Part shown: one piece after another, positions 1 through 64,000 of the stretch
How positions within the stretch are numbered: the stretch's first letter is position 1
Layout of the letters: every line of letters starts with the position of its first letter
From: Streptomyces coeruleorubidus
Lineage (GTDB): Bacteria; Actinomycetota; Actinomycetes; Streptomycetales; Streptomycetaceae
Length of the DNA: 64,000 nucleotides
Direction: 5' to 3'
Assembly: GCF_028885415.1 (NCBI RefSeq)
Contig: NZ_CP118527.1
Span: forward strand, 3,286,001-3,350,000
Position numbers and translations under genes: made by a program
Notes under the pieces: model-generated
Told to the model about the DNA's origin: nothing
Databases searched by the model: none
What the model saw: the letters and a program-made list of their open reading frames with translations, nothing else

Positions 1-299
1 CGGTGGCGGCGGCGACCGTGCTGACGCCGGACGCGGCCGGGGTGCCGGGCCTGCTGGAGACGGTCCGGCACCCGGAGAAGGACGAGTTGGCAAAGGCACG
101 CGCCGCGTTGAAGCTGCGCCTGCTGGGCCCGGCCGATCCGCCGTCGCAGGAGCGCTTCAACGCGGCCGTACGGGCCCTGTGCGCCGAGGCCCGGGCCCAC
201 CGGGCACGGGTGGCGGAGCGCCTGACGGCGGAACTGCCCGGCCAGCGCACGGAGTCGGCGAGCGACGGGGCGGGCCTGCCGACGGCCGCACCGCGCTAG
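1..299 (+). CDS. C-terminal end of a TagF-like glycerophospho/ribitolphospho-transferase (5' truncated by window edge)
   Basis: Reading frame open from base 3 to a TAG at 297-299; the start lies outside the window. The roughly 98 visible residues align by eye with the last 100 residues of the complete TagF-like protein at 1801-3936: both have a Leu-Leu-Gly-Pro step, an Arg/Gln-Phe-Asn-(T/A)-Ala-Val segment, a helical Ala/Arg/Glu-rich stretch and a closing Leu-Pro-Gly-Gln-Arg/Val-Pro-Gly-Gln-Arg. I infer a second polyol-phosphate polymerase of the same family, involved in wall teichoic-type polymer chain extension at the membrane. It converges on the GT2 gene. Only the tail is visible, so the catalytic residues cannot be checked. 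Confidence 0.7.
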   Translation, partial: VAAATVLTPDAAGVPGLLETVRHPEKDELAKARAALKLRLLGPADPPSQERFNAAVRALCAEARAHRARVAERLTAELPGQRTESASDGAGLPTAAPR

Positions 300-344
300 C
301 GGACAGGACGACGAACCAACCGAGGAAACAACCGACGAACCAAC

Positions 345-380
345 CGCGGGGCCGTGGGCGATCGACCCACCGGCCCCGCG
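345..380. terminator. bidirectional stem-loop terminator between convergent genes
   Basis: A 10-bp perfect stem (cgcggggccg / cggccccgcg) with further tggg/ccca pairing inside lies between the TagF-like stop at 299 and the GT2 stop at 388. It can serve both convergent transcripts. No T-run, as is usual in Streptomyces. Confidence 0.7.
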
Positions 381-387
381 CCCGCGT

Positions 388-1596
388 TCACGCTGCCTGC
401 CGCACCTCGCGCGATGTCAGCACCCGCCGCGCCTTGCGTACCGCTCGGCGTACGAACGTGTCGACGCCGCCCTCGCGGTAGCCCGGGAAGGCCCGGGCCT
501 CGCGCGGCTCGGCGAGGTACACCGAGTCGGGGATGCCCGCGGCGCGGTCGCGGAAGTGCGGATAGGCCAGGTAGACGCGGCGGCCCTTCTTCTCCAGGAG
601 GGCCGCCGCCTGCTTCTTGGCCTTGACGAACTTCACGACGTCCAGCAGCAGTTCGGGACGCTGCTCGGCTACCAGGTGCAGCCGCAGCCGCTCGTGGACC
701 TTGAGGCGCTGGGCGACGCCCTCCGTCCAGTACGCGTCCATCAGCGGCTTGGCCAGCTCGAACTTGTGCCGGCGTATCTCCTCGCTGTCCGTCAGGTACT
801 TCGGCCCGAACTGCGGCAGCAGCGTGACGAGGAACGGCCGGACCATCAGCTGGTCGCGCCGGCCGCTCGCGGGGACGAGCTCGGCGATGAGGTTCATCAG
901 GGCCCGGGCGGAGTCGAAGCGCAGCGTGTAACTGCCGCTCTTGGTCACGTGCTTGCCGTCGTCCCGGCCGACCAGGTAGTAGCAGGTGTGGTCGGCGACC
1001 ACGGAGACGCCGTCCGCCCGCAGGTACGCCTCCATCGTGAACAGCGCGTCCTCGCCGGTGAACAGCGACTCGTCGAACCGCATGCCGTGCCGGTCGAGCA
1101 GCTCGCGGCGGAACAGCTTCTGCGCGCTGAGCGTGAACTTGATGTTGGACGAGAAGACGTCCGTCCGCTCCACCGTCTTGCCCCACATGGACTTCGGCGC
1201 CGAGCGGTTGACGCCCTCGACCTTGCCGAGGACGACGTCCGTCCCGGCCCGGTCGGCCATGTCGACCATCCGCTCCAGGGCCTCCGGGCCCAGCCGGTCG
1301 TCTGCGTCGAGGAAGAAGACGTAACGCCCGGTCGCCTTGCCCAGACCGACGTTGCGCGGGCCGCTGGGGCCGCCGGAGTTCTCCTGCCGGATCACCAGGA
1401 CGTGCATGGGAGCGCGCTCGGCGAACTCCTCCAGGTACTCCCCCGTACCATCCGTCGATCCGTCGTCCACCGCGATGACCTCGATGCGCTCCGGATCGAT
1501 GGTCTGTGCCTCGACGGACGAGAGGCACTCGATCAGATATGGCATCGCTTCGTACGCCCCGATGATCACGCTCACATCAGGCTGCGCAACGGACAC
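388..1596 (-). CDS. family 2 glycosyltransferase
   Basis: 402 residues from a GTG at 1596 (MSVAQPDVSVIIGAYE) preceded by a G-rich ribosome site. The N-terminal 120 residues are a GT-A fold: SVIIGAYEA near residue 10, AVDDGSTDGT near 43 for nucleotide binding, and the metal-binding DADD near 97. The acceptor half contains FTGEDALF (near 180), typical of the ED motif in GT2 enzymes that decorate or prime polyol-phosphate polymers. No membrane segments, so it is probably a cytosolic enzyme peripheral to the membrane. It lies between two TagF-like genes and close to a CDP-polyol synthase, so it most likely adds sugar to, or builds the linkage of, a teichoic-acid-like polymer. Sugar specificity cannot be read from the sequence. 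Confidence 0.88.
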   Translation of the reverse strand: MSVAQPDVSVIIGAYEAMPYLIECLSSVEAQTIDPERIEVIAVDDGSTDGTGEYLEEFAERAPMHVLVIRQENSGGPSGPRNVGLGKATGRYVFFLDADDRLGPEALERMVDMADRAGTDVVLGKVEGVNRSAPKSMWGKTVERTDVFSSNIKFTLSAQKLFRRELLDRHGMRFDESLFTGEDALFTMEAYLRADGVSVVADHTCYYLVGRDDGKHVTKSGSYTLRFDSARALMNLIAELVPASGRRDQLMVRPFLVTLLPQFGPKYLTDSEEIRRHKFELAKPLMDAYWTEGVAQRLKVHERLRLHLVAEQRPELLLDVVKFVKAKKQAAALLEKKGRRVYLAYPHFRDRAAGIPDSVYLAEPREARAFPGYREGGVDTFVRRAVRKARRVLTSREVRQAA

Positions 1597-1740
1597 GTTT
1601 CCCCCTAGTCAATGGGATATTCCCCCCGTATCGCCTCATTCGCTACTTGGTAGACGAGTGATCGGGACAAGCGGTTGCCTCAAACACACGTATTAGTGAG
1701 TCACCTCACATGGTGAACCGACAGGAAGCGGGAACGAGAA

Positions 1741-1782
1741 AGAGTTCGGCCCCCGAGGAACGCTCCTCGGGGGCCGAACTCT
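1741..1782 (-). terminator. strong 19-bp stem-loop terminator
   Basis: Perfect 19-bp inverted repeat (agagttcggcccccgagga) with a 4-nt acgc loop, directly 3' of the TagF-like gene that ends at 1801. It separates that gene from the GT2 gene, so they are probably separate transcription units. Confidence 0.85.
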
Positions 1783-1800
1783 GAAGCGGGCGGCGGCGGT

Positions 1801-3936
1801 TCAGCCCGTGCCGACGCCGTCCGTGTCACCGGCGGAGGACACCCGCTGCCCGGGCACGGCATTCGCCAGTTCCGTCTCGGCGGTGGCGGCCGCGATCCGT
1901 GACTCCTGGCCGACGTTGCGCGTCTCGGCCTTGATCGCGAGGTTCGCGACCGCGGTGTTGAACTGGTCGATGGAGGCCGGCTCGTCCGGGCCCAGCAGGT
2001 ACTGCTTGAGCTCCTTGCGGTCCTCGGCCAGCGGGTCGGCGGCCGGGTCGCGCACCGCGCCGAGCAGCTCGCCCAGCTCGGCCGCGCTGTTGGACAGGAT
2101 CACCGCGGCACGCACCGCCGTGTTGTTCCGCTTGAACTCCTCGACGCCCACCTCCGCGGAGTCGGTGACCGCGTACGGCTTGCCGCTCGCGATGAAGTCG
2201 GAGACCACGCTGGAGATGTCGGAGACCATCGCGTCGGAGACGTTGAAGCAGTCGTACAGCCGCGGCTCGGCGCCGGTGATGACGCGGTGCTCCCAGGCGG
2301 GCAAGGAACGCCAGTAGGCGTCGTTCCACTCGGCGCGCAGCCGGGCGACCTCCTCGTGCCGGGCGATGTCGACCTGACCGTCACGGGTGGCCTCGGCCTC
2401 GTCGCGGCCCTTGTCGCCGCCGGTGCCGACCAGCTGGGCGATCCGGGCCTCGATCCGGGCCAGCTCGGTCTTGGCCTGCGCCTGGGCGGCGCTGTCGGTG
2501 ACGAAGCGCGAGTCGGCGGCGCGCTCGGCGGCGGCCTTCCGGACCAGGGCGGTGATGCGCTGGTGGGCGGCCTTGGCCTCCTTGCTGCGCGTGCCGGTGA
2601 ACGGGTGCGGCTTGTACAGGACGCGGACCGGCGGGTCGGCCGTGATCAGCCTGCGCACGATGTTCTCGCCGGCCAGCAGGATCGAGGTGTTGCCGGGGTT
2701 GTCGTCCCAGCCCTCCCAGGTGGGGGCGTACAGCACGGTCGGGCAGCGTCCATCAGTGGCTCCGCCGCGGGGGCCCTCGGGGACGCCCTGCCAGGTCTGG
2801 ATCGGGGCGAGCTGCGGGCGGCCGACCTCGACGATGTCGTCGTCGCGGACACCGACGTCGGCGATGGCGTAGCGGTCGCGGCCCGCGCGGCCGGCCGTCC
2901 ACACCTCGTCGTAGACCTTGCTGAACGGGTTGACGCTGGCGAGCTTGTCGCTGTCGCCGTGGCCGATGAAGACGTGCTTCATGGTGGGCACGCGCAGCAT
3001 GTGGATGTTCTTGCCGACGTTCGCCGCGTAGAGCGCGACCCGCACCGTGGACAGGTCCATGTTCATCAGGTGCACCCCTCCGGGCACGCAGATGACGGGG
3101 ACCGTGGTCGGCGCCAGGTTGTTCAGGATGGCCCGCTCACGCAGGATGATCAGCGGCCTGGAGTCCAGGTTCTCCATGGTGTCCAGCCACATGTTGACCT
3201 GGTACGCGGAGTCCTTCGAACCGGAGAAGTACAGGACCGTCTCCGGCTTGTACTCGCCCAGCCAGTCGTCGACGGCGGCCAGCACCTTCTCGGCGTTCGG
3301 CGGGATCTTCCGGCCGCGCACGTAGGGCATGAGCGCCAGGACGTACAGGGAGGCGACGGCCACCGTGATGCCGATGCCGACGAAGCCGACGAGGGCCGAC
3401 TTCACCTGCGCGGCGAGCAGGATGCCGGCGACCGCGAAGAGGTCGAGGTGCAGCATCTTCTCGGCGGAGCGGTGCAGCAGCCGGCGCGGCGGGGCGTCCG
3501 GGATGCGGATGCGGGACTTCAGGTCGACGTTGCGGGTGGCGACCGGCATGCGGCGGCGGTTGCGGATCAGCTGGACCAGCGCGCCGTGCGGGGCCTGGAG
3601 ACCGTAGAAGGCGATGAAGCAGGCGATCGCCCCGTAGTAGATCAGGTTGTCCGCGTAGGACAGCCGGGCCAGCAGCAGGATGAGCAGCAGCTCCCGGATC
3701 AGGAAGCGGATCGACAGGCCGGCCCGGACCTTGCCGAGGCGGTTGATCAGGTAGCTGCCCTTGCGGTGCAGATAGTGGTCCGCCAGGTACGTCACGGCGG
3801 CCGCTGCCGCGAAGGCGGGGACGCTCGGGACGAGCGCGGCCAGCATGAGGGCGGGGAAGCCCGCCACCATGAGGACCGCCGCGGCCAGCTCGGCCGCGCT
3901 GCCCACCCGGGCGACGCGAATAGCGGTGGATATCAC
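1801..3936 (-). CDS. CDP-glycerol/CDP-ribitol polyol-phosphotransferase, TagF family, membrane-anchored
   Basis: 711 residues, GTG start at 3936. The N-terminal 210 residues are strongly hydrophobic with about five membrane segments (around 15-50, 70-115, 165-205). The cytosolic catalytic part follows from about 230. It has VLYFSGSKDSAYQ, an HGDSDK motif near 330 in the place of the TagF HGTPLK motif, a KPHPFTG block near 450, and VSDISSVVSDFIASGKPYA near 600, which matches the SDYSSV...KP signature of the family. The reaction is transfer of polyol-phosphate from a CDP-polyol to a growing chain. Beside a CDP-ribitol-type synthase the polymer is probably poly(ribitol phosphate) or a related streptomycete teichoic acid. 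Substrate is inferred from context only. A 19-bp terminator follows. Confidence 0.85.
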   Translation of the reverse strand: MISTAIRVARVGSAAELAAAVLMVAGFPALMLAALVPSVPAFAAAAAVTYLADHYLHRKGSYLINRLGKVRAGLSIRFLIRELLLILLLARLSYADNLIYYGAIACFIAFYGLQAPHGALVQLIRNRRRMPVATRNVDLKSRIRIPDAPPRRLLHRSAEKMLHLDLFAVAGILLAAQVKSALVGFVGIGITVAVASLYVLALMPYVRGRKIPPNAEKVLAAVDDWLGEYKPETVLYFSGSKDSAYQVNMWLDTMENLDSRPLIILRERAILNNLAPTTVPVICVPGGVHLMNMDLSTVRVALYAANVGKNIHMLRVPTMKHVFIGHGDSDKLASVNPFSKVYDEVWTAGRAGRDRYAIADVGVRDDDIVEVGRPQLAPIQTWQGVPEGPRGGATDGRCPTVLYAPTWEGWDDNPGNTSILLAGENIVRRLITADPPVRVLYKPHPFTGTRSKEAKAAHQRITALVRKAAAERAADSRFVTDSAAQAQAKTELARIEARIAQLVGTGGDKGRDEAEATRDGQVDIARHEEVARLRAEWNDAYWRSLPAWEHRVITGAEPRLYDCFNVSDAMVSDISSVVSDFIASGKPYAVTDSAEVGVEEFKRNNTAVRAAVILSNSAAELGELLGAVRDPAADPLAEDRKELKQYLLGPDEPASIDQFNTAVANLAIKAETRNVGQESRIAAATAETELANAVPGQRVSSAGDTDGVGTG

Positions 3937-4109
3937 GGAGAAACCTGCTCTTGGGAGGGGTGTGCCGGTCTTGTTTCGAGAATGCGGCTGGTCTGTGAAT
4001 ATTCGCGGGACTGGATGGATTCAGGCCCCTGCGAACACCCCTGTTGACGAACCGCGTTAACAGGAGGGCGCAGAGGCCTGAATTACTGAAGTCTATTTGG
4101 CGCCAATTA

Positions 4110-5606
4110 TTACACGCCGTCCTGCCGGTCCAGCACCGAGGCCAGCGCCTGCTCGAAGCCGGAGGCACGGGCCGCACCGGCGGTCGGGTCCTGCTGGCGG
4201 ACGTCGATGACGTGGCCGGTCAGCTCGGACAGCAGCACGTCCAGCGAGGTGCGGGCCACGGCCTCGGAGGACAGCAGGCTGCCCGAGGGCTCCTGGCCGA
4301 AGGCCTTGGTGCGCATAGGGGTGGCGGTGCGCTCGGGGTTGATGCAGTTGACGCGGACGCCGTCGCCGGCCCACTCGTCGGACAGGGCCTGGGTGAGGTT
4401 CACCATGGCGGCCTTGGTCGAGGAGTACAGGCTGTACTCGGCGCGGCCCCGGGTGTAGCTGCTGGAGGTGTACAGCAGCAACTGGCCCTTGGTCTCGGAC
4501 AGGTACTTGTAAGACGAACGGGCGATCTGCACCGGGGCCAGGTAGTTGACCTTCAGCGCCTCCTCGATGGTGGCGTTGTCGGTCTCGGCGAGCTTGCCGA
4601 TGCGCAGCACGCCCGCGGTGTTCACCACGTAGTCGATGCGACCGGTCTCGGCGTACGCCTTGGACAGGGCGTCGTCGACCTCCTCCGGGTTCTCCACGTG
4701 GGTGCCGGTGGTGGAGCGGCCCAGCGCGTAGACCTTGGCGCCGTAGGACTCGGCGAGCTCCGCGATGTCCTTGCCGATGCCGTAGGAGCCGCCGAAGACG
4801 ACGACCGTCTTGCCGGTCAGCAGCTCGCGGTAGGCCTCTTCGGAGACCTGCTCGGGCGCGGCCGTGGAGGCGAGCTGGAAGAGCTTGTCGGCGATGAAGA
4901 CGTCGACGGGCTGGGTGACCTTCATGTTGTACTCGTCACCCGCGACGACGTGGATCGGCACGTCCGGCAGGTACTTGAGCACGACGGAGCAGTCGTCGGT
5001 GGCCTGGAAGTTGGGGTCGCCGGCGGCGACCTCGTAGGCCCGCTTGATCGTGGACAGCTTGAAGGCCTGCGGCGTCTGGCCGCGGCGCAGCCGGGAGCGG
5101 TCCGGGATCTCGGTGATGAACTCGCCGTCGTCGCCGTGCGTACGCGTGACGATGATGGTGTCGGCGGAGGGAATGGCCACGTCGACGGCCTGGTAGCGCT
5201 CCAGCGCGGTGACGCAGTCGTCGATGACGCGCTGCGACAGCAGGGGGCGCACGGCGTCATGGAAGAGGACGTTGACGTCCTCGCCCTCGGCGAGGCCCTC
5301 GCCCAGGGCGGAGATGGCGCGCTCGGTGGTCTCGTTCCGCGTGGAGCCGCCCTCGATGATCCTCGAGACCTTCTTGAATCCGGCCTTCGCGACAATCTTC
5401 TCAATATCGGGCACATAGCCCGGCGCCATCAGCACGATGATGTCGTCGATCGAGTCGGCGTTCTCGAAAGTGGTCAGCGTGTGCTCGATGACTGCCTTGC
5501 CGGCGATCTTCAGCAGCTGCTTGGGGATCGACAGACCCACGCGCTGACCGGTGCCACCGGCCAGGATCACTGCGGTGGTACGGGGCTTGGCTATGTGCTG
5601 GGACAC
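4110..5606 (-). CDS. bifunctional IspD/TarI-type cytidylyltransferase - SDR oxidoreductase (CDP-ribitol synthesis, Bcs1/Acs1-like)
   Basis: Start chosen as GTG at 5606 (MSQHIAKPRTTAVILAGG), with an AGG ribosome site about 10 nt upstream; an in-frame start at 5651 has no such site. About 498 residues. Residues 1-235 are an IspD-like nucleotidyltransferase: VILAGGTGQRVG for CTP binding, SIPKQLL, LFHDAVRP. From about 260 comes a short-chain dehydrogenase: VVVFGGSYGIGKDIAELA (NAD(P) site), NTAGVL, Ser then the YSLYSSTKAA Tyr-x-x-x-Lys catalytic pair. The same domain order is known in Haemophilus Bcs1/Acs1, which reduces ribulose 5-phosphate and couples it to CMP. I infer CDP-ribitol supply for the TagF-like enzymes next door. 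Confidence 0.88.
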   Translation of the reverse strand: MSQHIAKPRTTAVILAGGTGQRVGLSIPKQLLKIAGKAVIEHTLTTFENADSIDDIIVLMAPGYVPDIEKIVAKAGFKKVSRIIEGGSTRNETTERAISALGEGLAEGEDVNVLFHDAVRPLLSQRVIDDCVTALERYQAVDVAIPSADTIIVTRTHGDDGEFITEIPDRSRLRRGQTPQAFKLSTIKRAYEVAAGDPNFQATDDCSVVLKYLPDVPIHVVAGDEYNMKVTQPVDVFIADKLFQLASTAAPEQVSEEAYRELLTGKTVVVFGGSYGIGKDIAELAESYGAKVYALGRSTTGTHVENPEEVDDALSKAYAETGRIDYVVNTAGVLRIGKLAETDNATIEEALKVNYLAPVQIARSSYKYLSETKGQLLLYTSSSYTRGRAEYSLYSSTKAAMVNLTQALSDEWAGDGVRVNCINPERTATPMRTKAFGQEPSGSLLSSEAVARTSLDVLLSELTGHVIDVRQQDPTAGAARASGFEQALASVLDRQDGV

Positions 5607-6136
5607 AGGTGACCTACCTTGGGGCGACAGGGAACTTGGAAATGGTCCCACTTGTGGTTACCGCAGTGCAAGGTGAGCGACCTCTGCCGCATATGTGCGC
5701 GCAACCTGTCATTCACCTCCCACTCCTGGTGATTGGTGAGACGGTCGCGCGGGCCCCGGGGAAATGCGCTGTGAGTAACTCCACAGAAGCTCAGCGACAT
5801 CGGAGCAGCTCGGGACGGCGGTGACCGAGGACCTTCACGAGTTCCTTGGACGTTGTGACGATGTCCGGTGCACGGTACGCGCTTTGACAGGGCCCCGCGT
5901 ACCGGCTCCGCCGCGCGCCGGGGCGGGCTCCAGAGCCGTGGCGTGCGGATCTTCACGTCCCGGGGCGTGGGGCTGCACGGGTTCTTCATAGACCCGGCCG
6001 CGAATACGGCTCGCCCGGCCGTTCATTGCCGCGGAATTCCTGATCAAGATTCCGCAGCATTTCGGTCTCGGCGCGAGCAATACGCGGCGAGCCCGGGTCG
6101 GACTTCTCACACGGCTGGCCCGTCTCGTACGACGAA
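5607..6136. other. 530-bp non-coding gap upstream of the CDP-ribitol gene
   Basis: No open frame here has streptomycete codon bias or a convincing ribosome site. It must hold the minus-strand promoter of the cytidylyltransferase gene. The stretch 5650-5790 is visibly less G+C-rich than its surroundings, as promoters here tend to be. I could not pick a -10/-35 pair with confidence. Confidence 0.5.
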
Positions 6137-6166
6137 GAGCCCGGCACTCCGAGGAGTACCGGGCTC
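6137..6166 (-). terminator. stem-loop terminator after phoD
   Basis: gagcccgg-c-actcc / ggagt-a-ccgggctc with one mismatch and a 2-nt loop, 21 bp past the phoD stop on the minus strand. Confidence 0.8.
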
Positions 6167-6187
6167 ATGCGTGTGTCAGGGGCCGGG

Positions 6188-7738
6188 TCAGACCACCTCG
6201 ACTCCGGGCCGGCCGGCCTCGACCCGCAGCTTGGCCAGCGTGCTCGGCGTCGCCGACGGCTGCCGTACGGTGTCGACCACCCTCACCTGCGCGTCGATGC
6301 CGTCGCGGCGGACGTCGAAGAGGTGGTATCCGCGGTGGGCGTCGAGCAGCTTCCAGTGCGGGTTGTCCGGGCGCCGCGGGTCCCACTCCCTGCGGAAGGC
6401 CGCCTGGTCCTGGTCGCCGTTGCTGGAGATGGAGGTGCCGACGAACTCGGCGCCGACGACCGCGGAGTCCGGGTCGGCGTAGTCCTCCTTGAGGTCGCTG
6501 ATCATCGTCAGGTGCCGGTCACCGGACAGCACGACGGGGTTGCGGACCTGCTTGAACTCCTGGAGGAACCGGTTGCGTTCGGCCTGGTAGCCGTCCCAGG
6601 CGTCGTAGAACCAGAGCTTGCCCTCGCCGACCTTGAGGTCCGTCTCGGCCATCATGATCTGGGAGGCGATCAGGTTCCAGCGGGCCGGCGAGTCCTGCAG
6701 CCCGTTCAGCAGCCACTGCTTCTGCCGCGCGCCCAGCATGGTCAGCGACGGGTCCTGGGCACCGGCCTGGCTGGTGGCCTGGTCGCTGCGGTACTGCCGG
6801 GTGTCCAGGACATTGAGGCGGGCCAGGCGGCCGAACTCCAGGCGGCGGTACATCCGGATGTGCGGACCCGTGGGCACGGCGGTCGCACGGACCGGCATGT
6901 GCTCGTAGAACGCCTGGTAGGCCGCGGTCAGCCGGGCCACGAACGCGTCGTGCGGCTGCTTGTCCGGGTCCTGCGGGATCTCGCCGGCGAAGTCGTTGTC
7001 CACCTCGTGGTCGTCGAAGGTGACTACGAACGGCGCGTTCGCGTGCATCTCCGCGAGGGCCGCGTCGGTGCGGTACTGCGCGTACCGGTTGCGGTACTGG
7101 GCGAGGCTGAACGGCTCACCGCTCCCCTCGTGGCGTCGCACGCCCGTCGCCGACGGCGTGGACTCGTAGATGTAGTCGCCGACGAACACCACGACGTCCG
7201 GGTCCTGGTCGAGCATGTCGGCGTACGGCGTGAAATAGCCGTGCTGCCAGTTCTGGCAGGAGGCCAGCGCCATGCGCAGGGAGCCACCGGAGCTGTAGGG
7301 GTGGGGCGCGGTGCGGGTGCGGCCGACGGGCGAGAGCTGCCCGCTGGTGCGGAAGCGGTACCAGTACGTACGGTCCGGGCGCAGCCCGCGTACGTCCACG
7401 TGAACGCTGTGCCCGTACTCGGGTCGGGCCTGGGCGGTGCCGCGGCGGACGAGCTTTCTGAACCGGGAGTCCTCCGCGAGCTGCCACTCCACCGGCACCA
7501 CCCGGTCGGGCATACCGCCGCCGTTCAGCGGGTCCGGGGCGAGCCGGGTCCACAGCACGATGCCGTCCGGCAGCGGGTCTCCGGAGGCGACGCCGAGGCT
7601 GAACACGCCGTCGGGCAGCGGTGTCTCGGCCCCGTGGGCGGTGGCCGGAAGCCACAGCTGGGCGGAGGCCGCGGCACCGAGGACCGCGGCACCGGCGGTC
7701 AGAAAGCGGCGTCGGTCGGGGGATACTGCTCCGGTCAT
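6188..7738 (-). CDS. phoD: secreted alkaline phosphatase D (PhoD family), Tat-exported
   Basis: 516 residues, ATG at 7738 with GGGAG seven bases upstream. The N terminus has a twin-arginine signal (SPDRRRFLTAGAAVLG, residues 6-21) and a likely cleavage site after ATAHGA near 36. A PhoD N-terminal Fn3-like domain follows (FSLGVASGDPLPDGIVLWTRL), then the metallophosphatase core: LASCQNWQ, VFVGDYIYE (Asp and Tyr ligands), TFDDHEVDND, LSGDRHLTM. PhoD enzymes are Ca/Fe-dependent extracellular phosphodiesterase/phosphomonoesterases, some acting on teichoic acid. Lying next to a teichoic locus may mean polymer turnover, but that is inference. Monocistronic between two terminators. Confidence 0.93.
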   Translation of the reverse strand: MTGAVSPDRRRFLTAGAAVLGAAASAQLWLPATAHGAETPLPDGVFSLGVASGDPLPDGIVLWTRLAPDPLNGGGMPDRVVPVEWQLAEDSRFRKLVRRGTAQARPEYGHSVHVDVRGLRPDRTYWYRFRTSGQLSPVGRTRTAPHPYSSGGSLRMALASCQNWQHGYFTPYADMLDQDPDVVVFVGDYIYESTPSATGVRRHEGSGEPFSLAQYRNRYAQYRTDAALAEMHANAPFVVTFDDHEVDNDFAGEIPQDPDKQPHDAFVARLTAAYQAFYEHMPVRATAVPTGPHIRMYRRLEFGRLARLNVLDTRQYRSDQATSQAGAQDPSLTMLGARQKQWLLNGLQDSPARWNLIASQIMMAETDLKVGEGKLWFYDAWDGYQAERNRFLQEFKQVRNPVVLSGDRHLTMISDLKEDYADPDSAVVGAEFVGTSISSNGDQDQAAFRREWDPRRPDNPHWKLLDAHRGYHLFDVRRDGIDAQVRVVDTVRQPSATPSTLAKLRVEAGRPGVEVV

Positions 7739-7923
7739 CGGCTGACTCCCTTACCTCGCTGGCCACTTGGACACTGGGAAGCTTCACGCTCGCGGGCGGT
7801 CCGCCCGCTGAACGCCGGGGTTCACGTACATGACAACTAAGCAGACAAAAGGAGACCCACCGCAGCATCGGAACAAGCCGTTGCCGGGGTGGGTCTGACA
7901 GATGATCAGCTATTGATCATCGG

Positions 7924-7954
7924 GTGATGACCGGGCGGAAACCGCCTCGGTCAC
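7924..7954 (-). terminator. stem-loop terminator overlapping the end of the FG-GAP gene
   Basis: gtga-tgaccgggcgg / ccgcc-t-cggtcac with an aaa loop; the 3' arm overlaps the stop codon of the FG-GAP gene. A second AT-rich hairpin (gatgatca, 8 bp, 7901-7921) follows just downstream on the minus strand. Confidence 0.65.
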
Positions 7955-9438
7955 CGGGCGAAACCCGCGCCGAGGGCGGAGCCGTCCGCGACGGTGCCGA
8001 GGGTGCCCGCGCCGAAGCTGACCGAGCCGGTGGCGGCGGGAGCGTTGACCGGGTTGGGGAACGCCCAGACTCCCCCGTCCCGGTTCTCGCCGGTGGCGCC
8101 GACGAACAGCTCGGCCCGGCCGTCGCCGCTCACGTCGAGCAGCTTTGTCTCGGCGCCGAAGAAGTCGTGTCGCTCCGCCGTGCCCGGGACGTTCGCGGTG
8201 TTCTGGCTCATGGACACGGCGCCGTTGCCGGTCAGCCCGGACTTGCCGCCACGCAGGACGGTGACCTGGCCGGCCGCGTACACGTCCCCGAGGTCCTCGC
8301 TCGCGCTGCCGGTGGAGACGTCCGCGTAGCCGTCGGCGTTGACGTCGGCGACGGAGATGCCCCCGCCGAACCCGTCGGCCCACTCCGAACTGCCGGGCAC
8401 ATAGGGGGTGTCCTGCGTGATGATCGTCGTACGGGAGGTGTCGGGGCCGTCGGCCGAGCCGTGCACCACGCCGATCTGACCGCCCTTCAGCAGCGGGTCG
8501 TCGAGTGGGACTTCGCCGAAGCCGTCGTTCGGGCGACCGATCACGAGGTCGGCGTACCCGTCCTTGTCCACGTCGCCGATGCCGAGGCTCTCGCCGCCGC
8601 GCATGCGCGTGCCGTCGGGGTTGTCCAGCGAGGCGGGGGCGCTCAGGCCGTCCGGGGTGCCGCGCAGGTAGACCGCGCGGCGGTGCTTGTAGTCGGGGTC
8701 GTGCATGTCGTCGTTGTTGCGGTCGTGGATGAGCGCGACCAGGTCCGTGATGCCGTCCTGGTCGATGTCGCCGGCGGCTACGTCGTCCGTGAAGTACTCG
8801 GCCTCGAAGGCGAGGGTGTGGCTGCTCGCGGCGCCCGTGGTGCGGTCGAACGGCCCGTACAGCAGCCGGTTGCCGGTGGCGAGGTCGGGACTGCCGTCGC
8901 CGTTGAAGTCGCCGAGCGCCTGGTGCAGCGGGTCGAGGCGGTCCTCCTCGGTGCCGGTGGCCACGGCCGTACCGCCGGACAGGCCCTTCGGTCCGCCCCA
9001 CAGCACGGCGAGCGTGCCGGCGCTGACGACGTCCCCGACGTCCTCGCCCTGCGCGCCCACGACCAGGTCGGCACAGCCGTCGCCGTCCAGGTCACCGGCG
9101 GCGAGACCGTCGCCGTAGTGGTCCTCGGCCTCGGCGGCACCGGGTATGCCCGGCGTGTCCTGGCTGATGACCTGCTTGCGGGTGAGGTCGATACCCTTGG
9201 CCGAGCCGTACACGACGGCCACGTACCCGGCGCGGACCTTGCCGTTGACCTTGCCGCGCGGGGCGGCGACGGCCAGGTCCTGGTAGCCGTCGCCGTTGAA
9301 GTCGTCGTGGAGCTTCGAGGCGGCCGGGGTGGCGGGGGCGTCGGCGTGGGCGACCGCCGGGGTGGTGACCGCTGCGACGACCGCGACGGCCACCGCGACT
9401 CCTCGGCCGATGCTCCGCTTGCTCCTGGACTGGGGCAC
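7951..9438 (-). CDS. secreted FG-GAP/VCBS repeat beta-propeller protein
   Basis: 495 residues, ATG at 9438. Signal peptide: basic SRSKRSIGRG, hydrophobic VAVAVAVVAAVTT, cleavage near AVAHA-DA at about residue 33. The mature part carries seven integrin-alpha-like FG-GAP repeats, each with a DxDxDG or DxNxDG calcium loop: [66 protein letters not shown] and LDVSGDGRAEL. Seven blades fit a complete seven-bladed propeller that binds calcium at the cell surface or in the medium. No enzymatic domain is present. The binding partner is unknown. No anchor or LPXTG signal is visible, so it is probably released. Confidence 0.85.
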   Translation of the reverse strand: MPQSRSKRSIGRGVAVAVAVVAAVTTPAVAHADAPATPAASKLHDDFNGDGYQDLAVAAPRGKVNGKVRAGYVAVVYGSAKGIDLTRKQVISQDTPGIPGAAEAEDHYGDGLAAGDLDGDGCADLVVGAQGEDVGDVVSAGTLAVLWGGPKGLSGGTAVATGTEEDRLDPLHQALGDFNGDGSPDLATGNRLLYGPFDRTTGAASSHTLAFEAEYFTDDVAAGDIDQDGITDLVALIHDRNNDDMHDPDYKHRRAVYLRGTPDGLSAPASLDNPDGTRMRGGESLGIGDVDKDGYADLVIGRPNDGFGEVPLDDPLLKGGQIGVVHGSADGPDTSRTTIITQDTPYVPGSSEWADGFGGGISVADVNADGYADVSTGSASEDLGDVYAAGQVTVLRGGKSGLTGNGAVSMSQNTANVPGTAERHDFFGAETKLLDVSGDGRAELFVGATGENRDGGVWAFPNPVNAPAATGSVSFGAGTLGTVADGSALGAGFAR

Positions 9439-9570
9439 GTCAACTCCGTTGATCCGCTGGGCAGTTGCCGCACGGAGAGGACCAAGATCCTCATCCGCGC
9501 TGCCCGGTACGACTCATCGGGGAACGACTTGGTTGCCCTGTGGTCCGCCGCGAATTTGCTTCGCGTCAAC

Positions 9571-11007
9571 TCAGAACGGCTCGAAGTCGTCGAACTCCCG
9601 CTGCGCCTCGTCCCGCTCGGCCTGCCGGTCCCTGCGGCGCTGCGCGGCCGGTCGCGCCTCCTCCAACCGGTGGTCCTCACCGCGTCGGCCGAGCATTTCG
9701 GCCCCGGCCATCACGGACGGCTCCCAGTCGAAGACCACGGCGTTCTCCTCGGGACCGATGGCGACACCGTCACCGCCCCGGGCCCCGGCCTTCATCAGCT
9801 CCTCTTCGACCCCGAGCCGGTTGAGCCGGTCCGCGAGGTAGCCGACCGCCTCGTCGTTGTTGAAGTCCGTCTGCCGCACCCAGCGCTCGGGCTTCTCCCC
9901 GCGCACCCGGTACAGCCCGTCGGCCTCGCGCGTCACCGTGAAGCCGGTGTCGTCCACGGCCTTGGGCCGGATCACGATCCGCGTGGCCTCTTCCTTCGGC
10001 TTCGCCGCCCGCGCCTGCGCCACGAGCTCCGCGAGCGCGTACGACAGCTCCTTCAGACCGATGTGCGCCACGGCCGACACCTCGAACACGCGGTACCCGC
10101 GCGCCTCCAGGTCGGGCCGCACCATCTCGGCCAGGTCCTTGCCGTCCGGTACGTCGATCTTGTTCAGGACGACGATCCGCGGACGGTTGTCCAGGCCGCC
10201 GTACTGCCGCAGCTCCTCCTCGATGACGTCGAGGTCGGAGACCGGGTCGCGCTCCGACTCCAGCGTGGCGGTGTCCAGGACCTGCACGAGCACACTGCAC
10301 CGCTCCACGTGCCGCAGGAACTCCAGGCCCAGGCCCTTGCCCTGGCTGGCTCCCGGGATCAGCCCGGGCACGTCGGCGATCGTGTACACCGTCGAGCCGG
10401 CCGTGACGACACCGAGGTTCGGCACGAGCGTGGTGAACGGGTAGTCGGCGATCTTCGGCTTGGCGGCGCTCAGCACCGAGATCAGGGACGACTTGCCGGC
10501 GCTCGGATACCCGACGAGCGCCACGTCGGCGACCGTCTTCAGCTCCAGGACGATTTCCCGCAGGTCTCCCGGCTCGCCGAGCAGCGCGAACCCGGGCGCC
10601 TTGCGCCGCGCGGACGCCAGCGCCGCGTTGCCGAGCCCGCCCCGGCCGCCCTGCGCGGCGACGTACGACGTGCCGTGCCCGACCAGGTCGGCGAGGACGT
10701 TGCCCGCCTTGTCGAGCACCACCGTGCCGTCCGGCACCGGCAGGACGAGGTCCTGTCCGTCCTTGCCGGAGCGGTTGCCGCCCTCGCCGGGCTTGCCGGC
10801 CGTGGCCTTGCGGTGCGGGGAGTGGTGGTAGTCGAGGAGCGTGGTGACGGACTGGTCGACGGTGAGGATCACGTCCCCGCCGCGACCGCCGTTGCCGCCG
10901 TCGGGTCCGCCCAGCGGCTTGAACTTCTCACGGTGGACGGAGGCACAGCCGTGACCTCCGTTACCCGCGGCGACATGCAGCTCGACGCGGTCCACGAAGG
11001 TGGTCAT
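9571..11007 (-). CDS. obg: Obg-family GTPase (CgtA)
   Basis: 478 residues, ATG at 11007. Order of domains: glycine-rich Obg fold (1-160, e.g. [19 protein letters not shown]), G domain with G1 [12 protein letters not shown]3 [10 protein letters not shown]4 NKIDVPD and G5 SAVAH, then the Gram-positive-type C-terminal OCT region with [19 protein letters not shown], followed by a charged tail. Obg is a ribosome-associated GTPase tied to 50S assembly and, in Streptomyces, to the onset of aerial growth. It lies just downstream of rpmA and rplU, the usual order; a terminator between rpmA and obg would limit readthrough. Confidence 0.97.
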
Positions 11008-11080
11008 GGTGGGTGCCTCCAGTGATGTACGGCCGTTGTGTACGGGTTGTACGGGGTTGTTCTCTGCGTAACACGCGAAA

Positions 11081-11117
11081 GGCGGACCCGCTTCCCGTGA
11101 GGGAAGTGAGGTCCGCC
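11081..11117 (-). terminator. stem-loop between rpmA and obg
   Basis: ggcggacc-cgcttccc / gggaagtg-a-ggtccgcc with a gtga loop: about 15 bp, one G-U pair and one bulge. It lies between the rpmA stop and the obg start, so it is an attenuating or full terminator after the ribosomal protein pair. Confidence 0.8.
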
Positions 11118-11133
11118 TCGCGAAAGCTTCCGG

Positions 11134-11388
11134 TCAGGCGACCGGAACGATGTTCACGACCTTGCGGCCACGGTGGGTGCCGAACTGCACCGAACCGGCC
11201 TGGAGGGCGAACAGCGTGTCGTCGCCGCCACGGCCGACACCGGCGCCCGGGTGGAAGTGGGTGCCGCGCTGACGGACCAGGATCTCACCCGCGTTGACGA
11301 CCTGACCGCCGAAGCGCTTCACGCCGAGGCGCTGAGCGTTGGAGTCACGACCGTTACGGGTGGACGATGCGCCCTTCTTGTGTGCCAT
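11134..11388 (-). CDS. rpmA: 50S ribosomal protein L27
   Basis: 84 residues, the normal length. Starts [16 protein letters not shown] with the family signature GVKRFGGQ and the RGTHFHPG block. The N terminus is not the cleaved long form of Firmicutes; it begins directly at the A-H-K-K sequence that reaches the peptidyl-transferase centre. 14 bp downstream of rplU, so co-transcribed. Confidence 0.98.
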
Positions 11389-11402
11389 CTCTCCTCAGTC
11401 CC

Positions 11403-11723
11403 TTACTTCGCAGCCGCGGGGATCTCAGTGACCTTGATCGCCGTGTACTGCTGGCGGTGGCCCTGACGACGGCGGTAACCGGTCTTGTTCTTGTAGCGCA
11501 GAATGTCGATCTTCTGGCCCTTGTGGTGGTCCACGACCTCGGCCTGGACCTTGATGCCGGCCAGCACCCACGGGTCGCTGGTCACGGCGTCGCCGTCGAC
11601 AACGAGCAGGGTCGAGAGCTCGACCGTGTCGCCAACCTTGGCAGTGGAAATCTTGTCAACCTCAACGATGTCGCCGACAGCAACCTTGTGCTGGCGACCA
11701 CCGCTGCGCACGATGGCGTACAC
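11403..11723 (-). CDS. rplU: 50S ribosomal protein L21
   Basis: 106 residues, GTG start at 11723 ([18 protein letters not shown]). Contains the L21 signature [17 protein letters not shown] near the C terminus. First gene of the rplU-rpmA(-obg) unit; its promoter must lie in 11724-11938. Confidence 0.98.
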
Positions 11724-11938
11724 GCGGACTCACTCTCTCGCTCGGGGAAACGGCACCCCCGCAGGCCAGCCGCCCGACACAAAGAGCGGCCTCTCCTGGG
11801 CGCCCGGCGCCCGGAGGATGAGGTTTACGGGGATGTGACGCGTCATTCGACACGCCGACGGTCAAGGTTACGGGGCCGCGGCCAAGAGGGTCAAACCGAG
11901 CCGGGCCCGCCGCCTGTGCGACCGGTCACGCCGGTCGC

Positions 11939-11980
11939 GTCCGCCGGGGCGTACGCAGGTTCGCGCACGCCCCGGCGGAC
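11939..11980 (-). terminator. terminator after rne
   Basis: 14-bp perfect inverted repeat (gtccgccggggcgt) with a 14-nt loop, 10 bp beyond the RNase E stop codon. Confidence 0.8.
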
Positions 11981-11990
11981 GTCGAGGCGG

Positions 11991-14900
11991 TCAGTCCTCG
12001 TCGGTGGAGGCCGAGACGGAGGAGCGGGACTGCTCCGCCGCGACGGTCTTCTTCGACGTGGTCTTCTTGGCGGCGGTCTTGGTCGTCTTCGCCGCCGCCT
12101 TCTTCGCCGTCGTCTTCTTGGCCGCGGTCTTCTTCGCCGCGGTCTTCTTGGTGGCGGCCTTCTTCGCCGTGGCCTTCTTGGCCGTCTTGCGGGCCGTCTT
12201 CTTGGCCGGGGCCGGCTCCTCGGCGGCCTCCTCCGTGGCGGCGCCTTCAGCCGCGGCAGCCTCGGGGGCCTCCTCGGACGCGGCCGACGGGACGACCACG
12301 ACGGCCGCCTCCTCGGACGCGGTGGACACGGTGGGCTTGCGCACGGCACGGCGCCGCGGACGGGCCGGGGCGGCGCTCTCGGCGGGCGCCTCGGCAACCG
12401 CCGCCTCGGCAGCCGCCGCGGGCTGCTCGGCCTGCTCGGGCGCCTCAGCGGCCTCGGGCGCGGCGGGCGCGGTCTCCGACACCGTCACCACGGTCGCCTC
12501 CGCCCCCGCCGGGGAACCGGCCGGCGCGGACACCTTGCGCGTCGCCCGCCGGCGGCCACGGCCCTTGGGCGCGGCCTCCTCGGCGGCCGGGGCCTCGACG
12601 ACCGGGTCCTCGACGGCCATCGGCTCGGCGTGCGCCTCGGCGGCCGGCTCCGGCTGCACCGGACGGGCGACCTCCTCGGCGGCGGTCACGTCCTGAGCCG
12701 TCGGCACCTCCGCCTCGGCCTGCTCGGCCTTCACGTCCCGCCTGGCCTTCGGCTCCGCCGTCTCACCGCGCGGCGCACCCGCCGGAGCCGACGCCCGCCG
12801 GCTCGCCCGGCGTCGCGGCCGGCCGCGGCCGGCCGCGGCCTCAGCCTCGGCGGCGCTGCTGTACAGCTCCTCGTCGGGCTCGAAGGCCGGCTCGGGCAGC
12901 GCGATCGGCTCGGCGATCTCGGCACCGATCTCGGCCTCGGTCTCCGCCTCCTCCTCCACGGTCTCGATGGCCTCGACGGCCGCCTCGTGCACGTGCGGCT
13001 GCTCGGCGGCACCGGCGCGCGCACGCTTCTTGCGCTTGCCGCCGCCTCCGCCGGAGGTGGTCGGCTGCTCCATGTGCACGATGACACCGCGCCCGTTGCA
13101 GTGGACGCAGGTCTCGGAGAAGGACTCAAGGAGCCCCTGCCCGACCCGCTTGCGGGTCATCTGCACGAGGCCCAGCGAGGTCACCTCGGCGACCTGGTGC
13201 TTCGTACGGTCCCGGCCCAGGCATTCGAGCAGGCGCCGCAGCACCAGGTCCCGGTTGGACTCCAGCACCATGTCGATGAAGTCGATGACGATGATGCCGC
13301 CGAGGTCGCGCAGCCGTAGCTGGCGCACGATCTCCTCGGCCGCCTCCAGGTTGTTCCTGGTGACGGTCTCCTCGAGGTTGCCGCCCTGGCCGGTGAACTT
13401 GCCGGTGTTGACGTCGACGACGACCATCGCCTCGGTCCGGTCGATCACCAGCGAGCCGCCGCTGGGCAGCCACACCTTGCGGTCGAGGGCCTTGGCGAGC
13501 TGCTCGTCGATCCGGTACGTGGCGAAGACGTCGACCTCGGAGGTCCACTTCGTCAGCCGCTCGGCGAGGTCCGGCGCGACGTGCGAGACGTACCCGTGGA
13601 TGGTCTCCCACGCGTCGCTCCCGCTGACGACGACCTTGGAGAAGTCCTCGTTGAAGATGTCGCGCACGACCCGGACGGTCATGTCCGGCTCGCCGTACAG
13701 CAGCGTCGGGGCGTTGCCGTTCTTGGCCTTCTTCTGGATGTCCTCCCACTGCCCCTGGAGCCGCTCGACGTCCCGGCGCAGCTCGTCCTCGCTCGCGCCC
13801 TCGGCGGCGGTGCGCACGATGACGCCCGCGTCCTCGGGGACGATCTTCTTGAGGATCGTCTTCAGCCGCGCCCGCTCGGTGTCGGGCAGCTTGCGGCTGA
13901 TGCCGGTCATGGAGCCCTCGGGCACGTACACGAGGTAGCGCCCGGGGAGGGAGACCTGGCTGGTCAGGCGGGCGCCCTTGTGCCCGATGGGGTCCTTGGT
14001 CACCTGGACGAGCACGGACTGCCCGGACTTCAGGGCGGACTCGATGCGCCGCGGCCCGTTGGCCATGCCGAGCGCCTCGAAGTTGACCTCACCGGCGTAC
14101 AGCACCGCGTTGCGGCCCTTGCCGATGTCGATGAAGGCGGCCTCCATCGACGGCAGCACGTTCTGCACCTTGCCGAGGTAGACGTTGCCGACGTACGAGG
14201 TCGACTGCTCCTTGTTGACGTAGTGCTCGACGAGCACGCCGTCCTCCAGGACGCCGATCTGCGTACGGTCGCCGTGCTGCCGGACGACCATCACGCGGTC
14301 GACGGCCTCGCGCCGGGCCAGGAACTCGGCCTCGGTGATGATCGGGACGCGCCGGCGGCCCTGCTCGCGGCCCTCCCGGCGGCGCTGCTTCTTGGCCTCC
14401 AGACGGGTCGAGCCCTTGATGGACTGCACCTCGTCGGACGGCTCGGCCTTGGGGCGGGGCTCACGGACCTTGACGACCGTGCGCTCCGGGTCGTCGTCGG
14501 TGGGCTCGGCCTCGGGCGCGGTGTCACCGGCCCGGCGACGGCGGCGACGGCGCCGGCGGCTGCTGGTGGAGCCGCCGCCGGCCGACTCGTCATGGTCGGC
14601 GGCCTCGTCGGACTCCTCCTGGTCCTCCTCGGCCTGCTCCGCGGTGTCCTCGGCGTCCTGCGCGGCCTGTGCGGCGGCGACCTGCTCGGACTCGGCGTCC
14701 GTGTCCTCGCCGCCCTCGGCGTCGGTCTCGGCGGACTCGCCACGCCGACGGCGGCGGCCGCCCCGGCGACGGCGGCGGCGCGAGCCGGTCCCCTCGGCGT
14801 CGTCCTGGTCCTCGCCCTCGGGGGACTCCTCGGGCTCCTCCGCCTCGTCGGCGGCGCTCTCGGCAGCGGGGGCCGCGGTGTCCTGGGCCTCGGGCTCGTC

Positions 14901-16190
14901 TGCGGAACCCCGGCGACGACGCCGGCGGCGCGACCCGCCGGGCTGCTCCTCGCGCACCTCGGCCGGCGCGGACTCCTCCGCCTCCTCCGCCTCCTCTGGC
15001 TCCTCGGCCTCGGCCGCCTCGGCGGCGGCTGCGGCAGCGGCCCGCTCCGGCGTCTGGAACTGGGGCTCGGTGAACACGGGCGCCTGGAACAGGGCGACAG
15101 CGGGCCGCGCGGGCCGCGCCGACGTCTCGTCCTCACCGGCGGCCTCGGCACCGGCGGCGGCCCGTGCGGACTTCGAGCCCCGGGAGGCCCGCGAGGACTG
15201 CGCGGGCTCGGCGAAACCACTGGCGGCCCGGCGGGCGACCCGGCGTCGGCGCCGCGGAGCGGCGTCCTCGGCGGGCTCGGAAGCCTGGGCGGCGGCCTCG
15301 GAGGCTCCGTCGGACTCGGCGGCAGGGGAATCGGTCACAGGTGCCTTCGCCTCCTCGGCGGGCGAGCCGGCGGGGGCCTCGGCGGGCCCACCGGACACGG
15401 CGGCGACGGCCTCGGCGGGCGCGTCGGTCGAAGCGACGGAGCCGGACCGGCCCGCGTCGGCGGTTCCTTCCGCCGCATCCGCGGCGGAAGGCGCTGCGAC
15501 GGGCGCGGTCACCCGTCGTTCGGCACGCCGCCGAGTCCGACGCGGAGCAGCCTCCTCGGCGGCCTCCGCGGTCTCGGCACCGTCAGCGGTCCCACCGGCC
15601 GTGGCGGACTCGGGGGCACTCGGCTCGGCCTGTGCGGCGGCAGCCGGCGCCGCCGTCTCCACCGCCTCCGCCGGAGCCGCAGCAGGCGAGGTCACCGTGC
15701 GCGTCGCACGACGCCGGGTGCGCCGGGGAGCGGCGTCCTCGGACACCTCGGCGGACGCGGCGGGGGCCTCGGCCTGCTCCGACGCCTCGGAGGCGGCCGG
15801 GGCAGCGGCGGTCACCGGCACCACGGTCTCGGCGCTCTCCGCGGACGCGGGAGCCCCGGCGGGCGCGGCAGCACGGCGGACCACGCGGCGCCGCTTGGGA
15901 GCGGCAGGCGCGGCCTCCTCGGCGCTCTCGGGAGCCTCGGAGGTCTCCTGGGCCGCCGCGGCGGTCTCCTCGACCTCGTCGGCCTCCACGGCGTCGGCCG
16001 CCAGGTCGTCGGGCTCCGCGACCGGTATGGCCGGCGTGACGGTCTCCACAGGAACGTCGGAGGGGGCGCCGACGGGCGGACCCGCCGGCCGGGACGCGGC
16101 ACGGCGCCGCCGGCGGGGCGGCAGGGTGTCGCTGGGAGTGTTCTGTTCGGAGTCCGTGGCGGACTCTGTGGGTTCGGTCGGTCCGAGCAT
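11991..16190 (-). CDS. rne: ribonuclease E/G family endoribonuclease with long low-complexity tails
   Basis: 1399 residues, ATG at 16190 with GGGAG about 10 nt upstream. Residues 1 to about 600 are Ala/Glu-rich with at least five arginine clusters of the PRRTRRRA type: probably disordered, RNA- or protein-binding. The catalytic core is about 630-1040: S1 domain (IGVLEDGVLVEHYV, YVGNVYLGKVQNVLPSMEAAFIDIG), the 5'-sensor, and DNase I-like catalytic aspartates in VVVDVNTG and IVIDFIDM. The Zn-link Cys pair CVHCNGRG closes it. The C-terminal about 360 residues end in a histone-like Lys/Ala/Thr tract. The scaffold on both sides of the core is the actinobacterial arrangement; the enzyme initiates mRNA decay and rRNA processing and may recruit PNPase. 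Confidence 0.95.
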   Translation of the reverse strand: MLGPTEPTESATDSEQNTPSDTLPPRRRRRAASRPAGPPVGAPSDVPVETVTPAIPVAEPDDLAADAVEADEVEETAAAAQETSEAPESAEEAAPAAPKRRRVVRRAAAPAGAPASAESAETVVPVTAAAPAASEASEQAEAPAASAEVSEDAAPRRTRRRATRTVTSPAAAPAEAVETAAPAAAAQAEPSAPESATAGGTADGAETAEAAEEAAPRRTRRRAERRVTAPVAAPSAADAAEGTADAGRSGSVASTDAPAEAVAAVSGGPAEAPAGSPAEEAKAPVTDSPAAESDGASEAAAQASEPAEDAAPRRRRRVARRAASGFAEPAQSSRASRGSKSARAAAGAEAAGEDETSARPARPAVALFQAPVFTEPQFQTPERAAAAAAAEAAEAEEPEEAEEAEESAPAEVREEQPGGSRRRRRRRGSADEPEAQDTAAPAAESAADEAEEPEESPEGEDQDDAEGTGSRRRRRRGGRRRRRGESAETDAEGGEDTDAESEQVAAAQAAQDAEDTAEQAEEDQEESDEAADHDESAGGGSTSSRRRRRRRRRAGDTAPEAEPTDDDPERTVVKVREPRPKAEPSDEVQSIKGSTRLEAKKQRRREGREQGRRRVPIITEAEFLARREAVDRVMVVRQHGDRTQIGVLEDGVLVEHYVNKEQSTSYVGNVYLGKVQNVLPSMEAAFIDIGKGRNAVLYAGEVNFEALGMANGPRRIESALKSGQSVLVQVTKDPIGHKGARLTSQVSLPGRYLVYVPEGSMTGISRKLPDTERARLKTILKKIVPEDAGVIVRTAAEGASEDELRRDVERLQGQWEDIQKKAKNGNAPTLLYGEPDMTVRVVRDIFNEDFSKVVVSGSDAWETIHGYVSHVAPDLAERLTKWTSEVDVFATYRIDEQLAKALDRKVWLPSGGSLVIDRTEAMVVVDVNTGKFTGQGGNLEETVTRNNLEAAEEIVRQLRLRDLGGIIVIDFIDMVLESNRDLVLRRLLECLGRDRTKHQVAEVTSLGLVQMTRKRVGQGLLESFSETCVHCNGRGVIVHMEQPTTSGGGGGKRKKRARAGAAEQPHVHEAAVEAIETVEEEAETEAEIGAEIAEPIALPEPAFEPDEELYSSAAEAEAAAGRGRPRRRASRRASAPAGAPRGETAEPKARRDVKAEQAEAEVPTAQDVTAAEEVARPVQPEPAAEAHAEPMAVEDPVVEAPAAEEAAPKGRGRRRATRKVSAPAGSPAGAEATVVTVSETAPAAPEAAEAPEQAEQPAAAAEAAVAEAPAESAAPARPRRRAVRKPTVSTASEEAAVVVVPSAASEEAPEAAAAEGAATEEAAEEPAPAKKTARKTAKKATAKKAATKKTAAKKTAAKKTTAKKAAAKTTKTAAKKTTSKKTVAAEQSRSSVSASTDED

Positions 16191-16449
16191 GCGGGCTTTT
16201 CTCCCGTCAGGCTCCCGGGCGCCGCACCTGGTCCGGCTGTGCCGGTGACGTCCGCGGCTCGCGCTGTGCGCGTCGCCGCCGTCCGGGGCGCGGGCGCCGC
16301 ACGGGAGCTCTCTGTGTCCTGTCTCGCCGGTTCCGTACGCCGAATGCGTACGGCCTGGCGAAAGTCTTGTGGTCGGTGCGCTGCCCGACCCAGGTGGCTC
16401 CCGAGTCCCAGGGCGGCGCTACGACGTCCGTCCCTACGCGGAACCTTCC

Positions 16450-17232
16450 TTACGCCGACGCCGTCGCGGCGGCAGGCGGTTCGGCCGTTGAGCGGGCCTC
16501 CGCTGCCTCGCGGTCGGGCGCGAGCGGGTCGGTCACCGTGCCGGTCTCTTCATCGAACAGCCCCTGCGCCAGCCTGGTCACCGCTGCGGGGACCGGCGGC
16601 GCCAGGTCGGCCACGGCGCTAAGACCGGACAGGACGTCGTCGGGTCGTACGGCAGGCGTCACGTGCCGAACAACCAGCCGCAGTATCGCACAGGGCTGGT
16701 CGGTCGGCCTATCAGCCTGCGAACCGTGCGTTTCCGTGAGGTCGCGGATCTCCAGGCTCGCGACGGCGGAGCGGGCGTCGAAGGTGCGCACCCCGTTCTT
16801 CGCGAGGCGCTGGACCTCGACGGTCTCGGCCGCGTTGAAGGCGTCCGCCGCTCGGCGGGCGTCCTCCGGCGACACGCCGTCCAGCCGCAGCTCCCACACG
16901 GAAGCCGTCAGCCGGTCGGCGAGGCCCGAGGTGAGGGCCTCGACCGCCTCGATGATGTCGAGCCCGGCGGGCAGCGACTCGTCGAGAAGGATCCTGAGCT
17001 GCTCCGGGTCGCGCGCCTCGGTGAGCGCGATCTCCAGGTACTCCGCCTCACTGCCCGTGCCGGTGGGTGCGGCATTGGCGTACGACACCTTCGGGTGCGG
17101 TGTGAACCCCGCCGAGTACGCCATCGGTACCTCGGCACGGCGCAACGCACGCTCGAAGGCGCGCTGGAAGTCACGGTGGCTGGTGAACCGGAGGCGGCCG
17201 CGCTTGGTGTAGCGCAGTCGGATGCGCTGCAC
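16450..17232 (-). CDS. TIGR03936/DUF2344 family radical-SAM-associated protein
   Basis: 260 residues from GTG at 17232 (MQRIRLRYTKRGRLRFTSHRD); no earlier good start before an in-frame stop near 17275. The family hallmarks are the opening RLRFTSHRDFQRAFERALRR and the AYSAGFTPHPKVSYA motif. In other bacteria this domain is fused to, or encoded beside, the TIGR03960 radical SAM protein, which is present here at 19196-21160. The exact reaction is not known to me; the pairing is long conserved next to rne/rng. Residues past about 215 are Ala/Pro/Thr-rich and probably disordered. Confidence 0.85.
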   Translation of the reverse strand: MQRIRLRYTKRGRLRFTSHRDFQRAFERALRRAEVPMAYSAGFTPHPKVSYANAAPTGTGSEAEYLEIALTEARDPEQLRILLDESLPAGLDIIEAVEALTSGLADRLTASVWELRLDGVSPEDARRAADAFNAAETVEVQRLAKNGVRTFDARSAVASLEIRDLTETHGSQADRPTDQPCAILRLVVRHVTPAVRPDDVLSGLSAVADLAPPVPAAVTRLAQGLFDEETGTVTDPLAPDREAAEARSTAEPPAAATASA

Positions 17233-17280
17233 CGCGGGTGCGGGCGGCGGGCCTTCGGGCTGTCGCTTGCCCAGTGTCGT

Positions 17281-18468
17281 TCAGTCCTTCGTGAGAGCGG
17301 TCGTACTACTACCAAGAGTACGTGCCTCGCGGCCCGAAGGTTCCCCGAGGTCGACCGGCTGCGGCTGCACCGGCTCGCCGAAGAGCATCCGCCGGAAGTC
17401 GGCGCGCGCCTGCCGTACGGACTCCCGGGCGGAGGCCAGCGCCTGCCGCGTGGCCCGTCCCACACTGCGGGCGGCCTCGGCGGCGGGCCGCAGGACGGTG
17501 TCCCGCACGACGTGCCCCACGGGCGTCAGCACGCTCCGGTACACCCACCGCACCGGCTCGACGAAGATCCACCGGAAGAGCGTCGCGAGGAACCGTCCGA
17601 CGGCGAGCGAGATGTGCCCGGCGATCCGCCACGCGTGCCCGAGGGCGTCCAGGACCTCCCGCCCGATGACCGCGAGGACCCGCCCGACCGGGGCGAGGAC
17701 CCAGCGCCAGAGGGCGAGGGCGGGCAGGACGAGCAGGATCCGGGCGATCCAGTAGAGGCCTGTCCCGATGCCGGTGACGACCATGCTCACCAGCCACACG
17801 AGCCCCTTGCCGCACCAGACGATCGCCCGCCCGACGGGCGCGAGCACCCACGTGTACAGCCACACGGCGGGTACGACGACCAGATACCGGGCGAGCCACG
17901 CCACGACCGTGTACACGCCGATCCCGACCGCGGCGAGCACGGCGCCGAGCCCCCTCAGCACCCACATCACGGCCCGCCCGACCGGCGCGAGCAGGTACGA
18001 GTACACCCAGCCGAGCGCGGTCCCGACGCCCTTGGCGACCTGTGTGGCGACCCATGCGATCGCGTGTCCCACCGGCGTCAGCACGTACCGGTAGAGCCAC
18101 ACCACAGGCACGACGAGGAGCACGTTCCCGAGCCACCCGAGCGCCTTAGCCACCGGCACGACGACATACCGCCACAGCCCCACGAAGGGCCAGACGAACA
18201 CCGCCCGCCCGAGCCACAGCAGTGCCCGGCCCAGCGGCCGCAGCAGCACGTCGTTCAGGAACCGCCCGGCGACGACGAGCGCGTCCCACACCATCCGCAC
18301 GGGGACGACCAGCACGAGCACGACGATCCGCACGGGAATCCGGATCGCGACGGAGAGGCACCCCTCGGGCGCCGCCTCACGCACCGGCGGCGCGGACGGT
18401 TCGGGCACCCGTTTCCCCAGATCGACGCGCGTCTCGGAGCCCACTCGGGCCGGCTTCTCCAGATCCAT
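17281..18468 (-). CDS. membrane protein with internally repeated WxYxxxLxPVG units
   Basis: 395 residues, ATG at 18468, stop 48 bp before the DUF2344 gene. After a 35-residue polar N terminus the protein is hydrophobic to about residue 320. It holds five or six copies of a roughly 35-residue unit centred on an aromatic-aromatic-(V/L)-(L/A/V)-(T/A)-P-V-G-(R/H) sequence: LWRYVVVPVAKALGW, WLYRYVLTPVGHAIAW, WVYSYLLAPVGRAVMW, WLYTWVLAPVGRAIVW, LWRWVLAPVGRVLAV, WVYRSVLTPVGHVV. Each unit looks like one membrane-spanning or re-entrant hairpin. The C-terminal 70 residues are a basic amphipathic tail. I do not recognise a family with known function. Confidence 0.7.
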   Translation of the reverse strand: MDLEKPARVGSETRVDLGKRVPEPSAPPVREAAPEGCLSVAIRIPVRIVVLVLVVPVRMVWDALVVAGRFLNDVLLRPLGRALLWLGRAVFVWPFVGLWRYVVVPVAKALGWLGNVLLVVPVVWLYRYVLTPVGHAIAWVATQVAKGVGTALGWVYSYLLAPVGRAVMWVLRGLGAVLAAVGIGVYTVVAWLARYLVVVPAVWLYTWVLAPVGRAIVWCGKGLVWLVSMVVTGIGTGLYWIARILLVLPALALWRWVLAPVGRVLAVIGREVLDALGHAWRIAGHISLAVGRFLATLFRWIFVEPVRWVYRSVLTPVGHVVRDTVLRPAAEAARSVGRATRQALASARESVRQARADFRRMLFGEPVQPQPVDLGEPSGREARTLGSSTTALTKD

Positions 18469-18566
18469 ACCGTCGTAGACGCCTCAGCACCCCGTCCGGA
18501 TCCAGCACCGCACAGCCCCGCCCCGTTCTTCCGCAGATCCTCCACCTGGCGTCATGATCATACGGC

Positions 18567-19037
18567 TCACGCGCCCGCGACCCGCGCCTGCAGCAGCCGG
18601 GGCGACTCCTGGAAGCCGCACCGGGCGTAGGCGGGAATCGCCCGCGGGCTCGAGTGCACGGTCACCCGCTCCAGCCCGAGCTCCCGGTCCCCGTCCAGAA
18701 CCGCCCGGATGAGCCGCCCGCCCAGCCCGCCGTCGCGCGCCTCGGGTACGACGTACACGCACTGGAGATCGCCTGAGGCCCGCCGCGGCGCCCGCGGCGT
18801 GGGGACCCGCTGCACCACCGCCAGCCAGGCCATACCGATGACCACGTCATCGTCACGCACGACCACCATGCACCGATGCGAACCGGCGTTGTCCCGGGCC
18901 TACTCGACGAAGTGCCGTAGGAATTCGGCGCGTTCACCGAGGGCCTCGCCGCCGTTCTCGACGAGCCAGTCCCATCGCAGGGCCGCCACGGCCGCCAGTT
19001 CGCCGGACCGAGCCGGGCGGATGCTGATGTTCTCCAT
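18567..19037 (-). pseudogene. GNAT acetyltransferase interrupted by an in-frame TAG
   Basis: The frame opens with ATG at 19037 (MENISIRPARSGELAAVAAL), reaches a TAG at 18900-18902 after EFLRHFVE, and continues in the same frame as ARDNAGSHRCMVVVRDDDVV down to the stop at 18567. Both halves join into one normal GNAT domain of about 156 residues. The acetyl-CoA loop is GGLGGRLIRAVLD and the fold ends with AYARCGFQE. In relatives I recall, the position after FV(E/A) is a tryptophan, so TGG to TAG is the simplest explanation. Either a true nonsense mutation, a sequencing error, or an ORF restarting at ATG 18869 that makes only the C-terminal 100 residues. Confidence 0.75.
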
Positions 19038-19130
19038 CAGGGCATTGTCCGGTCGGCGGTCCCGTCCGCCTCCCAGCAGGTCCGCCGGCCGGCACTCGAG
19101 TACCTCGCAGAGCGCGGCGAGGGTCGAGAA
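19038..19130 (-). pseudogene. C-terminal remnant of a small Cro/C1-type HTH regulator
   Basis: The 31 codons immediately before the GNAT start read FSTLAALCEVLECRPADLL followed by a short polar tail, which is how the last helices of small XRE-type (HTH_26) regulators end. There is no 5' part: the preceding DNA is the terminator hairpin of the radical SAM gene. It has no start codon and is probably a deletion relic. Recognition rests on about 20 residues only. Confidence 0.45.
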
Positions 19131-19154
19131 GCCCCCCTCCAGAACGGAGGGGGC
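19131..19154 (-). terminator. terminator after the TIGR03960 gene
   Basis: gccccctcc / ggagggggc (9 bp, one extra C) with a 5-nt loop, about 40 bp past the stop of the TIGR03960 gene on the minus strand. Confidence 0.75.
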
Positions 19155-19195
19155 TCCCAGTAACACGAGAGGGATTGGTGACGGTCGGACGATCT

Positions 19196-21160
19196 TCAGT
19201 GCGCGTGACCGCTCGGCGCCGGTGCCGCGTTCTTGACCGTCAGGGGCAGCAGCTTCTTCCCCGTCGGGCCGATCTGGATCTGGGTGTCCATCTGCGGGCA
19301 GACCCCGCAGTCGAAGCACGGCGTCCAGCGGCAGTCCTCGACCTCCGTCTCGTCGAGGGCGTCCTGCCAGTCCTCCCAGAGCCAGTCCTTGTCGAGACCG
19401 GAGTCCAGGTGGTCCCAGGGGAGGACCTCCTCGTACGTCCGCTCGCGGGTCGTGTACCAGTCGACGTCGACGCCGAAGGGGGCCAGCGCCTTCTCGGCGC
19501 ACCGCATCCAGCGGTCGTACGAGAAGTGCTCGCGCCAGCCGTCGAAGCGGCCGCCGTCGTCGTAGACCGCGCGGATGACGGCTCCGATGCGGCGGTCGCC
19601 GCGGGACAGCAGGCCCTCGACGATGCCGGGCTTGCCGTCGTGGTAGCGGAAGCCGATGGAGCGGCCGTACTTCTTGTCGCCGCGGATCTTGTTCCGCAGC
19701 TTCTCCAGGCGGGCGTCCGTCTCCTCCGCCGACAGCTGCGGGGCCCACTGGAAGGGGGTGTGGGGCTTGGGGACGAAGCCGCCGATCGAGACCGTGCAGC
19801 GGATGTCGTTGGACTTCGACACCTCGCGGCCCTTGGCGATGACCTTCGTCGCCATGTCGGCGATCTGGAGGACGTCGTCGTCGGTCTCCGTCGGCAGGCC
19901 GCACATGAAGTACAGCTTCACCTGACGCCAGCCGTTGCCGTACGCCGTCGCGACGGTCCTGATCAGGTCCTCTTCCGAGACCATCTTGTTGATGACCTTG
20001 CGGATGCGCTCGGAGCCGCCCTCGGGGGCGAAGGTGAGGCCGGAGCGGCGGCCGTTGCGCGTGAGTTCGTTCGCCAGGTCGATGTTGAAGGCGTCCACGC
20101 GGGTGGACGGGAGGGAGAGACCGATCTTGTCTTCCTCGTAGCGGTCCGCGAGGCCCTTGGCGATGTCGCCGATCTCCGAGTGGTCCGCCGAGGAGAGGGA
20201 CAGCAGGCCCACCTCCTCGAAGCCCGTCGACTTCAGGCCCTGCTCGACCATGTCGCCGATGCCCGTGATGGAGCGTTCGCGGACCGGGCGGGTGATCATG
20301 CCGGCCTGGCAGAAACGGCAGCCGCGGGTGCAGCCGCGGAAGATCTCCACCGACATGCGCTCGTGGACCGTCTCCGCCAGCGGGACCAGGGGCTGCTTGG
20401 GGTAGGGCCACTCGTCGAGGTCCATCACCGTGTGCTTGGAGACGCGCCACGGGACACCGCTGCGCTTCGGCACGACTCGGGCGATACGGCCGTCCGGCAG
20501 GTACTCGACGTCGTAGAAGCCGGGTACGTACACCCCGCCCGTCTTCGCCAGGCGGAACAGGAGCTCCTCGCGGCCGCCGGGGCGGCCCTCCGCCTTCCAG
20601 GCGCGGATGATCGCGGTGACCTCCAGGACGGCCTGCTCGCCGTCGCCGATCACCGCGCAGTCGATGAAGTCCGCGATCGGCTCGGGGTTGAACGCGGCGT
20701 GGCCGCCGGCCATGACGATCGGGTCGTCCAGGCCGCGGTCCTTGGCCTCCAGGGGAATCCCGGAGAGGTCCAGGGCCGCCAGCATGTTCGTGTAGCCCAG
20801 CTCCGTGGAGAAGGACAGGCCCAGCACGTCGAAGGCCTTCACGGGCCGGTGGCTGTCCACCGTGAACTGCGGGACGCCGTGCTCCCGCATCAGCTCCTCG
20901 AGGTCCGGCCACACGCTGTAGGTGCGCTCGGCGAGGACGCCCTGCTGCTCGTTGAGCACCTCGTAGAGGATCATGACGCCCTGGTTGGGCAGGCCGACCT
21001 CGTAGGCGTCCGGGTACATGAGCGCCCAGCGGACGTCACAGGAGTCCCAGTCCTTGACCGTGGAGTTGAGTTCTCCGCCGACGTACTGGATCGGCTTCTG
21101 CACATGCGGGAGCAGAGCTTCGAGCTGCGGGAACACCGACGCAGCGACTTCGGCAGGCAT
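19196..21160 (-). CDS. TIGR03960 family B12-binding-domain radical SAM protein
   Basis: 654 residues from ATG at 21160, chosen because GAAGG sits eight bases upstream; a GTG at 21169 is the alternative. The N-terminal half has an open B12-binding-like fold. The radical SAM core from about 230 has the CxxxCxxC cluster in RGCTRGCRFCQAGMI (near 262-275), followed by GFEEVGLLSLSSADHS, FAPEGGSERIRKVINK and FMCGLPTETDDD. A C-terminal Cys cluster (CFDCGVCPQ) may bind another metal. Works with the DUF2344-type protein at 16450-17232, which is often fused to it. Substrate unknown to me. Confidence 0.88.
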   Translation of the reverse strand: MPAEVAASVFPQLEALLPHVQKPIQYVGGELNSTVKDWDSCDVRWALMYPDAYEVGLPNQGVMILYEVLNEQQGVLAERTYSVWPDLEELMREHGVPQFTVDSHRPVKAFDVLGLSFSTELGYTNMLAALDLSGIPLEAKDRGLDDPIVMAGGHAAFNPEPIADFIDCAVIGDGEQAVLEVTAIIRAWKAEGRPGGREELLFRLAKTGGVYVPGFYDVEYLPDGRIARVVPKRSGVPWRVSKHTVMDLDEWPYPKQPLVPLAETVHERMSVEIFRGCTRGCRFCQAGMITRPVRERSITGIGDMVEQGLKSTGFEEVGLLSLSSADHSEIGDIAKGLADRYEEDKIGLSLPSTRVDAFNIDLANELTRNGRRSGLTFAPEGGSERIRKVINKMVSEEDLIRTVATAYGNGWRQVKLYFMCGLPTETDDDVLQIADMATKVIAKGREVSKSNDIRCTVSIGGFVPKPHTPFQWAPQLSAEETDARLEKLRNKIRGDKKYGRSIGFRYHDGKPGIVEGLLSRGDRRIGAVIRAVYDDGGRFDGWREHFSYDRWMRCAEKALAPFGVDVDWYTTRERTYEEVLPWDHLDSGLDKDWLWEDWQDALDETEVEDCRWTPCFDCGVCPQMDTQIQIGPTGKKLLPLTVKNAAPAPSGHAH

Positions 21161-21258
21161 GTCGCGCACCTTCGTGAGCTGGACTGAACGGACAGGGTGA
21201 CCATCCAGACTAACGCGACCGGGCCGAACCTTCGTACGCGCGGAAGATCAGCGGGAGA

Positions 21259-22764
21259 TCACAGGCCCGCCGCCCCGCCCTTGATCCCGTCCCAGAATCC
21301 GGGCAGCTCCCGCTCCACGCGCACCGCCCGCTGCTCCTCGCGCTCGTGGAGCAGGCCGTAGGTGAAGTCGCTCTCCCCGGCCGCGTGGGCGACCGCCGAC
21401 AGCTCGCGCAGCGCCTGCCGGGCCATCACGCTGTCCTGGTGCTCGCCGAGCAGGTTCTGGAGCGATTTCATGGACTTGCCCAGGGCCTGGGCCGGTTTGC
21501 CGAGGGCCGGTCGGGCGGCCTCCGCCGCGTAGCGGGCGCGCTTGGTCTTCTTGCGGGCCTCGTGGATCGCGACATCGCGGTCGGTGCCGGGCTCCAGTTC
21601 CACGGCCCGCTCGACCAGCTCGGCGACCTTGCGGAAGTCCTTCTTCACGGCCTTGGCGATCCGCTTGTGGGGCTTCTTGCCGGCCGCCTTCCGCAGTGGC
21701 GGGTCGGCGATCAGCGCATCCAGTGCGTCGAGCAGGGTGAGGTAGCGGCGGGAGTCCAGGACGCCGATGAGCCGGCCGCGGGCGCCGCCCTGCTCGGCGC
21801 TCGCCCAGGTGTGCAGCCGCTCTTCGACCGGGCCGCGGACCAGGCTGGCCGGCACCTCGGCGAGGGCCGCCGTCAGCCGTTCGGTCAGCACCTCGCGGTC
21901 CCGGTCCAGGCCCAGCTCACCGGCCAGCCACTTCAGCTCGTCACCGACCGGGTCGGTGACTGTCCGGTCGAGGACCTCGCCGTACGACTTGAAGGTGCTG
22001 CGCAGCCGCCGGGTGGCCACGCGCATGCTGTGCACGGAGTCCTCGGCGTCCCGCCGCACGGCCGGGTCGAGCTCGACGAGGGCGTCCCGCTGCGCGCGCA
22101 GGTACGCCAGGACGTGGTCTGCGGCGGTCACCGGTTCCCCTGCGGAGACGGACGCGCGCTGCTGGTGCGGCGCCGTCTCCGCCAGGGCCCGCGCCAGTTT
22201 CGACGCCGAGGCCGACGGCCGTACGCCCGCCTTGCGCAGCCGCTTCTCCACCTTGTCGAGGAAGGCCGGGTCTCCCCCTTCGGCGAGCTCCACCTCTATC
22301 TCCGTCCACTGCGCTTCACCGCCGCCGCCCGTGAGCCGGTCGGCCCGTACGGCGTCGACGCTGACCTCGGCGAGCAGCCGGCCGTCGGCGTCGACGAGGT
22401 GGCGTACGTCGCGGTCGGAGCGCAGCCGGACGACGGGCAGCAGTTCGCCTCCGCGGACGCGGGAGCGGACGAGTCCGGCGAGGGTGTCCGGGAGGGTGTC
22501 GGAGAGCGGGGCGCGGATCTCGTCGCGGACGCCGGGGGCGACGGGGAACTTCAGATGCCAGCCCGCGTCCGAGCCGCCGGTGCGGCGGCGCAGGGTGACG
22601 GACGACGCGGCGAGGCGTTCGTCGGCGGTGTCGTAGTAGGTGGCGTCGAGGTGGGCGACGCCCTTGTCGAGCACGGCCGCGACCCCGGCGACACCGGTCA
22701 GGTCGGGAATACCGCTGTCCTCGGATTCGTACTTCCGCTCGATTTCGCGCTTGGTGTCCGCCAT
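21259..22764 (-). CDS. CYTH and CHAD domain protein (inorganic polyphosphate/triphosphate related)
   Basis: 501 residues, ATG at 22764. Residues 1-200 are a CYTH (triphosphate tunnel) domain opening with the EIERKYE ExExK motif and containing TYYDTADERLAA and LRRRTGGSDAGWHLKFP. Residues about 215-490 are a CHAD domain: all-helical, with repeated histidines and basic residues such as DSVHSMRVATRRLRSTFKSY, VAIHEARKKTKRARY and LLGEHQDSVMA, proposed to bind polyphosphate. Likely a tripolyphosphatase or a polyP granule protein. Soluble. It is separated from rodA upstream by a terminator. Confidence 0.92.
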   Translation of the reverse strand: MADTKREIERKYESEDSGIPDLTGVAGVAAVLDKGVAHLDATYYDTADERLAASSVTLRRRTGGSDAGWHLKFPVAPGVRDEIRAPLSDTLPDTLAGLVRSRVRGGELLPVVRLRSDRDVRHLVDADGRLLAEVSVDAVRADRLTGGGGEAQWTEIEVELAEGGDPAFLDKVEKRLRKAGVRPSASASKLARALAETAPHQQRASVSAGEPVTAADHVLAYLRAQRDALVELDPAVRRDAEDSVHSMRVATRRLRSTFKSYGEVLDRTVTDPVGDELKWLAGELGLDRDREVLTERLTAALAEVPASLVRGPVEERLHTWASAEQGGARGRLIGVLDSRRYLTLLDALDALIADPPLRKAAGKKPHKRIAKAVKKDFRKVAELVERAVELEPGTDRDVAIHEARKKTKRARYAAEAARPALGKPAQALGKSMKSLQNLLGEHQDSVMARQALRELSAVAHAAGESDFTYGLLHEREEQRAVRVERELPGFWDGIKGGAAGL

Positions 22765-22786
22765 GGGCCGAATCTAGTCGGCGCGG

Positions 22787-22815
22787 GCGCGGGGCGGCAG
22801 GGGGCCGCCCCGCGC
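22787..22815 (-). terminator. terminator after rodA
   Basis: 12-bp perfect stem gcgcggggcggc / gccgccccgcgc with a 5-nt loop, six bases beyond the rodA stop. It ends the mre-pbp2-rodA cluster. Confidence 0.85.
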
Positions 22816-22820
22816 TGTGG

Positions 22821-24023
22821 TCAGGCCGACATCGGGCGCTGTACCCGGATCGACTGCAAGAGACCGACCGCTATCCACACGGCGAACATCGACGAACCGC
22901 CGTACGACACGAACGGCAGCGGCAGGCCGGTGACCGGCATGATGCCGAGCGTCATGCCGATGTTCTCGAACGTCTGGAAGGCGAACCAGGCGACGATGCC
23001 TGCGGCCACGATCGTGCCGTACAGGTCGGTGGTCTCCCGGGCGATACGGCAGGCCCGCCACAGGACGATGCCGAGCAACAGGATGATCAGGCCGCCGCCG
23101 AGGAAGCCGAGCTCCTCTCCCGCCACGGTGAAGACGAAGTCCGTCTGCTGCTCGGGCACGAACTGTCCGGTGGTCTGCGAGCCGTGGAAGAGGCCGGAGC
23201 CGGTCAGGCCGCCGGAGCCGATGGCGATGCGGGCCTGGTTGGTGTTGTAGCCGACGCCGGCCGGGTCGAGCTCGGGGTTGGCGAAGGCCGCGAAGCGGGC
23301 GATCTGGTAGTCGTCGAGCACCCCGATCTGCCAGACGGTGACCGCGCCGATGGCGCCCGCGCCGAGCAGCCCGAACACCCACCGGTTGGTGGCGCCGGAG
23401 GCGAGCAGCACGCCGAGCACGATGATGACCATCACCATGACCGACCCGAGGTCGGGCATGAGCATCACGATCACCATGGGCACGGCGGCCAGGCCCAGCG
23501 CCTGCATGACCGTGCGGTGGTCGGGGTACTGCCTGTCGCCCGCGTCGACTCTGGCCGCCAGCAGCATCGCCATGCCCAGGATGATCGTGACCTTCACGAA
23601 CTCCGAGGGCTGGAGGGAGAAGCCGCCGGGCAGCTTGATCCACGAGTGGGCGCCGTTGATCGTGGAGCCGAGCGGGGTGAGCACCAGCAGGATCAGCAGG
23701 ACCGAGAGGCCGTACAGGACCGGCACGGCCGTGCGCAGGCCGCGGTGGCCGAGCCAGATCGTGCCGGCCATCAGGGCGAGGCCGATACCGGTGTTCAGCA
23801 GGTGCCGGACGAGGAAGTAGTACGGGTCGCCCTGGTTGAGCTCCGTGCGGTTGCGGGTCGCCGAGTAGACGAGGAGCGTGCCGAGCAGCGACAGGGCCGT
23901 CGCCGACAGCAGGATCGGCCAGTCGAGCCGCCGCGCCACCGAGTCACGGGCGAGGAGCCGGGTCCAGCCGGAGCGCTCGGGGCCGTAGCCGGAGACCTGG
24001 AAGCTGTTCACACCGCCGGTCAT
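22821..24023 (-). CDS. rodA: RodA/FtsW/SpoVE SEDS peptidoglycan glycosyltransferase
   Basis: 400 residues, ATG at 24023 overlapping the TGA of the PBP gene (ATGA), so translationally coupled. About ten membrane segments. SEDS hallmarks: INGAHSWIKLPGGFSLQPSE, the MPDLGSVMV segment, GLTGSGLFHGSQT, TDFVFTVAGEELGFLGG and the C-terminal GLPLPFVSYGGSSM. Works with the class B PBP encoded just upstream to polymerise lipid II. In Streptomyces this pair is tied to spore-wall and lateral wall synthesis rather than vegetative tip growth. Confidence 0.96.
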   Translation of the reverse strand: MTGGVNSFQVSGYGPERSGWTRLLARDSVARRLDWPILLSATALSLLGTLLVYSATRNRTELNQGDPYYFLVRHLLNTGIGLALMAGTIWLGHRGLRTAVPVLYGLSVLLILLVLTPLGSTINGAHSWIKLPGGFSLQPSEFVKVTIILGMAMLLAARVDAGDRQYPDHRTVMQALGLAAVPMVIVMLMPDLGSVMVMVIIVLGVLLASGATNRWVFGLLGAGAIGAVTVWQIGVLDDYQIARFAAFANPELDPAGVGYNTNQARIAIGSGGLTGSGLFHGSQTTGQFVPEQQTDFVFTVAGEELGFLGGGLIILLLGIVLWRACRIARETTDLYGTIVAAGIVAWFAFQTFENIGMTLGIMPVTGLPLPFVSYGGSSMFAVWIAVGLLQSIRVQRPMSA

Positions 24024-26266
24024 GTCGGCAACCTCCGGCTTCCCCGCCGGCGCCGGCGCCTTCGGGTGTCACGGTTCTGCGGCGTCGGCGGGGGCGCCGT
24101 CGCCGGCTGGAGCGGGTCGGCCGGGGCGTTCGGGTCCTTCTTGTTCGCCTGTTGGTCCTTGGCCGGGTCCTCGGGGACCTTCGGGGAGGCGATGGTGCCG
24201 TCCGTCTTGACCTTCGGCAGGGCCTTCTGCGGGGTGGGCAGCAGCGCCTTCTTCGGGTCGATGTCGCCGTCCGGAGAGACGCCGTACAGCGCGTTGTAGA
24301 TGTTGCGGACCGCCGGGCCGGAGGCTCCGGAGCCCGTACCACCCTGGGAGATCGTCATGACGACCGTGTAGTCCTTGGTGTACGTGGCGAACCAGGAGGT
24401 GGTCTGCTTGCCGTAGACCTCCGCCGTACCCGTCTTGGCGTGCATCGGGATCTTGTCCTGCGGCCAGCCGCCGAACCGCCAGGCGGCCGTACCGCGGGTG
24501 GCGACTCCCGCGAGGGCTTCGTCTATCTCGTCGCGCGTCTTCTGCGTCATCGGAAGCTTGCCGTGCGCCTGGGGCTTGATCGGTGTGACCGTCTTGCCGT
24601 CTGCGCTGATGACGGCCTTGCCGACCGAGGGGGTGTACATCGTGCCGCCGTTGGAGATGGCTCCGTAGATCGTGGCCATCTGGATCGGCGTGACGAGGGT
24701 GTCGCCCTGGCCGATGGAGTAGTTGACGGAGTCACCGGCGCGCATGCGGTTGCCTTCGAGGCAGTTCTCGTAGGCGATCTTCTCGGCGTAGCTGCCGTTG
24801 CGCTTGCCGGTGCGGCACCAGGCGTCCTTGTTGGCCTTCCAGTAGTCCAGCTTCCACTGACGGTCCGGGACGCGGCCGGTGACCTCGTTGGGCAGGTCGA
24901 TGCCGGTCTCCTTGCCGAGGCCGAACTGGTGGGCGGTCTTGTAGAACCAGTCGTTGGCGTTCTTCTTCGGCTTGGTGCCGCCGTCCCTCTTCCACTCCTC
25001 GTGGGAGAGCCGGTAGAAGACCGTGTCGCAGGAGACCTCCAGGGCGCGGCCGAGGCTGATCGGGCCGTATCCCTTGGACTCGAAGTTCTTGAAGACCTGG
25101 CCGCCGATCGAGTACGAGCTGGAGCACTGGTAGGGGCCGTTGAAGGAGTAGCCCGCGTTGACCGCGGCGGCCGTCGGGATGACCTTGAAGATGGAGCCGG
25201 GCGCCGACTGGCCCTGGATCGCGCGGTTGAGCAGCGGGTAGTTGGAGCTCTTGCCGGTGAGCCGCGTGTAGTCCTTGGCGGAGATGCCGCCCACCCAGGC
25301 GTTCGGGTCGTACGTCGGGTTGGATGCCATGGCGACGACGCGGCCGGTCTTGGCCTCCATGACGACGACGGCGCCGGAGTCTGCCTTGTAGTTCGTGCCC
25401 GTGTTGCGGTCGTGCTCCTTGCGGGCCTGCTTCATGGCCTCGTTCAGCTCGTACTCGGCGATCCGCTGGACGCGCGCGTCGATGCTGGTGACGAGGTTGT
25501 CGCCGGGGTGGGCCGGGTCGGCCTCGGCCTGGCCGATGACGCGGCCGAGGTTGTCGACCTCGTAGCGCGTGACGCCGGCCTTGCCGCGCAGCTGCTTGTC
25601 GTACTGGCGCTCCAGGCCGGAGCGGCCGACCTGGTCGGAGCGCAGATACGGCGAGTTGGTGTTCTGCGCCTTCTTGATCTCCTCGTCGGTGACCGGCGAG
25701 AGGTAGCCGAGGACCTGGGCGGTGTTGGCCTTGCCCGGGCTCGGGTAGCGGCGCACGGCCTCGGGCTCGGCGGTGATGCCGGGGAAGTCCTCGGCGCGCT
25801 CGCGGATCTGGAGGGCCTGCTTGGGGGTGGCCTCGTCGGTGATGGGGATGGGCTGGTACGGCGAGCCGTTCCAGCAGGGCTGCGGCGTCTCGGCGTCGCA
25901 CAGCCGGACCTTCTCCTGGACCTCCTTGGGCGTCATGCCCAGGACTCCGGCGAGCTTGGTGAGGACTTGCTTGCCGTCGTCCGGCATCTTCAGCAGGTCG
26001 GTGCGCGAGGCGGAGACGACCAGTCGCGTCTCGTTGTCGGCGAGGGCCACGCCGCGCGCGTCCAGGATGGCGCCGCGGACGGCCGGCTGGACGACCTGCT
26101 GGACGTGGTTCCCCGACGCCTCCTTGGCGTACGCCGCGCCCTCACGGATCTGGAGGTACCACAGGCGTCCGCCGAGGGTGAGCAGCAGGGAGAGGACGAG
26201 GACCTGGATGACGACGAGCCGGATCTGGACCCGTGAGTTCCGGCCGGTCTCGGGAATGTTGGTCAC
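24020..26266 (-). CDS. mrdA: penicillin-binding protein 2 (class B, MrdA-type)
   Basis: 748 residues, GTG at 26266. One N-terminal membrane anchor (RLVVIQVLVLSLLLTLGGRLWYL, about 16-38), a PBP dimerisation/pedestal domain, then the transpeptidase from about 310. Catalytic SxxK is APGSIFKVIP, the third motif is HAKTGTAEVYG, and YSIGQGD stands where SxN is usual. The C-terminal about 80 residues after LYGVSP are a Lys/Pro/Asp-rich linker tail, longer than in E. coli PBP2. Partner SEDS enzyme RodA follows with a 4-bp overlap. Confidence 0.95.
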   Translation of the reverse strand: MTNIPETGRNSRVQIRLVVIQVLVLSLLLTLGGRLWYLQIREGAAYAKEASGNHVQQVVQPAVRGAILDARGVALADNETRLVVSASRTDLLKMPDDGKQVLTKLAGVLGMTPKEVQEKVRLCDAETPQPCWNGSPYQPIPITDEATPKQALQIRERAEDFPGITAEPEAVRRYPSPGKANTAQVLGYLSPVTDEEIKKAQNTNSPYLRSDQVGRSGLERQYDKQLRGKAGVTRYEVDNLGRVIGQAEADPAHPGDNLVTSIDARVQRIAEYELNEAMKQARKEHDRNTGTNYKADSGAVVVMEAKTGRVVAMASNPTYDPNAWVGGISAKDYTRLTGKSSNYPLLNRAIQGQSAPGSIFKVIPTAAAVNAGYSFNGPYQCSSSYSIGGQVFKNFESKGYGPISLGRALEVSCDTVFYRLSHEEWKRDGGTKPKKNANDWFYKTAHQFGLGKETGIDLPNEVTGRVPDRQWKLDYWKANKDAWCRTGKRNGSYAEKIAYENCLEGNRMRAGDSVNYSIGQGDTLVTPIQMATIYGAISNGGTMYTPSVGKAVISADGKTVTPIKPQAHGKLPMTQKTRDEIDEALAGVATRGTAAWRFGGWPQDKIPMHAKTGTAEVYGKQTTSWFATYTKDYTVVMTISQGGTGSGASGPAVRNIYNALYGVSPDGDIDPKKALLPTPQKALPKVKTDGTIASPKVPEDPAKDQQANKKDPNAPADPLQPATAPPPTPQNRDTRRRRRRRGSRRLPT

Positions 26267-26414
26267 TGCGGCCGCCTCCCCCTCTCAGTGCGCGTACGGA
26301 TGTGCGGATACGACGGTGTGTCCGGGCACGCGTGTGCGGACACGAGTGATGAACGACGGGCCCACGAGGCGGCGTTCCTACCGGAGGGGTCCGTTCGGGT
26401 GAACTTCCCTGCGG

Positions 26415-27086
26415 TCACAGCCGCTTGACCCCCTTGATGCGCCCGGCCCGCGCCATCCGTGCCCGGGCCGCCTTCACCCGCAGCCCGTTGCGCTGGCTGC
26501 CGATCTTCAGGCCGGTGCCGCCGGAGAGCCAGCCGGAGGAGATGTCGGTGGTCTTGACGGCGGAGCCGGCCTCGGCGAGCGGATCGTTCTCGGCGCGTCT
26601 GGCCAGCGCCATGACCCCCGGCACCACGAACGGGGCGAGCAGCAGGTCGTACAGGGCGGCCGTGAACAGCAGGCTGCCCAGGCCCACATGGCGGGCAGCG
26701 GTGTCACCGACGAGGGCACCGACCCCGGCGTACAGCAGGGTGGAACCGAGGGCGGCGGCGACCACCACGACCATGGGGCCGGTCGCGGACTTCAGCTGGC
26801 CCGTCTCCGGTTTCACCAGGCCCGCGAGATAGCCGATGACGCACAGCACGAGGGCGTAGCGCCCCGCGGCGTGGTCGGCGGGCGGGGCCAGATCGGCGAG
26901 CAGGCCCGCGCTGAAACCGACGAGGGCGCCACCCACATGGCCGTACACCAGCGCGAGGCCGAGGACGGTCAGAAGCATCAGGTCGGGCACGGCGCCCGGC
27001 AGATGGAGGCGGGCGAGGACGCTCACCTGGATGACCAGGGCGACGACGACCAGGGCGGAGGAGAGCAGGATCCGGTTGACGCGCAT
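26415..27086 (-). CDS. mreD: rod shape-determining protein MreD
   Basis: 223 residues, ATG at 27086, 13 bp after mreC. Five to six hydrophobic helices (RILLSSALVVVALVIQVSVLARL, LMLLTVLGLALVYG and others) and a charged C terminus rich in Arg/Lys from about 190. MreD is poorly conserved in sequence; the call rests on topology, length and its place between mreC and the PBP gene. Confidence 0.9.
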   Translation of the reverse strand: MRVNRILLSSALVVVALVIQVSVLARLHLPGAVPDLMLLTVLGLALVYGHVGGALVGFSAGLLADLAPPADHAAGRYALVLCVIGYLAGLVKPETGQLKSATGPMVVVVAAALGSTLLYAGVGALVGDTAARHVGLGSLLFTAALYDLLLAPFVVPGVMALARRAENDPLAEAGSAVKTTDISSGWLSGGTGLKIGSQRNGLRVKAARARMARAGRIKGVKRL

Positions 27087-27099
27087 GAGGTGACAGCTC

Positions 27100-28047
27100 C
27101 TACTGCTCTTGCTGGTTCTGGCCGTCCACGGGGGCCTCGGCGGACGGCGTCACGGTCACCGTCACCGTCGGCCTGGGGGTCGGCTTCGGCTTGGGCGGGA
27201 GCACCGTGTCGCGCGGGTCCTTCTTCGGGGCCTCGACGACGACACCCACGATGTCGAGCTTGCTGAAGGCGGCGTACGGCGTGACGTAGAGCGTGCGGGT
27301 CAGCCCGCCGCCGGACGGGTCGACGCGGGAGACCACGCCGACGGGCACGCCGGGCACGAAGGGCCGGTCGGCCTGCGACCCGAAGGTGACCAGGCGGTCG
27401 CCCTTCTTCACCTCCGCCTTGCCGTTGAGGAGTTCCACGCGCATCGGGCGGTCGCCCTGCCCGGAGGCGAAGCCGAGCTCGTCGCCGGCCTCCATCCGGG
27501 TGCCGACCGTGAAGTCGGGGTCGCTGGCGAGCAGGACCGTGGCGGTGTTCGGCCCGACGGTGGTGACGCGGCCGACGAGCCCGTCCCCGTTGAGGACGGT
27601 CATGTCGCGCTTGATGCCGTCGTTGGCACCGACGTCGATGGTGATGGTCCAGGAGAAGCCCTGCGCGGCTCCGATGGCGATGACCTCGGCGCCCTTGATG
27701 CCGTACTGGCCCTGGCCGGAGATCTTCAGCATCTTGTCGAGCTGCTTGAGGCGGCTGCGGCTGCGGTCGTCGCTGCCCAGCCGCGCCTTCAGGGCCGCGT
27801 TCTCCTCTTCCAGCGCGGCGAGCCGGTCGTGCCGCTCGCCGGAGTCCCGGATGGCGGAGACCGCGTTGCCGACCGGGTCGACCGCGGCCGACACGCCGCT
27901 CTCGATCGGGCCGAAGACCGTCGCCGCGGCCTGCCGGGCACCGTCGACCGGGGAATCCTCCCCACCGCGAATGTCCACCGTGATCAACGCGAACGCGATG
28001 GCGATCAGCAGCACCAGGAGCAGCCGGCTCTCTCGTGTGTCCCTCAC
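27100..28047 (-). CDS. mreC: rod shape-determining protein MreC
   Basis: 315 residues, GTG at 28047. Short cytoplasmic N terminus, one membrane helix (LLLVLLIAIAFALITVDI, about 8-26), a coiled coil (ALEEENAALKARLGSDD, about 75-95), then the extracellular beta domain: VIAIGAAQGFSWTITIDVGANDGI, GLVGRVTTVGPNTATVLLASD. The C-terminal 40 residues are Pro/Thr-rich. MreC links MreB filaments to the periplasm-side synthesis enzymes. Coding order mreB-mreC-mreD. Confidence 0.94.
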   Translation of the reverse strand: MRDTRESRLLLVLLIAIAFALITVDIRGGEDSPVDGARQAAATVFGPIESGVSAAVDPVGNAVSAIRDSGERHDRLAALEEENAALKARLGSDDRSRSRLKQLDKMLKISGQGQYGIKGAEVIAIGAAQGFSWTITIDVGANDGIKRDMTVLNGDGLVGRVTTVGPNTATVLLASDPDFTVGTRMEAGDELGFASGQGDRPMRVELLNGKAEVKKGDRLVTFGSQADRPFVPGVPVGVVSRVDPSGGGLTRTLYVTPYAAFSKLDIVGVVVEAPKKDPRDTVLPPKPKPTPRPTVTVTVTPSAEAPVDGQNQQEQ

Positions 28048-28142
28048 GTGCGGCGGCCGTGCCCTTCCTCATAGGAATTCGGGAAGCCCCAGGGAAACCC
28101 GAGGGGCTGCATTGTGGGAGCTTATGCATCTATATCAACGAT

Positions 28143-28176
28143 CCGCCGTACGAGAGGAGATCGTCCCGTACGGCGG
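28143..28176 (-). terminator. stem-loop between mreB and mreC
   Basis: 10-bp perfect stem ccgccgtacg / cgtacggcgg with a 14-nt loop in the 144-bp mreB-mreC spacer, just past the mreB stop. A partial terminator or processing signal that would let mreB be made in excess over mreCD. Confidence 0.6.
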
Positions 28177-28191
28177 AATCGAAGAGTTACG

Positions 28192-29211
28192 TCATCTGCG
28201 CGGCTGGGCGTCCAGCACCTGCTGGAGCGCCTCGAACTCCTCGACGCACTTTCCGGATCCGAGCGCCACGCTGTCCAGAGGGTCCTCGGCGATGTGGATC
28301 GGCATACCGGTCTCCCGGCGCAGCCGCTCGTCCAGGCCCCGCAGCAGCGCTCCGCCGCCGGTCAGAACGATTCCTCGGTCCATGATGTCGCCGGACAGCT
28401 CCGGCGGACACTTGTCGAGGGTCGTCTTGACGGCGTCGACGATCGCGTTGACCGGCTCCTCGATCGCCTTGCGGACTTCGGCCGCGGAGATCACGACGGT
28501 CTTCGGCAGCCCGGAGACCAGGTCCCGGCCGCGGATTTCGGTGTGCTCGTCGGAGTCGAGGTCGTACGCCGAACCGATCGTGATCTTGATCTGCTCGGCC
28601 GTGCGCTCACCCAGCAGGAGGGAGTACTCCTTCTTGATGTGCTGGATGATCGCGTTGTCCAGTTCGTCGCCCGCGACACGGATGGACTGGGCGGTGACGA
28701 TGCCGCCGAGAGAGATGACCGCGACCTCCGTGGTGCCGCCGCCGATGTCGACCACCATGTTGCCCGTGGCCTCGTGGACCGGCAGGCCGGAGCCGATGGC
28801 CGCGGCCATGGGCTCCTCGATGATGTGCACCTGGCGGGCGCCGGCCTGGGACGACGCCTCGATGACGGCGCGGCGCTCGACGCCCGTGATGCCCGAGGGC
28901 ACGCAGACGACGACCCGCGGACGAGCCAGATACCGCCGCTTGTGGATCTTCAGGATGAAGTAGCGGAGCATCCGCTCGGTGATCTCGAAGTCGGCGATCA
29001 CGCCGTCCTTCAGCGGACGAACGGCAACGATGTTGCCGGGCGTGCGCCCGATCATCTTCTTTGCTTCGGCACCGACCGCGAGGATGCCACCGGTGTTGGT
29101 GTTGATCGCGACGACGGACGGCTCGTTGAGTACGATCCCGCGACCCCTGACGTACACCAGCGTGTTGGCGGTCCCGAGGTCGACAGCCATGTCACGGCCG
29201 ATGAACGACAT
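28192..29211 (-). CDS. mreB: rod shape-determining actin homologue MreB
   Basis: 339 residues from ATG at 29211 ([20 protein letters not shown]), chosen because GGGGA lies five bases upstream; ATG at 29223 gives MGNSMSF and is the alternative. Actin-fold motifs: [10 protein letters not shown] (phosphate 1), [13 protein letters not shown] (phosphate 2), [13 protein letters not shown] (adenosine). Directs wall synthesis; in Streptomyces it is mainly needed for spore-wall integrity. First gene of the mre cluster, with promoter DNA in the 260 bp up to ndk. Confidence 0.97.
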
Positions 29212-29473
29212 TGAGTTCCCCATCAGGATTCGTCTGGCCTTCCCACTGGCTTTTGAGGGCTTTTCAGGTAGGCAAAGGTGGGTGCTGTGACGTGAAGGCT
29301 TCCATCGTAGACGCGCCTTCGCGAACACTGCGGGAGGGTCTCCGCCATTGTCAGCAGATGCTGTGCGGGTTCGCTTGTGGAGACGGGCGTTCGGGGACCA
29401 TCGTTCCCTCGATCGCCACGCATATGCCAGAAAGTCCGGGAGCCGTGCTCCCAGACTTCCCTCGCCGTTCTCC

Positions 29474-29887
29474 TTACGCGCGACCCGGGAAGAAGATCTT
29501 CACCTCGCGCTCGGCGGACTCCTCCGAGTCGGAGGCGTGAATCAGGTTCTCCCGGACGATGACGCCGTAGTCGCCGCGGATGGAGCCGGGGGCCGCGGCG
29601 ATCGGGTCGGTCGGGCCGGCGAGTGCCCGCAGCCCCTCGATGACCCGCTCACCCTCGACGATCATCGCCACGACCGGGCCGGAGGCCATGAACTCCACCA
29701 GCGGCTCGTAGAAGGGCTTGCCCTTGTGCTCGCCGTAGTGCTGCTCCAGCGTGTCCTGGTCCAGGGTGCGCAGTTCCAGCGCGGTGATCGCCCAGCCCGC
29801 CTTGCGCTCGATGCGGCTGATGATCTCGCCGGTCAGGCCGCGACGGACGGCGTCGGGCTTGAGGAGGACGAGGGTGCGCTGGCTCAC
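29474..29887 (-). CDS. ndk: nucleoside diphosphate kinase
   Basis: 137 residues from GTG at 29887 ([17 protein letters not shown]), which has an ideal AAGGAG six bases upstream; an ATG at 29905 would add six residues with no such site. Motifs: [28 protein letters not shown], and the catalytic His in [16 protein letters not shown]. Normal length. Balances NTP pools. Confidence 0.98.
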
Positions 29888-29952
29888 GACGGGCTCCTTA
29901 TGCATAAAGGTTGTGCGGGAAGACGAGATTACCCGGCGTGTCGGGGCGCCTG

Positions 29953-30309
29953 TTACGCAGCGTCAGGTGTGGAGGAGCCGGCCTCGGCCGCGAATCTCGC
30001 CTTCGCCTCGTCCACCTTCCGCCCGTAGTGCACGGACGCCCACCACAGGGCCGCGAAGACCACGCCCAGGAAGAACATCATCGGCACGGCGAAGCCCGAC
30101 GCGATGAGCGCGATCTGCAACGCCCAGCCGAGCGCGACCCCGCCCGGGCGTGTCACCAGGCCGCACAGCACCAGGCACAGGAACATCGCGACACCGCAGA
30201 CCGTCCACACGGTCGTCATGGACAGGTCGGGGTCCTTCATGGCGACCAGACCGGCGAAGCCGATGATGAAGAACTCGCCGATCAGGGTCGAAGAACAGAG
30301 CGTACGCAC
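29953..30309 (-). CDS. DUF4233 membrane protein
   Basis: 118 residues, GTG at 30309. Three to four hydrophobic segments (EFFIIGFAGLVAM, VCGVAMFLCLVLCGLV, WALQIALIASGFAVPMMFFLGVVFAALWW) and a short charged C terminus. DUF4233 proteins sit between folC and ndk across actinobacteria; function unknown. Six bp after folC, so co-translated with it. Confidence 0.9.
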   Translation of the reverse strand: MRTLCSSTLIGEFFIIGFAGLVAMKDPDLSMTTVWTVCGVAMFLCLVLCGLVTRPGGVALGWALQIALIASGFAVPMMFFLGVVFAALWWASVHYGRKVDEAKARFAAEAGSSTPDAA

Positions 30310-30315
30310 GGGATC

Positions 30316-31836
30316 TCAGCCCCTCCCCAGGAGCAGTCGGGCCTCGCCGACGGTGATGACGGAACCGGTGACGAGCACTCCGCCGCCCGCGAACTCGTCT
30401 TCCTCCTCGGCCAGCGTGATCGCGGCCTCCAGCGCGTCGGGCAGCCGCGGCTCGACCTGGACGCGCTCCTCGCCGAACACCTCGACGGCGATGCCGGCCA
30501 GCTCGTCGGCGTCCATCGCGCGGTGACTGGAGTTCTGCGTGACCACGACTTCGGCGAACACCGGCTCGAAGGCCTCCAGCAGCCCCCGCACGTTCTTGTC
30601 GCCGCTCGCGCCGACGACACCGATGAGCCGGCTGAACTGGAAGGCCTCACCGATCGCCTCGGCCGCCGCCCGGGCGCCCGCGGGGTTGTGGGCCGCGTCG
30701 AGCACGACGGTCGGGGAACGCCGCACGACCTCCAGCCGCCCCGGCGAGGCGACGGCCGCGAACGCCTTGCGGACCGTGTCCAGATCCAGCTGCTCCGCCC
30801 GCTGCGCGCCGACCCCGAAGAACGCCTCCACTGCGGCCAGCGCGACGGCCGCGTTGTGCGCCTGGTGCGCGCCGTGCAGCGGCAGGTACACCTCGGTGTA
30901 CTCGCCGCCGAGCCCGCGCAGTGTCAGCAACTGCCCGCCGACGGCCACCTGCCGGTCCACGACACCGAACTCCAGCCCCTCCCGGGCCACGGTCGCGTCC
31001 ACCTCGACGGCCTTCTTCAGCAGCACCTGCGCCGCGTCGACCGGCTGCTGCGCCAGGATGACCGTCGCGCCCTGCTTGACGATGCCGGCCTTCTCGGCGG
31101 CGATCTCCGCGTGCGTGGTGCCGAGCCGGTCGGTGTGGTCGAGGTCTATGGGCGTGACGACGGCGACGTCACCGTCGATCACGTTCGTGGCGTCCCAGGA
31201 GCCGCCCATGCCGACCTCGACGACGGCGACATCGGCGGGCGCGTCGGCGAACGCCGCGTACGCCATGCCGGTGAGCACCTCGAAGAACGACAGGCGGTAC
31301 TCCTGCTGGCCGTCGACCATCTCCACGTACGGCTTGATGTCCTGGTACGTCTCGATGAACCGCTCGGCGGAGATGGGGGCGCCGTCCAGGCTGATGCGCT
31401 CGGTGATCGACTGCACGTGCGGCGAGGTGTAGCGGCCGGTCCGCAGCTCGAAGGCGCCGAGCAGGGCCTCGATCATGCGGGCCGTGGAGGTCTTGCCGTT
31501 CGTCCCCGTGATGTGGATCGACGGGTACGACCGCTGCGGCTCCCCCAGCACGTCCATCAGCGCGGCGATCCGGCTGACGGAGGGCTCCAGCTTGGTCTCG
31601 CCCCAGCGCGTGGCGAGCTCCGCCTCGACCTCGCGCAGGGCCTTGTCGACCTCGGGGTCGGCGGGCCGGGTCGGGATGTCGGCCTCCGGGGGGCCGCCCT
31701 GGGTGCGCAGGGTTCGGCTGCCGGCTTCGATGACCGCGAGGTCGGGGTCGCGGGTGGTCTCCTCCGCGATGATCTCGTCGAAGCTGTCGAGGGGGTCGGG
31801 CTGGTCGTCGTCGTGGTCTGGAGGGAGCTCGCTCAC
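30316..31836 (-). CDS. folC: bifunctional dihydrofolate synthase / folylpolyglutamate synthase
   Basis: 506 residues, GTG at 31836. After a 60-residue acidic extension comes the Mur-ligase fold: SIHITGTNGKTSTARMIEALL (P-loop), VVEVGMGGSWDATNVI, the ligase-binding DHTDRLG, and the C-terminal ligase domain with LDAAHNPAGARAAAEA. Adds glutamate to dihydropteroate and to folates. Heads the folC-DUF4233-ndk group. Confidence 0.96.
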   Translation of the reverse strand: MSELPPDHDDDQPDPLDSFDEIIAEETTRDPDLAVIEAGSRTLRTQGGPPEADIPTRPADPEVDKALREVEAELATRWGETKLEPSVSRIAALMDVLGEPQRSYPSIHITGTNGKTSTARMIEALLGAFELRTGRYTSPHVQSITERISLDGAPISAERFIETYQDIKPYVEMVDGQQEYRLSFFEVLTGMAYAAFADAPADVAVVEVGMGGSWDATNVIDGDVAVVTPIDLDHTDRLGTTHAEIAAEKAGIVKQGATVILAQQPVDAAQVLLKKAVEVDATVAREGLEFGVVDRQVAVGGQLLTLRGLGGEYTEVYLPLHGAHQAHNAAVALAAVEAFFGVGAQRAEQLDLDTVRKAFAAVASPGRLEVVRRSPTVVLDAAHNPAGARAAAEAIGEAFQFSRLIGVVGASGDKNVRGLLEAFEPVFAEVVVTQNSSHRAMDADELAGIAVEVFGEERVQVEPRLPDALEAAITLAEEEDEFAGGGVLVTGSVITVGEARLLLGRG

Positions 31837-31919
31837 GGGGCCAGTCTACGGAGCGGGGGTGACATTGCTCGGGGGTGGTTTGTGTCGTGGTGTTCGTGCG
31901 GGTCGTCTGTGGCTTGCCG

Positions 31920-31946
31920 CGCAGTTCCCCGCGCCCCTGAACTGCG
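31920..31946. repeat. short dispersed Streptomyces stem-loop motif
   Basis: cgcagttc / gaactgcg, 8 bp, around cccgcgcccct. From memory, the core gcagttccccgcgcccct is found very often in streptomycete intergenic DNA. Here it sits between the folC promoter side and the valS terminator. Confidence 0.5.
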
Positions 31947-31949
31947 TAA

Positions 31950-31979
31950 AGGCCCCGGCGCTGCCAAGCACCGAGGCCT
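31950..31979 (-). terminator. terminator after valS
   Basis: 13-bp stem aggccccggcgct / agcaccgaggcct (two G-U pairs on the transcript), loop gcca, 18 bp past the valS stop. Confidence 0.8.
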
Positions 31980-31997
31980 CCACGACCGCACGAACCC

Positions 31998-34622
<2,625 letters not shown>

Positions 34623-34760
34623 GGGGGTCAGTTTAGAGGTGTCACTACCCCGTCCCGAAACGCGTTTGCTGTGTAACGGTGAGGGCCCCGATGCCATGCA
34701 CACGACGGGTCTGCGCCAGGATGTCCGGAACACATAAGCATCTGGAGGGGAACCCAGACC

Positions 34761-35714
34761 ATGAGCTACAACCAGCCGGGCCCGTACGGCGGGCAGCCCC
34801 AGCAGCCCGGGCCGTACGGCCAGCCGGGACCGTACGGCCAGCCGCCGCAGGCCCCCCAGCCCGGCTACGGCTACCCCCAGCAGGCCCCTCCGCCCCAGCC
34901 CGGCTACGGCTACCCGCAGCAGCCCCCGCAGGGCGTCCCGCCCCAGCCGAACCCGTATGGCCAGCAGCCCCCGTACGGCCAACAGCCGCCCTACGGCCAG
35001 GCCCCGTACGGCGTGCCCCAGCCCCCGGCCCCTGGCGGCGGCAAGAAGAAGACCGGCCTCATCATCGGCGCGGTAGCGGTCGTTGCGGCGATCGGCGTGG
35101 GCGCGTACTTCGTGATCGGCGGGGGCGGTGGCGGCCTGGAGGACGACGGGCCGCACAAGCTCACGACGCCGGCGACGGTTCTCAGCGATTACAAGCGCAG
35201 CACGAAGGACGGGTCGACGGTCGGCGACGACTCGACGTCGGAGCTGGAGAAGAGCGGCGTCAAGAACGCCAAGTCCGCGGCGGGCCTCTACAACACGGTC
35301 GACCTGAGCGACTACGACCCCGACGATCCGTCGTCCGCGGCGAAGATGGCGACGGCCAAGACCCTTACGGTGGCCGGGGCCTACGGTGAGATCTCCGACC
35401 CGGAGGCGACCCTGGACCTGTTCTTCGCCAACTTCAAGAAGTCGGCCGAGAAGGAGTCCTCCACCGGGTCCGGCAAGCCGGAGCTGGTCGGCGAGCCCGA
35501 GGCGGCGGACCTCGACGGCGCGGTCATGAAGTGCCAGTCGGTCAAGGGGCAGGACCGGCTGACCAAGAAGGAGAAGACCAACTGGTTCTGCGCGTGGGCG
35601 GACTACAGCACGATCGCCATCGTGTCGCCGGGCGACGCCGCGCAGGGAGTCACCAAGGACGTGGCGATCGACCTCACCACCAAGGTCCGCGGGGAAGTCC
35701 GCGTCAAGGCCTGA
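34761..35714 (+). CDS. membrane-anchored protein with PGQ/PYG-rich N terminus
   Basis: 317 residues, ATG at 34761 with GGAGG about 12 bases upstream. Residues 1-92 are a repetitive, disordered Pro/Gly/Gln/Tyr tract ([14 protein letters not shown] units). [29 protein letters not shown] (about 93-122) is a single membrane helix with a positive cytoplasmic side, so the C-terminal about 190 residues are outside. That domain is acidic and has two cysteines (MKCQSVKG and NWFCAWAD) that could pair. Architecture common in streptomycete surface proteins; no function known to me. Confidence 0.8.
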
Positions 35715-35727
35715 CCACCGGCCACGA

Positions 35728-35761
35728 CGAAGGCGCCCGGCAACTGTGCTGGGCGCCTTCG
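35728..35761. terminator. bidirectional terminator between the 34761 gene and clpX
   Basis: 15-bp stem cgaaggcgcccggca / tgctgggcgccttcg with an actg loop and one G-U pair, between convergent stops at 35714 and 35776. Confidence 0.9.
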
Positions 35762-35775
35762 CGTGCGGTGGGTGG

Positions 35776-37062
35776 CTAGGCCGTCTTCTGCTCCCCCGGA
35801 CCGCGTCCGCGCGCATCCCGCGGAATCAGCGTCGGGTTCACGTTCGACTGGACGACGTCCGCCGTGATGACGACCCGGGCCACGTCCTTGCGGGACGGGA
35901 CCTCGTACATCACGCCCTGGAGGACCTCCTCCATGATGGCGCGCAGGCCGCGCGCGCCGGTCTGGCGGAGGATGGCCTGGTCGGCGATGGCTTCGAGGGC
36001 CTCGCGCTCGAAGTCCAGCTCCACGCCGTCGAGTTCGAAGAGGCGCTCGTACTGCTTGACGAGCGCGTTGCGCGGCTCGACGAGGATCTGGAGCAGGGCC
36101 TCGCGGTCGAGGTTGTGGACCGAGGTGATGACCGGGAGGCGGCCGATGAACTCCGGGATCATGCCGAACTTGACCAGGTCCTCCGGCATGACCTCCTGGA
36201 ACTGGTCCTTGGACTCCATCTCGCGCTTGGAGCGGATCTGCGCGCCGAAGCCGATGCCCTTGGCGCCGGCCCGGGACTCGATGATCTTCTCCAGTCCGGC
36301 GAAGGCGCCGCCCACGATGAACAGCACGTTCGTCGTGTCGATCTGGATGAACTCCTGGTGCGGGTGCTTGCGGCCGCCCTGCGGCGGGACCGAGGCCGTG
36401 GTGCCCTCGAGGATCTTGAGCAGGGCCTGCTGGACGCCCTCGCCCGAGACGTCGCGAGTGATCGAGGGGTTTTCACTCTTCCTCGCGACCTTGTCGATCT
36501 CGTCGATGTAGATGATCCCGGTCTCGGCCTTCTTGACGTCGTAGTCGGCGGCCTGGATCAGCTTGAGCAGGATGTTCTCGACGTCCTCACCGACGTAGCC
36601 GGCCTCCGTCAGGGCCGTGGCGTCGGCGATCGCGAAGGGGACGTTCAGCATCCGCGCGAGGGTCTGCGCGAGGAGGGTCTTGCCGGAGCCCGTGGGGCCG
36701 AGGAGGAGGATGTTGGACTTCGCCAACTCGATGGCGTCGTCGCGGCCGTTCGCCCCGCCGTTCTCACCGGCCTGGACCCGCTTGTAGTGGTTGTAGACCG
36801 CGACGGAGAGGGCCTTCTTGGCGGCCTCCTGGCCGACCACGTAGCCCTCGAGGAACTCGTAGATCTCGCGGGGCTTCGGGAGCTCCTCCCAGCGGACCTC
36901 GCTGGTCTCCGCCAGCTCCTCCTCGATGATCTCGTTGCAGAGGTCGATGCACTCGTCGCAGATGTACACACCGGGCCCTGCGATGAGCTTCTTGACCTGC
37001 TTCTGGCTCTTGCCGCAGAACGAGCACTTGAGCAGATCGCCGCCGTCACCGATGCGTGCCAC
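35776..37062 (-). CDS. clpX: ClpX ATPase subunit of the ClpXP protease
   Basis: 428 residues from GTG at 37062 ([20 protein letters not shown]). N-terminal C4 zinc finger (Cys 13, 16, 35, 38) that dimerises and binds substrates. AAA+ core: Walker [11 protein letters not shown] near 122, Walker [10 protein letters not shown], sensor-1/pore region with [10 protein letters not shown], the IGF-like loop for ClpP docking at KGIGFGAQ, sensor 2 near GARGLRAI. Just downstream of clpP2 in transcription order, with 180 bp between, so it may have its own promoter. Confidence 0.97.
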
Positions 37063-37243
37063 GGTGTGCTTCCCCTTCGCCTGGGAGACTCCTGGACGCC
37101 GACGTCCAGCGGACTCCTGGTGCTGCCTTATGTCCGACGGTACCTTGCCGGGCCCCTCGTTCGGGCCCCCCTTGGCGCGGTTCACTTTGACGTGGACCGT
37201 CCGAAACCGTGCCAAGGGGCGGCAGACGATACAGCCTCTCGCC

Positions 37244-37951
37244 TCAGCGCAGGCTCGAGTTGTCCATCTTCCGGGTGGTGATGACCTGGTCGATCAGGCC
37301 GTAGCTCAGCGCGTCCTCGGCCGTGAGGATCTTGTCGCGCTCGATGTCCTCGCGGATCTTCTCGATCGTCTGCGTGGAGTGCTTGGCCAGCATCTCCTCC
37401 AGCTGCGAGCGCATCCGGAGGATCTCGTTGGCGGCGATCTCCAGGTCGGACACCTGGCCGCGGCCGGTCTCGCTGTACGGCTGGTGGATCAGCACGCGCG
37501 CGTTCGGCAGGGCCATGCGCTTGCCCGGCGTGCCGGCGGCCAGCAGGACGGCGGCGGCGGAGGCCGCCTGGCCCATGCAGACCGTCTGGATGTCCGGCTT
37601 CACGTACTGCATCGTGTCGTAGATCGCCGTGAGCGCCGTGAAGGAGCCACCGGGGCTGTTGATGTAGACCGAGATGTCACGGTCGGGATCCATCGACTCC
37701 AGGCACAGCAGCTGCGCCATGACGTCGTTGGCGGAGGCGTCGTCGATCTGGACGCCTAGGAAGATCACGCGCTCCTCGAAGAGCTTCGCGTACGGGTCGT
37801 ACTCGCGGATGCCCTGGGAGGTGCGCTCGACGAAGCGCGGGATGACGTAGCGGGACTCGGCCTGCGGGCCGGTGTACTCGCCCTGAGCGGCGCGCATGTC
37901 CTGCACGGCGTGCATACGGTCGTAGATCCCGCTGCCGGGGAACTGGTTCAC
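37244..37951 (-). CDS. clpP2: ATP-dependent Clp protease proteolytic subunit ClpP2
   Basis: 235 residues, GTG at 37951. Residues 1-45 form an extended N terminus with [18 protein letters not shown]. Catalytic Ser in [21 protein letters not shown], His in [12 protein letters not shown], Asp in the following helix region. [12 protein letters not shown] is the substrate-binding strand. Forms a mixed ClpP1P2 tetradecamer with clpP1 encoded immediately upstream. Confidence 0.97.
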
Positions 37952-38061
37952 GGTGTCTCCTGAAAAGGGCTGAGGCGGTCGGCTGGGGCTGTATGGGGTC
38001 TCGGGGGCCCGGGAGGGGCTCCGTGGGCCTCACGGGGCGCCACAGGCCCCGTGGGGACCTC

Positions 38062-38679
38062 TCAGGCCCCGGTGCCGCCGCCGCCCGGCATGCCGGCGGC
38101 CGTGGGCATGACGTCGTCGATGAGGCCGTACTCCTTGGCCTCGAAGGCGTCGAACCAGCGGTCGCGGTCCGAGTCGCGGGTGATCTGCTCGACCGTCTGG
38201 CCCGTGTGCTGGGCCGTGAGCTCGGCCATGCGCTTCTTGGTGTGCAGCAGCCGCTCGGCGTGGATCTTGATGTCCGAGGCCGAACCGGCCAGGCCGGCGG
38301 AGGGCTGGTGGATGAGGATCTCGGCGTTCGGCAGCGCGAAGCGCTTGCCGGGGGTGCCGGCGCTGAGCAGGAACTGTCCCATCGAGGCCGCGAGGCCCAT
38401 GGCGATCGTCACCACGTCGTTCTTGATGTACTGCATGGTGTCGTAGATCGCCATGCCGGCCGTGATCGAACCGCCGGGGCTGTTGATGTACAGGTAGATG
38501 TCCTTGTCCGGTTCGGCGGCAAGGAGCAGCAGCTGTGCGGTGATCTTGTTCGCGATGTCGTCGTCGACCGGCTGGCCGAGGAAGATGATCCGCTCGTTGA
38601 GCAGCCGGTTGTAGACCTGGTCGCCGAGGCCACCACCGATGGAAGGCTCGCCGGCGGCTGAAGGCATCAGATTCGTCAC
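38062..38679 (-). CDS. clpP1: ATP-dependent Clp protease proteolytic subunit ClpP1
   Basis: 205 residues, GTG at 38679. Catalytic Ser in [20 protein letters not shown], His in [12 protein letters not shown], Asp in RDSDRDRW. The C terminus ends in a Gly-rich tail (MPGGGGTGA). First gene of clpP1-clpP2; in Streptomyces this operon is activated by ClgR and helps regulated proteolysis during differentiation. Confidence 0.97.
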
Positions 38680-38821
38680 GTATCCACCTGCTCGTCTTAC
38701 GACGGCGCCGGGCCGTCTTCACGTGTTCCCTGCGGGGCGGGAGCCGTATCGGAGACTCCACTGCCCTGGTATTCATGGACCCTAACGCGCGGGTCCCTTC
38801 GGGGAATCCCGGAGATGGGAG

Positions 38822-38839
38822 TGTTCGCCGGGGGCGTAG
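38822..38839. promoter_or_regulatory. candidate ClgR activator box upstream of clpP1
   Basis: tgttcgccgggggcgtag matches, as I remember it, the actinobacterial ClgR consensus WNNWCGCYNANRGCGWWS at 17 of 18 positions (the single A is a G). It is about 140 bp upstream of the clpP1 GTG. Confidence 0.5.
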
Positions 38840-38860
38840 CGACTCGGGGGCCGGTAACGC

Positions 38861-38899
38861 GACGGGCCCCGAGAAACACTGTGTGTCTCGGGGCCCGTC
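38861..38899 (-). terminator. terminator after tig
   Basis: 14-bp perfect stem gacgggccccgaga / tctcggggcccgtc with an 11-nt loop, 28 bp past the trigger factor stop. It isolates tig from the clpP1 promoter. Confidence 0.88.
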
Positions 38900-38927
38900 C
38901 TCACGGCGTTTCGAAGTGCCCGGGGGC

Positions 38928-40340
38928 TCAGCCCTCGGTCTGCTCCTCGGCCTTCTCCTCGGCGGGCTCGGCCGGGGTCTCAGCGGCCGGGGTCTCCTCG
39001 GCGGAGGCCTCGGTGGTCTCCTCGTCCTCTTCGTCGTCGAGGTCGATGATCTCGCCGTTGGTGTCCTTGACCGTGGCCTTCTCGACCACGACGGCCAGGG
39101 CCTTGCCGCGGGCGACCTCGCCGACCAGGAGCGGGACCTGGCCGCCCTCGACGACGGCCTGGGCGAACTGGTCGGGGGACATGCCGGAGGAGGCGGCACG
39201 CCGCATGAGGTGCTCGGTGAGCTCCTCCTGGTTGACGTTGAGCTTCTCCTGCTTGACGAGCTCGTCGAGCACGAACTGGGTCTTGATGCCCTTGACCGCG
39301 GCCTCGCGGGTCTCGGTCTCGAACTCCTCCTCGCTCTTGCCCTGGATCTCCAGGTACTTCGCGAGGTCGAGACCCATCTGGCCGAGCTGGTGGTGCTCGA
39401 GGTTGTGCTTACGGGTGTTGACCTCGTCCTCGAGCAGCTTCTCGGGGACCGGGACCTCGACCAGCTCGAGCAGCTTCTCCAGGACGCGCTCCTGGGCCTG
39501 CGTGGCCTGGTCGTACTGCTTCATGTTCTCGAGGCGCTTGCGGCTGTCCGCGCGCAGCTCCTCGATGGTGTCGAACTCGGAGGCGAGCTGCGCGAACTCG
39601 TCGTCCAGCTCGGGCAGTTCACGCTTGGCGACCTGGGTGACCTTGACGGTGACCTCGGCCTCCTTGCCGGCGGCGGAGCCGCCCTTGAGCTCGGAGGTGA
39701 AGGTGGCCTCGCCACCGGCCTCCAGGCCCTTCACGGCGTCGTCGATGCCGTCCAGCAGCTCGCCGGAGCCGATCGTGTAGGAGACGCCGCTCGCGACGCC
39801 GTCCTCCAGGACCTCGCCGTCGACCTTGGCCTCCAGGTCGATCGTCACGACGTCGCCGTCCTCGGCGGCACGCTCGACCGGGGCGGTGGAGGCGAAGCGC
39901 TCGCGGAGCTCCTCGACCGCCTTGTCGACGTCCTCCTCGGTGACCTCGACGGCGTCGACCTCGACCTCGATGCCGGAGTAGTCCGGGATCTCGATCGCGG
40001 GGCGGATGTCGACCTCGGCGGTGAAGTTCAGCGTCTCGCCGTCCTTCAGCTCCGTGATGTCGACCTCGGGCTGGCCCAGGGGGTTCAGCTCGGCCTCGTT
40101 GACCGCGTCGGTGTAGAACTTCGGAAGCGCGTCGTTGACGGCCTCCTCCAGCACCGCACCGCGGCCGAACCGCTGGTCGATGACCCGGGCCGGGACCTTG
40201 CCCTTGCGGAAGCCCTTCACCGTGACCTGCTGGTTGATTTTCTTGTACGCCGCGTCGAGGCTGTCCTTGAGCTCCTCGAAGGGCACCTCGACAGTGAGCC
40301 GAACCCGAGTCGGGTTCAGGGTCTCCACGGCGCTCTTCAC
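38928..40340 (-). CDS. tig: trigger factor (ribosome-bound chaperone, peptidyl-prolyl isomerase)
   Basis: 470 residues from GTG at 40340 ([20 protein letters not shown]), with AAGGAG eight bases upstream. The ribosome-docking loop [10 protein letters not shown] has FRK at 44-46. The FKBP-like PPIase domain is about 160-250 with [15 protein letters not shown] and [20 protein letters not shown]. The C-terminal chaperone arms are helical, followed by a 40-residue acidic tail ([15 protein letters not shown]), a high-GC actinobacterial feature. Confidence 0.97.
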
Positions 40341-40536
40341 GGTTCGGTCTCCTTGTGGCTGACTTCTTGGGTTCTGCCGGTGCCAGAGCGGCCCGGCGGA
40401 TTTCGCCGCCCGGAGGACTTCAGACGCTGAGACATACGGGCGTGCAGCTTGCATAGTAACGGCAGCGACTACACCGCCCAAAAGGCGATCACGTAAGTGA
40501 TCAGGCGACGATCACGCGAGGTGACCGGGTGGCTGG

Positions 40537-40610
40537 TCGGGGTGGCGGGATTTGAACCCACGGCCTTCCGCTCCCAAAGCGGACGCGCTACCAAGCTGCG
40601 CCACACCCCG
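40537..40610 (-). tRNA. tRNA-Pro (anticodon TGG)
   Basis: 74 nt. Acceptor cggggtg/caccccg, D stem gcgc/gcgc, anticodon stem tccgc/gcgga around loop tttggga, T stem gtggg/cccgc with ttcaaat loop. Discriminator A at 40537; CCA is not encoded. Minus strand, upstream of tig. Confidence 0.97.
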
Positions 40611-40775
40611 TCTGGTGCGACACGTAGGGTACATGCCGCCGGGTGGTCCGGCCGCCGCATTTCCACAGGGCCTCTGCCGCGTCGGCACACGGCGGGAATG
40701 CGGTGTGCGACGGACGGGGCCGACCCGCTACGATGCCTTCAGTGCCGCGGTCGCCCGACCTGCGGCGCATGCTGT

Positions 40776-40846
40776 GCGGGCGTAGCTCAATGGTAGAGCC
40801 CTAGTCTTCCAAACTAGCTACGCGGGTTCGATTCCCGTCGCCCGCT
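40776..40846 (+). tRNA. tRNA-Gly (anticodon TCC), integration site of the AICE
   Basis: 71 nt, complete cloverleaf: gcgggcg/cgcccgc acceptor, gctc/gagc D stem, ctagt/actag anticodon stem with loop cttccaa, gcggg/cccgt T stem with ttcgatt. From base 30 onward (40805) the sequence is the 44-bp att core repeated at 50416, so its 3' half was supplied by the integrated element and the gene stays functional. Confidence 0.97.
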
Positions 40847-40848
40847 CT
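40805..40848 (+). repeat. attL core, 44-bp direct repeat within tRNA-Gly
   Basis: Identical over 44 bp to 50416-50459. Starts at tcttccaaactag in the anticodon arm and runs through the tRNA 3' end plus two bases. Flanks differ at both ends (agtct/gatct; ctctga/ctcttc), which fixes the repeat boundaries. Confidence 0.95.
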
Positions 40849-40854
40849 GAACGG

Positions 40855-40897
40855 CTCAGGGCCAGGTCAGAGGATCATTCCTCCGCCTGGCCCTGAG
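40855..40897. terminator. element-borne terminator between tRNA-Gly and int
   Basis: 12-bp perfect stem ctcagggccagg / cctggccctgag, 19-nt loop, nine bases past the tRNA. It can end the tRNA transcript and the convergent int operon. Confidence 0.8.
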
Positions 40898-40915
40898 TGT
40901 TTCCGGGGGCTGCGT

Positions 40916-42073
40916 TCAGTCCGGCGTGTCCCCCGCGTGCCCCTTCCGCTTTGGATCTTGCTTCTTCTCGGTCTTCCGGCCCTTGTCGACGAGGGCGCTC
41001 AGAGCGTCGGCGATCAGCCGGTCACGTTCGGCGCTCGCGTGCTGGTAGATCAGCGCGGCCCGGGCAGTGCTGTGGCCCATGCGAGACATCAGCTCTCGCG
41101 TGCTCGCCCCCGTGGAGGCAGCCAGGGTGTTGCCCGTGTGCCGAAGATCATGGAAGTGCAGGCCCTTGATCCCGGCATCACTGCACGCCTTGCGCCACAG
41201 CCGGTTGAAGTGGTTCCGACGAGGAGTCGCCCCCTTGGCGCCGAGGAACACCCGGCCGTCGGCTCCAGGCTCGGCGTACCGCTCCAGGTGGTCACGGATG
41301 TCCGGGATGATCGCGGCTGGAATCGACACGGTGCGCTTGCCCGCAGCGCTCTTGGGTGCCTTGATCTCGCGCTGCCCGTTGAACAGCTCGGCGACGGCCC
41401 GTCGGACGCGAACGGCCCCGTGATCGAGATCGATGTCCCGGCGGTGCAGGCCAATCAGCTCGCCCCAGCGCAGGCCGAGGAATCCGGCCATCAGTACGAG
41501 CGCCCGGTAGCGGGGCTGCATGGCGTCGGCCAGGTCGTAGACCTCTTGCACGGTGGCGGTCGGTCGTTCGGGGGTGTGCACGGTGCTGGCGCCCTTGATC
41601 GTGCACGGGTTGCGCCTGATCATCTGGTCGGCGACGGCCGTGCCCATGATCGCGCGCAGCAGGGCGTACGCCTTGGCGACGGTCGTCGGGCCGGTGCCGG
41701 ACGCCAGCTTGTCAGCACGCCAGCGTCGCACGAGCGGAGGCGAGATCTCCGCGACGTTGACGGCTCCGAAGGCGGGTTCGAGGTGGTGCCGCAGGAGCGA
41801 ACCGTAGAGCTGCCGCGTGGTGGCAGTCAGCTCGCGTTCCTTGATCCAGGCAGTGGCGTACTCGCCGAACGGCACTTTCCCGGCGTCGGGGTCGTGCCAG
41901 TCGCCGCGCCGCAGCTCGGTCTGCTTGTCGGCAAGCCAGTCGTCGGCATCCTTCTTGGTGCGGAAGGTGTGGGGCGCAGGCCGGAGCTGCCCGTCCGGAC
42001 CGAGATACCGAGCCTGATAGCGACCGGACGGGAGCTTGCGGACCCGGCCGAAGTGCCGGCGCTTCCCTGCCAT
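40916..42073 (-). CDS. int: tyrosine recombinase (AICE integrase)
   Basis: 385 residues, ATG at 42073 overlapping the xis stop (TGATG). N-terminal arm-binding domain 1-65 (GSGRYQARYLGPDGQLR-like), SAM-like core-binding domain 66-160, catalytic domain 170-360 with R202 (GLRWGEL), H308 and R311 (HDLRHT), H334 (GHSTARAA) and nucleophile Y343 (LIYQHAS). All five catalytic residues are present. It lies 68 bp from attL, as usual. Basic C-terminal tail. Confidence 0.96.
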   Translation of the reverse strand: MAGKRRHFGRVRKLPSGRYQARYLGPDGQLRPAPHTFRTKKDADDWLADKQTELRRGDWHDPDAGKVPFGEYATAWIKERELTATTRQLYGSLLRHHLEPAFGAVNVAEISPPLVRRWRADKLASGTGPTTVAKAYALLRAIMGTAVADQMIRRNPCTIKGASTVHTPERPTATVQEVYDLADAMQPRYRALVLMAGFLGLRWGELIGLHRRDIDLDHGAVRVRRAVAELFNGQREIKAPKSAAGKRTVSIPAAIIPDIRDHLERYAEPGADGRVFLGAKGATPRRNHFNRLWRKACSDAGIKGLHFHDLRHTGNTLAASTGASTRELMSRMGHSTARAALIYQHASAERDRLIADALSALVDKGRKTEKKQDPKRKGHAGDTPD

Positions 42074-42285
42074 CAGGCAGCCACCCCCCGAAGGGCTGCA
42101 CCACGCCGACGCGGCTTCACCGTGTTGGCGTCGATGAACTCACGAACCGCGCTCTCGGGTATCCGGACGTGGCGGCCCACCTTCACGTAGGTGATGCGGC
42201 GCTCCTCGATCAGACGCCGGGGGAAGCGCACCGTGGTGCCGAGGACCTCGGCGACCTGGTCGACGCTGAGGTATCGCTCATTCAT
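42073..42285 (-). CDS. xis: excisionase, MerR-like helix-turn-helix
   Basis: 70 residues, ATG at 42285 (MNERYLSVDQVAEVLGTTVR). Winged-helix excisionase-family domain: YLSVDQVAEVLG recognition start, RRLIEERRITYVKVGRHVRI, ESAVREFID. The start overlaps the rep stop by 8 bp and the stop overlaps the int start by 1 bp, so rep-xis-int are translationally coupled as in pSAM2. Required to reverse integration. Confidence 0.92.
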   Translation of the reverse strand: MNERYLSVDQVAEVLGTTVRFPRRLIEERRITYVKVGRHVRIPESAVREFIDANTVKPRRRGAALRGVAA

Positions 42286-43663
42286 GGTCGTGCTCTCCTT
42301 CCTGACGCAGGTGCGCGAGGGCTTCGCGGGCGGTTTCGCGGTTGAGCTGGAGGTCGCGGGCGATGGTGGCGGCGAGGGCGGACTCGCCGGGGGTGTGGCC
42401 GTGTCCGGCGTACTGCCAGTCGGCCAGGACCAGGACGGTGTCCGGCTCGCGGTCGTCCAGGCCGAGGGAGGCGTGTTCCTGGGCGGCTCGGTAGTCGGCA
42501 CGGGCCTGGCGCAGGGCGCCGAGGGTGGTGGAGTAGCGGCGGGACTTGGAGGAGAAGTGGCCGCGGAAGCCGAGCATGTGTGCCCAGGCCCATAGGCGCC
42601 GCTCGGGGTAGAGCGGGTCGAGTTCCTTGCAGGCCTGGATGAGGCGGCGGGTGTGGTCCGGGACCTGGTGACGGTCGAGCTCGGAGAGTTCGCCGATGCG
42701 CCGGTCGAGGGTGCCGGTCGTCTCGGCGGCCTTGGTGGCGTACTTGGCGACGTAGGAGGCGACCGCCTTTTCGGTGATCTGGGAGCCGTCACCGAAGGCC
42801 TTCACTGGCCGGACGTCGAGCTGGGTGCCCCAGCGGAAGGTGCGGGCGGGCTGGTCCTCGGCGGCTGGGACGGAGACCGTGGTGTAGGGGTGCGCGGCAG
42901 CTGCACGGATGGAGTCGGCGAGGAGATCGACCGTGGCCCAGGCGGGCGGTGTGGTCTCGGGTCCGTCGGGTCCGTCGATGCGGATCACGGCGTGGAAGTG
43001 CACGGCGCCCCGCCTTTGGAACTCGGCGACCTTGCCGTAGGAGAGGCGGGCGCGCTCCTTCAGCTCCCGTTGGGTGATGCCGGCGCGGGCGGCGATCTCG
43101 CGGCGGAGCCGGTTGGTGAAGCGCTGCCAGAGCTGACCGGCGTGGTTGTTGAACAGCACCGCGCCCGCGTAGTCGTACGTGGCCGGATCGAGGGCGGTGC
43201 CCAGTTCCGGGGCGTCTGCGGCGTGGCGGATGCCGCAGCGGCAGACGCCCCGGTCGGGCCTGTTGTGGACCGGGCCGAACGAGGGAGCGGTGAGCGTGGC
43301 GAAGACCCGGGGGTGGTCCCGGACGGTGGCGGGGATGTCGCGGCGGTCGTCTCCGGCGAGCCCGGCACGGATGAGGTGGTAGGTGTCGCCCGCGTACGTC
43401 CAGGCGCAGGAGGGACAGCGCGAGGCGCGGCGGTTGCCGCAGGCAACGCGGAGGCGCCCGCCCGGCTCACTCTCGGTGCTGTAGCGGTGCAGGGTCTCGC
43501 CGGTGGTCTTGTCCTTGTGCAGGGTCCAGCCGGTGAGGTGGATGGGGTCGGCGCAGCCGCCGGTGCGGCGGATCTGCTCGTGCCAGCGGTGGTAGTCGGA
43601 TGCCGAAGCCACCCTCAGCAAGTCGCCGAGGGTGGTCGGGTCGAGCAGGTCAGGCACGCGCAC
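42278..43663 (-). CDS. repSA: RepSA-like replication initiator (HUH rolling-circle type)
   Basis: 461 residues, GTG at 43663. N-terminal Cys-rich segment (RCPSCAWTY at 82-90; CRCG at 141-144). Motif I FATLTAPSFG at 121-130, the metal-binding HUH motif VHFHAVIRID with H222 and H224, and a motif III region ASYVAKYATKA with candidate nicking Tyr 304 and 308. It nicks the double-strand origin for rolling-circle replication of the excised element. Symbol given by family resemblance to pSAM2 RepSA. Confidence 0.9.
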   Translation of the reverse strand: MRVPDLLDPTTLGDLLRVASASDYHRWHEQIRRTGGCADPIHLTGWTLHKDKTTGETLHRYSTESEPGGRLRVACGNRRASRCPSCAWTYAGDTYHLIRAGLAGDDRRDIPATVRDHPRVFATLTAPSFGPVHNRPDRGVCRCGIRHAADAPELGTALDPATYDYAGAVLFNNHAGQLWQRFTNRLRREIAARAGITQRELKERARLSYGKVAEFQRRGAVHFHAVIRIDGPDGPETTPPAWATVDLLADSIRAAAAHPYTTVSVPAAEDQPARTFRWGTQLDVRPVKAFGDGSQITEKAVASYVAKYATKAAETTGTLDRRIGELSELDRHQVPDHTRRLIQACKELDPLYPERRLWAWAHMLGFRGHFSSKSRRYSTTLGALRQARADYRAAQEHASLGLDDREPDTVLVLADWQYAGHGHTPGESALAATIARDLQLNRETAREALAHLRQEGEHDHE

Positions 43664-43835
43664 CCTCCCGGACGCGGGCGGGGACGGTGCCCTGGCCGTT
43701 GCAGGCCCGGCAGTCGATGGTGAGCGTGGGCAGGTGGCCGTGCCGGTTGCGGCTGCCGGTGGTGATGGCGGCGGTGGCGAAGCCGTCGCAGTTGGGGCAG
43801 ATGCGGGGCGTCGGCGTGGTGGTGGGGTGCGGCAT
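43650..43835 (-). CDS. small double-CxxC zinc-ribbon-like protein
   Basis: 61 residues, ATG at 43835, overlapping the rep start by 14 bp. ICPNCDGFAT and IDCRACNGQGTV give two CxxC knuckles spaced about 27 residues apart, resembling DnaJ-type or zinc-ribbon sites. Small proteins of this kind are often encoded beside rep in AICEs. Function unknown; possibly a Rep accessory. Confidence 0.7.
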   Translation of the reverse strand: MPHPTTTPTPRICPNCDGFATAAITTGSRNRHGHLPTLTIDCRACNGQGTVPARVREGARA

Positions 43836-43924
43836 GCTGGGGGTTCCTTCCGGTTCAGTGGATCGGACAGGGACGGCGCCCGGGCGGCGGATGCTTGGCG
43901 GTATCGGAGCCGCCCGGGGGCCGG

Positions 43925-44242
43925 TCAGCGTCGCTTGGCGTCGGCGTTGACCAGGGAGCGGATCACCAGGGCGCAGATGGCCAGCGAGGCGCCGGTGATG
44001 GCGACGGCCAGGAGCATGGAGACAAGGACGGCGCCGACGACCAGGACCACGGCGGTGCCACCGCCGACGAGGGCGAGCGCGGTGCCGGGGGTGAGCTGCA
44101 CCGTCGGCCGGGACGGCTCCGGGGCCACCTGGGCGGGCGGCGGAGTTTGGGTGGCCGGGACTACGGTGGTCGGCTCGGCCACGGCGGGCGGGGTGACGTG
44201 GCCGGTCGGCGTGGGCATGGTGGGGATCTTCGGGCGGAACAT
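43925..44242 (-). CDS. spdD: SpdD-like spread protein
   Basis: 105 residues from ATG at 44242 (MFRPKIPTMPTPTGHVTPPA), with GGGAG nine bases upstream. Pro/Thr-rich N terminus then two hydrophobic helices (ALALVGGGTAVVLVVGAVLVSM and LLAVAITGASLAICALVI) and a basic end. This matches my memory of SpdD proteins of Streptomyces conjugative plasmids, which help intramycelial spread after transfer. Confidence 0.75.
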   Translation of the reverse strand: MFRPKIPTMPTPTGHVTPPAVAEPTTVVPATQTPPPAQVAPEPSRPTVQLTPGTALALVGGGTAVVLVVGAVLVSMLLAVAITGASLAICALVIRSLVNADAKRR

Positions 44243-44267
44243 CGGCGGTTCTCCCTTCCGAGGGCGG

Positions 44268-44423
44268 TTACTTGACGAAGGTGTCGATGGCGGGGGCCAG
44301 GACGCTGTCGGCGAGGAGGAAGCCGCCGAGCAGCAGGACGGCGATGAGCCAGGCGGGCGGGCGGATGAGCTTGACGCCGAGGTAGCCGACGACGAGCAGG
44401 GCGAGCCAGAGCGGTACTTCCAT
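44268..44423 (-). CDS. 51-residue two-helix membrane protein in the transfer operon
   Basis: ATG at 44423 with a perfect AGGAGG nine bases upstream, TAA at 44268. MEVPLWLALLVVGYLGVKLI and PPAWLIAVLLLGGFLLADSV are two membrane helices. Codon bias is good. It sits in line between spdD and the mobile element transfer protein, so probably a spread-type protein. Confidence 0.75.
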   Translation of the reverse strand: MEVPLWLALLVVGYLGVKLIRPPAWLIAVLLLGGFLLADSVLAPAIDTFVK

Positions 44424-44436
44424 GGCTGAGGGCCTC

Positions 44437-44628
44437 CTATCGGACCTTGCAGCGGTGGGTGCGGGCGGCGAGCTGGGCGGCGGACTGGCTGGAGTAGTCG
44501 GCGGACCAGCCGCACCGGTCGGCGGTGCACACGGCGGCGTGCTTGGTCTGGCCGTGGCGGTCGCGGTGGGTGCCGATCTGCACCGGGCCGATCCGCATCA
44601 CGGAGTGGAAGTGGTCACGGGCGGGCAT
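44437..44628 (-). CDS. mobile element transfer protein (small, conserved in AICEs)
   Basis: 63 residues, ATG at 44628 (MPARDHFHSVMRIGPVQIGT). Conserved block GTHRDRHGQTKHAAVCTADRCG followed by SADYSSQSAAQLAARTHRC with three cysteines and several histidines that may bind metal. I recognise it as the small protein usually annotated mobile element transfer protein in Streptomyces. Start overlaps the DUF2637 stop by 14 bp. Confidence 0.8.
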   Translation of the reverse strand: MPARDHFHSVMRIGPVQIGTHRDRHGQTKHAAVCTADRCGWSADYSSQSAAQLAARTHRCKVR

Positions 44629-45373
44629 GACGGTGGGTCTCCCTTCGGCAGGCGAGTTGGGCGGCGATGGCGTCGGCGAGCTGGGGCGGGACGCCGAGGC
44701 GGGCGCGCAGGGTGTCGGTGTCGATCGGCGTACCGGTACGGGCCTGGTGGTCGTCGGCGACCTTGCGGGCGTGGTCGACCAGCGCGGCCGGGACCGGCAC
44801 AGCCGGAGCGGGCGCGGCCGGAGCGGGCGCGGCCGGAGCGGGCTCGGCCGGAGCGGGCTCGGCCGGAGCGGGCTCGGCGGCGGGAAGAGCCGGGGTGTCG
44901 TCGACCGCCGGGACCGGCTCAAGCTCGGGCTCTGGTTCGTTGTCGGGGACCGGCTCAGGGTTCGGTTCGGTGACCGGGGCTGCGGGCGCCGGCGGATCCT
45001 GCAGCCGGTCCGTGGCGGAGTGGGCGAGGAGAGTGCCGCCCATGAAGGCGAGCGCAGGCCAGGCCGCGACCAGGATCCGCAGCCACGCCGGGACCTGCTC
45101 CAAGTCGAGGAGTCCGGCGGTCGCGACGTTGGCGCCCAGCGAAGCGACAAGGGCGATGACGAACCAGCACCAGGCCAGCCGGGACGGCCCGTCGGAGCGC
45201 AGCCGCCGCCAGGCAGCGACCAGGAGCAGGTCCACGCTGATCGGGTAGGCCCAGGCTTTCCAGCCGTCCTGTCCTGCTGCGGCGGCCAGGTCGTGGAGGT
45301 GGGCGAAGGACAGCGCCCCGGCGATGACGGCCTGGACCAGGACGGCGTCGATGCGGAGAGCGGGGCGGGCCAT
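44615..45373 (-). CDS. DUF2637 membrane protein with Pro-Ala-Glu repeats
   Basis: 252 residues from ATG at 45373 (AAGGAG five bases upstream; a GTG at 45376 would be too close to it). Four hydrophobic segments in residues 8-125 (VLVQAVIAGALSFAHLHDLA, WAYPISVDLLLVAAW, WCWFVIALVASLGANVATAG, LRILVAAWPALAFMGGTLLA), the DUF2637 core. Residues 130-195 are a low-complexity linker encoded by five 15-bp tandem repeats (44801-44878). The C-terminal part has a helix-turn-helix-like ARLGVPPQLADAIAAQL. DUF2637 proteins are typical of Streptomyces plasmids and AICEs; role probably in transfer or spread. Confidence 0.82.
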   Translation of the reverse strand: MARPALRIDAVLVQAVIAGALSFAHLHDLAAAAGQDGWKAWAYPISVDLLLVAAWRRLRSDGPSRLAWCWFVIALVASLGANVATAGLLDLEQVPAWLRILVAAWPALAFMGGTLLAHSATDRLQDPPAPAAPVTEPNPEPVPDNEPEPELEPVPAVDDTPALPAAEPAPAEPAPAEPAPAAPAPAAPAPAVPVPAALVDHARKVADDHQARTGTPIDTDTLRARLGVPPQLADAIAAQLACRRETHRHARP

Positions 45374-45455
45374 CACGGCTCCTTCCTGTGATGTGGCATG
45401 GCGGGGGTAGGGACCTGGCGCGAAGCGGTCGCGTCGACCGGTGAAGCGGGGAGGG

Positions 45456-46811
45456 TCAGGCGGTGGCGGGGGCTGTCTTGGACAGCGGCACCCGGGCCGA
45501 GGGCAGAGCGGCGACCGCGGGCCGGAACGGTGCCAGGGCGGGCACGTCGGGGGTGCGGTCGGCGTACTTGTTGCAGAGGTTCACGGCCTGGCGCAGCGAG
45601 GTGTGCGGGGCGCGGATGCGGTGCCAGCCACCGGTGGAGTCACCGGCGATCGCGATGCCGCGTGTCTCGGCGGGGATCTGAATGGCGGCCAGGACGGCGT
45701 CCGGGGAGATGTCGCCGAAGGCCATGTTGGCGCTTGTTTCGTCGTTGACGCGGTGGGACGTGCGGCCGGTGAGCTGGGCTCGGAGCATGGTGATGCCCTT
45801 GCCGAGTTCGGAGCCGAAGCGCTGCCCGCAGATCTCCAGGTAGATTCCGGCCGCGCGGCCGAGCTGGGCGAGGCGGACCAGGGCGGTGATGATCCGGTCC
45901 CGGCGTTTCTCCTCGTCCTTCGAGGCGAACAGGGCGAGTTCGGCGACCTCGTCGACCAGGACCACGACGGGTACCGGACGGATGTCTTCGGGCAGGTCCC
46001 AGATGTCGGCGGCGATCTCCGCATCCGGCACGGCGACACTGATGCGTTGTTCAGCCCGGATCAGTTGGTAGACCTCCTCCATGTGGGAGACCAGGGCTTC
46101 GAGCAGTTCGAGGGCGGTGTCGGGGTTGTCGGCGAGGGCGGAGAACCGGCGCGCGAGCGGGAACAGCTCGACGCCTTGCTTGCAGTCGATGCCGACCAGG
46201 GCGACGTCCATCGGGGCGAGCCCGGCGACCAGGTTGCGCTGGTAGACGGACTTGCCGGACTCGGTCGCCCCGAGGGTCAGGCCGTGGGGGACCGCGCGGT
46301 AGTCGCGGTAGTGCACCGCGCCGTCCTCACGCAACGCGACCGGAACCCGCATCGGAACAGGGTCGACCTTCGCGGGCATCTGCACCCGCTTCAGCACGTC
46401 GTAGCCGGTCATCCGCACCTCAACCACACCGGAGCGGACCTCGCGGGAGATCACGCCGTACATCCCGAAGGAGTGGCGCAGCCGGTCCGTGGCGGCCGCC
46501 ACGTCGAAGGCGTCCTGTCCGGGTCGGAGCTTGAGCCGCAGGACCAGGCCGGTCCGGGTGGGCCGCAGCCGCAGGATGCGCGGGACCCGGGACTCCGGCA
46601 CCGGCCGGTTGGCCACCCGGGCCAAGGCCAGCCGCCAGCGTGAGGGCGGGACCGTCAGGCCGCAGGCGTCCATGACCGAGGCGTAGCGGACCAGGACCCG
46701 CACCGTGGCGACGAGGACTCCGAAGGTCAGCCAGTACCAGGCGGGGCGCCGCCACCGCAGGAGACCCGCAGCAGCGACGACCACAACCACAGCGACCATG
46801 AACCACGTCAT
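45456..46811 (-). CDS. FtsK/SpoIIIE-type DNA translocase, conjugal transfer protein (TraSA-like)
   Basis: 451 residues from ATG at 46811 (MTWFMVAVVVVVAAAGLL). Two N-terminal membrane segments (about 3-18 and 25-40), then a linker and the motor: Walker A GATESGKS at 181-188, GIDCKQGVELF, Walker B VVVLVDEVAELALF, and the RTSHRVNDETSANMAFGD segment typical of the FtsK sensor region. A single hexameric pump that moves double-stranded DNA between hyphae. Stop-start spacing of 2 bp with the SCO3933-like gene upstream. C-terminal tail short; the family's gamma-like winged helix is not obvious. Confidence 0.92.
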   Translation of the reverse strand: MTWFMVAVVVVVAAAGLLRWRRPAWYWLTFGVLVATVRVLVRYASVMDACGLTVPPSRWRLALARVANRPVPESRVPRILRLRPTRTGLVLRLKLRPGQDAFDVAAATDRLRHSFGMYGVISREVRSGVVEVRMTGYDVLKRVQMPAKVDPVPMRVPVALREDGAVHYRDYRAVPHGLTLGATESGKSVYQRNLVAGLAPMDVALVGIDCKQGVELFPLARRFSALADNPDTALELLEALVSHMEEVYQLIRAEQRISVAVPDAEIAADIWDLPEDIRPVPVVVLVDEVAELALFASKDEEKRRDRIITALVRLAQLGRAAGIYLEICGQRFGSELGKGITMLRAQLTGRTSHRVNDETSANMAFGDISPDAVLAAIQIPAETRGIAIAGDSTGGWHRIRAPHTSLRQAVNLCNKYADRTPDVPALAPFRPAVAALPSARVPLSKTAPATA

Positions 46812-46813
46812 GA

Positions 46814-47167
46814 TCAGGCCGCCTCGGATGCCGAACCGGTGGCGGCCAGCGAGGTGACCGCGACGGCGCGGAAGGCGATGCCGTGACGCTTCTGGCCGTT
46901 GAACTCGTTCTCCCACGGCCGGGCGATCAGTCCCGTCAGCGCGACCGGGGTTCCCATGGCCAGGTCGCTGGAGATACCGGGCTCCGGGACGGTGATGGAC
47001 AGGATCTCGACCTCGTCGTTGGCCGCGAACATCACGTCGACGGTCATGAGCTTGACGCCGTCGGCGTCGGTGGCGATCTCGCCGGTCCGGCGGTCACGGA
47101 CCTTGGGCTGCGGGGCCTTGGCGACCATCACGGTCGCGCCGGACGTCTCAACGGGGATCTGACGCAT
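46814..47167 (-). CDS. SCO3933 family regulatory protein
   Basis: 117 residues, ATG at 47167 (MRQIPVETSGATVMVAKAPQ) with AGGGAG seven bases upstream. Conserved blocks KVRDRRTGEIATDADG and GLIARPWENEFNGQKRHGIAFRA, which I recognise as the SCO3933 family found at the head of AICE transfer operons. Small beta-rich protein, possibly OB-like and DNA-binding. It is the first gene after the operator-bearing promoter. Confidence 0.85.
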   Translation of the reverse strand: MRQIPVETSGATVMVAKAPQPKVRDRRTGEIATDADGVKLMTVDVMFAANDEVEILSITVPEPGISSDLAMGTPVALTGLIARPWENEFNGQKRHGIAFRAVAVTSLAATGSASEAA

Positions 47168-47272
47168 GATGGAACTCCCTTGAGGGGCGGGAGCGGCGTA
47201 CTTGCTTGGCGGTGGGTCGCCGCTCTCGTGCGTTGACAGATGAGCGCAGCAAAGCTGCGGGTTCGCGCCCCA

Positions 47273-47318
47273 ACTGGTGCGCACCAGTAGGTTGCATCTG
47301 GTGCGCACCAGATGTCAA
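47273..47318 (-). promoter_or_regulatory. tra operon promoter with twin palindromic operators
   Basis: Minus-strand TTGACA (47313-47318) is followed 18 bp later by CAACCT (47289-47294). A perfect 18-bp palindrome atctggtgcgcaccagat (47296-47313) fills the spacer and a second perfect copy of its 16-bp form actggtgcgcaccagt (47273-47288) lies at the expected transcript start. The centres are 24 bp apart. GGTGCGCACC fits GntR-type half-sites (GT...AC). The -10 is poor, as is common in Streptomyces. Confidence 0.7.
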
Positions 47319-47400
47319 GCGCTGTCGCTGCTTTGGCTTTTCAACTCGCCTTGCTGCGACACTTCTAGGGAACCGTTTCTGCCAACGCCCCGGTAGCCAA

Positions 47401-47431
47401 CAGGGGTTAACACCTGACTCGTTAACCCCTG
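47401..47431. promoter_or_regulatory. inverted repeat upstream of the XRE regulator
   Basis: caggggttaa and ttaacccctg, 10 bp perfect, 11 bp apart, 66 bp before the XRE GTG. Followed by TAAGGT (47463-47468), a possible -10. Probably an operator for autoregulation. Confidence 0.6.
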
Positions 47432-47496
47432 CCGACCTGCGGTGATGTGCGGCATGCTGCAATAAGGTCTCTGTAACCCAGGCAGGGCGGCACCAC

Positions 47497-48630
47497 GTGA
47501 CGAACGGACTCAAGGCAGCAAGGAGCGCACGGGAGTGGTCGCAAGAGCGGCTGGTCCGGGAAATCGAGCGTTATGCGCAACAGCACATGCTCGATGTCGC
47601 GTCGAGAGCCAGCCTGCGCGTGTACGTCTCGGAGTGGGAGAACGGCCGGCGCAACGTCTCAGCCCGCTACGCCAAGATACTGCGCGCGCTGCTTGGCATC
47701 ACTGATGACGAACTGGCGGGCAGGACTGAGCTGCTGACGTCATCGGTCACGGCGGATGGATATGACGAGCTGATGGGCCGGATCGACGCGGCTCGCAGCA
47801 TCAGCACGTCCATGGTGGACACGTTCATGGACCAAACGGAGCTGCTCCGAACAATGGACCGGCAGATGGGGGCCGCAAGCCTCGTCGACCAGATGACGGC
47901 CCACCTGACGACGCTTGAGGACGCCCTCACTTTCGCCGTGCTGCCCGAGACACGGCGTCCAGTCGCACGTGCCTTGGCAGGAGCAGCGACACTCGCCGCC
48001 TGGCAAGCTCTTGACGTCGGAGCCATTGAGCGAGCCTGGCGGCACTACGAGTTGGGCAAGCGCGCCGCCCAGGAGGCCGAAGAGCCGATGTACCTGGCGC
48101 ACGCCACAGCCGAACAGGCCTACGTGCTCTGCGACGCCGGACGGGCGCCCATGGCGGTGCAGCTGATACGCGAGGCACAGCGACTCGGCGGCACGGCCAT
48201 GTCCCCACGCCTTACAGCTTGGCTGCACGCCGCAGAAGCCGAGATATGTGCCCGAGCCGGTATGCCCGACGATTGCAAGCGCGCACTGGAGAGCGCCGTA
48301 CGGTCCCTGCCTCCGGGTGAGGACGCTCGCGACCCGGACATGCTGAGCATCTTCCTCAACGAGGGGCACCTCGCCAGATGGCGCGGCAACGCACTCGCCC
48401 TGATCGGTGACCACGAAGCAGTCCAAAGCCTCTACACAGCCCTGGACACAGCCGACCCGACGTTCATACGGGCGTCCGCGGGGCTGCGCTGCGATCTCGC
48501 GCAGGCACACATGGCCCGAGGCGAGTACGACCAGGCGCAAGAGCATCTCCGCCAGGGTCGCTTGATAGCGAACCGCACCGGGTCGGTACGTCAGAGGCGC
48601 AGGATCGAGCAGCTCACGCAGCAGTTGTAG
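47497..48630 (+). CDS. XRE-family regulator with TPR-like helical domain
   Basis: 377 residues, GTG at 47497. N-terminal Cro/C1 helix-turn-helix about 5-70 (KAARSAREWSQERLVREIER then YVSEWENGRRNVSARYAKIL). The rest is helical with TPR-like repeats (ERAWRHYELGKRAAQEAEEP, HATAEQAYVLCDAGRAPMAV, DLAQAHMARGEYDQAQEHLR). Such HTH-TPR proteins in Streptomyces and its plasmids often sense a peptide or small signal. Divergent from the transfer operon, so a likely activator or signal-dependent switch, perhaps in place of the Pra activator of pSAM2. The 3' end overlaps the convergent GntR-Nudix gene by 17 bp. Confidence 0.8.
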   Translation: MTNGLKAARSAREWSQERLVREIERYAQQHMLDVASRASLRVYVSEWENGRRNVSARYAKILRALLGITDDELAGRTELLTSSVTADGYDELMGRIDAARSISTSMVDTFMDQTELLRTMDRQMGAASLVDQMTAHLTTLEDALTFAVLPETRRPVARALAGAATLAAWQALDVGAIERAWRHYELGKRAAQEAEEPMYLAHATAEQAYVLCDAGRAPMAVQLIREAQRLGGTAMSPRLTAWLHAAEAEICARAGMPDDCKRALESAVRSLPPGEDARDPDMLSIFLNEGHLARWRGNALALIGDHEAVQSLYTALDTADPTFIRASAGLRCDLAQAHMARGEYDQAQEHLRQGRLIANRTGSVRQRRRIEQLTQQL

Positions 48631-49408
48631 GCGAAGCGCCAGCGCCACGCGAGGCGAGGACGTGGAGCAGGGCAACGAGGGTGCCAGAGCCCATGAGTTC
48701 GCCCCGCGCCATGAGGCCAGGAATGTCAGAGAGCGGCACCCAGGCGATGTGCCCCGCCTCCTCCAGGTCCGTCGGCTCTCCTACGAGCTTGGCGCCCTTG
48801 CCTACGAAGATGTCGTGCGGTGAGTCGACCATGCCCACCATGGGCTGATACGTGACCACCTGCTCAAGGGAGTCTGGCCGCCAGCCGGTTTCTTCCTCGA
48901 CCTCACGCAGCGCCGTCTGCAAGGAGTCCTCCCCCTCGTCGACGATGCCACCCGGGAGCTCCCATCCGAACGAGTCGGGCACGAAGCGGTAGCGCCACAT
49001 CATCAGGACACGGTCCTGGTCGTCGATGACGGCCGCGATGGCCACGTGGTGGAGCTTCACTACGTGGTGCTCGAAGCGGTCGACTCCTGGCGGCTCGACG
49101 TCGACGAGGCTGAGCTTCACCCAGCGGTTGTCGTACAGAGTCCGCTCACCATGGATCTGCCACGGCTCGACATCCGCCGGCGCCTGGGTAGTCACAGACC
49201 GATCCGGCACCCGATAGGAGCTACGGCCATGCACCTCAATGGCGCCCTCGGCGACGAGCTTCGCCAGCACCTGGCGGAGAGCCGTACGGCCGATGCCCAG
49301 CTCTTCGGACAGGGTTCGCTCAGATGGGATCTTGGAGCCAGGCGAGTACTTCCCCGTCGAGATCCACTCGCGGATCGTGCGGTAGACCCGCTCCGACTTC
49401 GGTCCCAT
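48614..49408 (-). CDS. GntR-type repressor fused to a Nudix hydrolase domain (KorSA-Pif-like)
   Basis: 264 residues, ATG at 49408. Residues 4-68 are a GntR winged helix: VYRTIREWISTGKYSPGSKI, PSERTLSEELGIGRTALRQV, GAIEVHGRSSYRVP. Residues 88-240 are a Nudix domain with a perfect GX5EX7REUXEEXGU box: G154, E160, R168-E169, E172-E173, G175, W176. Its order resembles ADP-ribose pyrophosphatases (GWELPGGIVDEGED; YQPMVGMVDSPHDIFVG). In pSAM2 the GntR repressor KorSA and the Nudix immunity factor Pif are separate proteins; here both are in one chain. I infer repression of transfer genes plus conjugal immunity, or a repressor that senses a nucleotide. Confidence 0.85.
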   Translation of the reverse strand: MGPKSERVYRTIREWISTGKYSPGSKIPSERTLSEELGIGRTALRQVLAKLVAEGAIEVHGRSSYRVPDRSVTTQAPADVEPWQIHGERTLYDNRWVKLSLVDVEPPGVDRFEHHVVKLHHVAIAAVIDDQDRVLMMWRYRFVPDSFGWELPGGIVDEGEDSLQTALREVEEETGWRPDSLEQVVTYQPMVGMVDSPHDIFVGKGAKLVGEPTDLEEAGHIAWVPLSDIPGLMARGELMGSGTLVALLHVLASRGAGASPTTAA

Positions 49409-49468
49409 CCGTTGAGCACACTCCTTGTCGCCGAGTTATGTCGAGCGACACAAGCGTAGCCGCCGGAG

Positions 49469-49482
49469 TACTCACGTGAGTA
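49469..49482. promoter_or_regulatory. palindrome upstream of the GntR-Nudix gene
   Basis: tactcacgtgagta, 14-bp perfect palindrome, 60 bp before the GntR-Nudix ATG; a second one, tgtcgagcgaca, lies at 49439-49450. Likely autoregulatory operator sites. Confidence 0.5.
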
Positions 49483-49545
49483 GACACAGCCGGAACCAGA
49501 CGATCAGTGGGGGGCGCGGTAGAACTTTCCCTACTTCATCAAGTG

Positions 49546-49836
49546 CCCGCGCACGGCGCGGGCGCGCGCCGCCTCTGCGGCGCGGCCTGCCTCCTGTCTT
49601 CGCCCCGGCTGGCCGCGCCCGGCGGCGCGCTCGGCGGCTGCGGGCACGCGGTAGGGAGAAACCCTCTGTGGCTGGGGTGATCGACTCCGCGACTTTAGCC
49701 AGCCACTTTGGGGCGAGCCTCTAAGATCATGGCCCCAACGTCGTGCTTTAACGGGCAGGTCCACAGACTGCCCGACTCGCCGGAAGCTTACGGGGCCATG
49801 ATCACTCGCCCCAAAGCAGCTCCCGGCCAAAGTCGC
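49546..49836. other. structured non-coding region, candidate replication origin (dso/sso) or transfer locus
   Basis: No gene between 49409 and 49974. It contains small GC hairpins (cccgcgc/gcgcggg at 49546-49562; gccgc/gcggc at 49568-49581), then a large symmetric structure. The nested arms are gcgactttagcc with ggccaaagtcgc (49689-49700/49825-49836), ctttggggcgag with ctcgccccaaag (49706-49717/49805-49816) and gatcatggcccc with ggggccatgatc (49725-49736/49792-49803). Inside is cgggcag/ctgcccg (49752-49774). Such folds are typical of single-strand origins and nick sites of rolling-circle replicons. Confidence 0.6.
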
Positions 49837-49974
49837 TCCGCCGATCACGTGGCTGGCTGACAGGTCGCGTTGCGTGATGAGCGAGCCTGTAGGGAAGGAT
49901 GCACCTACACAGCCATCGGGCCGATCACCAGCCTGACTGGTTCTGCCCGGCAGCGCACACATAGGGGGACTCTC

Positions 49975-50187
49975 ATGATCGAGCTAGGCATCCTGTTCGG
50001 CCTGTTACTGATGACAGTACTGGCTTTGATCTTCGTACTCCTGCGACGACGAAGCGGCAAGACGGAGAACGCCGACGGACTTCTCATCGAGCAGGCACGG
50101 CGGATACAGGCACAGAACGATCGAGTGACCTACGGACCTGGGTCAAAGAACAGCATGCCAACCATGCGCGATCCCTACCGCCCCTAG
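49975..50187 (+). CDS. 70-residue membrane protein with a TTA codon
   Basis: ATG at 49975 with AGGGGGA upstream. MIELGILFGLLLMTVLALIF is one membrane helix followed by RRRSGKTENADGLLIEQARR, a basic juxtamembrane stretch and an amphipathic helix, then a polar end. Codon 11 is TTA (50005-50007), the rare leucine codon read only by the bldA tRNA in Streptomyces, so translation may be limited to developing mycelium. Last gene before attR. No family recognised. Confidence 0.6.
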   Translation: MIELGILFGLLLMTVLALIFVLLRRRSGKTENADGLLIEQARRIQAQNDRVTYGPGSKNSMPTMRDPYRP

Positions 50188-50415
50188 TTGCAGACGGGCG
50201 GTGAGGCGCGGCGCTCGCTGCTCCCGTGAGCGCCTGCCTGGGCCCTGCGCCAGATCTGGGCCACCCTGCGACTGGCAGAGCGGCAGAGGGGCACACGTGC
50301 CCCCTGCGTGCCCGACCGTGCGGCAGTCAGCGGGGAACAACGGGGATCCACGGCAAGCGGCACACGAACCTCCAGCTCAGCGTCTCGCCAGTTCAGCCCG
50401 TGTCCGGTTACGCGA
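50188..50415. other. right-end non-coding DNA of the AICE next to attR
   Basis: No convincing gene. It contains a hairpin ggggcac-ac-gtgcccc (50288-50303) that may be part of the integrase arm-site region. I see no repeated arm-type motif I would trust. Confidence 0.4.
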
Positions 50416-50459
50416 TCTTCCAAACTAGCTACGCGGGTTCGATTCCCGTCGCCCGCTCT
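50416..50459 (+). repeat. attR core, 44-bp direct repeat
   Basis: Exact copy of 40805-40848: it carries the original 3' half of tRNA-Gly without its 5' half, so it is not a tRNA gene. Marks the right end of the element. Confidence 0.95.
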
Positions 50460-50463
50460 TCAG

Positions 50464-50508
50464 GCCGAAGGCCCGGACGAGAGGTTTTCCTCTCCCCGGG
50501 CCTTCGGC
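50464..50508. terminator. original tRNA-Gly terminator, now separated by the element
   Basis: 13-bp perfect stem gccgaaggcccgg / ccgggccttcggc with inner gagagg/cctctc pairing, five bases past attR. Before integration it would have stood directly after tRNA-Gly. Confidence 0.8.
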
Positions 50509-50603
50509 GTTCGTGTGTCAGGTCGGTTCGCGGCCGAGATCATCACTGCCTCGCCGACGTTCGACCCGTCGGGCGACTTCGGCCTCATCCGGCGGACGGG
50601 CGT

Positions 50604-52580
50604 TCACAGGTCGCGTACGTCGACCGTGTAGACCGAGCGGTCGCCGTACGGGACGTACAGGGCGTCGCCGACCAGGGTGAGGGGGCGCCGGAAGTACACG
50701 CGGGTGGCGGAGCCGGTCGGCGGGCCCGGCCGTTCCACGCTGGAGTTGCTGTCCCGCAGGGTCCGGCCCGTGCGCGGGGAGACCGCGCTGACGCCGCCGC
50801 TGTCGCGGGTGAAGCAGACGGTTCCGCGGACGAGGTACACGCCGGACGCGTCGGACTGCTTGCCGGAGACCCGCACGGCGGTGAGCGTGCGCGAGGTGAC
50901 GTCGACCAGGGTGAGGCCGCTGCCCGGCGAGTAGGCGTCCGCGAGCACCAGGTGGTCGCCGTCCCGGCCGAGCACGTCCAGGGCGCCCTTGGCCTCGGCC
51001 GTCCAGCGGGGTTTGCCGGTGGCCGTGCTGAGCTGGGAGGCGCTGGTCCGGGCGGGGCCCTTGCCCCACCTGCCGGTCGTGCAGATCAGGTAGGGGCGCT
51101 CGGCCGCCTCGCGCAGCAGACACCCTCCGTGACCTGCGGCCTCGGGTGCTGCCAGCGGACCTCGCCGGTGTCGGCGTCGAGCAGGGCGTACTGCTCGCCC
51201 TGGTCGCCCTACAGCGCGATGACCCCTTCGGGGGCGGCCGTGGCACCGCCCTGCTCGCCGTCGGGAACGCTCGCCGTCCGGCCGTCGGCCGTCCGGGTCC
51301 GCCAGAGACCCTTGCCGGTGTCGGCGGCCAGGGCCGCGACAGTGCAGGTGAACAGCGGGCCGGCGCCGTCCGCCAGCTGCCGCTCGTCCGCCTGGTAGGC
51401 GTGGACGCGGCCATGGTCCGTGCCGATGACCGCGCCCTCGTCCGAGGACGAGCCGTCCGGCGCGGTGGGGTCGACGGGCCGGGACCAGGTGTTGCGGCCC
51501 TCGGCGAGGTCGAAGCGGGTCGCCATGAACCGGGTACCGGCGCACACCAGAGACGTGCCCACGGAGGTGCAGCACTGGAAGTCGCCGCCGTCGCGGATGA
51601 GGACGACGGTGGCGACCACCACGGCGAACGCGGCGGCCAGGGCGGCGGAGACGAGCAGCAGGCGGCGTCGGCGGGAGCTGCGGGGGCGTGCGGCCTCGGG
51701 TGTCGGTGTCGGCGTCGGCGTCCCGGCGGGATCGCGCGGCTTCTGCTCGGCGCGTGCCGCGTGCGGCCATGCCGTTCCGGCGGGGCTCGGTCGGTCGGGC
51801 GCCCGGTCCCGGTCGCAGGGGGCGTGGTGAACCGGTGGCGGGCAGCATCTCGTCCGGTACGCCGGAGAGTTTCCGGCTCGCCCTCGACGACCCGCAGGGC
51901 CGTCTCGTAGGGGCTCGGGCTGTCGAAGGTGGCCGCGGCGGGTGGCGGCGTAGGCGAGGACCGAGCCGAGGGAGAAGATGTCGGCGGCCGGGCCGACGTC
52001 CTGGGGCGGGGACGCGAGCTGTTCCGGGGACATGAAGGGCGGCGTGCCCATGACGCGGCCGGTCTGGGTGAGGACGTCCGAGGCGACGAACTCGGCGGCG
52101 CGGGAGATGCCGAAGTCGATGACGCGGAGGCCGTCCTCGGCGAGCATCACGTTGGACGGCTTCAGGTCGCGGTGGACGCCTGAGGCGCGGTGCATGCCGC
52201 GCAGCGCCTCGACGAGGCCTGCAGCGAGTTCGCGCAGGCGGGGCAGCGGGAGCGGGCCGTGCTCGCGGACGTGGGTGCCGAGGTCCGCGCCCGGTATGCA
52301 GAGCGTGGCCATCCAGGGGCGCGGCGCGCCGGCGTCCGCGTCCACGACTGGGGCCCTGAAGGCCCCGCTGACCTGTCGGGCGGCGGCCACCTCTCGGCGC
52401 TGGGGGTCCCCCTGCTCGAGCGAAGCCGAGAGCCTGGGGGAGGGCACGGAACTCGTCGTCGTCGGCGTACTGGCCGTGCACCACCTTGATCGCAAGCGGC
52501 CGGCCGGAGGCCGGGCGGGCCAGGTGGACCACACCCATGCCGCCGGAGCCGAGGCGGTCCTCGATGCGGTAGCCCCCCAC
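50604..52580 (-). pseudogene. decayed Ser/Thr protein kinase with PQQ-like beta-propeller sensor domain
   Basis: The pieces lie in different frames. GTG at 52580 opens VGGYRIEDRLGSGGMGVVHLAR (glycine loop). After a 47-bp insertion (52400-52446) the frame changes and continues with VHRDLKPSNVML, VIDFGISRA (DFG) and GTPPFMSPEQLA. Another shift falls near 51930 (after AATRRG), where FDSPSPYETALRVVEGEP appears in a different frame. Then come a membrane helix (RRRRLLLVSAALAAAFAVVV), PQQ-type repeats, a TAG at 51209-51211 inside IAL-GDQGEQY, a further shift near 51130 and the end ...RSVYTVDVRDL at 50604. At least three indels and one nonsense codon: not functional unless badly sequenced. Confidence 0.85.
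52400..52446. repeat. 47-bp palindromic insertion (REP/MITE-like) in the kinase pseudogene
   Basis: ctgggggtccccctgctcga, gcgaagccgagagc, ctgggggagggca. Folds by ggggg/ccccc and gctc/gagc pairs. Removing it with one flanking CG (49 bp) restores a kinase reading frame (DEFR-REVAAARQ), and the CG is present on both sides like a 2-bp target duplication. I remember near-identical sequences dispersed in Streptomyces genomes. Confidence 0.65.
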
Positions 52581-52696
52581 CTCGGCCGGGTCGGAGTCGC
52601 GCAGCGCCGTCCCCGTACGTTCCCCCCGTCACGCACTGTCCCCTGGTCGGGGAGGAGCGTATCCGCGCACTCCTCGGACCGGCGGTACCGGCCCGG

Positions 52697-52891
52697 TCAG
52701 AAGCTGATGGAGTTGATGGTCTCCGCTATCGAGTTGAGGAACCGGTTGATGGACGGGGCCATGCCGGTCGAGGCGAGGAAGAAGCCGAAGAGGATCGCCA
52801 CGATCGCTGGGCCTGCCTTGATGGATCCCCCTCTCAGCAACACCACAAGGATGATCGCCAACAGCAGCACCACAGACAGTGAAATGGCCAC
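52697..52891 (-). CDS. 64-residue conserved membrane protein
   Basis: GTG at 52891 (MAISLSVVLLLAIILVVLLR). Two hydrophobic segments (3-20 and AIVAILFGFFLASTGMA, about 29-45) and a short polar C terminus RFLNSIAETINSISF. The sequence feels familiar as a small conserved streptomycete membrane protein, but I know no function. Ribosome site weak. Confidence 0.7.
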   Translation of the reverse strand: MAISLSVVLLLAIILVVLLRGGSIKAGPAIVAILFGFFLASTGMAPSINRFLNSIAETINSISF

Positions 52892-53514
52892 AACTGATCA
52901 CACCCTCGGTCGGTCCGCTCTCCCGGCCCGGGGACGCGACCCCGCGCACCCCGCCAGAACCATCGTGCCACCAACCCGGCCGGGCTATGCGGCCCGTGAC
53001 GCATCGACCACCTCACTCGTGTCCGGACGCGTGTGCGCCGCCGGGGAGCGGGGGCCGAACTGCAGGGACTCGTACGGCAATTCGAAGTGCCACCCGCACA
53101 GGGAATTCGACGGAATCGTTTCCGTGTCCACACAACGCGTTCGCAGCTAATTCGAATTGCCCCCGCAAGCTCCTCAACAACGCCGCGGGCAGGCTTCGAA
53201 GGAGTGCGGAAGCGGACATTCCGCCGGAGTCGCCTGCTGGTCTTATGGGGCGCTTAGTCCGGAAGTATCACGACAAGCAGGGCGGGTGTGACGAGCGCAA
53301 TCCGCCGTCGGACGATGTGTTGGTCATCACTCCGACAGTGACGTCAGCTACCCGAAATCCGGGGTACCCACAGCGAATAGCCAGGATTCACATCCGGCGT
53401 TTTACGAATAGCCGCGGGGAACGCTAGGGTGCCTCAGATGTTCCACGCTGCCTCGTCCCCCGCAAGCGCAGCGAGGTCCCGGATCGTCTCCCCGAGTTCC
53501 TGGTGGGAGGGTCT
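52892..53514. other. 620-bp gap upstream of the acyltransferase gene
   Basis: I see no open frame with streptomycete codon bias. 53090-53430 is relatively AT-rich and should hold the promoters of both flanking divergent genes. The word gaatagcc occurs twice (53378 and 53406 region) but I assign no function. Confidence 0.4.
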
Positions 53515-54699
53515 GTGACGAACTCGCTGCGACCGAACGGCGACCGCAGGGCGCCACTTCCCCCGGCACAGTCGCCGGCCGACGGAGTGCCGAGCCCGCG
53601 CTCGCCGCAGAGCCCCCAGAAGAAGCAGAACGGCAAGCAGCGCGACGCGTTCTTCGACAACGCCAAGTACCTGGCGATCGTGCTGGTGGCCATGGGCCAC
53701 GCCTGGGAGCCGCTCAAGGGCGACAGCCGGATACTCGAGGCCGCGTACCAGGTCGTCTACGCGTTCCACATGCCGGCGTTCATCATCATCTCCGGCTACT
53801 TCTCGCGCAGTTTCGACATGCGGCCCGACCGGCTCAAGCGCCTGATCACCGGCGTGGCCGTGCCGTACATCATCTTCGAGACGGCCTACCCGCTCTTCAA
53901 GCGGTTCATCGACGACGACCCGGGGCAGGAGATCAGCCTCCTCGACCCCTGGTACCTGACCTGGTTCCTGTGCGCGCTGTTCATCTGGCGGATGACCACC
54001 CCCATCTGGAAGATGGCGCGCTGGCCGCTGCCGCTCGCGCTCGGCCTCGCCATGGTGGCGACCGTCTCCCCGGAGATCGGTGACGACCTGGACCTCCAGC
54101 GGGTCCTGCAGTTCCTGCCGTTCTTCGTGCTGGGCCTGGTGATGAAGCCCGAGCACTTCCACATGGTGCGCCGCCGTTCCGTGCGGATCGCCTCGGTGCC
54201 CGTGTTCGCCGCCGCGCTGGCCGTCAGCTGGTGGGCCGTGCCGCGCATGAACACCGCGTGGTTCTACCACCGGGACGCCGCACAGGAGCTGGGCGCGCCG
54301 TGGTGGACCGGTCCGGTCATGGTGCTCGCGATGTTCGGCTGCTCCCTGGTGCTGACCGCCTGCTTCTTCGCCTGGGTGCCGCGCCGCCACATGTGGTTCA
54401 CCGCGCTCGGCGCCGGCACGCTCTACGGCTACCTGCTGCACGGGTTCCTGGTGAAGGCCGGCGACTACCAGGGCTGGTTCGAGCCGACGTGGATGCACCA
54501 GCCGCTCGGTGAGATCGCCGTGACCCTCGCCGCCGCCGCCGTCGTGACGGTGCTGTGCACCAAGCCGGTGCAGCGGGTCTTCCGGTTCGCGATGGAGCCG
54601 AAGATGGAATGGGCCTTCAAGCGGGACGCGGCCGAGCTGGCCCGTGAGCGCCAGGGCGCCGAGCGGCGCGAGCGCGAGCGCGAGAAGGTCAACGCCTGA
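53515..54699 (+). CDS. acyltransferase-3 family membrane protein
   Basis: 394 residues from GTG at 53515 (MTNSLRPNGDRRAPLP), with GGGAGGG just upstream; GTG 53503 is possible. A 45-residue polar Pro-rich N terminus leads to the acyltransferase-3 core: DAFFDNAKYLAIVLVAMGHAWEPL (with the catalytic-type His), HMPAFIIISGYFS, about ten membrane helices, and a basic C-terminal helix (ERQGAERREREREK). OafA/NolL/fucose-4-O-acetylase relatives O-acylate sugars outside the membrane. Target unknown. Confidence 0.87.
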   Translation: MTNSLRPNGDRRAPLPPAQSPADGVPSPRSPQSPQKKQNGKQRDAFFDNAKYLAIVLVAMGHAWEPLKGDSRILEAAYQVVYAFHMPAFIIISGYFSRSFDMRPDRLKRLITGVAVPYIIFETAYPLFKRFIDDDPGQEISLLDPWYLTWFLCALFIWRMTTPIWKMARWPLPLALGLAMVATVSPEIGDDLDLQRVLQFLPFFVLGLVMKPEHFHMVRRRSVRIASVPVFAAALAVSWWAVPRMNTAWFYHRDAAQELGAPWWTGPVMVLAMFGCSLVLTACFFAWVPRRHMWFTALGAGTLYGYLLHGFLVKAGDYQGWFEPTWMHQPLGEIAVTLAAAAVVTVLCTKPVQRVFRFAMEPKMEWAFKRDAAELARERQGAERREREREKVNA

Positions 54700-54714
54700 C
54701 GCCCGTACCCGGAT

Positions 54715-55176
54715 TCATCCGACGAGACCGAGAAGTGCGCGCATCCGCGCGTACTTCTCGGTCAGTCGTTTGCGGGTGGCCTCGTCGAGGGCCGCGAGGC
54801 GTGCCGGGTCCGCGTTGTGCGCCAGGTCCGCCTCCTTCACCAGCAGCGCGCCGGGCGTGGCGAGGATGCGCGCGGCGTACGCCTCGGGCGGTTCCCCCGC
54901 CCGCTTGGTGACCGCGCGGACGATGTCCTTGGTACGGCTGCTCAGCGCGGCCTCGCGCAGCCACTGAGGCGACAGCGCCTCGTCCTCGACGGCGTCGTGC
55001 AGCCAGGCCGCCGCGATCTGCTCCTCGTCGCCGCCCCGCGCCCGTACGCCCTGCGCGACGGCCTGGAGATGCTCGGCGTAGGGCCGTCCGGCCTTGTCGG
55101 TCTGGCCGGCGTGCGCGGCGCGGGCGGTGGCCTCGACCTGGGCCAGGGTCAGCGGGGTGCGGGGTGTCTCGGTCAC
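54715..55176 (-). CDS. HD-domain hydrolase (RelA/SpoT hydrolase-like, small)
   Basis: 153 residues, GTG at 55176. HD signature in EEQIAAAWLHDAVED (near 60-70) with a preceding His (AEHLQAV) and a later D in VKEADLAHNADPARL: a complete H...HD...D metal site as in small (p)ppGpp hydrolases (Mesh1-like) and related phosphohydrolases. Soluble. Substrate uncertain. Confidence 0.82.
   Translation of the reverse strand: MTETPRTPLTLAQVEATARAAHAGQTDKAGRPYAEHLQAVAQGVRARGGDEEQIAAAWLHDAVEDEALSPQWLREAALSSRTKDIVRAVTKRAGEPPEAYAARILATPGALLVKEADLAHNADPARLAALDEATRKRLTEKYARMRALLGLVG
54726..54763. terminator. stem-loop overlapping the 3' end of the HD gene
   Basis: gaccgagaagt-gcgcg / cgcgc-gt-acttctcggtc, 16 pairs, inside the last codons of the HD gene and 27 bp past the acyltransferase stop. 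It can end the plus-strand transcript even though the minus strand codes through it. Confidence 0.6.
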
Positions 55177-55208
55177 GGCTCCAGTGTGCCCCTGAGGAGA
55201 ACCGCGCC

Positions 55209-56387
55209 TCAGCGGGTGGCGGCCGCTGTCGGGCCCTCCCGGCAGATCAGCAGCAGGGCCCGGTCGTCGTTGACGTCCTTGGCCACGGCCTCGATGAGGT
55301 GCCAGGCGGCGCCGTGGAAGCCTCCGGCCACATAGCGGTCGGCCTCGCCGGTGAGGCGGTCGATGCCCTCGACGATGTCGCGGTCTGAGGTCTCCACCAG
55401 GCCGTCCGTGAACAGCATCAGCACGTCGCCCGGGCGGAGCGAGCCCTTCACCGGGTCGAACTGGGCACCGTCGTACACGCCGAGGAGCGGGCCTTCCGCC
55501 GCCTTCTCCTCCCAGCGGCCGCTGCCCGCGCTGAGCTGGAGGCCCGGCGGGTGGCCGGCGGAGTAGAGCTCGTAGTCGCCGGAGTCCAGGTCGAGGACCA
55601 GGTGGATGGAGGTCGCGAAGCCCTCTTCCCAGTCCTGGCGGAGCAGATAGCCGTTCGCGGCCGGGAGGAAGGCGTGCGGCGGGAGGGAGCCCAGGAGCCC
55701 GCCGAACGCGCCGGACAGGAGCAGCGCGCGGGAGCCGGCGTCCATGCCCTTGCCGGAGACGTCGGTGAGGACGACCTCGAGCGTGCGGCCGCCGTTGGTG
55801 CGCGCCGCCACCACGAAGTCGCCCGAGAAGGACTGGCCGCCCGCCGGGCGCAGCGCCATCTCGCGGTGCCAGCCGTCCGGCAGGCCGGGCAGCTTGCTCT
55901 GCACCCGGATGCGTTCACGCAGGTCGAACAGCATGGTGCCGCCGCGCCGCCAGGGCACACCGACCCGGCTGCGGAACTGGGCCAGCAGCAGCCCGAAGAA
56001 ACCGCAGGCCGCGACCACGAGCACCACGCCCGGGGTGACCCTGGACGGACCCTCCGTGTAGGGGCCCAGCTGCACCGACTCCACGATCAGCGCCGTGGCC
56101 GCCGCCGCGTACAGACCGAGCAGGCTCGCCGGGCGCAGCAGCAGACCGCCCACGACGACCGGCAGGACCAGCGCGGCCGGCGAGAACCACACCGAGTTGG
56201 CAAGCGTCGCCGCCGCGATCAGCGGGACGGTCAGGAGCAGGCCGGCCAGGGCGATCCAGTCCGAGCCGTCACCGCGGAAGTAGTCCACGGCGGCTCGGCG
56301 CACGCCGACGCGGACCCGGTGCCACTGCTTCTTCAACCGGGCCGTGAACGTCTCGGCTTCCGCGCGCCGCTCTCGTCCTGCTGCCAT
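55209..56387 (-). CDS. SpoIIE-type PP2C protein phosphatase, membrane-bound
   Basis: 392 residues, ATG at 56387. N-terminal about 145 residues contain four to five membrane helices (WIALAGLLLTVPLIAAATLA, FSPAALVLPVVVGGLLL, VVLVVAACGFFGLLLA). The SpoIIE phosphatase domain is about 165-385: SFSGDFVVAARTNGG (first Asp), VVLTDVSGKGMDAGSRALLL (metal Asp), YELYSAGHPPGLQL, LFTDGLVETSDRDI, DRALLLIC. Probably dephosphorylates anti-anti-sigma factors. No sensor domain other than the membrane part is visible. Confidence 0.92.
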   Translation of the reverse strand: MAAGRERRAEAETFTARLKKQWHRVRVGVRRAAVDYFRGDGSDWIALAGLLLTVPLIAAATLANSVWFSPAALVLPVVVGGLLLRPASLLGLYAAAATALIVESVQLGPYTEGPSRVTPGVVLVVAACGFFGLLLAQFRSRVGVPWRRGGTMLFDLRERIRVQSKLPGLPDGWHREMALRPAGGQSFSGDFVVAARTNGGRTLEVVLTDVSGKGMDAGSRALLLSGAFGGLLGSLPPHAFLPAANGYLLRQDWEEGFATSIHLVLDLDSGDYELYSAGHPPGLQLSAGSGRWEEKAAEGPLLGVYDGAQFDPVKGSLRPGDVLMLFTDGLVETSDRDIVEGIDRLTGEADRYVAGGFHGAAWHLIEAVAKDVNDDRALLLICREGPTAAATR

Positions 56388-56547
56388 TAGTTCGGGACCC
56401 TATCCATCGGACCGGCCGCTTGGCACGGGAGGTCCTACTTGTCCCCCGTCCGAGGGCCGACTTCACAGTGAACTTACGGTGCGCAGCCCGCCGCCGCCCC
56501 GGAGAAATTCCCTCGCTCGTCCCGAGTTGCCCTGGTAGGCATGGGTC

Positions 56548-57804
56548 ATGGCGACTGACGCGACCGGCTCCGCGGCGACCCTGCGGGTCCTTCGGCAGGA
56601 CGACTGGGACAAGTGGTACGACACCCTCATCCGCGGCTTCGGCGGGGTGCCGGAGTCCGCCGAGGAGCGGGAGTTGTGGAACGCGCTGACCGAGTGCGAC
56701 CGTTCACTCGGTGCCTGGGACGGGGACGACTGCGTGGGGACGGCCGGGGCGTTCCGCTTCCGGCTCACCGTGCCCGGCGGGGCCTTGGTGCCGGCCGCGG
56801 GCGTCACGATGGTGAGCGTGGCGGCCACGCACCGCCGGCGCGGCGTCCTGACGTCGATGATGCGGCGCCAGTTGGACGACGTCCGCGCCTGGGGTGAGCC
56901 GCTGGCCGTGCTCACGGCCTCCGAGCCGGCGATCTACGGCCGGTTCGGATACGGCGCGGCCACCTTCCAGTTGAACGCCGAGATCGACACGAGCCGGGTG
57001 CGGCTGTCGTCGCTGCCGGCGGGTACGGACGACGTGCGTCTGCGATACGCCGTTCCCGCCGATGTCGTCGATGTGTGCGAGGCGGTGTACGCGCGGCTGG
57101 TGCCGTCGCGGCCGGGGATGCCGGCGCGGCAGCCCGGCTGGGAGCGGCTCGGGGTGCTCGATCCGGAGAGCGAGCGGGGCGGGGCGTCGCCGCTTCAGTG
57201 CGTCCTCGCCGAGCGGGACGGGGAGACGGTCGGGTACGCGCGGTACCGCGTCAAGCCCGGCTGGGGGCCCGCCGGGCCCAACGGCACGGTGATTGTGGAG
57301 AACTCGGCCGCGCTGGATCCCGCGGCGGACGCGGCGCTGCTGCGGTTCCTGTTCGGCATCGACCTGACGTCGACGCTGGTGATGCGGGGGCGGCCGGTCG
57401 ACGACGCGTGGCAGTACATGGTGTCCGACATACGGCGGTGTCAGCCGCGGTTGCGGGATTCGCTGTACGTACGGCCGGTGGATGTCGGGGCCGCGTTGGA
57501 GGCGCGGACGTATCAGACGCCGGTGGACGTGGTGTTCGAGGTGGAGGACGCGTTCTGTCCCTGGAACGCCGGGCGTTGGCGGCTCAGCGGGAATGCGAAG
57601 GGGGCGTCCTGTGAGCGTACGGCGGATGCGGCGGATGTCGCGTTGTCCGTACGGGAGTTGGGGGCGGCGTATCTCGGTGGGGTGAGCCTCGGGGCGTTGG
57701 GGGCGGCGGGGCGTGTGCGGGAGTTGCGGCGGGGGGCGTTGGCGGAGGCCTCGTTGGGGTTCGGGGCCGGTGCGGTGGCGCCGTGGCTGCCGCACAGTTT
57801 CTGA
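56548..57804 (+). CDS. Eis-like GNAT acetyltransferase with SCP2-like C-terminal domain
   Basis: 418 residues, ATG at 56548. Tripartite Eis organisation: GNAT core with VTMVSVAATHRRRGVLTSMM (acetyl-CoA loop, near 90-110), FGYGAATFQL, a second GNAT-like domain (about 165-290), and a sterol-carrier-like C terminus ending in WLPHSF. The free C-terminal carboxylate takes part in catalysis in Eis. Eis enzymes acetylate aminoglycosides and other amines at several positions. Promoter in the 160 bp shared with the divergent phosphatase gene. Confidence 0.9.
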   Translation: MATDATGSAATLRVLRQDDWDKWYDTLIRGFGGVPESAEERELWNALTECDRSLGAWDGDDCVGTAGAFRFRLTVPGGALVPAAGVTMVSVAATHRRRGVLTSMMRRQLDDVRAWGEPLAVLTASEPAIYGRFGYGAATFQLNAEIDTSRVRLSSLPAGTDDVRLRYAVPADVVDVCEAVYARLVPSRPGMPARQPGWERLGVLDPESERGGASPLQCVLAERDGETVGYARYRVKPGWGPAGPNGTVIVENSAALDPAADAALLRFLFGIDLTSTLVMRGRPVDDAWQYMVSDIRRCQPRLRDSLYVRPVDVGAALEARTYQTPVDVVFEVEDAFCPWNAGRWRLSGNAKGASCERTADAADVALSVRELGAAYLGGVSLGALGAAGRVRELRRGALAEASLGFGAGAVAPWLPHSF

Positions 57805-58079
57805 GCTTGTTCCTTATCTGGTTCGTCGTGATGCAGTGTGTACACCGCCCGGCCCGAACTCGCCGACTACTACGACCTGGTGGGACTGGGAGTCCCGCCG
57901 GCGCCTGGCCGAAGAGCACTACCTGGCCGCGACCCGCCCTCAGCAACGCGCCCACCTGGTGGTCCCTGGGCACTGAACCGTCCCCGTACGTCAACGGTTG
58001 AAGAAGGTACGCCGACCGTCCGGCCCCGGCTTCTCAAGCGGCTCGAAGATAAAGAACAAGCTGGGTGCGGAGCTGTTTT

Positions 58080-58889
58080 TCAGGGGCGTTGGCAGGTCGG
58101 GCACCAGAAGAGGTTGCGGGCGGCGAGATCGGCGGTGCGGATCTCGCCGCCACAGATGTGGCAGGGCTGGTCGGCCCTGCGGTAGACGTACACCTCGCCG
58201 CCGTGGTCGTCCACCCGGGGTGGGCGGCCCATCGCCTCCGGGGTGTGTTCCGGGCGGACCGTGTCGATGCGGTTGTTGCGGACGCCCTCGTGCATGAGCT
58301 CGGCCAGGTCGGTCCAGATCGCGTGCCACTCGGACGGGGTGATGTCCTTGCCGGGGCGGTACGGGTCGATGCGGTGCCGGAAGAGGACTTCCGCGCGGTA
58401 GACGTTTCCCACGCCGGCGATGACCTTCTGGTCCATGAGGAGGGCGGCGATGGTCGTACGGCTGCGGGAGACGCGGCGGTATGCGGTGTCCGGGTCGGCG
58501 TCGTCGCGGAGGGGGTCGGGGCCGAGGCGGTCGTGTATCGCCTGCTTCTCCGGGGGTGTGATGAGGGCGCAGGTGGTGGGGCCGCGGAGGTCCACGTAGG
58601 TGGTGTCGTTCGCGAGGCGGAGACGGACGGTGTCGGTGGCCGGGGGTGCGGGGGTGGGGCCGAAGGTGACCTTGCCGAAGAGGCCGAGGTGGATGTGGAT
58701 CCAGTCGGTGGCGTGGAAGCCGAGGAAGAGGTGTTTGCCGTGGGCTTCCGTGTGGGTGAGTTCCGTGCCGGTGAGGAGGGTGGCGGCGTCGCTGAACTTG
58801 CCCTGGGGGCTGGTTACCTGGGGGGTTGTGCCGAGGAAGGCGGTGGCGTAGTCGAGGGCCAGCCGGTGGATGGTGTGGCCTTCCGGCAC
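58080..58889 (-). CDS. Fpg/Nei family DNA glycosylase (Nei2-type endonuclease VIII)
   Basis: 269 residues from GTG at 58889 (MPEGHTIHRLALDYATAFLG), with AGGAG six bases upstream; longer starts run into tandem-repeat DNA. Catalytic Pro2 and Glu3 follow the start, as the family requires. The H2TH region is VIAGVGNVYRAEVLFRHRI and the zinc finger is CHICGGEIRTADLAARNLFWCPTCQ. Removes oxidised pyrimidines; the PEGHTIHR start is of Nei2/Nei type rather than MutM. Confidence 0.94.
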   Translation of the reverse strand: MPEGHTIHRLALDYATAFLGTTPQVTSPQGKFSDAATLLTGTELTHTEAHGKHLFLGFHATDWIHIHLGLFGKVTFGPTPAPPATDTVRLRLANDTTYVDLRGPTTCALITPPEKQAIHDRLGPDPLRDDADPDTAYRRVSRSRTTIAALLMDQKVIAGVGNVYRAEVLFRHRIDPYRPGKDITPSEWHAIWTDLAELMHEGVRNNRIDTVRPEHTPEAMGRPPRVDDHGGEVYVYRRADQPCHICGGEIRTADLAARNLFWCPTCQRP

Positions 58890-58922
58890 GGGTTTCTCCT
58901 GTGATCGTCGCCTTTGTCCACA

Positions 58923-59066
58923 CTGAACCCCACGGTGGGCTCGGCACTGAACCCCGCGGTGGGCTCGGCACTGACCCCCACGTCGGGCTCGGCACTGGCC
59001 CAGCGTCGGGCTCGGCCCCTGACCCCCACATGAGGCTCGGACCCTGCCCCCACATGAAGCCCGGAT
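58923..59066. repeat. six tandem 24-bp repeats
   Basis: Units start at 58923, 58947, 58971, 58995, 59019 and 59043, each ctgaaccccacggtgggctc plus ggca or close variants; the first two differ at one base and divergence grows to the right. Upstream of the Nei-type gene in the 360-bp gap to rpiB. It contains no stop in one minus frame (8-residue repeat) but has no start or ribosome site. Confidence 0.85.
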
Positions 59067-59249
59067 ACTGAAAACTGAACCTCGCGTCCAGCCCCTGGAG
59101 CTGCACACCAGCTCGGACGCTGGGGCCGCGCCGGTGGCCAGCCCCAGTACCCGCGGGCATCTCGAACCTCGGAGCCCCTCCCCCGCTCGGCACAACCGCC
59201 TGACCTCAGCGGTTCAGGCAGGGCCTCGTGCAGGCCAGGGCCCGGAGCC

Positions 59250-59735
59250 CTACGGCTGGGGGTGGTGGGGCGGGATGGGAGGGAGGTCGCCTGTTGACTC
59301 GTACGCGTCGAGCATGTCGATTCGGCGGACGTGACGTTCGTCACCGGAGAACGGCGTGTTGAGGAACGTCTCGACGAAGGCCGTCGCCTCGGCCTGCGAG
59401 TGCATGCGCGCGCCCACGGCGACGACGTTGGCGTTGTTGTGCTGGCGACCGAGGGCCGCCGTCTCCTCGCTCCAGGCGAGGGCCGCGCGGACGCCCTTGA
59501 CCTTGTTCGCGGCGATCTGCTCGCCGTTGCCGGAGCCGCCGATGACGATGCCGAGGGCGTCGGGGTCCGCGGCCGTCTGCTCCGCGGCGCGGAGGCAGAA
59601 GGGCGGGTAGTCGTCCTGGGCGTCGTAGATGTGCGGGCCGCAGTCGACGGGGTCGTGACCCGCCGCCTTCAGCCACTCGACGAGGTGGTTCTTGAGTTCG
59701 TAGCCCGCATGGTCCGAGCCGAGGTACACGCGCAT
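59250..59735 (-). CDS. rpiB: ribose-5-phosphate isomerase B
   Basis: 161 residues, ATG at 59735 (MRVYLGSDHAGYELKNHLVE). RpiB features: the SDHAGYELK start, GIVIGGSGNGEQIAANKVKG (phosphate loop; Ser in place of the catalytic Cys of E. coli, as in actinobacteria), HNNANVVAVGAR. Interconverts ribulose 5-P and ribose 5-P. The C-terminal Pro-rich tail is slightly longer than usual. Confidence 0.96.
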   Translation of the reverse strand: MRVYLGSDHAGYELKNHLVEWLKAAGHDPVDCGPHIYDAQDDYPPFCLRAAEQTAADPDALGIVIGGSGNGEQIAANKVKGVRAALAWSEETAALGRQHNNANVVAVGARMHSQAEATAFVETFLNTPFSGDERHVRRIDMLDAYESTGDLPPIPPHHPQP

Positions 59736-59871
59736 GGGACGAGTGTGACACGAGTGTTTCAGGGAAGGCGCGCCGGGTGGCGCTCATGAAAACGTGAGTC
59801 GAATGTGAGCCGCGTTATAGAAGCTCAGGAAAACCTCAAGTAACAATCTGGATTCAGAGGTTCATCTCGGC

Positions 59872-59893
59872 GTTCACCTCCGATTCACTGGAC
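59872..59893 (+). promoter_or_regulatory. possible PHO-box-like direct repeat
   Basis: gttcacctccgattcactgg with TTCA spaced by 11 bp, the spacing of PhoP direct repeat units (GTTCACC consensus), preceded by gttcatc 12 bp earlier. It is 120 bp before the permease ATG. Only the first unit is a perfect match, so weak. Confidence 0.3.
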
Positions 59894-60012
59894 CCGCTCG
59901 TACACCGCTCGTACGAGCCTCTGTACACCGTCATGCCGCGACACACCCCCGTTCGTACGGCTCAGGCGGTTCGTACGGAAGAAAGCTCCCCGGCGCAAAG
60001 GAAATCCGTTCC

Positions 60013-61524
60013 ATGACCTCGCAGCCGACTCTCAAGACGACAGGAAGCGAACGCGGCGGCCCCGGAGAACCCGGTGGCAGCCCCGGGCTCCAGGCCGGGC
60101 TCAAGAACCGGCATCTGTCGATGATCGCCATCGGTGGTGTCATCGGGGCGGGCCTGTTCGTCGGGTCCAGCTCCGGTATCGCCACCGCCGGGCCCGGCAT
60201 CCTCCTGTCGTACGCCCTCGTCGGCACGCTCGTCGTGCTGGTGATGCGGATGCTCGGTGAGATGTCGGCCGCCAATCCGACCTCGGGTTCCTTCTCCGCG
60301 CACGCCGACCGGGCGCTCGGACCCTGGGCCGGTTTCTCCATCGGCTGGCTGTACTGGTTCTTCTGGGTGGTCGTGCTGGCGGTCGAGGCGACCGCCGGTG
60401 CCGTGATCCTTGAGGGGTGGATCCCGGCCGTGCCGCAGTGGGCCTGGGCCCTGATCGTGATGGTGGTGCTCACCGCCACCAACCTCGTCTCCGTCGGGTC
60501 GTACGGCGAGTTCGAGTTCTGGTTCGCCGGGATCAAGGTGGTCGCGATCGCCGCGTTCATCGTCATCGGCGGGCTGGCCGTGTTCGGGCTCCTGCCGGGT
60601 GTGGACAGCGAGCAGGCCGGGCTGAGCAACCTCACCGAGCACGGGGGCTTCCTGCCCCACGGTGCCGGGGCGATCCTCACCGGTGTGCTGCTCGTCGTCT
60701 TCTCCTTCATGGGCAGCGAGATCGCCACCCTGGCCGCCGGTGAGTCCGAGAACCCGCAGCAGGCCGTCACCAAGGCCACCAACAGCATCATCTGGCGTGT
60801 CGCCGTGTTCTACCTCGGCTCGATCTTCGTCGTGGTGTCCCTGCTGCCGTGGGACAGCAAGTCCATCACCAAGGACGGCTCGTACGTCGCCGCGCTCGAC
60901 TCCCTCGGCATTCCGCACGCCGGTCAGATCATGAACTTCATCGTGCTGACCTCGGTGCTGTCCTGTCTCAACTCCGGCCTCTACACCGCCTCCCGCATGG
61001 CCTTCTCGCTCGGCCAGCGCGGCGACGCGCCGAAGTCCTTCGCCCGCACGACCGCCAACGGCGTGCCGCGGACGGCGATCCTCGCGTCCGTCGCGTTCGG
61101 ATTCGTCGCCGTCTTCTTCAACTACAAGTTCCCGGACTCCGTCTTCCTCTTCCTCGTGAACTCCAGTGGCGCGGTCGCCCTGTTCGTGTGGCTGGTGATC
61201 TGCTTCTCGCAGCTGCGGATGCGGAAGATCATCAAGGCCGAGGCGCCGGAGAAGCTCGTCGTGAAGATGTGGCTGTACCCGTACCTGACCTGGGCGACGG
61301 CCGCGCTGATCGTGTTCATCCTCGGTTACATGCTCACTGACACCGAGCACGACGGACGCCAGACCATCGTGCTGTCGCTGATCGTCGCGGCGCTCGTCCT
61401 CGTCGTCGCCTTCGTGAAGGAGAGGGTCGGTGGGGGTCGGCGGGCCGCCGCCGCTGACGCCGCGCAGGCGCAGGCACAGACCCAGGCACAGGACGACAGC
61501 CGGGACGAGGTCTCGGCCGGCTGA
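60013..61524 (+). CDS. amino acid permease, APC superfamily (GabP/ProY-like)
   Basis: 503 residues, ATG at 60013 with AAAGGA nine bases upstream. Twelve membrane helices expected. Motifs of the AAT family: HLSMIAIGGVIGAGLFVGSS at the first helix, PTSGSFSAHADRALGPWAGF, GSEIATLAAGESENPQQAV, SVLSCLNSGLYTASRM. The C-terminal 35 residues are an Ala/Gln-rich cytosolic tail. Proton-coupled uptake; the substrate is not readable, with gamma-aminobutyrate, proline or aromatic amino acids as family options. Confidence 0.92.
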   Translation: MTSQPTLKTTGSERGGPGEPGGSPGLQAGLKNRHLSMIAIGGVIGAGLFVGSSSGIATAGPGILLSYALVGTLVVLVMRMLGEMSAANPTSGSFSAHADRALGPWAGFSIGWLYWFFWVVVLAVEATAGAVILEGWIPAVPQWAWALIVMVVLTATNLVSVGSYGEFEFWFAGIKVVAIAAFIVIGGLAVFGLLPGVDSEQAGLSNLTEHGGFLPHGAGAILTGVLLVVFSFMGSEIATLAAGESENPQQAVTKATNSIIWRVAVFYLGSIFVVVSLLPWDSKSITKDGSYVAALDSLGIPHAGQIMNFIVLTSVLSCLNSGLYTASRMAFSLGQRGDAPKSFARTTANGVPRTAILASVAFGFVAVFFNYKFPDSVFLFLVNSSGAVALFVWLVICFSQLRMRKIIKAEAPEKLVVKMWLYPYLTWATAALIVFILGYMLTDTEHDGRQTIVLSLIVAALVLVVAFVKERVGGGRRAAAADAAQAQAQTQAQDDSRDEVSAG

Positions 61525-61556
61525 CCCTTTTGGCGCTTGCCGTTCGTGGTGAACGG

Positions 61557-61603
61557 GGGCCTGCGGTGCGCGTTCCGCCAGTACGCGCACCGCGGGCCCT
61601 TTT
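61557..61603 (+). terminator. terminator after the permease, with T-run
   Basis: 16-bp stem gggcctgcggtgcgcg / cgcgcaccgcgggccc (one mismatch), 11-nt loop, followed by tttt. One of the few classical intrinsic terminators in the window. Also convergent with the kinase stop at 61614. Confidence 0.9.
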
Positions 61604-61613
61604 CCGTTGCCGA

Positions 61614-63659
61614 CTACAGCACCGTGAAGCTGTCCTTGACCTGCTCGTACGTGCGGAGGGCTTCCGGTTCGATGCCGGAGTCGTACCAGGTGTTGATCTG
61701 GTACGACTTGCCGTCCGCGTTGAAGCCGAGCAGGCGGGCGTGCCAGTGGACGCCCCGCAGCGTGAACGTGTACTCCCAGACCACCGCCGGGTGGCCGCGG
61801 AACGTCGTCTCCGCCAGGCGGATCTTGCGGTAGTCCTGACCCTGGTGGGCGTTGCGCTCCGAGGTCTGCCAGGTCTCCAGCAGGTCGCCGCGGGCCAGGG
61901 ACGACTTGCCGACCAGTTCCTGCATGCCGTCCGGGGAGGTGTAGTGCACCTCCGCTCCCGTCTTCACGTCCCGCCGCCAGCCGTCGGGGGTCGCCCAGGC
62001 GAATCCTCCGGCCTCCCGGTGCGCGCCGGGCGGCAGGCTCCGCGGCCTGGCTGTGCCTTCGACGGTGGCTGAGGGCGTGGAGTCGGGGGTGGGGTCAGTG
62101 GTGGTGTCTTCAGCGGGTGGTGCGGAGGCCGAGGCACCAGCGCGGGGGGTGTCGTCGCCCGGTGAGCCGGAGGACGTCGCCAGCAGGATTCCCACCACGG
62201 CGCCGACCGTCGCGACCGTGGCCGCCGCGGCGGCGAGCATCGTACGGCGGTGGCCGGCTCGGGGGCGGACGGCGGCCGGTGTGGCGGGGCCAGGGAGTTC
62301 GCCGGGCGGCATGGCGGTGAGTGCCGGGGTGGGGCGGGGACGGCCCTCCGTTGCCGCCTGTGCCCGGGTGAGGGAGACGGGGCTCGGGCGGTGGGTGGCA
62401 GTGGTGGTGCTGACGGCGGGGTTCGGAGAACTGGCCGCGTTCGGTTGTGTCGTCCGTGCGGTGGGTGTGGGGGTGGAGGTGGAGGTGGGGACGGGTTCGC
62501 GGGGGTCCTTTGGGCTGGGTGGCCTGGGTGGTGGCGGCGACGGCGGCGTCGGGGCCGATGTCCCCGGCTCCGGTTCCGGGGCGGGTTGTTCGTCCGGCCC
62601 GGGTTTCAGGTCCGGCTCGGGCTTCGGGTCCGGCTCGGGCTTCAGGTCAGGCCCGGGTTTCAGGCCAGGCCCGGGCTTCAGGTCAGGCCCGGGCTTCAGG
62701 TCAGCCGCGGGTTCGGGCTGTCGGTCCGGCACCGCCACAGGTTCCCGAGCGGGTGCCGCATCCGACACCGGATCCGGCAACTCCCTTGCCCGCTCCCGCC
62801 GTTCGAGGCCCACTCCCACCGGCACCGTAGGCGTCGGCGCCGGGTGAGCGACCGGCTCCAAAGCCGCTGCCAGTTCCTCCAGCCCCGGGCGGACCGACGG
62901 GTCCTTTTCCAGCAGGGACGTCAGGATGTCGCGCAACGGGCCGGAGACCGCGGGGAGTTCGGGCTCCTCGTACAGGACCGCGTGCAGGGTCGCCAGCGTG
63001 GTGTCGCGGGCGAAGGGGGAACGGCCGCCCAGGGCCGCGCAGAGGGTCGCGCCGAGGGACCAGACGTCGGACGGCGGGCCCTGCGGGCGGCCGGAGATAC
63101 GCTCGGGGGCCATGTAGTCGGGGGAGCCGACCAGCATGCCGACCATGGTGAGCGCCTTGGCGTCCTGGATCGCGGCGATGCCGAAGTCCGTGAGTACGAC
63201 ACGCCGTTCGCGTCCCGGTCCTGCCGGTCCGCTCCCGTTCTCCACCAGCACGTTGCCCGGCTTGATGTCCCGGTGCAGTACTCCCCGCGCATGGACCTGC
63301 CGTAGTGCCGCGACCAGGCCGAGGCCGATGCGGGCCGTATCGCGGGGGCCCAGTGGGCCCTCCTCCGCGATGATCCGTTCGAGGGAGCGGCCCGCGACCA
63401 ACTCCATGACGAGCCACAGGCGTTCGCCTTCGTCGACCACGTCGTAGACGCGTACGACGTTGGGGTGGTCGATCCGGGCCGTGGCCCTGGCCTCGCGCAG
63501 GGTGCGTTCGCGGCGGGTCCTGCTGTCCTCCGCGTCCAGGCCGTCGATACGCATTTCCTTGACGGCGACCTGTCGGTCGAGTATTTCGTCGGCGGCGCGC
63601 CACACCCGCCCCATTCCCCCCTGGCCGATACTTTCGACCAGCCGATAGCGCCCCGTCAC
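61614..63659 (-). CDS. Ser/Thr protein kinase with Pro-rich juxtamembrane and extracellular domain
   Basis: 681 residues from GTG at 63659 (MTGRYRLVESIGQGGMGRVW), with AGGG eight bases upstream; TTG 63701 with GGAGG is an alternative. Kinase domain 1-270: GQGGMGRVWRAAD, AVKEMRIDG (Lys), VLHRDIKPGNVLV, VLTDFGIAAI, GSPDYMAPERI. It is intact, unlike the 52-kb relative. A long disordered linker has 18-bp-encoded KPGPDL repeats (62597-62706). One membrane helix (RRTMLAAAAATVATVGAVVG) precedes an extracellular domain of about 130 residues ending LRTYEQVKDSFTVL. Confidence 0.93.
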   Translation of the reverse strand: MTGRYRLVESIGQGGMGRVWRAADEILDRQVAVKEMRIDGLDAEDSRTRRERTLREARATARIDHPNVVRVYDVVDEGERLWLVMELVAGRSLERIIAEEGPLGPRDTARIGLGLVAALRQVHARGVLHRDIKPGNVLVENGSGPAGPGRERRVVLTDFGIAAIQDAKALTMVGMLVGSPDYMAPERISGRPQGPPSDVWSLGATLCAALGGRSPFARDTTLATLHAVLYEEPELPAVSGPLRDILTSLLEKDPSVRPGLEELAAALEPVAHPAPTPTVPVGVGLERRERARELPDPVSDAAPAREPVAVPDRQPEPAADLKPGPDLKPGPGLKPGPDLKPEPDPKPEPDLKPGPDEQPAPEPEPGTSAPTPPSPPPPRPPSPKDPREPVPTSTSTPTPTARTTQPNAASSPNPAVSTTTATHRPSPVSLTRAQAATEGRPRPTPALTAMPPGELPGPATPAAVRPRAGHRRTMLAAAAATVATVGAVVGILLATSSGSPGDDTPRAGASASAPPAEDTTTDPTPDSTPSATVEGTARPRSLPPGAHREAGGFAWATPDGWRRDVKTGAEVHYTSPDGMQELVGKSSLARGDLLETWQTSERNAHQGQDYRKIRLAETTFRGHPAVVWEYTFTLRGVHWHARLLGFNADGKSYQINTWYDSGIEPEALRTYEQVKDSFTVL

Positions 63660-63910
63660 CAATATCCCTGGAACACCGCCGATGTTCGCATTCCCCGGCA
63701 ATCCGCTGCACCCCCTCCACGACGCCGCGACCGACTCCAGTGAAACACAACGGTCACACTTCGCGCCGCACCAGGATAGTGCCGGGAAATTTTGTGGTAG
63801 CTCTTTCAGTACTGCGAATTCAGGCGCAGTCCAGGACGGTTCACGGGCAACCCAAGGGCCAACCCAAGGGAAATCCGGGGGCAGTCCAGGGGGACACAAG
63901 GGGGGCGAAC

Positions 63911-64000
63911 ATGAGTTCTCGTCGCACGGCGGCGGTCACGGGATCGCTGGTAGCGGCATCATTCTCGGCGGTGCTGATCCTTTCCGGAACGGCCGGCGCG
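63911..64000 (+). CDS. N terminus of a secreted protein (3' truncated by window edge)
   Basis: ATG at 63911 preceded by AAGGGGGG. The 30 visible codons encode MSSRRTAAVTGSLVAASFSA followed by VLILSGTAGA, a Sec signal peptide with an Ala-x-Ala-type end. Divergent from the kinase gene. Identity cannot be told. Confidence 0.7.
   Translation, partial: MSSRRTAAVTGSLVAASFSAVLILSGTAGA

Follow-up and report, generated by a model that had tools for sequence, protein, structure and literature searches.

A GntR–Nudix fusion protein is a candidate repressor of the tra genes on a pSAM2-type AICE of Streptomyces coeruleorubidus

We describe here a single protein that joins a GntR winged-helix head to a Nudix domain with an intact active-site signature, and that is encoded on a pSAM2-type AICE within a window of 64,000 nucleotides from Streptomyces coeruleorubidus (contig NZ_CP118527.1). 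The promoter region of the element's tra genes carries two copies of a perfect palindrome, and in the Streptomyces genomes that we sampled the tandem core of these palindromes was found strictly together with the protein. Judged from sequence, the fusion is probably the element's own direct tra repressor, with its Nudix domain serving to dimerise and to sense a ligand.

Results

The fusion is encoded on a pSAM2-type element

The fusion gene sits on a 9.6-kb RepSA-type AICE, which lies in a tRNA-Gly gene and has 44-bp att repeats as its ends. It can be seen in Table 1 that the features of a pSAM2-type AICE, namely att repeats at a tRNA gene, an integrase, RepSA and an FtsK-type Tra protein, are all present, and the description of the element as pSAM2-like in a preliminary description of this DNA was therefore borne out.

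Table 1. Features of the element and of the fusion locus, in window positions; a full stop marks features without a strand.
Feature	Position	Strand	Basis or remark
att repeat at the 3' end of tRNA-Gly(TCC) (tRNA 40776-40847)	40805..40848	.	
Tyrosine integrase	40916..42073	-	PF00589, E 1.2e-18
xis-like HTH_17 gene, predicted start	42073..42285	-	
repSA replication initiator	42278..43663	-	PF20199, E 2e-149
Small transfer/spread genes: mobile element transfer protein, SpdD-like, two short ORFs	43650..44628	-	matches to S. formicae element genes
DUF2637 protein	44615..45376	-	
tra, FtsK/SpoIIIE DNA translocase, approximate start	45456..46811	-	PF01580, E 7.9e-47
First gene of the putative tra operon, 117 aa from the predicted ATG	46814..47167	-	
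Operator 2 (candidate), perfect palindrome CTGGTGCGCACCAG	47274..47287	.	24 bp from operator 1; over the predicted transcription start
Weak -10-like hexamer CAACCT between both operators (putative)	47289..47294	-	
Operator 1 (candidate), perfect palindrome CTGGTGCGCACCAG	47298..47311	.	one base downstream of the -35-like hexamer
Putative -35-like TTGACA for the tra operon	47313..47318	-	
Inverted repeat GGGGTTAAC-N9-GTTAACCCC, candidate xre autoregulatory site	47403..47429	.	
xre, NsdA-family HTH-TPR regulator, 377 aa	47497..48630	+	NF053720, E 2.3e-46; commonly paired with the Nudix gene
GntR-Nudix fusion gene, 264 aa	48614..49408	-	convergent with xre, 17-nt overlap
Nudix domain (ADP-ribose pyrophosphatase fold), residues 120-229 by Pfam	48722..49051	-	fold match 80-257
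Intact Nudix box, residues 154-176	48881..48949	-	sequence
GntR winged-helix head, residues 5-67	49208..49396	-	Pfam PF00392 and model
Second att repeat, opposite element end	50416..50459	.	

Domains of the fusion protein

The head of the fusion scored 67.3 bits against PF00392, for which the curated cut-off is 27, and it belongs to the GntR superfamily. The C-terminal domain has a complete Nudix box together with the fold of the ADP-ribose pyrophosphatase group, and its fold matches are ADP-ribose pyrophosphatases. The VIA-align list for the fusion was dominated by the Nudix domain, and the head was assessed by Pfam and by phmmer matches to GntR-family chains. No UTRA domain was found in the fusion: Pfam at E <= 1e-3 gave GntR and NUDIX alone, and residues 80-257 form the Nudix fold. 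These results confirm the initial observation of a GntR winged helix and an intact Nudix box on one chain, and the structural check proposed with it gave the ADP-ribose pyrophosphatase fold for the Nudix part. Of the 48 fused copies that we compared, 47 have kept the Nudix signature intact, as have 78 of 81 related Nudix genes without this head. The best reading of the C-terminal domain is that it would dimerise and sense, and perhaps hydrolyse, a nucleotide ligand. A putative nucleotide-controlled switch of DNA binding is plausible, and a small molecule may time the movement of the element by way of the fusion.

Two palindromes in the tra promoter region

Both candidate operators lie within the gap between xre and tra, and in the 9.4-Mb host genome the exact 14-bp CTGGTGCGCACCAG is found at these two tra sites only. 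Copies with one mismatch gave 46 strand matches in all in the host genome, compared with 27 for the reversed control. The sequence CTGGTGCTCACCAG, at host genome position 4565268, is CTGGTGCGCACCAG with one central base changed. Among 44 loci with a core at this place, the -35-like element was TTGAC in 34 and TTGC in 10. Two points count against a tra repressor here, which are that a formal sigma-70 scan of window positions 47100-49700 found no promoter and that the -10-like hexamer is weak.

Operator 1 would fall inside the expected -35/-10 spacer and operator 2 over the expected start, so that a bound repressor would exclude RNA polymerase. In the mechanism that we favour, the fusion would form a dimer through its ADP-ribose-pyrophosphatase-type Nudix domain and place two GntR winged helices on each CTGGTGCGCACCAG, which would block RNA polymerase from the co-directional run tra-spd-repSA-xis-int, presumably a single operon. 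The Nudix domain would thereby fill the role that a UTRA or FCD effector domain has in ordinary GntR regulators. A ligand resembling ADP-ribose, or some other nucleoside-diphosphate compound, would alter the dimer and release the DNA. Since the catalytic residues are retained, the Nudix site would probably also destroy the ligand, so that the repressor would reset itself.

It is highly improbable that the fusion activates tra instead of repressing it. Overproduced SCO3932, a GntR protein of an AICE, raised the activity of its target promoters (PMC8584621); however, neither of the sites described here is upstream of the -35-like hexamer: they are placed downstream of it and over the expected start.

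The tandem core co-occurs with the fusion protein

The Streptomyces sample comprised 295 species genomes and the closer comparison 48 fused loci; all of the locus sets are phylogenetically related, and the counts that follow are not counts of independent events. A near-full-length fused copy was present in 49 of the 295 species, which rules out a unique oddity. The fused gene is convergent with an NsdA-type XRE gene in 46 of the 48 fused loci, and in 46 of the 48 one or more neighbours are Tra-, Rep/Prim-Pol- or Int-like (the Tra-like tally was made partly by eye, with TRA3 (L076) giving no Pfam hit and TRA4 (L054) falling below the FtsK cut-off). The search for the fused architecture thus found it to be common among the Streptomyces species sampled, and added one genome from another family. 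The preliminary description had named a finding that would speak against it, namely that the fusion is a common metabolic regulator of the chromosome with no link to AICEs; although the fusion is common, such a regulator is ruled out by the element-type neighbours and by the confinement of the exact CTGGTGCGCACCAG to the tra sites in the host genome.

The tandem core, TGGTGCGCACCA-N5-20-TGGTGCGCACCA, was found in 46 of the 295 Streptomyces genomes, at 47 places, and every one of these places lies 1258-1362 bp from a fused GntR-Nudix gene. The 242 genomes in which nothing matched the fusion protein had no tandem core, and the reversed control pattern gave none among the matches listed. Exact cores, which are invariant because the search defined them and whose flanking bases vary, number two in 43 of the fused loci, one in 2 (L041, and L009 with one per repeat unit) and none in 3 (L040, L060 and L066); L060 and L066 are also the two fused loci at which no relative of Tra, Rep or Int was detected. 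At the level of sequence, the earlier suggestion that the fusion controls transfer is supported by this co-occurrence and by the position of the tandem palindrome at the tra promoter region.

Some viral records count against the fusion as tra repressor. On contig L245 a tandem core is present but no GntR gene could be detected, and contig L244 has xre without a full match to the fusion protein in the record. Gp26 of phage phiC31 has the same recognition helix as the fusion, but no operator site was found in phiC31 at up to one mismatch. A search for the head on its own (query P0254) gave nothing in the 295 genomes at E <= 1e-32 and nothing in viral contigs, and in plasmids its only matches were distant GntR proteins and the fused head, the latter covering 55% of the query. 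S. ambofaciens was not named among the best 120 of 791 matches in the P0123 search, and was absent from the best 80 of 228 loci in the genome contig scan.

The XRE protein as a possible alternative ligand of the core

A different explanation is that the NsdA-type XRE protein binds CTGGTGCGCACCAG and represses tra while the fusion is mainly an enzyme, which we consider quite unlikely. In its favour, xre is divergent from tra at the gap that bears the palindromes, and of the 52 Streptomyces genomes in which xre was matched at E <= 1e-50, 51 also matched the fusion protein. The two genes therefore occur together in the Streptomyces sample, and co-occurrence there does not tell which product binds the core. 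Both are also kept in the genome from another family (fusion protein 61% and xre 60% identical), which has three exact cores, one of them 41 bp before the ATG of the repressor gene, while the remaining two follow TTGACA in the stretch that separates xre from the next genes. This genome keeps the exact GTTAAC inverted repeat that lies near the start of xre as well, with a spacer of 8 bases, so that the comparison with the other family no longer separates the two sites.

Several observations argue against the XRE protein as the ligand of the core. Related Nudix loci without this GntR head have xre in 73 of 81 cases and a core in none, although the xre genes there are more distant, at about 34-45% identity. 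The GTTAAC repeat is a better candidate for the xre site, as it was found in 43 of 48 xre upstream regions of fused loci and also in all six loci that have xre with a different GntR, a separate double-GntR gene. The core is also found directly before the fused gene itself, and palindromes of the TGGT-ACCA type are characteristic of FadR-like GntR heads.

Related Nudix loci have other DNA-binding partners

Named loci were used for the relatives, because the double-GntR fusion was not clearly present in the genus-level set. Among the 81 related Nudix loci, 43 have GntR as a separate gene and in 7 the head fused to the Nudix domain is of the double-GntR or MerR-like kind; the queries used found no GntR in the other 31 (31 of the 74 that are unfused), which counts against the tra-repressor reading. 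The separate GntR gene is on the xre side in 42 of the 81, and no such gene was seen there in the 48 + 7 fused loci. In the xre upstream regions of the unfused loci, only two palindromes stood out strongly: TCATGC-N6, present in 9 of the 15 loci of the Nonomuraea type, and the GTTAAC repeat of the double-GntR set. Nudix proteins are repeatedly fused or linked to DNA-binding regulators at this type of locus.

A candidate site before the fusion gene

In 32 of the 48 fused loci, a near copy of the operator (at most 3 mismatches of 14) precedes the ATG by 38-48 bp, compared with about 0.8% of shuffles. The window copy has no recognisable site of this kind, its best having 6 of 14 mismatches, which counts against the tra-repressor reading, and 15 further fused loci lack one at the same threshold. 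This weaker site would allow autoregulation in most relatives, and not in the window copy.

Such a site would also be expected if the fusion were chiefly a Pif-like conjugal immunity enzyme, with the Nudix domain hydrolysing the transfer trigger in the recipient and the head setting only its own expression. The catalytic residues are kept, and Pif has been described as a Nudix protein that acts in the recipient against redundant exchange (PMC3218068). However, the best and most conserved sites are those at tra and the copy in the window is without its own, and we regard this explanation as distinctly improbable.

Discussion

In the reading that we prefer, a Nudix domain is covalently joined to the likely repressor of the tra promoter, and the 12-bp core makes the question of Pif-type immunity experimentally simple. 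The control locus of these mobile elements keeps swapping DNA-binding heads around one Nudix-XRE pair. An extension of the idea, which we think unlikely, is that the fusion is receptor and eraser of a nucleotide-type mating signal at once. A signal from element-free cells or from a damaged host would bind the Nudix domain and the head would leave the tra promoter, while in element-bearing cells the same active site would destroy the signal, preventing self-induction; from outside, this destruction would look like Pif-type conjugal immunity. The separate GntR and Nudix genes of the relatives would then be a two-protein version of the circuit, and phage phiC31, whose gp26 has this head but no Nudix domain, may draw on it.

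The label KorSA, initially given to the fusion, had to be abandoned. KorSA-type proteins are GntR-UTRA proteins of the HutC family, and KorSA is reported to bind its own promoter and that of pra, whereas upstream of traSA no site was found (PMC8584621). The fusion lacks UTRA, has a Nudix fold in the corresponding part of the chain and has its candidate sites on tra, which rules out identity with KorSA. Like the fusion, KorSA of pSAM2 and its homologue SCO3932 are GntR-headed AICE regulators that control element functions; SCO3932 is of the HutC type with UTRA (PMC8584621), whereas the fusion has Nudix in its place, and KorSA is reported to act through pra (PMC8584621), whereas the sites predicted for the fusion are at tra. 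None of the genes listed in Table 1 was recognised as pra.

Pif of pSAM2 is also a Nudix protein of a pSAM2-type AICE (PMC3218068), but unlike Pif the fusion carries a DNA-binding head; both likeness and difference are drawn from the description of Pif. The mechanism of conjugal immunity by Pif-type Nudix proteins is stated to be unknown (PMC3218068). An AICE Nudix gene together with an XRE gene, as at the fusion locus, also occurs in the mdp-nud-xre cluster of four Frankia AICEs, Sco5349, pMEA100 and pSE211, and NsdA-like XRE proteins are described on AICEs too; in the excerpted description of the cluster there is no mention of an operator or of nud having a GntR head (PMC3218068). MT-ADPRase (1mqw) and the Bdellovibrio NDP-sugar hydrolase (5c7q) share the fold and the active-site signature of the C-terminal domain but, unlike the fusion, the matched chains (180-207 aa) have no DNA-binding head.

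NrtR and BtAraR likewise combine a Nudix-fold ligand domain and a winged helix in one dimeric repressor, and ADP-ribose is the effector in some members (PMC4666351). As the Nudix part of NrtR is the effector domain of a DNA-binding dimer, in which ADP-ribose suppresses DNA binding (PMC4666351), the Nudix domain of the fusion might be a pure ligand sensor too, with the active-site residues binding metal and ligand only. This is possible but somewhat doubtful, since the Nudix signature is impaired in NrtR (PMC4666351) and intact in nearly all fused copies; it overlaps with our preferred explanation and differs from it on catalysis alone. The fusion shares neither the impaired signature nor the domain order of NrtR, in which Nudix is N-terminal and the winged helix C-terminal, whereas the GntR head of the fusion is N-terminal. 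The fusion thus adds a Nudix effector domain in the layout opposite to that of NrtR and with an apparently intact active site and, unlike NrtR and BtAraR, it is encoded on an AICE and apparently aimed at tra genes.

Organisation of the element

The window (G000:C1:3286001-3350000, in a 9.41-Mb single-contig genome) carries a 9.6-kb element flanked by a 44-bp direct repeat that sits at the 3' end of a tRNA-Gly(TCC). The NsdA-type gene xre is divergent from the transfer gene tra, and its 3' end overlaps that of the fused GntR-Nudix gene by 17 nt. The 27.8-kb S. formicae plasmid record contains tandem copies of a similar element with the same gene pair. In this record (NZ_CP071873.1, locus L009) a single 10.4-kb AICE unit is repeated in tandem, possibly as an effect of assembly or of a concatemer. 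A strong single-strand DNA hairpin, which could be the single-strand origin of the RepSA rolling-circle element, lies in the stretch from the fused gene to the att end of the window element.

Features of the element and its surroundings in the window
Feature	Position	Strand	Remarks
Direct repeat, first copy	40805-40848
Direct repeat, second copy	50416-50459
Unidirectional gene run	47167 to 40916		Small gene, tra, DUF2637, small transfer/Spd genes, repSA, xis-like, tyrosine integrase
tra	within the run		FtsK/SpoIIIE
repSA	within the run		E 2e-149
xis-like gene	between repSA and tyrosine integrase		HTH_17
Perfect palindromes	47274-47287, 47298-47311		Both CTGGTGCGCACCAG
xre	47497-48630	+	NsdA-family regulator, NF053720, E 2.3e-46
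GntR-Nudix gene	48614-49408	-	264 aa
Hairpin	49665-49870		z -5.1; 0/200 shuffles as stable
ORF	49975-50187	+	70 aa, hydrophobic start
HD_4-domain gene	54715-55176	-	Outside the element; adjoins a SpoIIE-domain gene

Distribution of the fusion

The fusion is real and well formed, as the preliminary description had proposed. At E <= 1e-3, 2081 of 4223 candidate proteins matched, a count that includes Nudix-only relatives, and both domains were present in all of the best 120 of the 2081 matches. A match at E <= 1e-60 was found in 53 of 295 genomes of Streptomyces species, a set that includes the genome of the window; from these 53 we set apart a broken piece (G072) and three matches without the head (G171, G223 and G283). 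The match covered nearly the whole length in 49 of the 295, with a stop interrupting the alignment at four of these places. When 296 genomes were sampled across the class, 59 matched at E <= 1e-40, nearly all through the Nudix part only; the sole head-covering match outside Streptomyces was in G569, from another family (61-62% identity).

Surroundings of up to 20 kb were taken for 48 of 55 listed places; G265, G285, G288, G166, G072 and G223 were left out, and the window itself covered its own place. Once the S. formicae plasmid and the window were added, the set comprised 50 loci, 48 of them fused, L086 being truncated and L087 headless. Of the 48 fused loci, 46 had one or more matches of the Tra-like, Rep/Prim-Pol-like or Int-like kind, and L060 and L066 had none. 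Two backbones could be distinguished: the RepSA/TraSA type (the window, L009 and L040-L053, incomplete in some cases) and a second, in 28 loci, with another FtsK-like Tra and, in 19 of them, Prim-Pol; L060, L061, L066 and L084 could be assigned to neither. For single representatives of the second backbone Pfam gave FtsK at E 4.3e-7 and Prim-Pol at E 8.6e-46 and 2e-9; of the Tra-like representatives, TRA3 had no Pfam match and TRA4 fell below the cut-off. A convergent xre adjoined the fused gene in 46 of the 48 loci. None was found beside it in L040, and in L009 the best xre match lay in another repeat unit, the annotation showing the xre and fused gene pair.

A tandem palindrome ahead of tra

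Counting palindromes across the xre upstream regions yielded TCTGGTGCGCACCAGA. Beyond the two window copies of CTGGTGCGCACCAG, the 9.4-Mb genome has no exact copy. A looser search, tolerating one mismatch and any base at the centre, gave 46 strand hits, and the reversed control gave 27. Read in the tra direction, TTGACA lies one base ahead of the first palindrome and a weak -10-like CAACCT between the two. As a formal sigma-70 scan of 47100-49700 returned no promoter, we infer the tra promoter from position and conservation: the -35-like site was TTGAC in 34 and TTGC in 10 of the 44 loci with a core here. Two exact cores occurred in 43 of the 48 fused loci, spaced by 24 or 25 bp in 41 and by 21 and 22 bp in one each; two loci had a single core (L041, and L009 with one per repeat unit) and three had no exact core (L040, L060 and L066). 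As a candidate site for autoregulation, a copy of the 14-mer with at most three mismatches was seen in the 80 nt ahead of the fused ATG, at a distance of 38-48 bp, in 32 of 48 loci (shuffles, 0.8%), and the window's own gene has none there, its best having six mismatches.

Assignment of the candidate operators

The pair TGGTGCGCACCA-N5-20-TGGTGCGCACCA was sought reciprocally in the same 295 genomes. It occurred at 47 places in 46 genomes, all 46 belonging to the 53 protein-positive ones, and every place was 1258-1362 bp from a fused gene. Seven genomes were protein-positive yet pair-free (G072, G171, G196, G223, G283, G224 and G252), G196 having one core only (locus L041). G569 has two cores between xre (60% identity) and the next genes, after TTGACA, one core 41 bp ahead of its own ATG, an integrase-like match and, close to where xre begins, an exact GTTAAC-N8-GTTAAC. 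In IMG/VR the pair was present in two contigs. L244 is AICE-like (xre 63%, Prim-Pol 67%) and gave no full fused-protein match, only two Nudix matches at 29-30%; its xre ends four bases before the end of the available stretch, and the fused gene is most likely missing because the contig ends there. L245 is a counterexample: this unrelated phage contig, which does not resemble Streptomyces, has two cores 31 bp apart (4905-4947) and no GntR gene was found in it. The palindrome may serve a different regulator there.

XRE is the other protein that might bind. For comparison we used 81 relatives, namely the best 80 of 228 confirmed relatives (retrieved with an alignment that combined free Nudix with double-GntR-Nudix proteins) and the NBC_01304 plasmid locus (L088). 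Their xre was convergent in 73 loci, the gene ends being no more than 60 bp apart in 70 and overlapping each other in 66, and the TGGTGCGCACCA core was present in none of the 81; as their xre genes are more distant, this is support rather than proof. Among these loci (L158-L237 and L088) the convergent Nudix-xre pairs were seen across many actinobacterial genera, including Nonomuraea, Lentzea, Saccharothrix and Actinoplanes. GTTAAC-N7-10-GTTAAC, with at most two mismatches, was found upstream of xre in 43 of the 48 loci in the first set (L086 and L087 included; mononucleotide shuffles, 1.9%), in all six loci where xre accompanies a separate double-GntR gene, in 2 of the 24 loci where no GntR was found, and in none of the remaining locus groups. 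The simplest assignment would be the GTTAAC repeat as candidate site for XRE and TGGTGCGCACCA as candidate site for the GntR-Nudix protein. Its TGGT-ACCA resembles operators of the FadR type. The earlier guess that control is exerted on transfer of the element was right. The reading of the protein as a transfer repressor is well supported, and its nucleotide-type domain may respond to a ligand.

Modular history of the Nudix protein and its heads

A separate GntR gene was present in 43 of the 81 relative loci, best matched by a GntR-UTRA query in 37 and a double-GntR query in six (L168 by its head only). All but one of the 43 (42) lay on the xre side and 36 were oriented like Nudix and tra. Pfam confirmed UTRA in six query proteins (L088, L199, L213, L171, L177 and L169) and two GntR domains in L189. 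In seven of the 81 Nudix was joined to another head, double-GntR in three and HTH_17/MerR-like in four, and none of these seven had a separate GntR; no GntR was found in the other 31. None of the 48 fused loci had a separate GntR on the tra side, matches in L009 (a second fused-gene copy) and in L042 and L052 (6.8 and 9.5 kb away, far side) being set aside. Fisher's test (0/55 fused against 43/74) gave p 2e-14, which, given shared ancestry, differently drawn sets and the three matches set aside, is a description and not a probability. The distribution reads as a 'Rosetta stone' pattern, with two cooperating regulators repeatedly joined. In L165 and L168 an HTH_17/MerR-like gene of 78-88 aa, fused in relatives, is an ORF of its own just upstream of Nudix.

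The same head occurs with an unrelated tail in phiC31 gp26 (gene 26, 37114-37638 of L092; also L247), at 69% over 68 aa, with the recognition-helix stretch IGRTALRQVLAKLVAEG identical to that of the window protein. No TGGTGCGCACCA site was found in phiC31 at up to one mismatch; gp26 might have its target on an AICE resident in the same host. In L248 there is a phage relative that matches the tail only. Four proteins of 124-166 aa (P0251, P0254, P0258 and P0281) join the head to another short tail, P0254 being found in neither the 295 Streptomyces genomes nor the viral contigs.

Comparison with known systems

AICEs with a KorSA-like GntR, an NsdA-like XRE and an mdp-nud-xre cluster are described in PMC3218068, where Pif is a Nudix protein with a mechanism stated as unknown. 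The reading as 'KorSA-Pif in one protein' does not hold as a claim of membership, since the KorSA part fails: UTRA is absent. The KorSA homologue SCO3932 is of the HutC type with UTRA, and no KorSA site is reported upstream of traSA (PMC8584621). Our literature search, in the accessible portions of the sources, found no published description of a GntR-Nudix fusion; an excerpt of PMC9513070 mentions in one sentence, data not shown, an ICE01 gene with HTH and nudix domains, and one of PMC13118837 names NUDIX and GntR gene clusters separately, with no mention there of a fusion. Of the 48 fused copies, 47 carry the exact Nudix motif (the exception being L075), as do 78 of the 81 relatives, and the positions invariant in a 57-sequence alignment include G154, E160, R168, E169, E172, E173, G175, P189 and E217. 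Whereas in the NrtR family the Nudix signature is impaired (PMC4666351), the fused copies described here have kept it.
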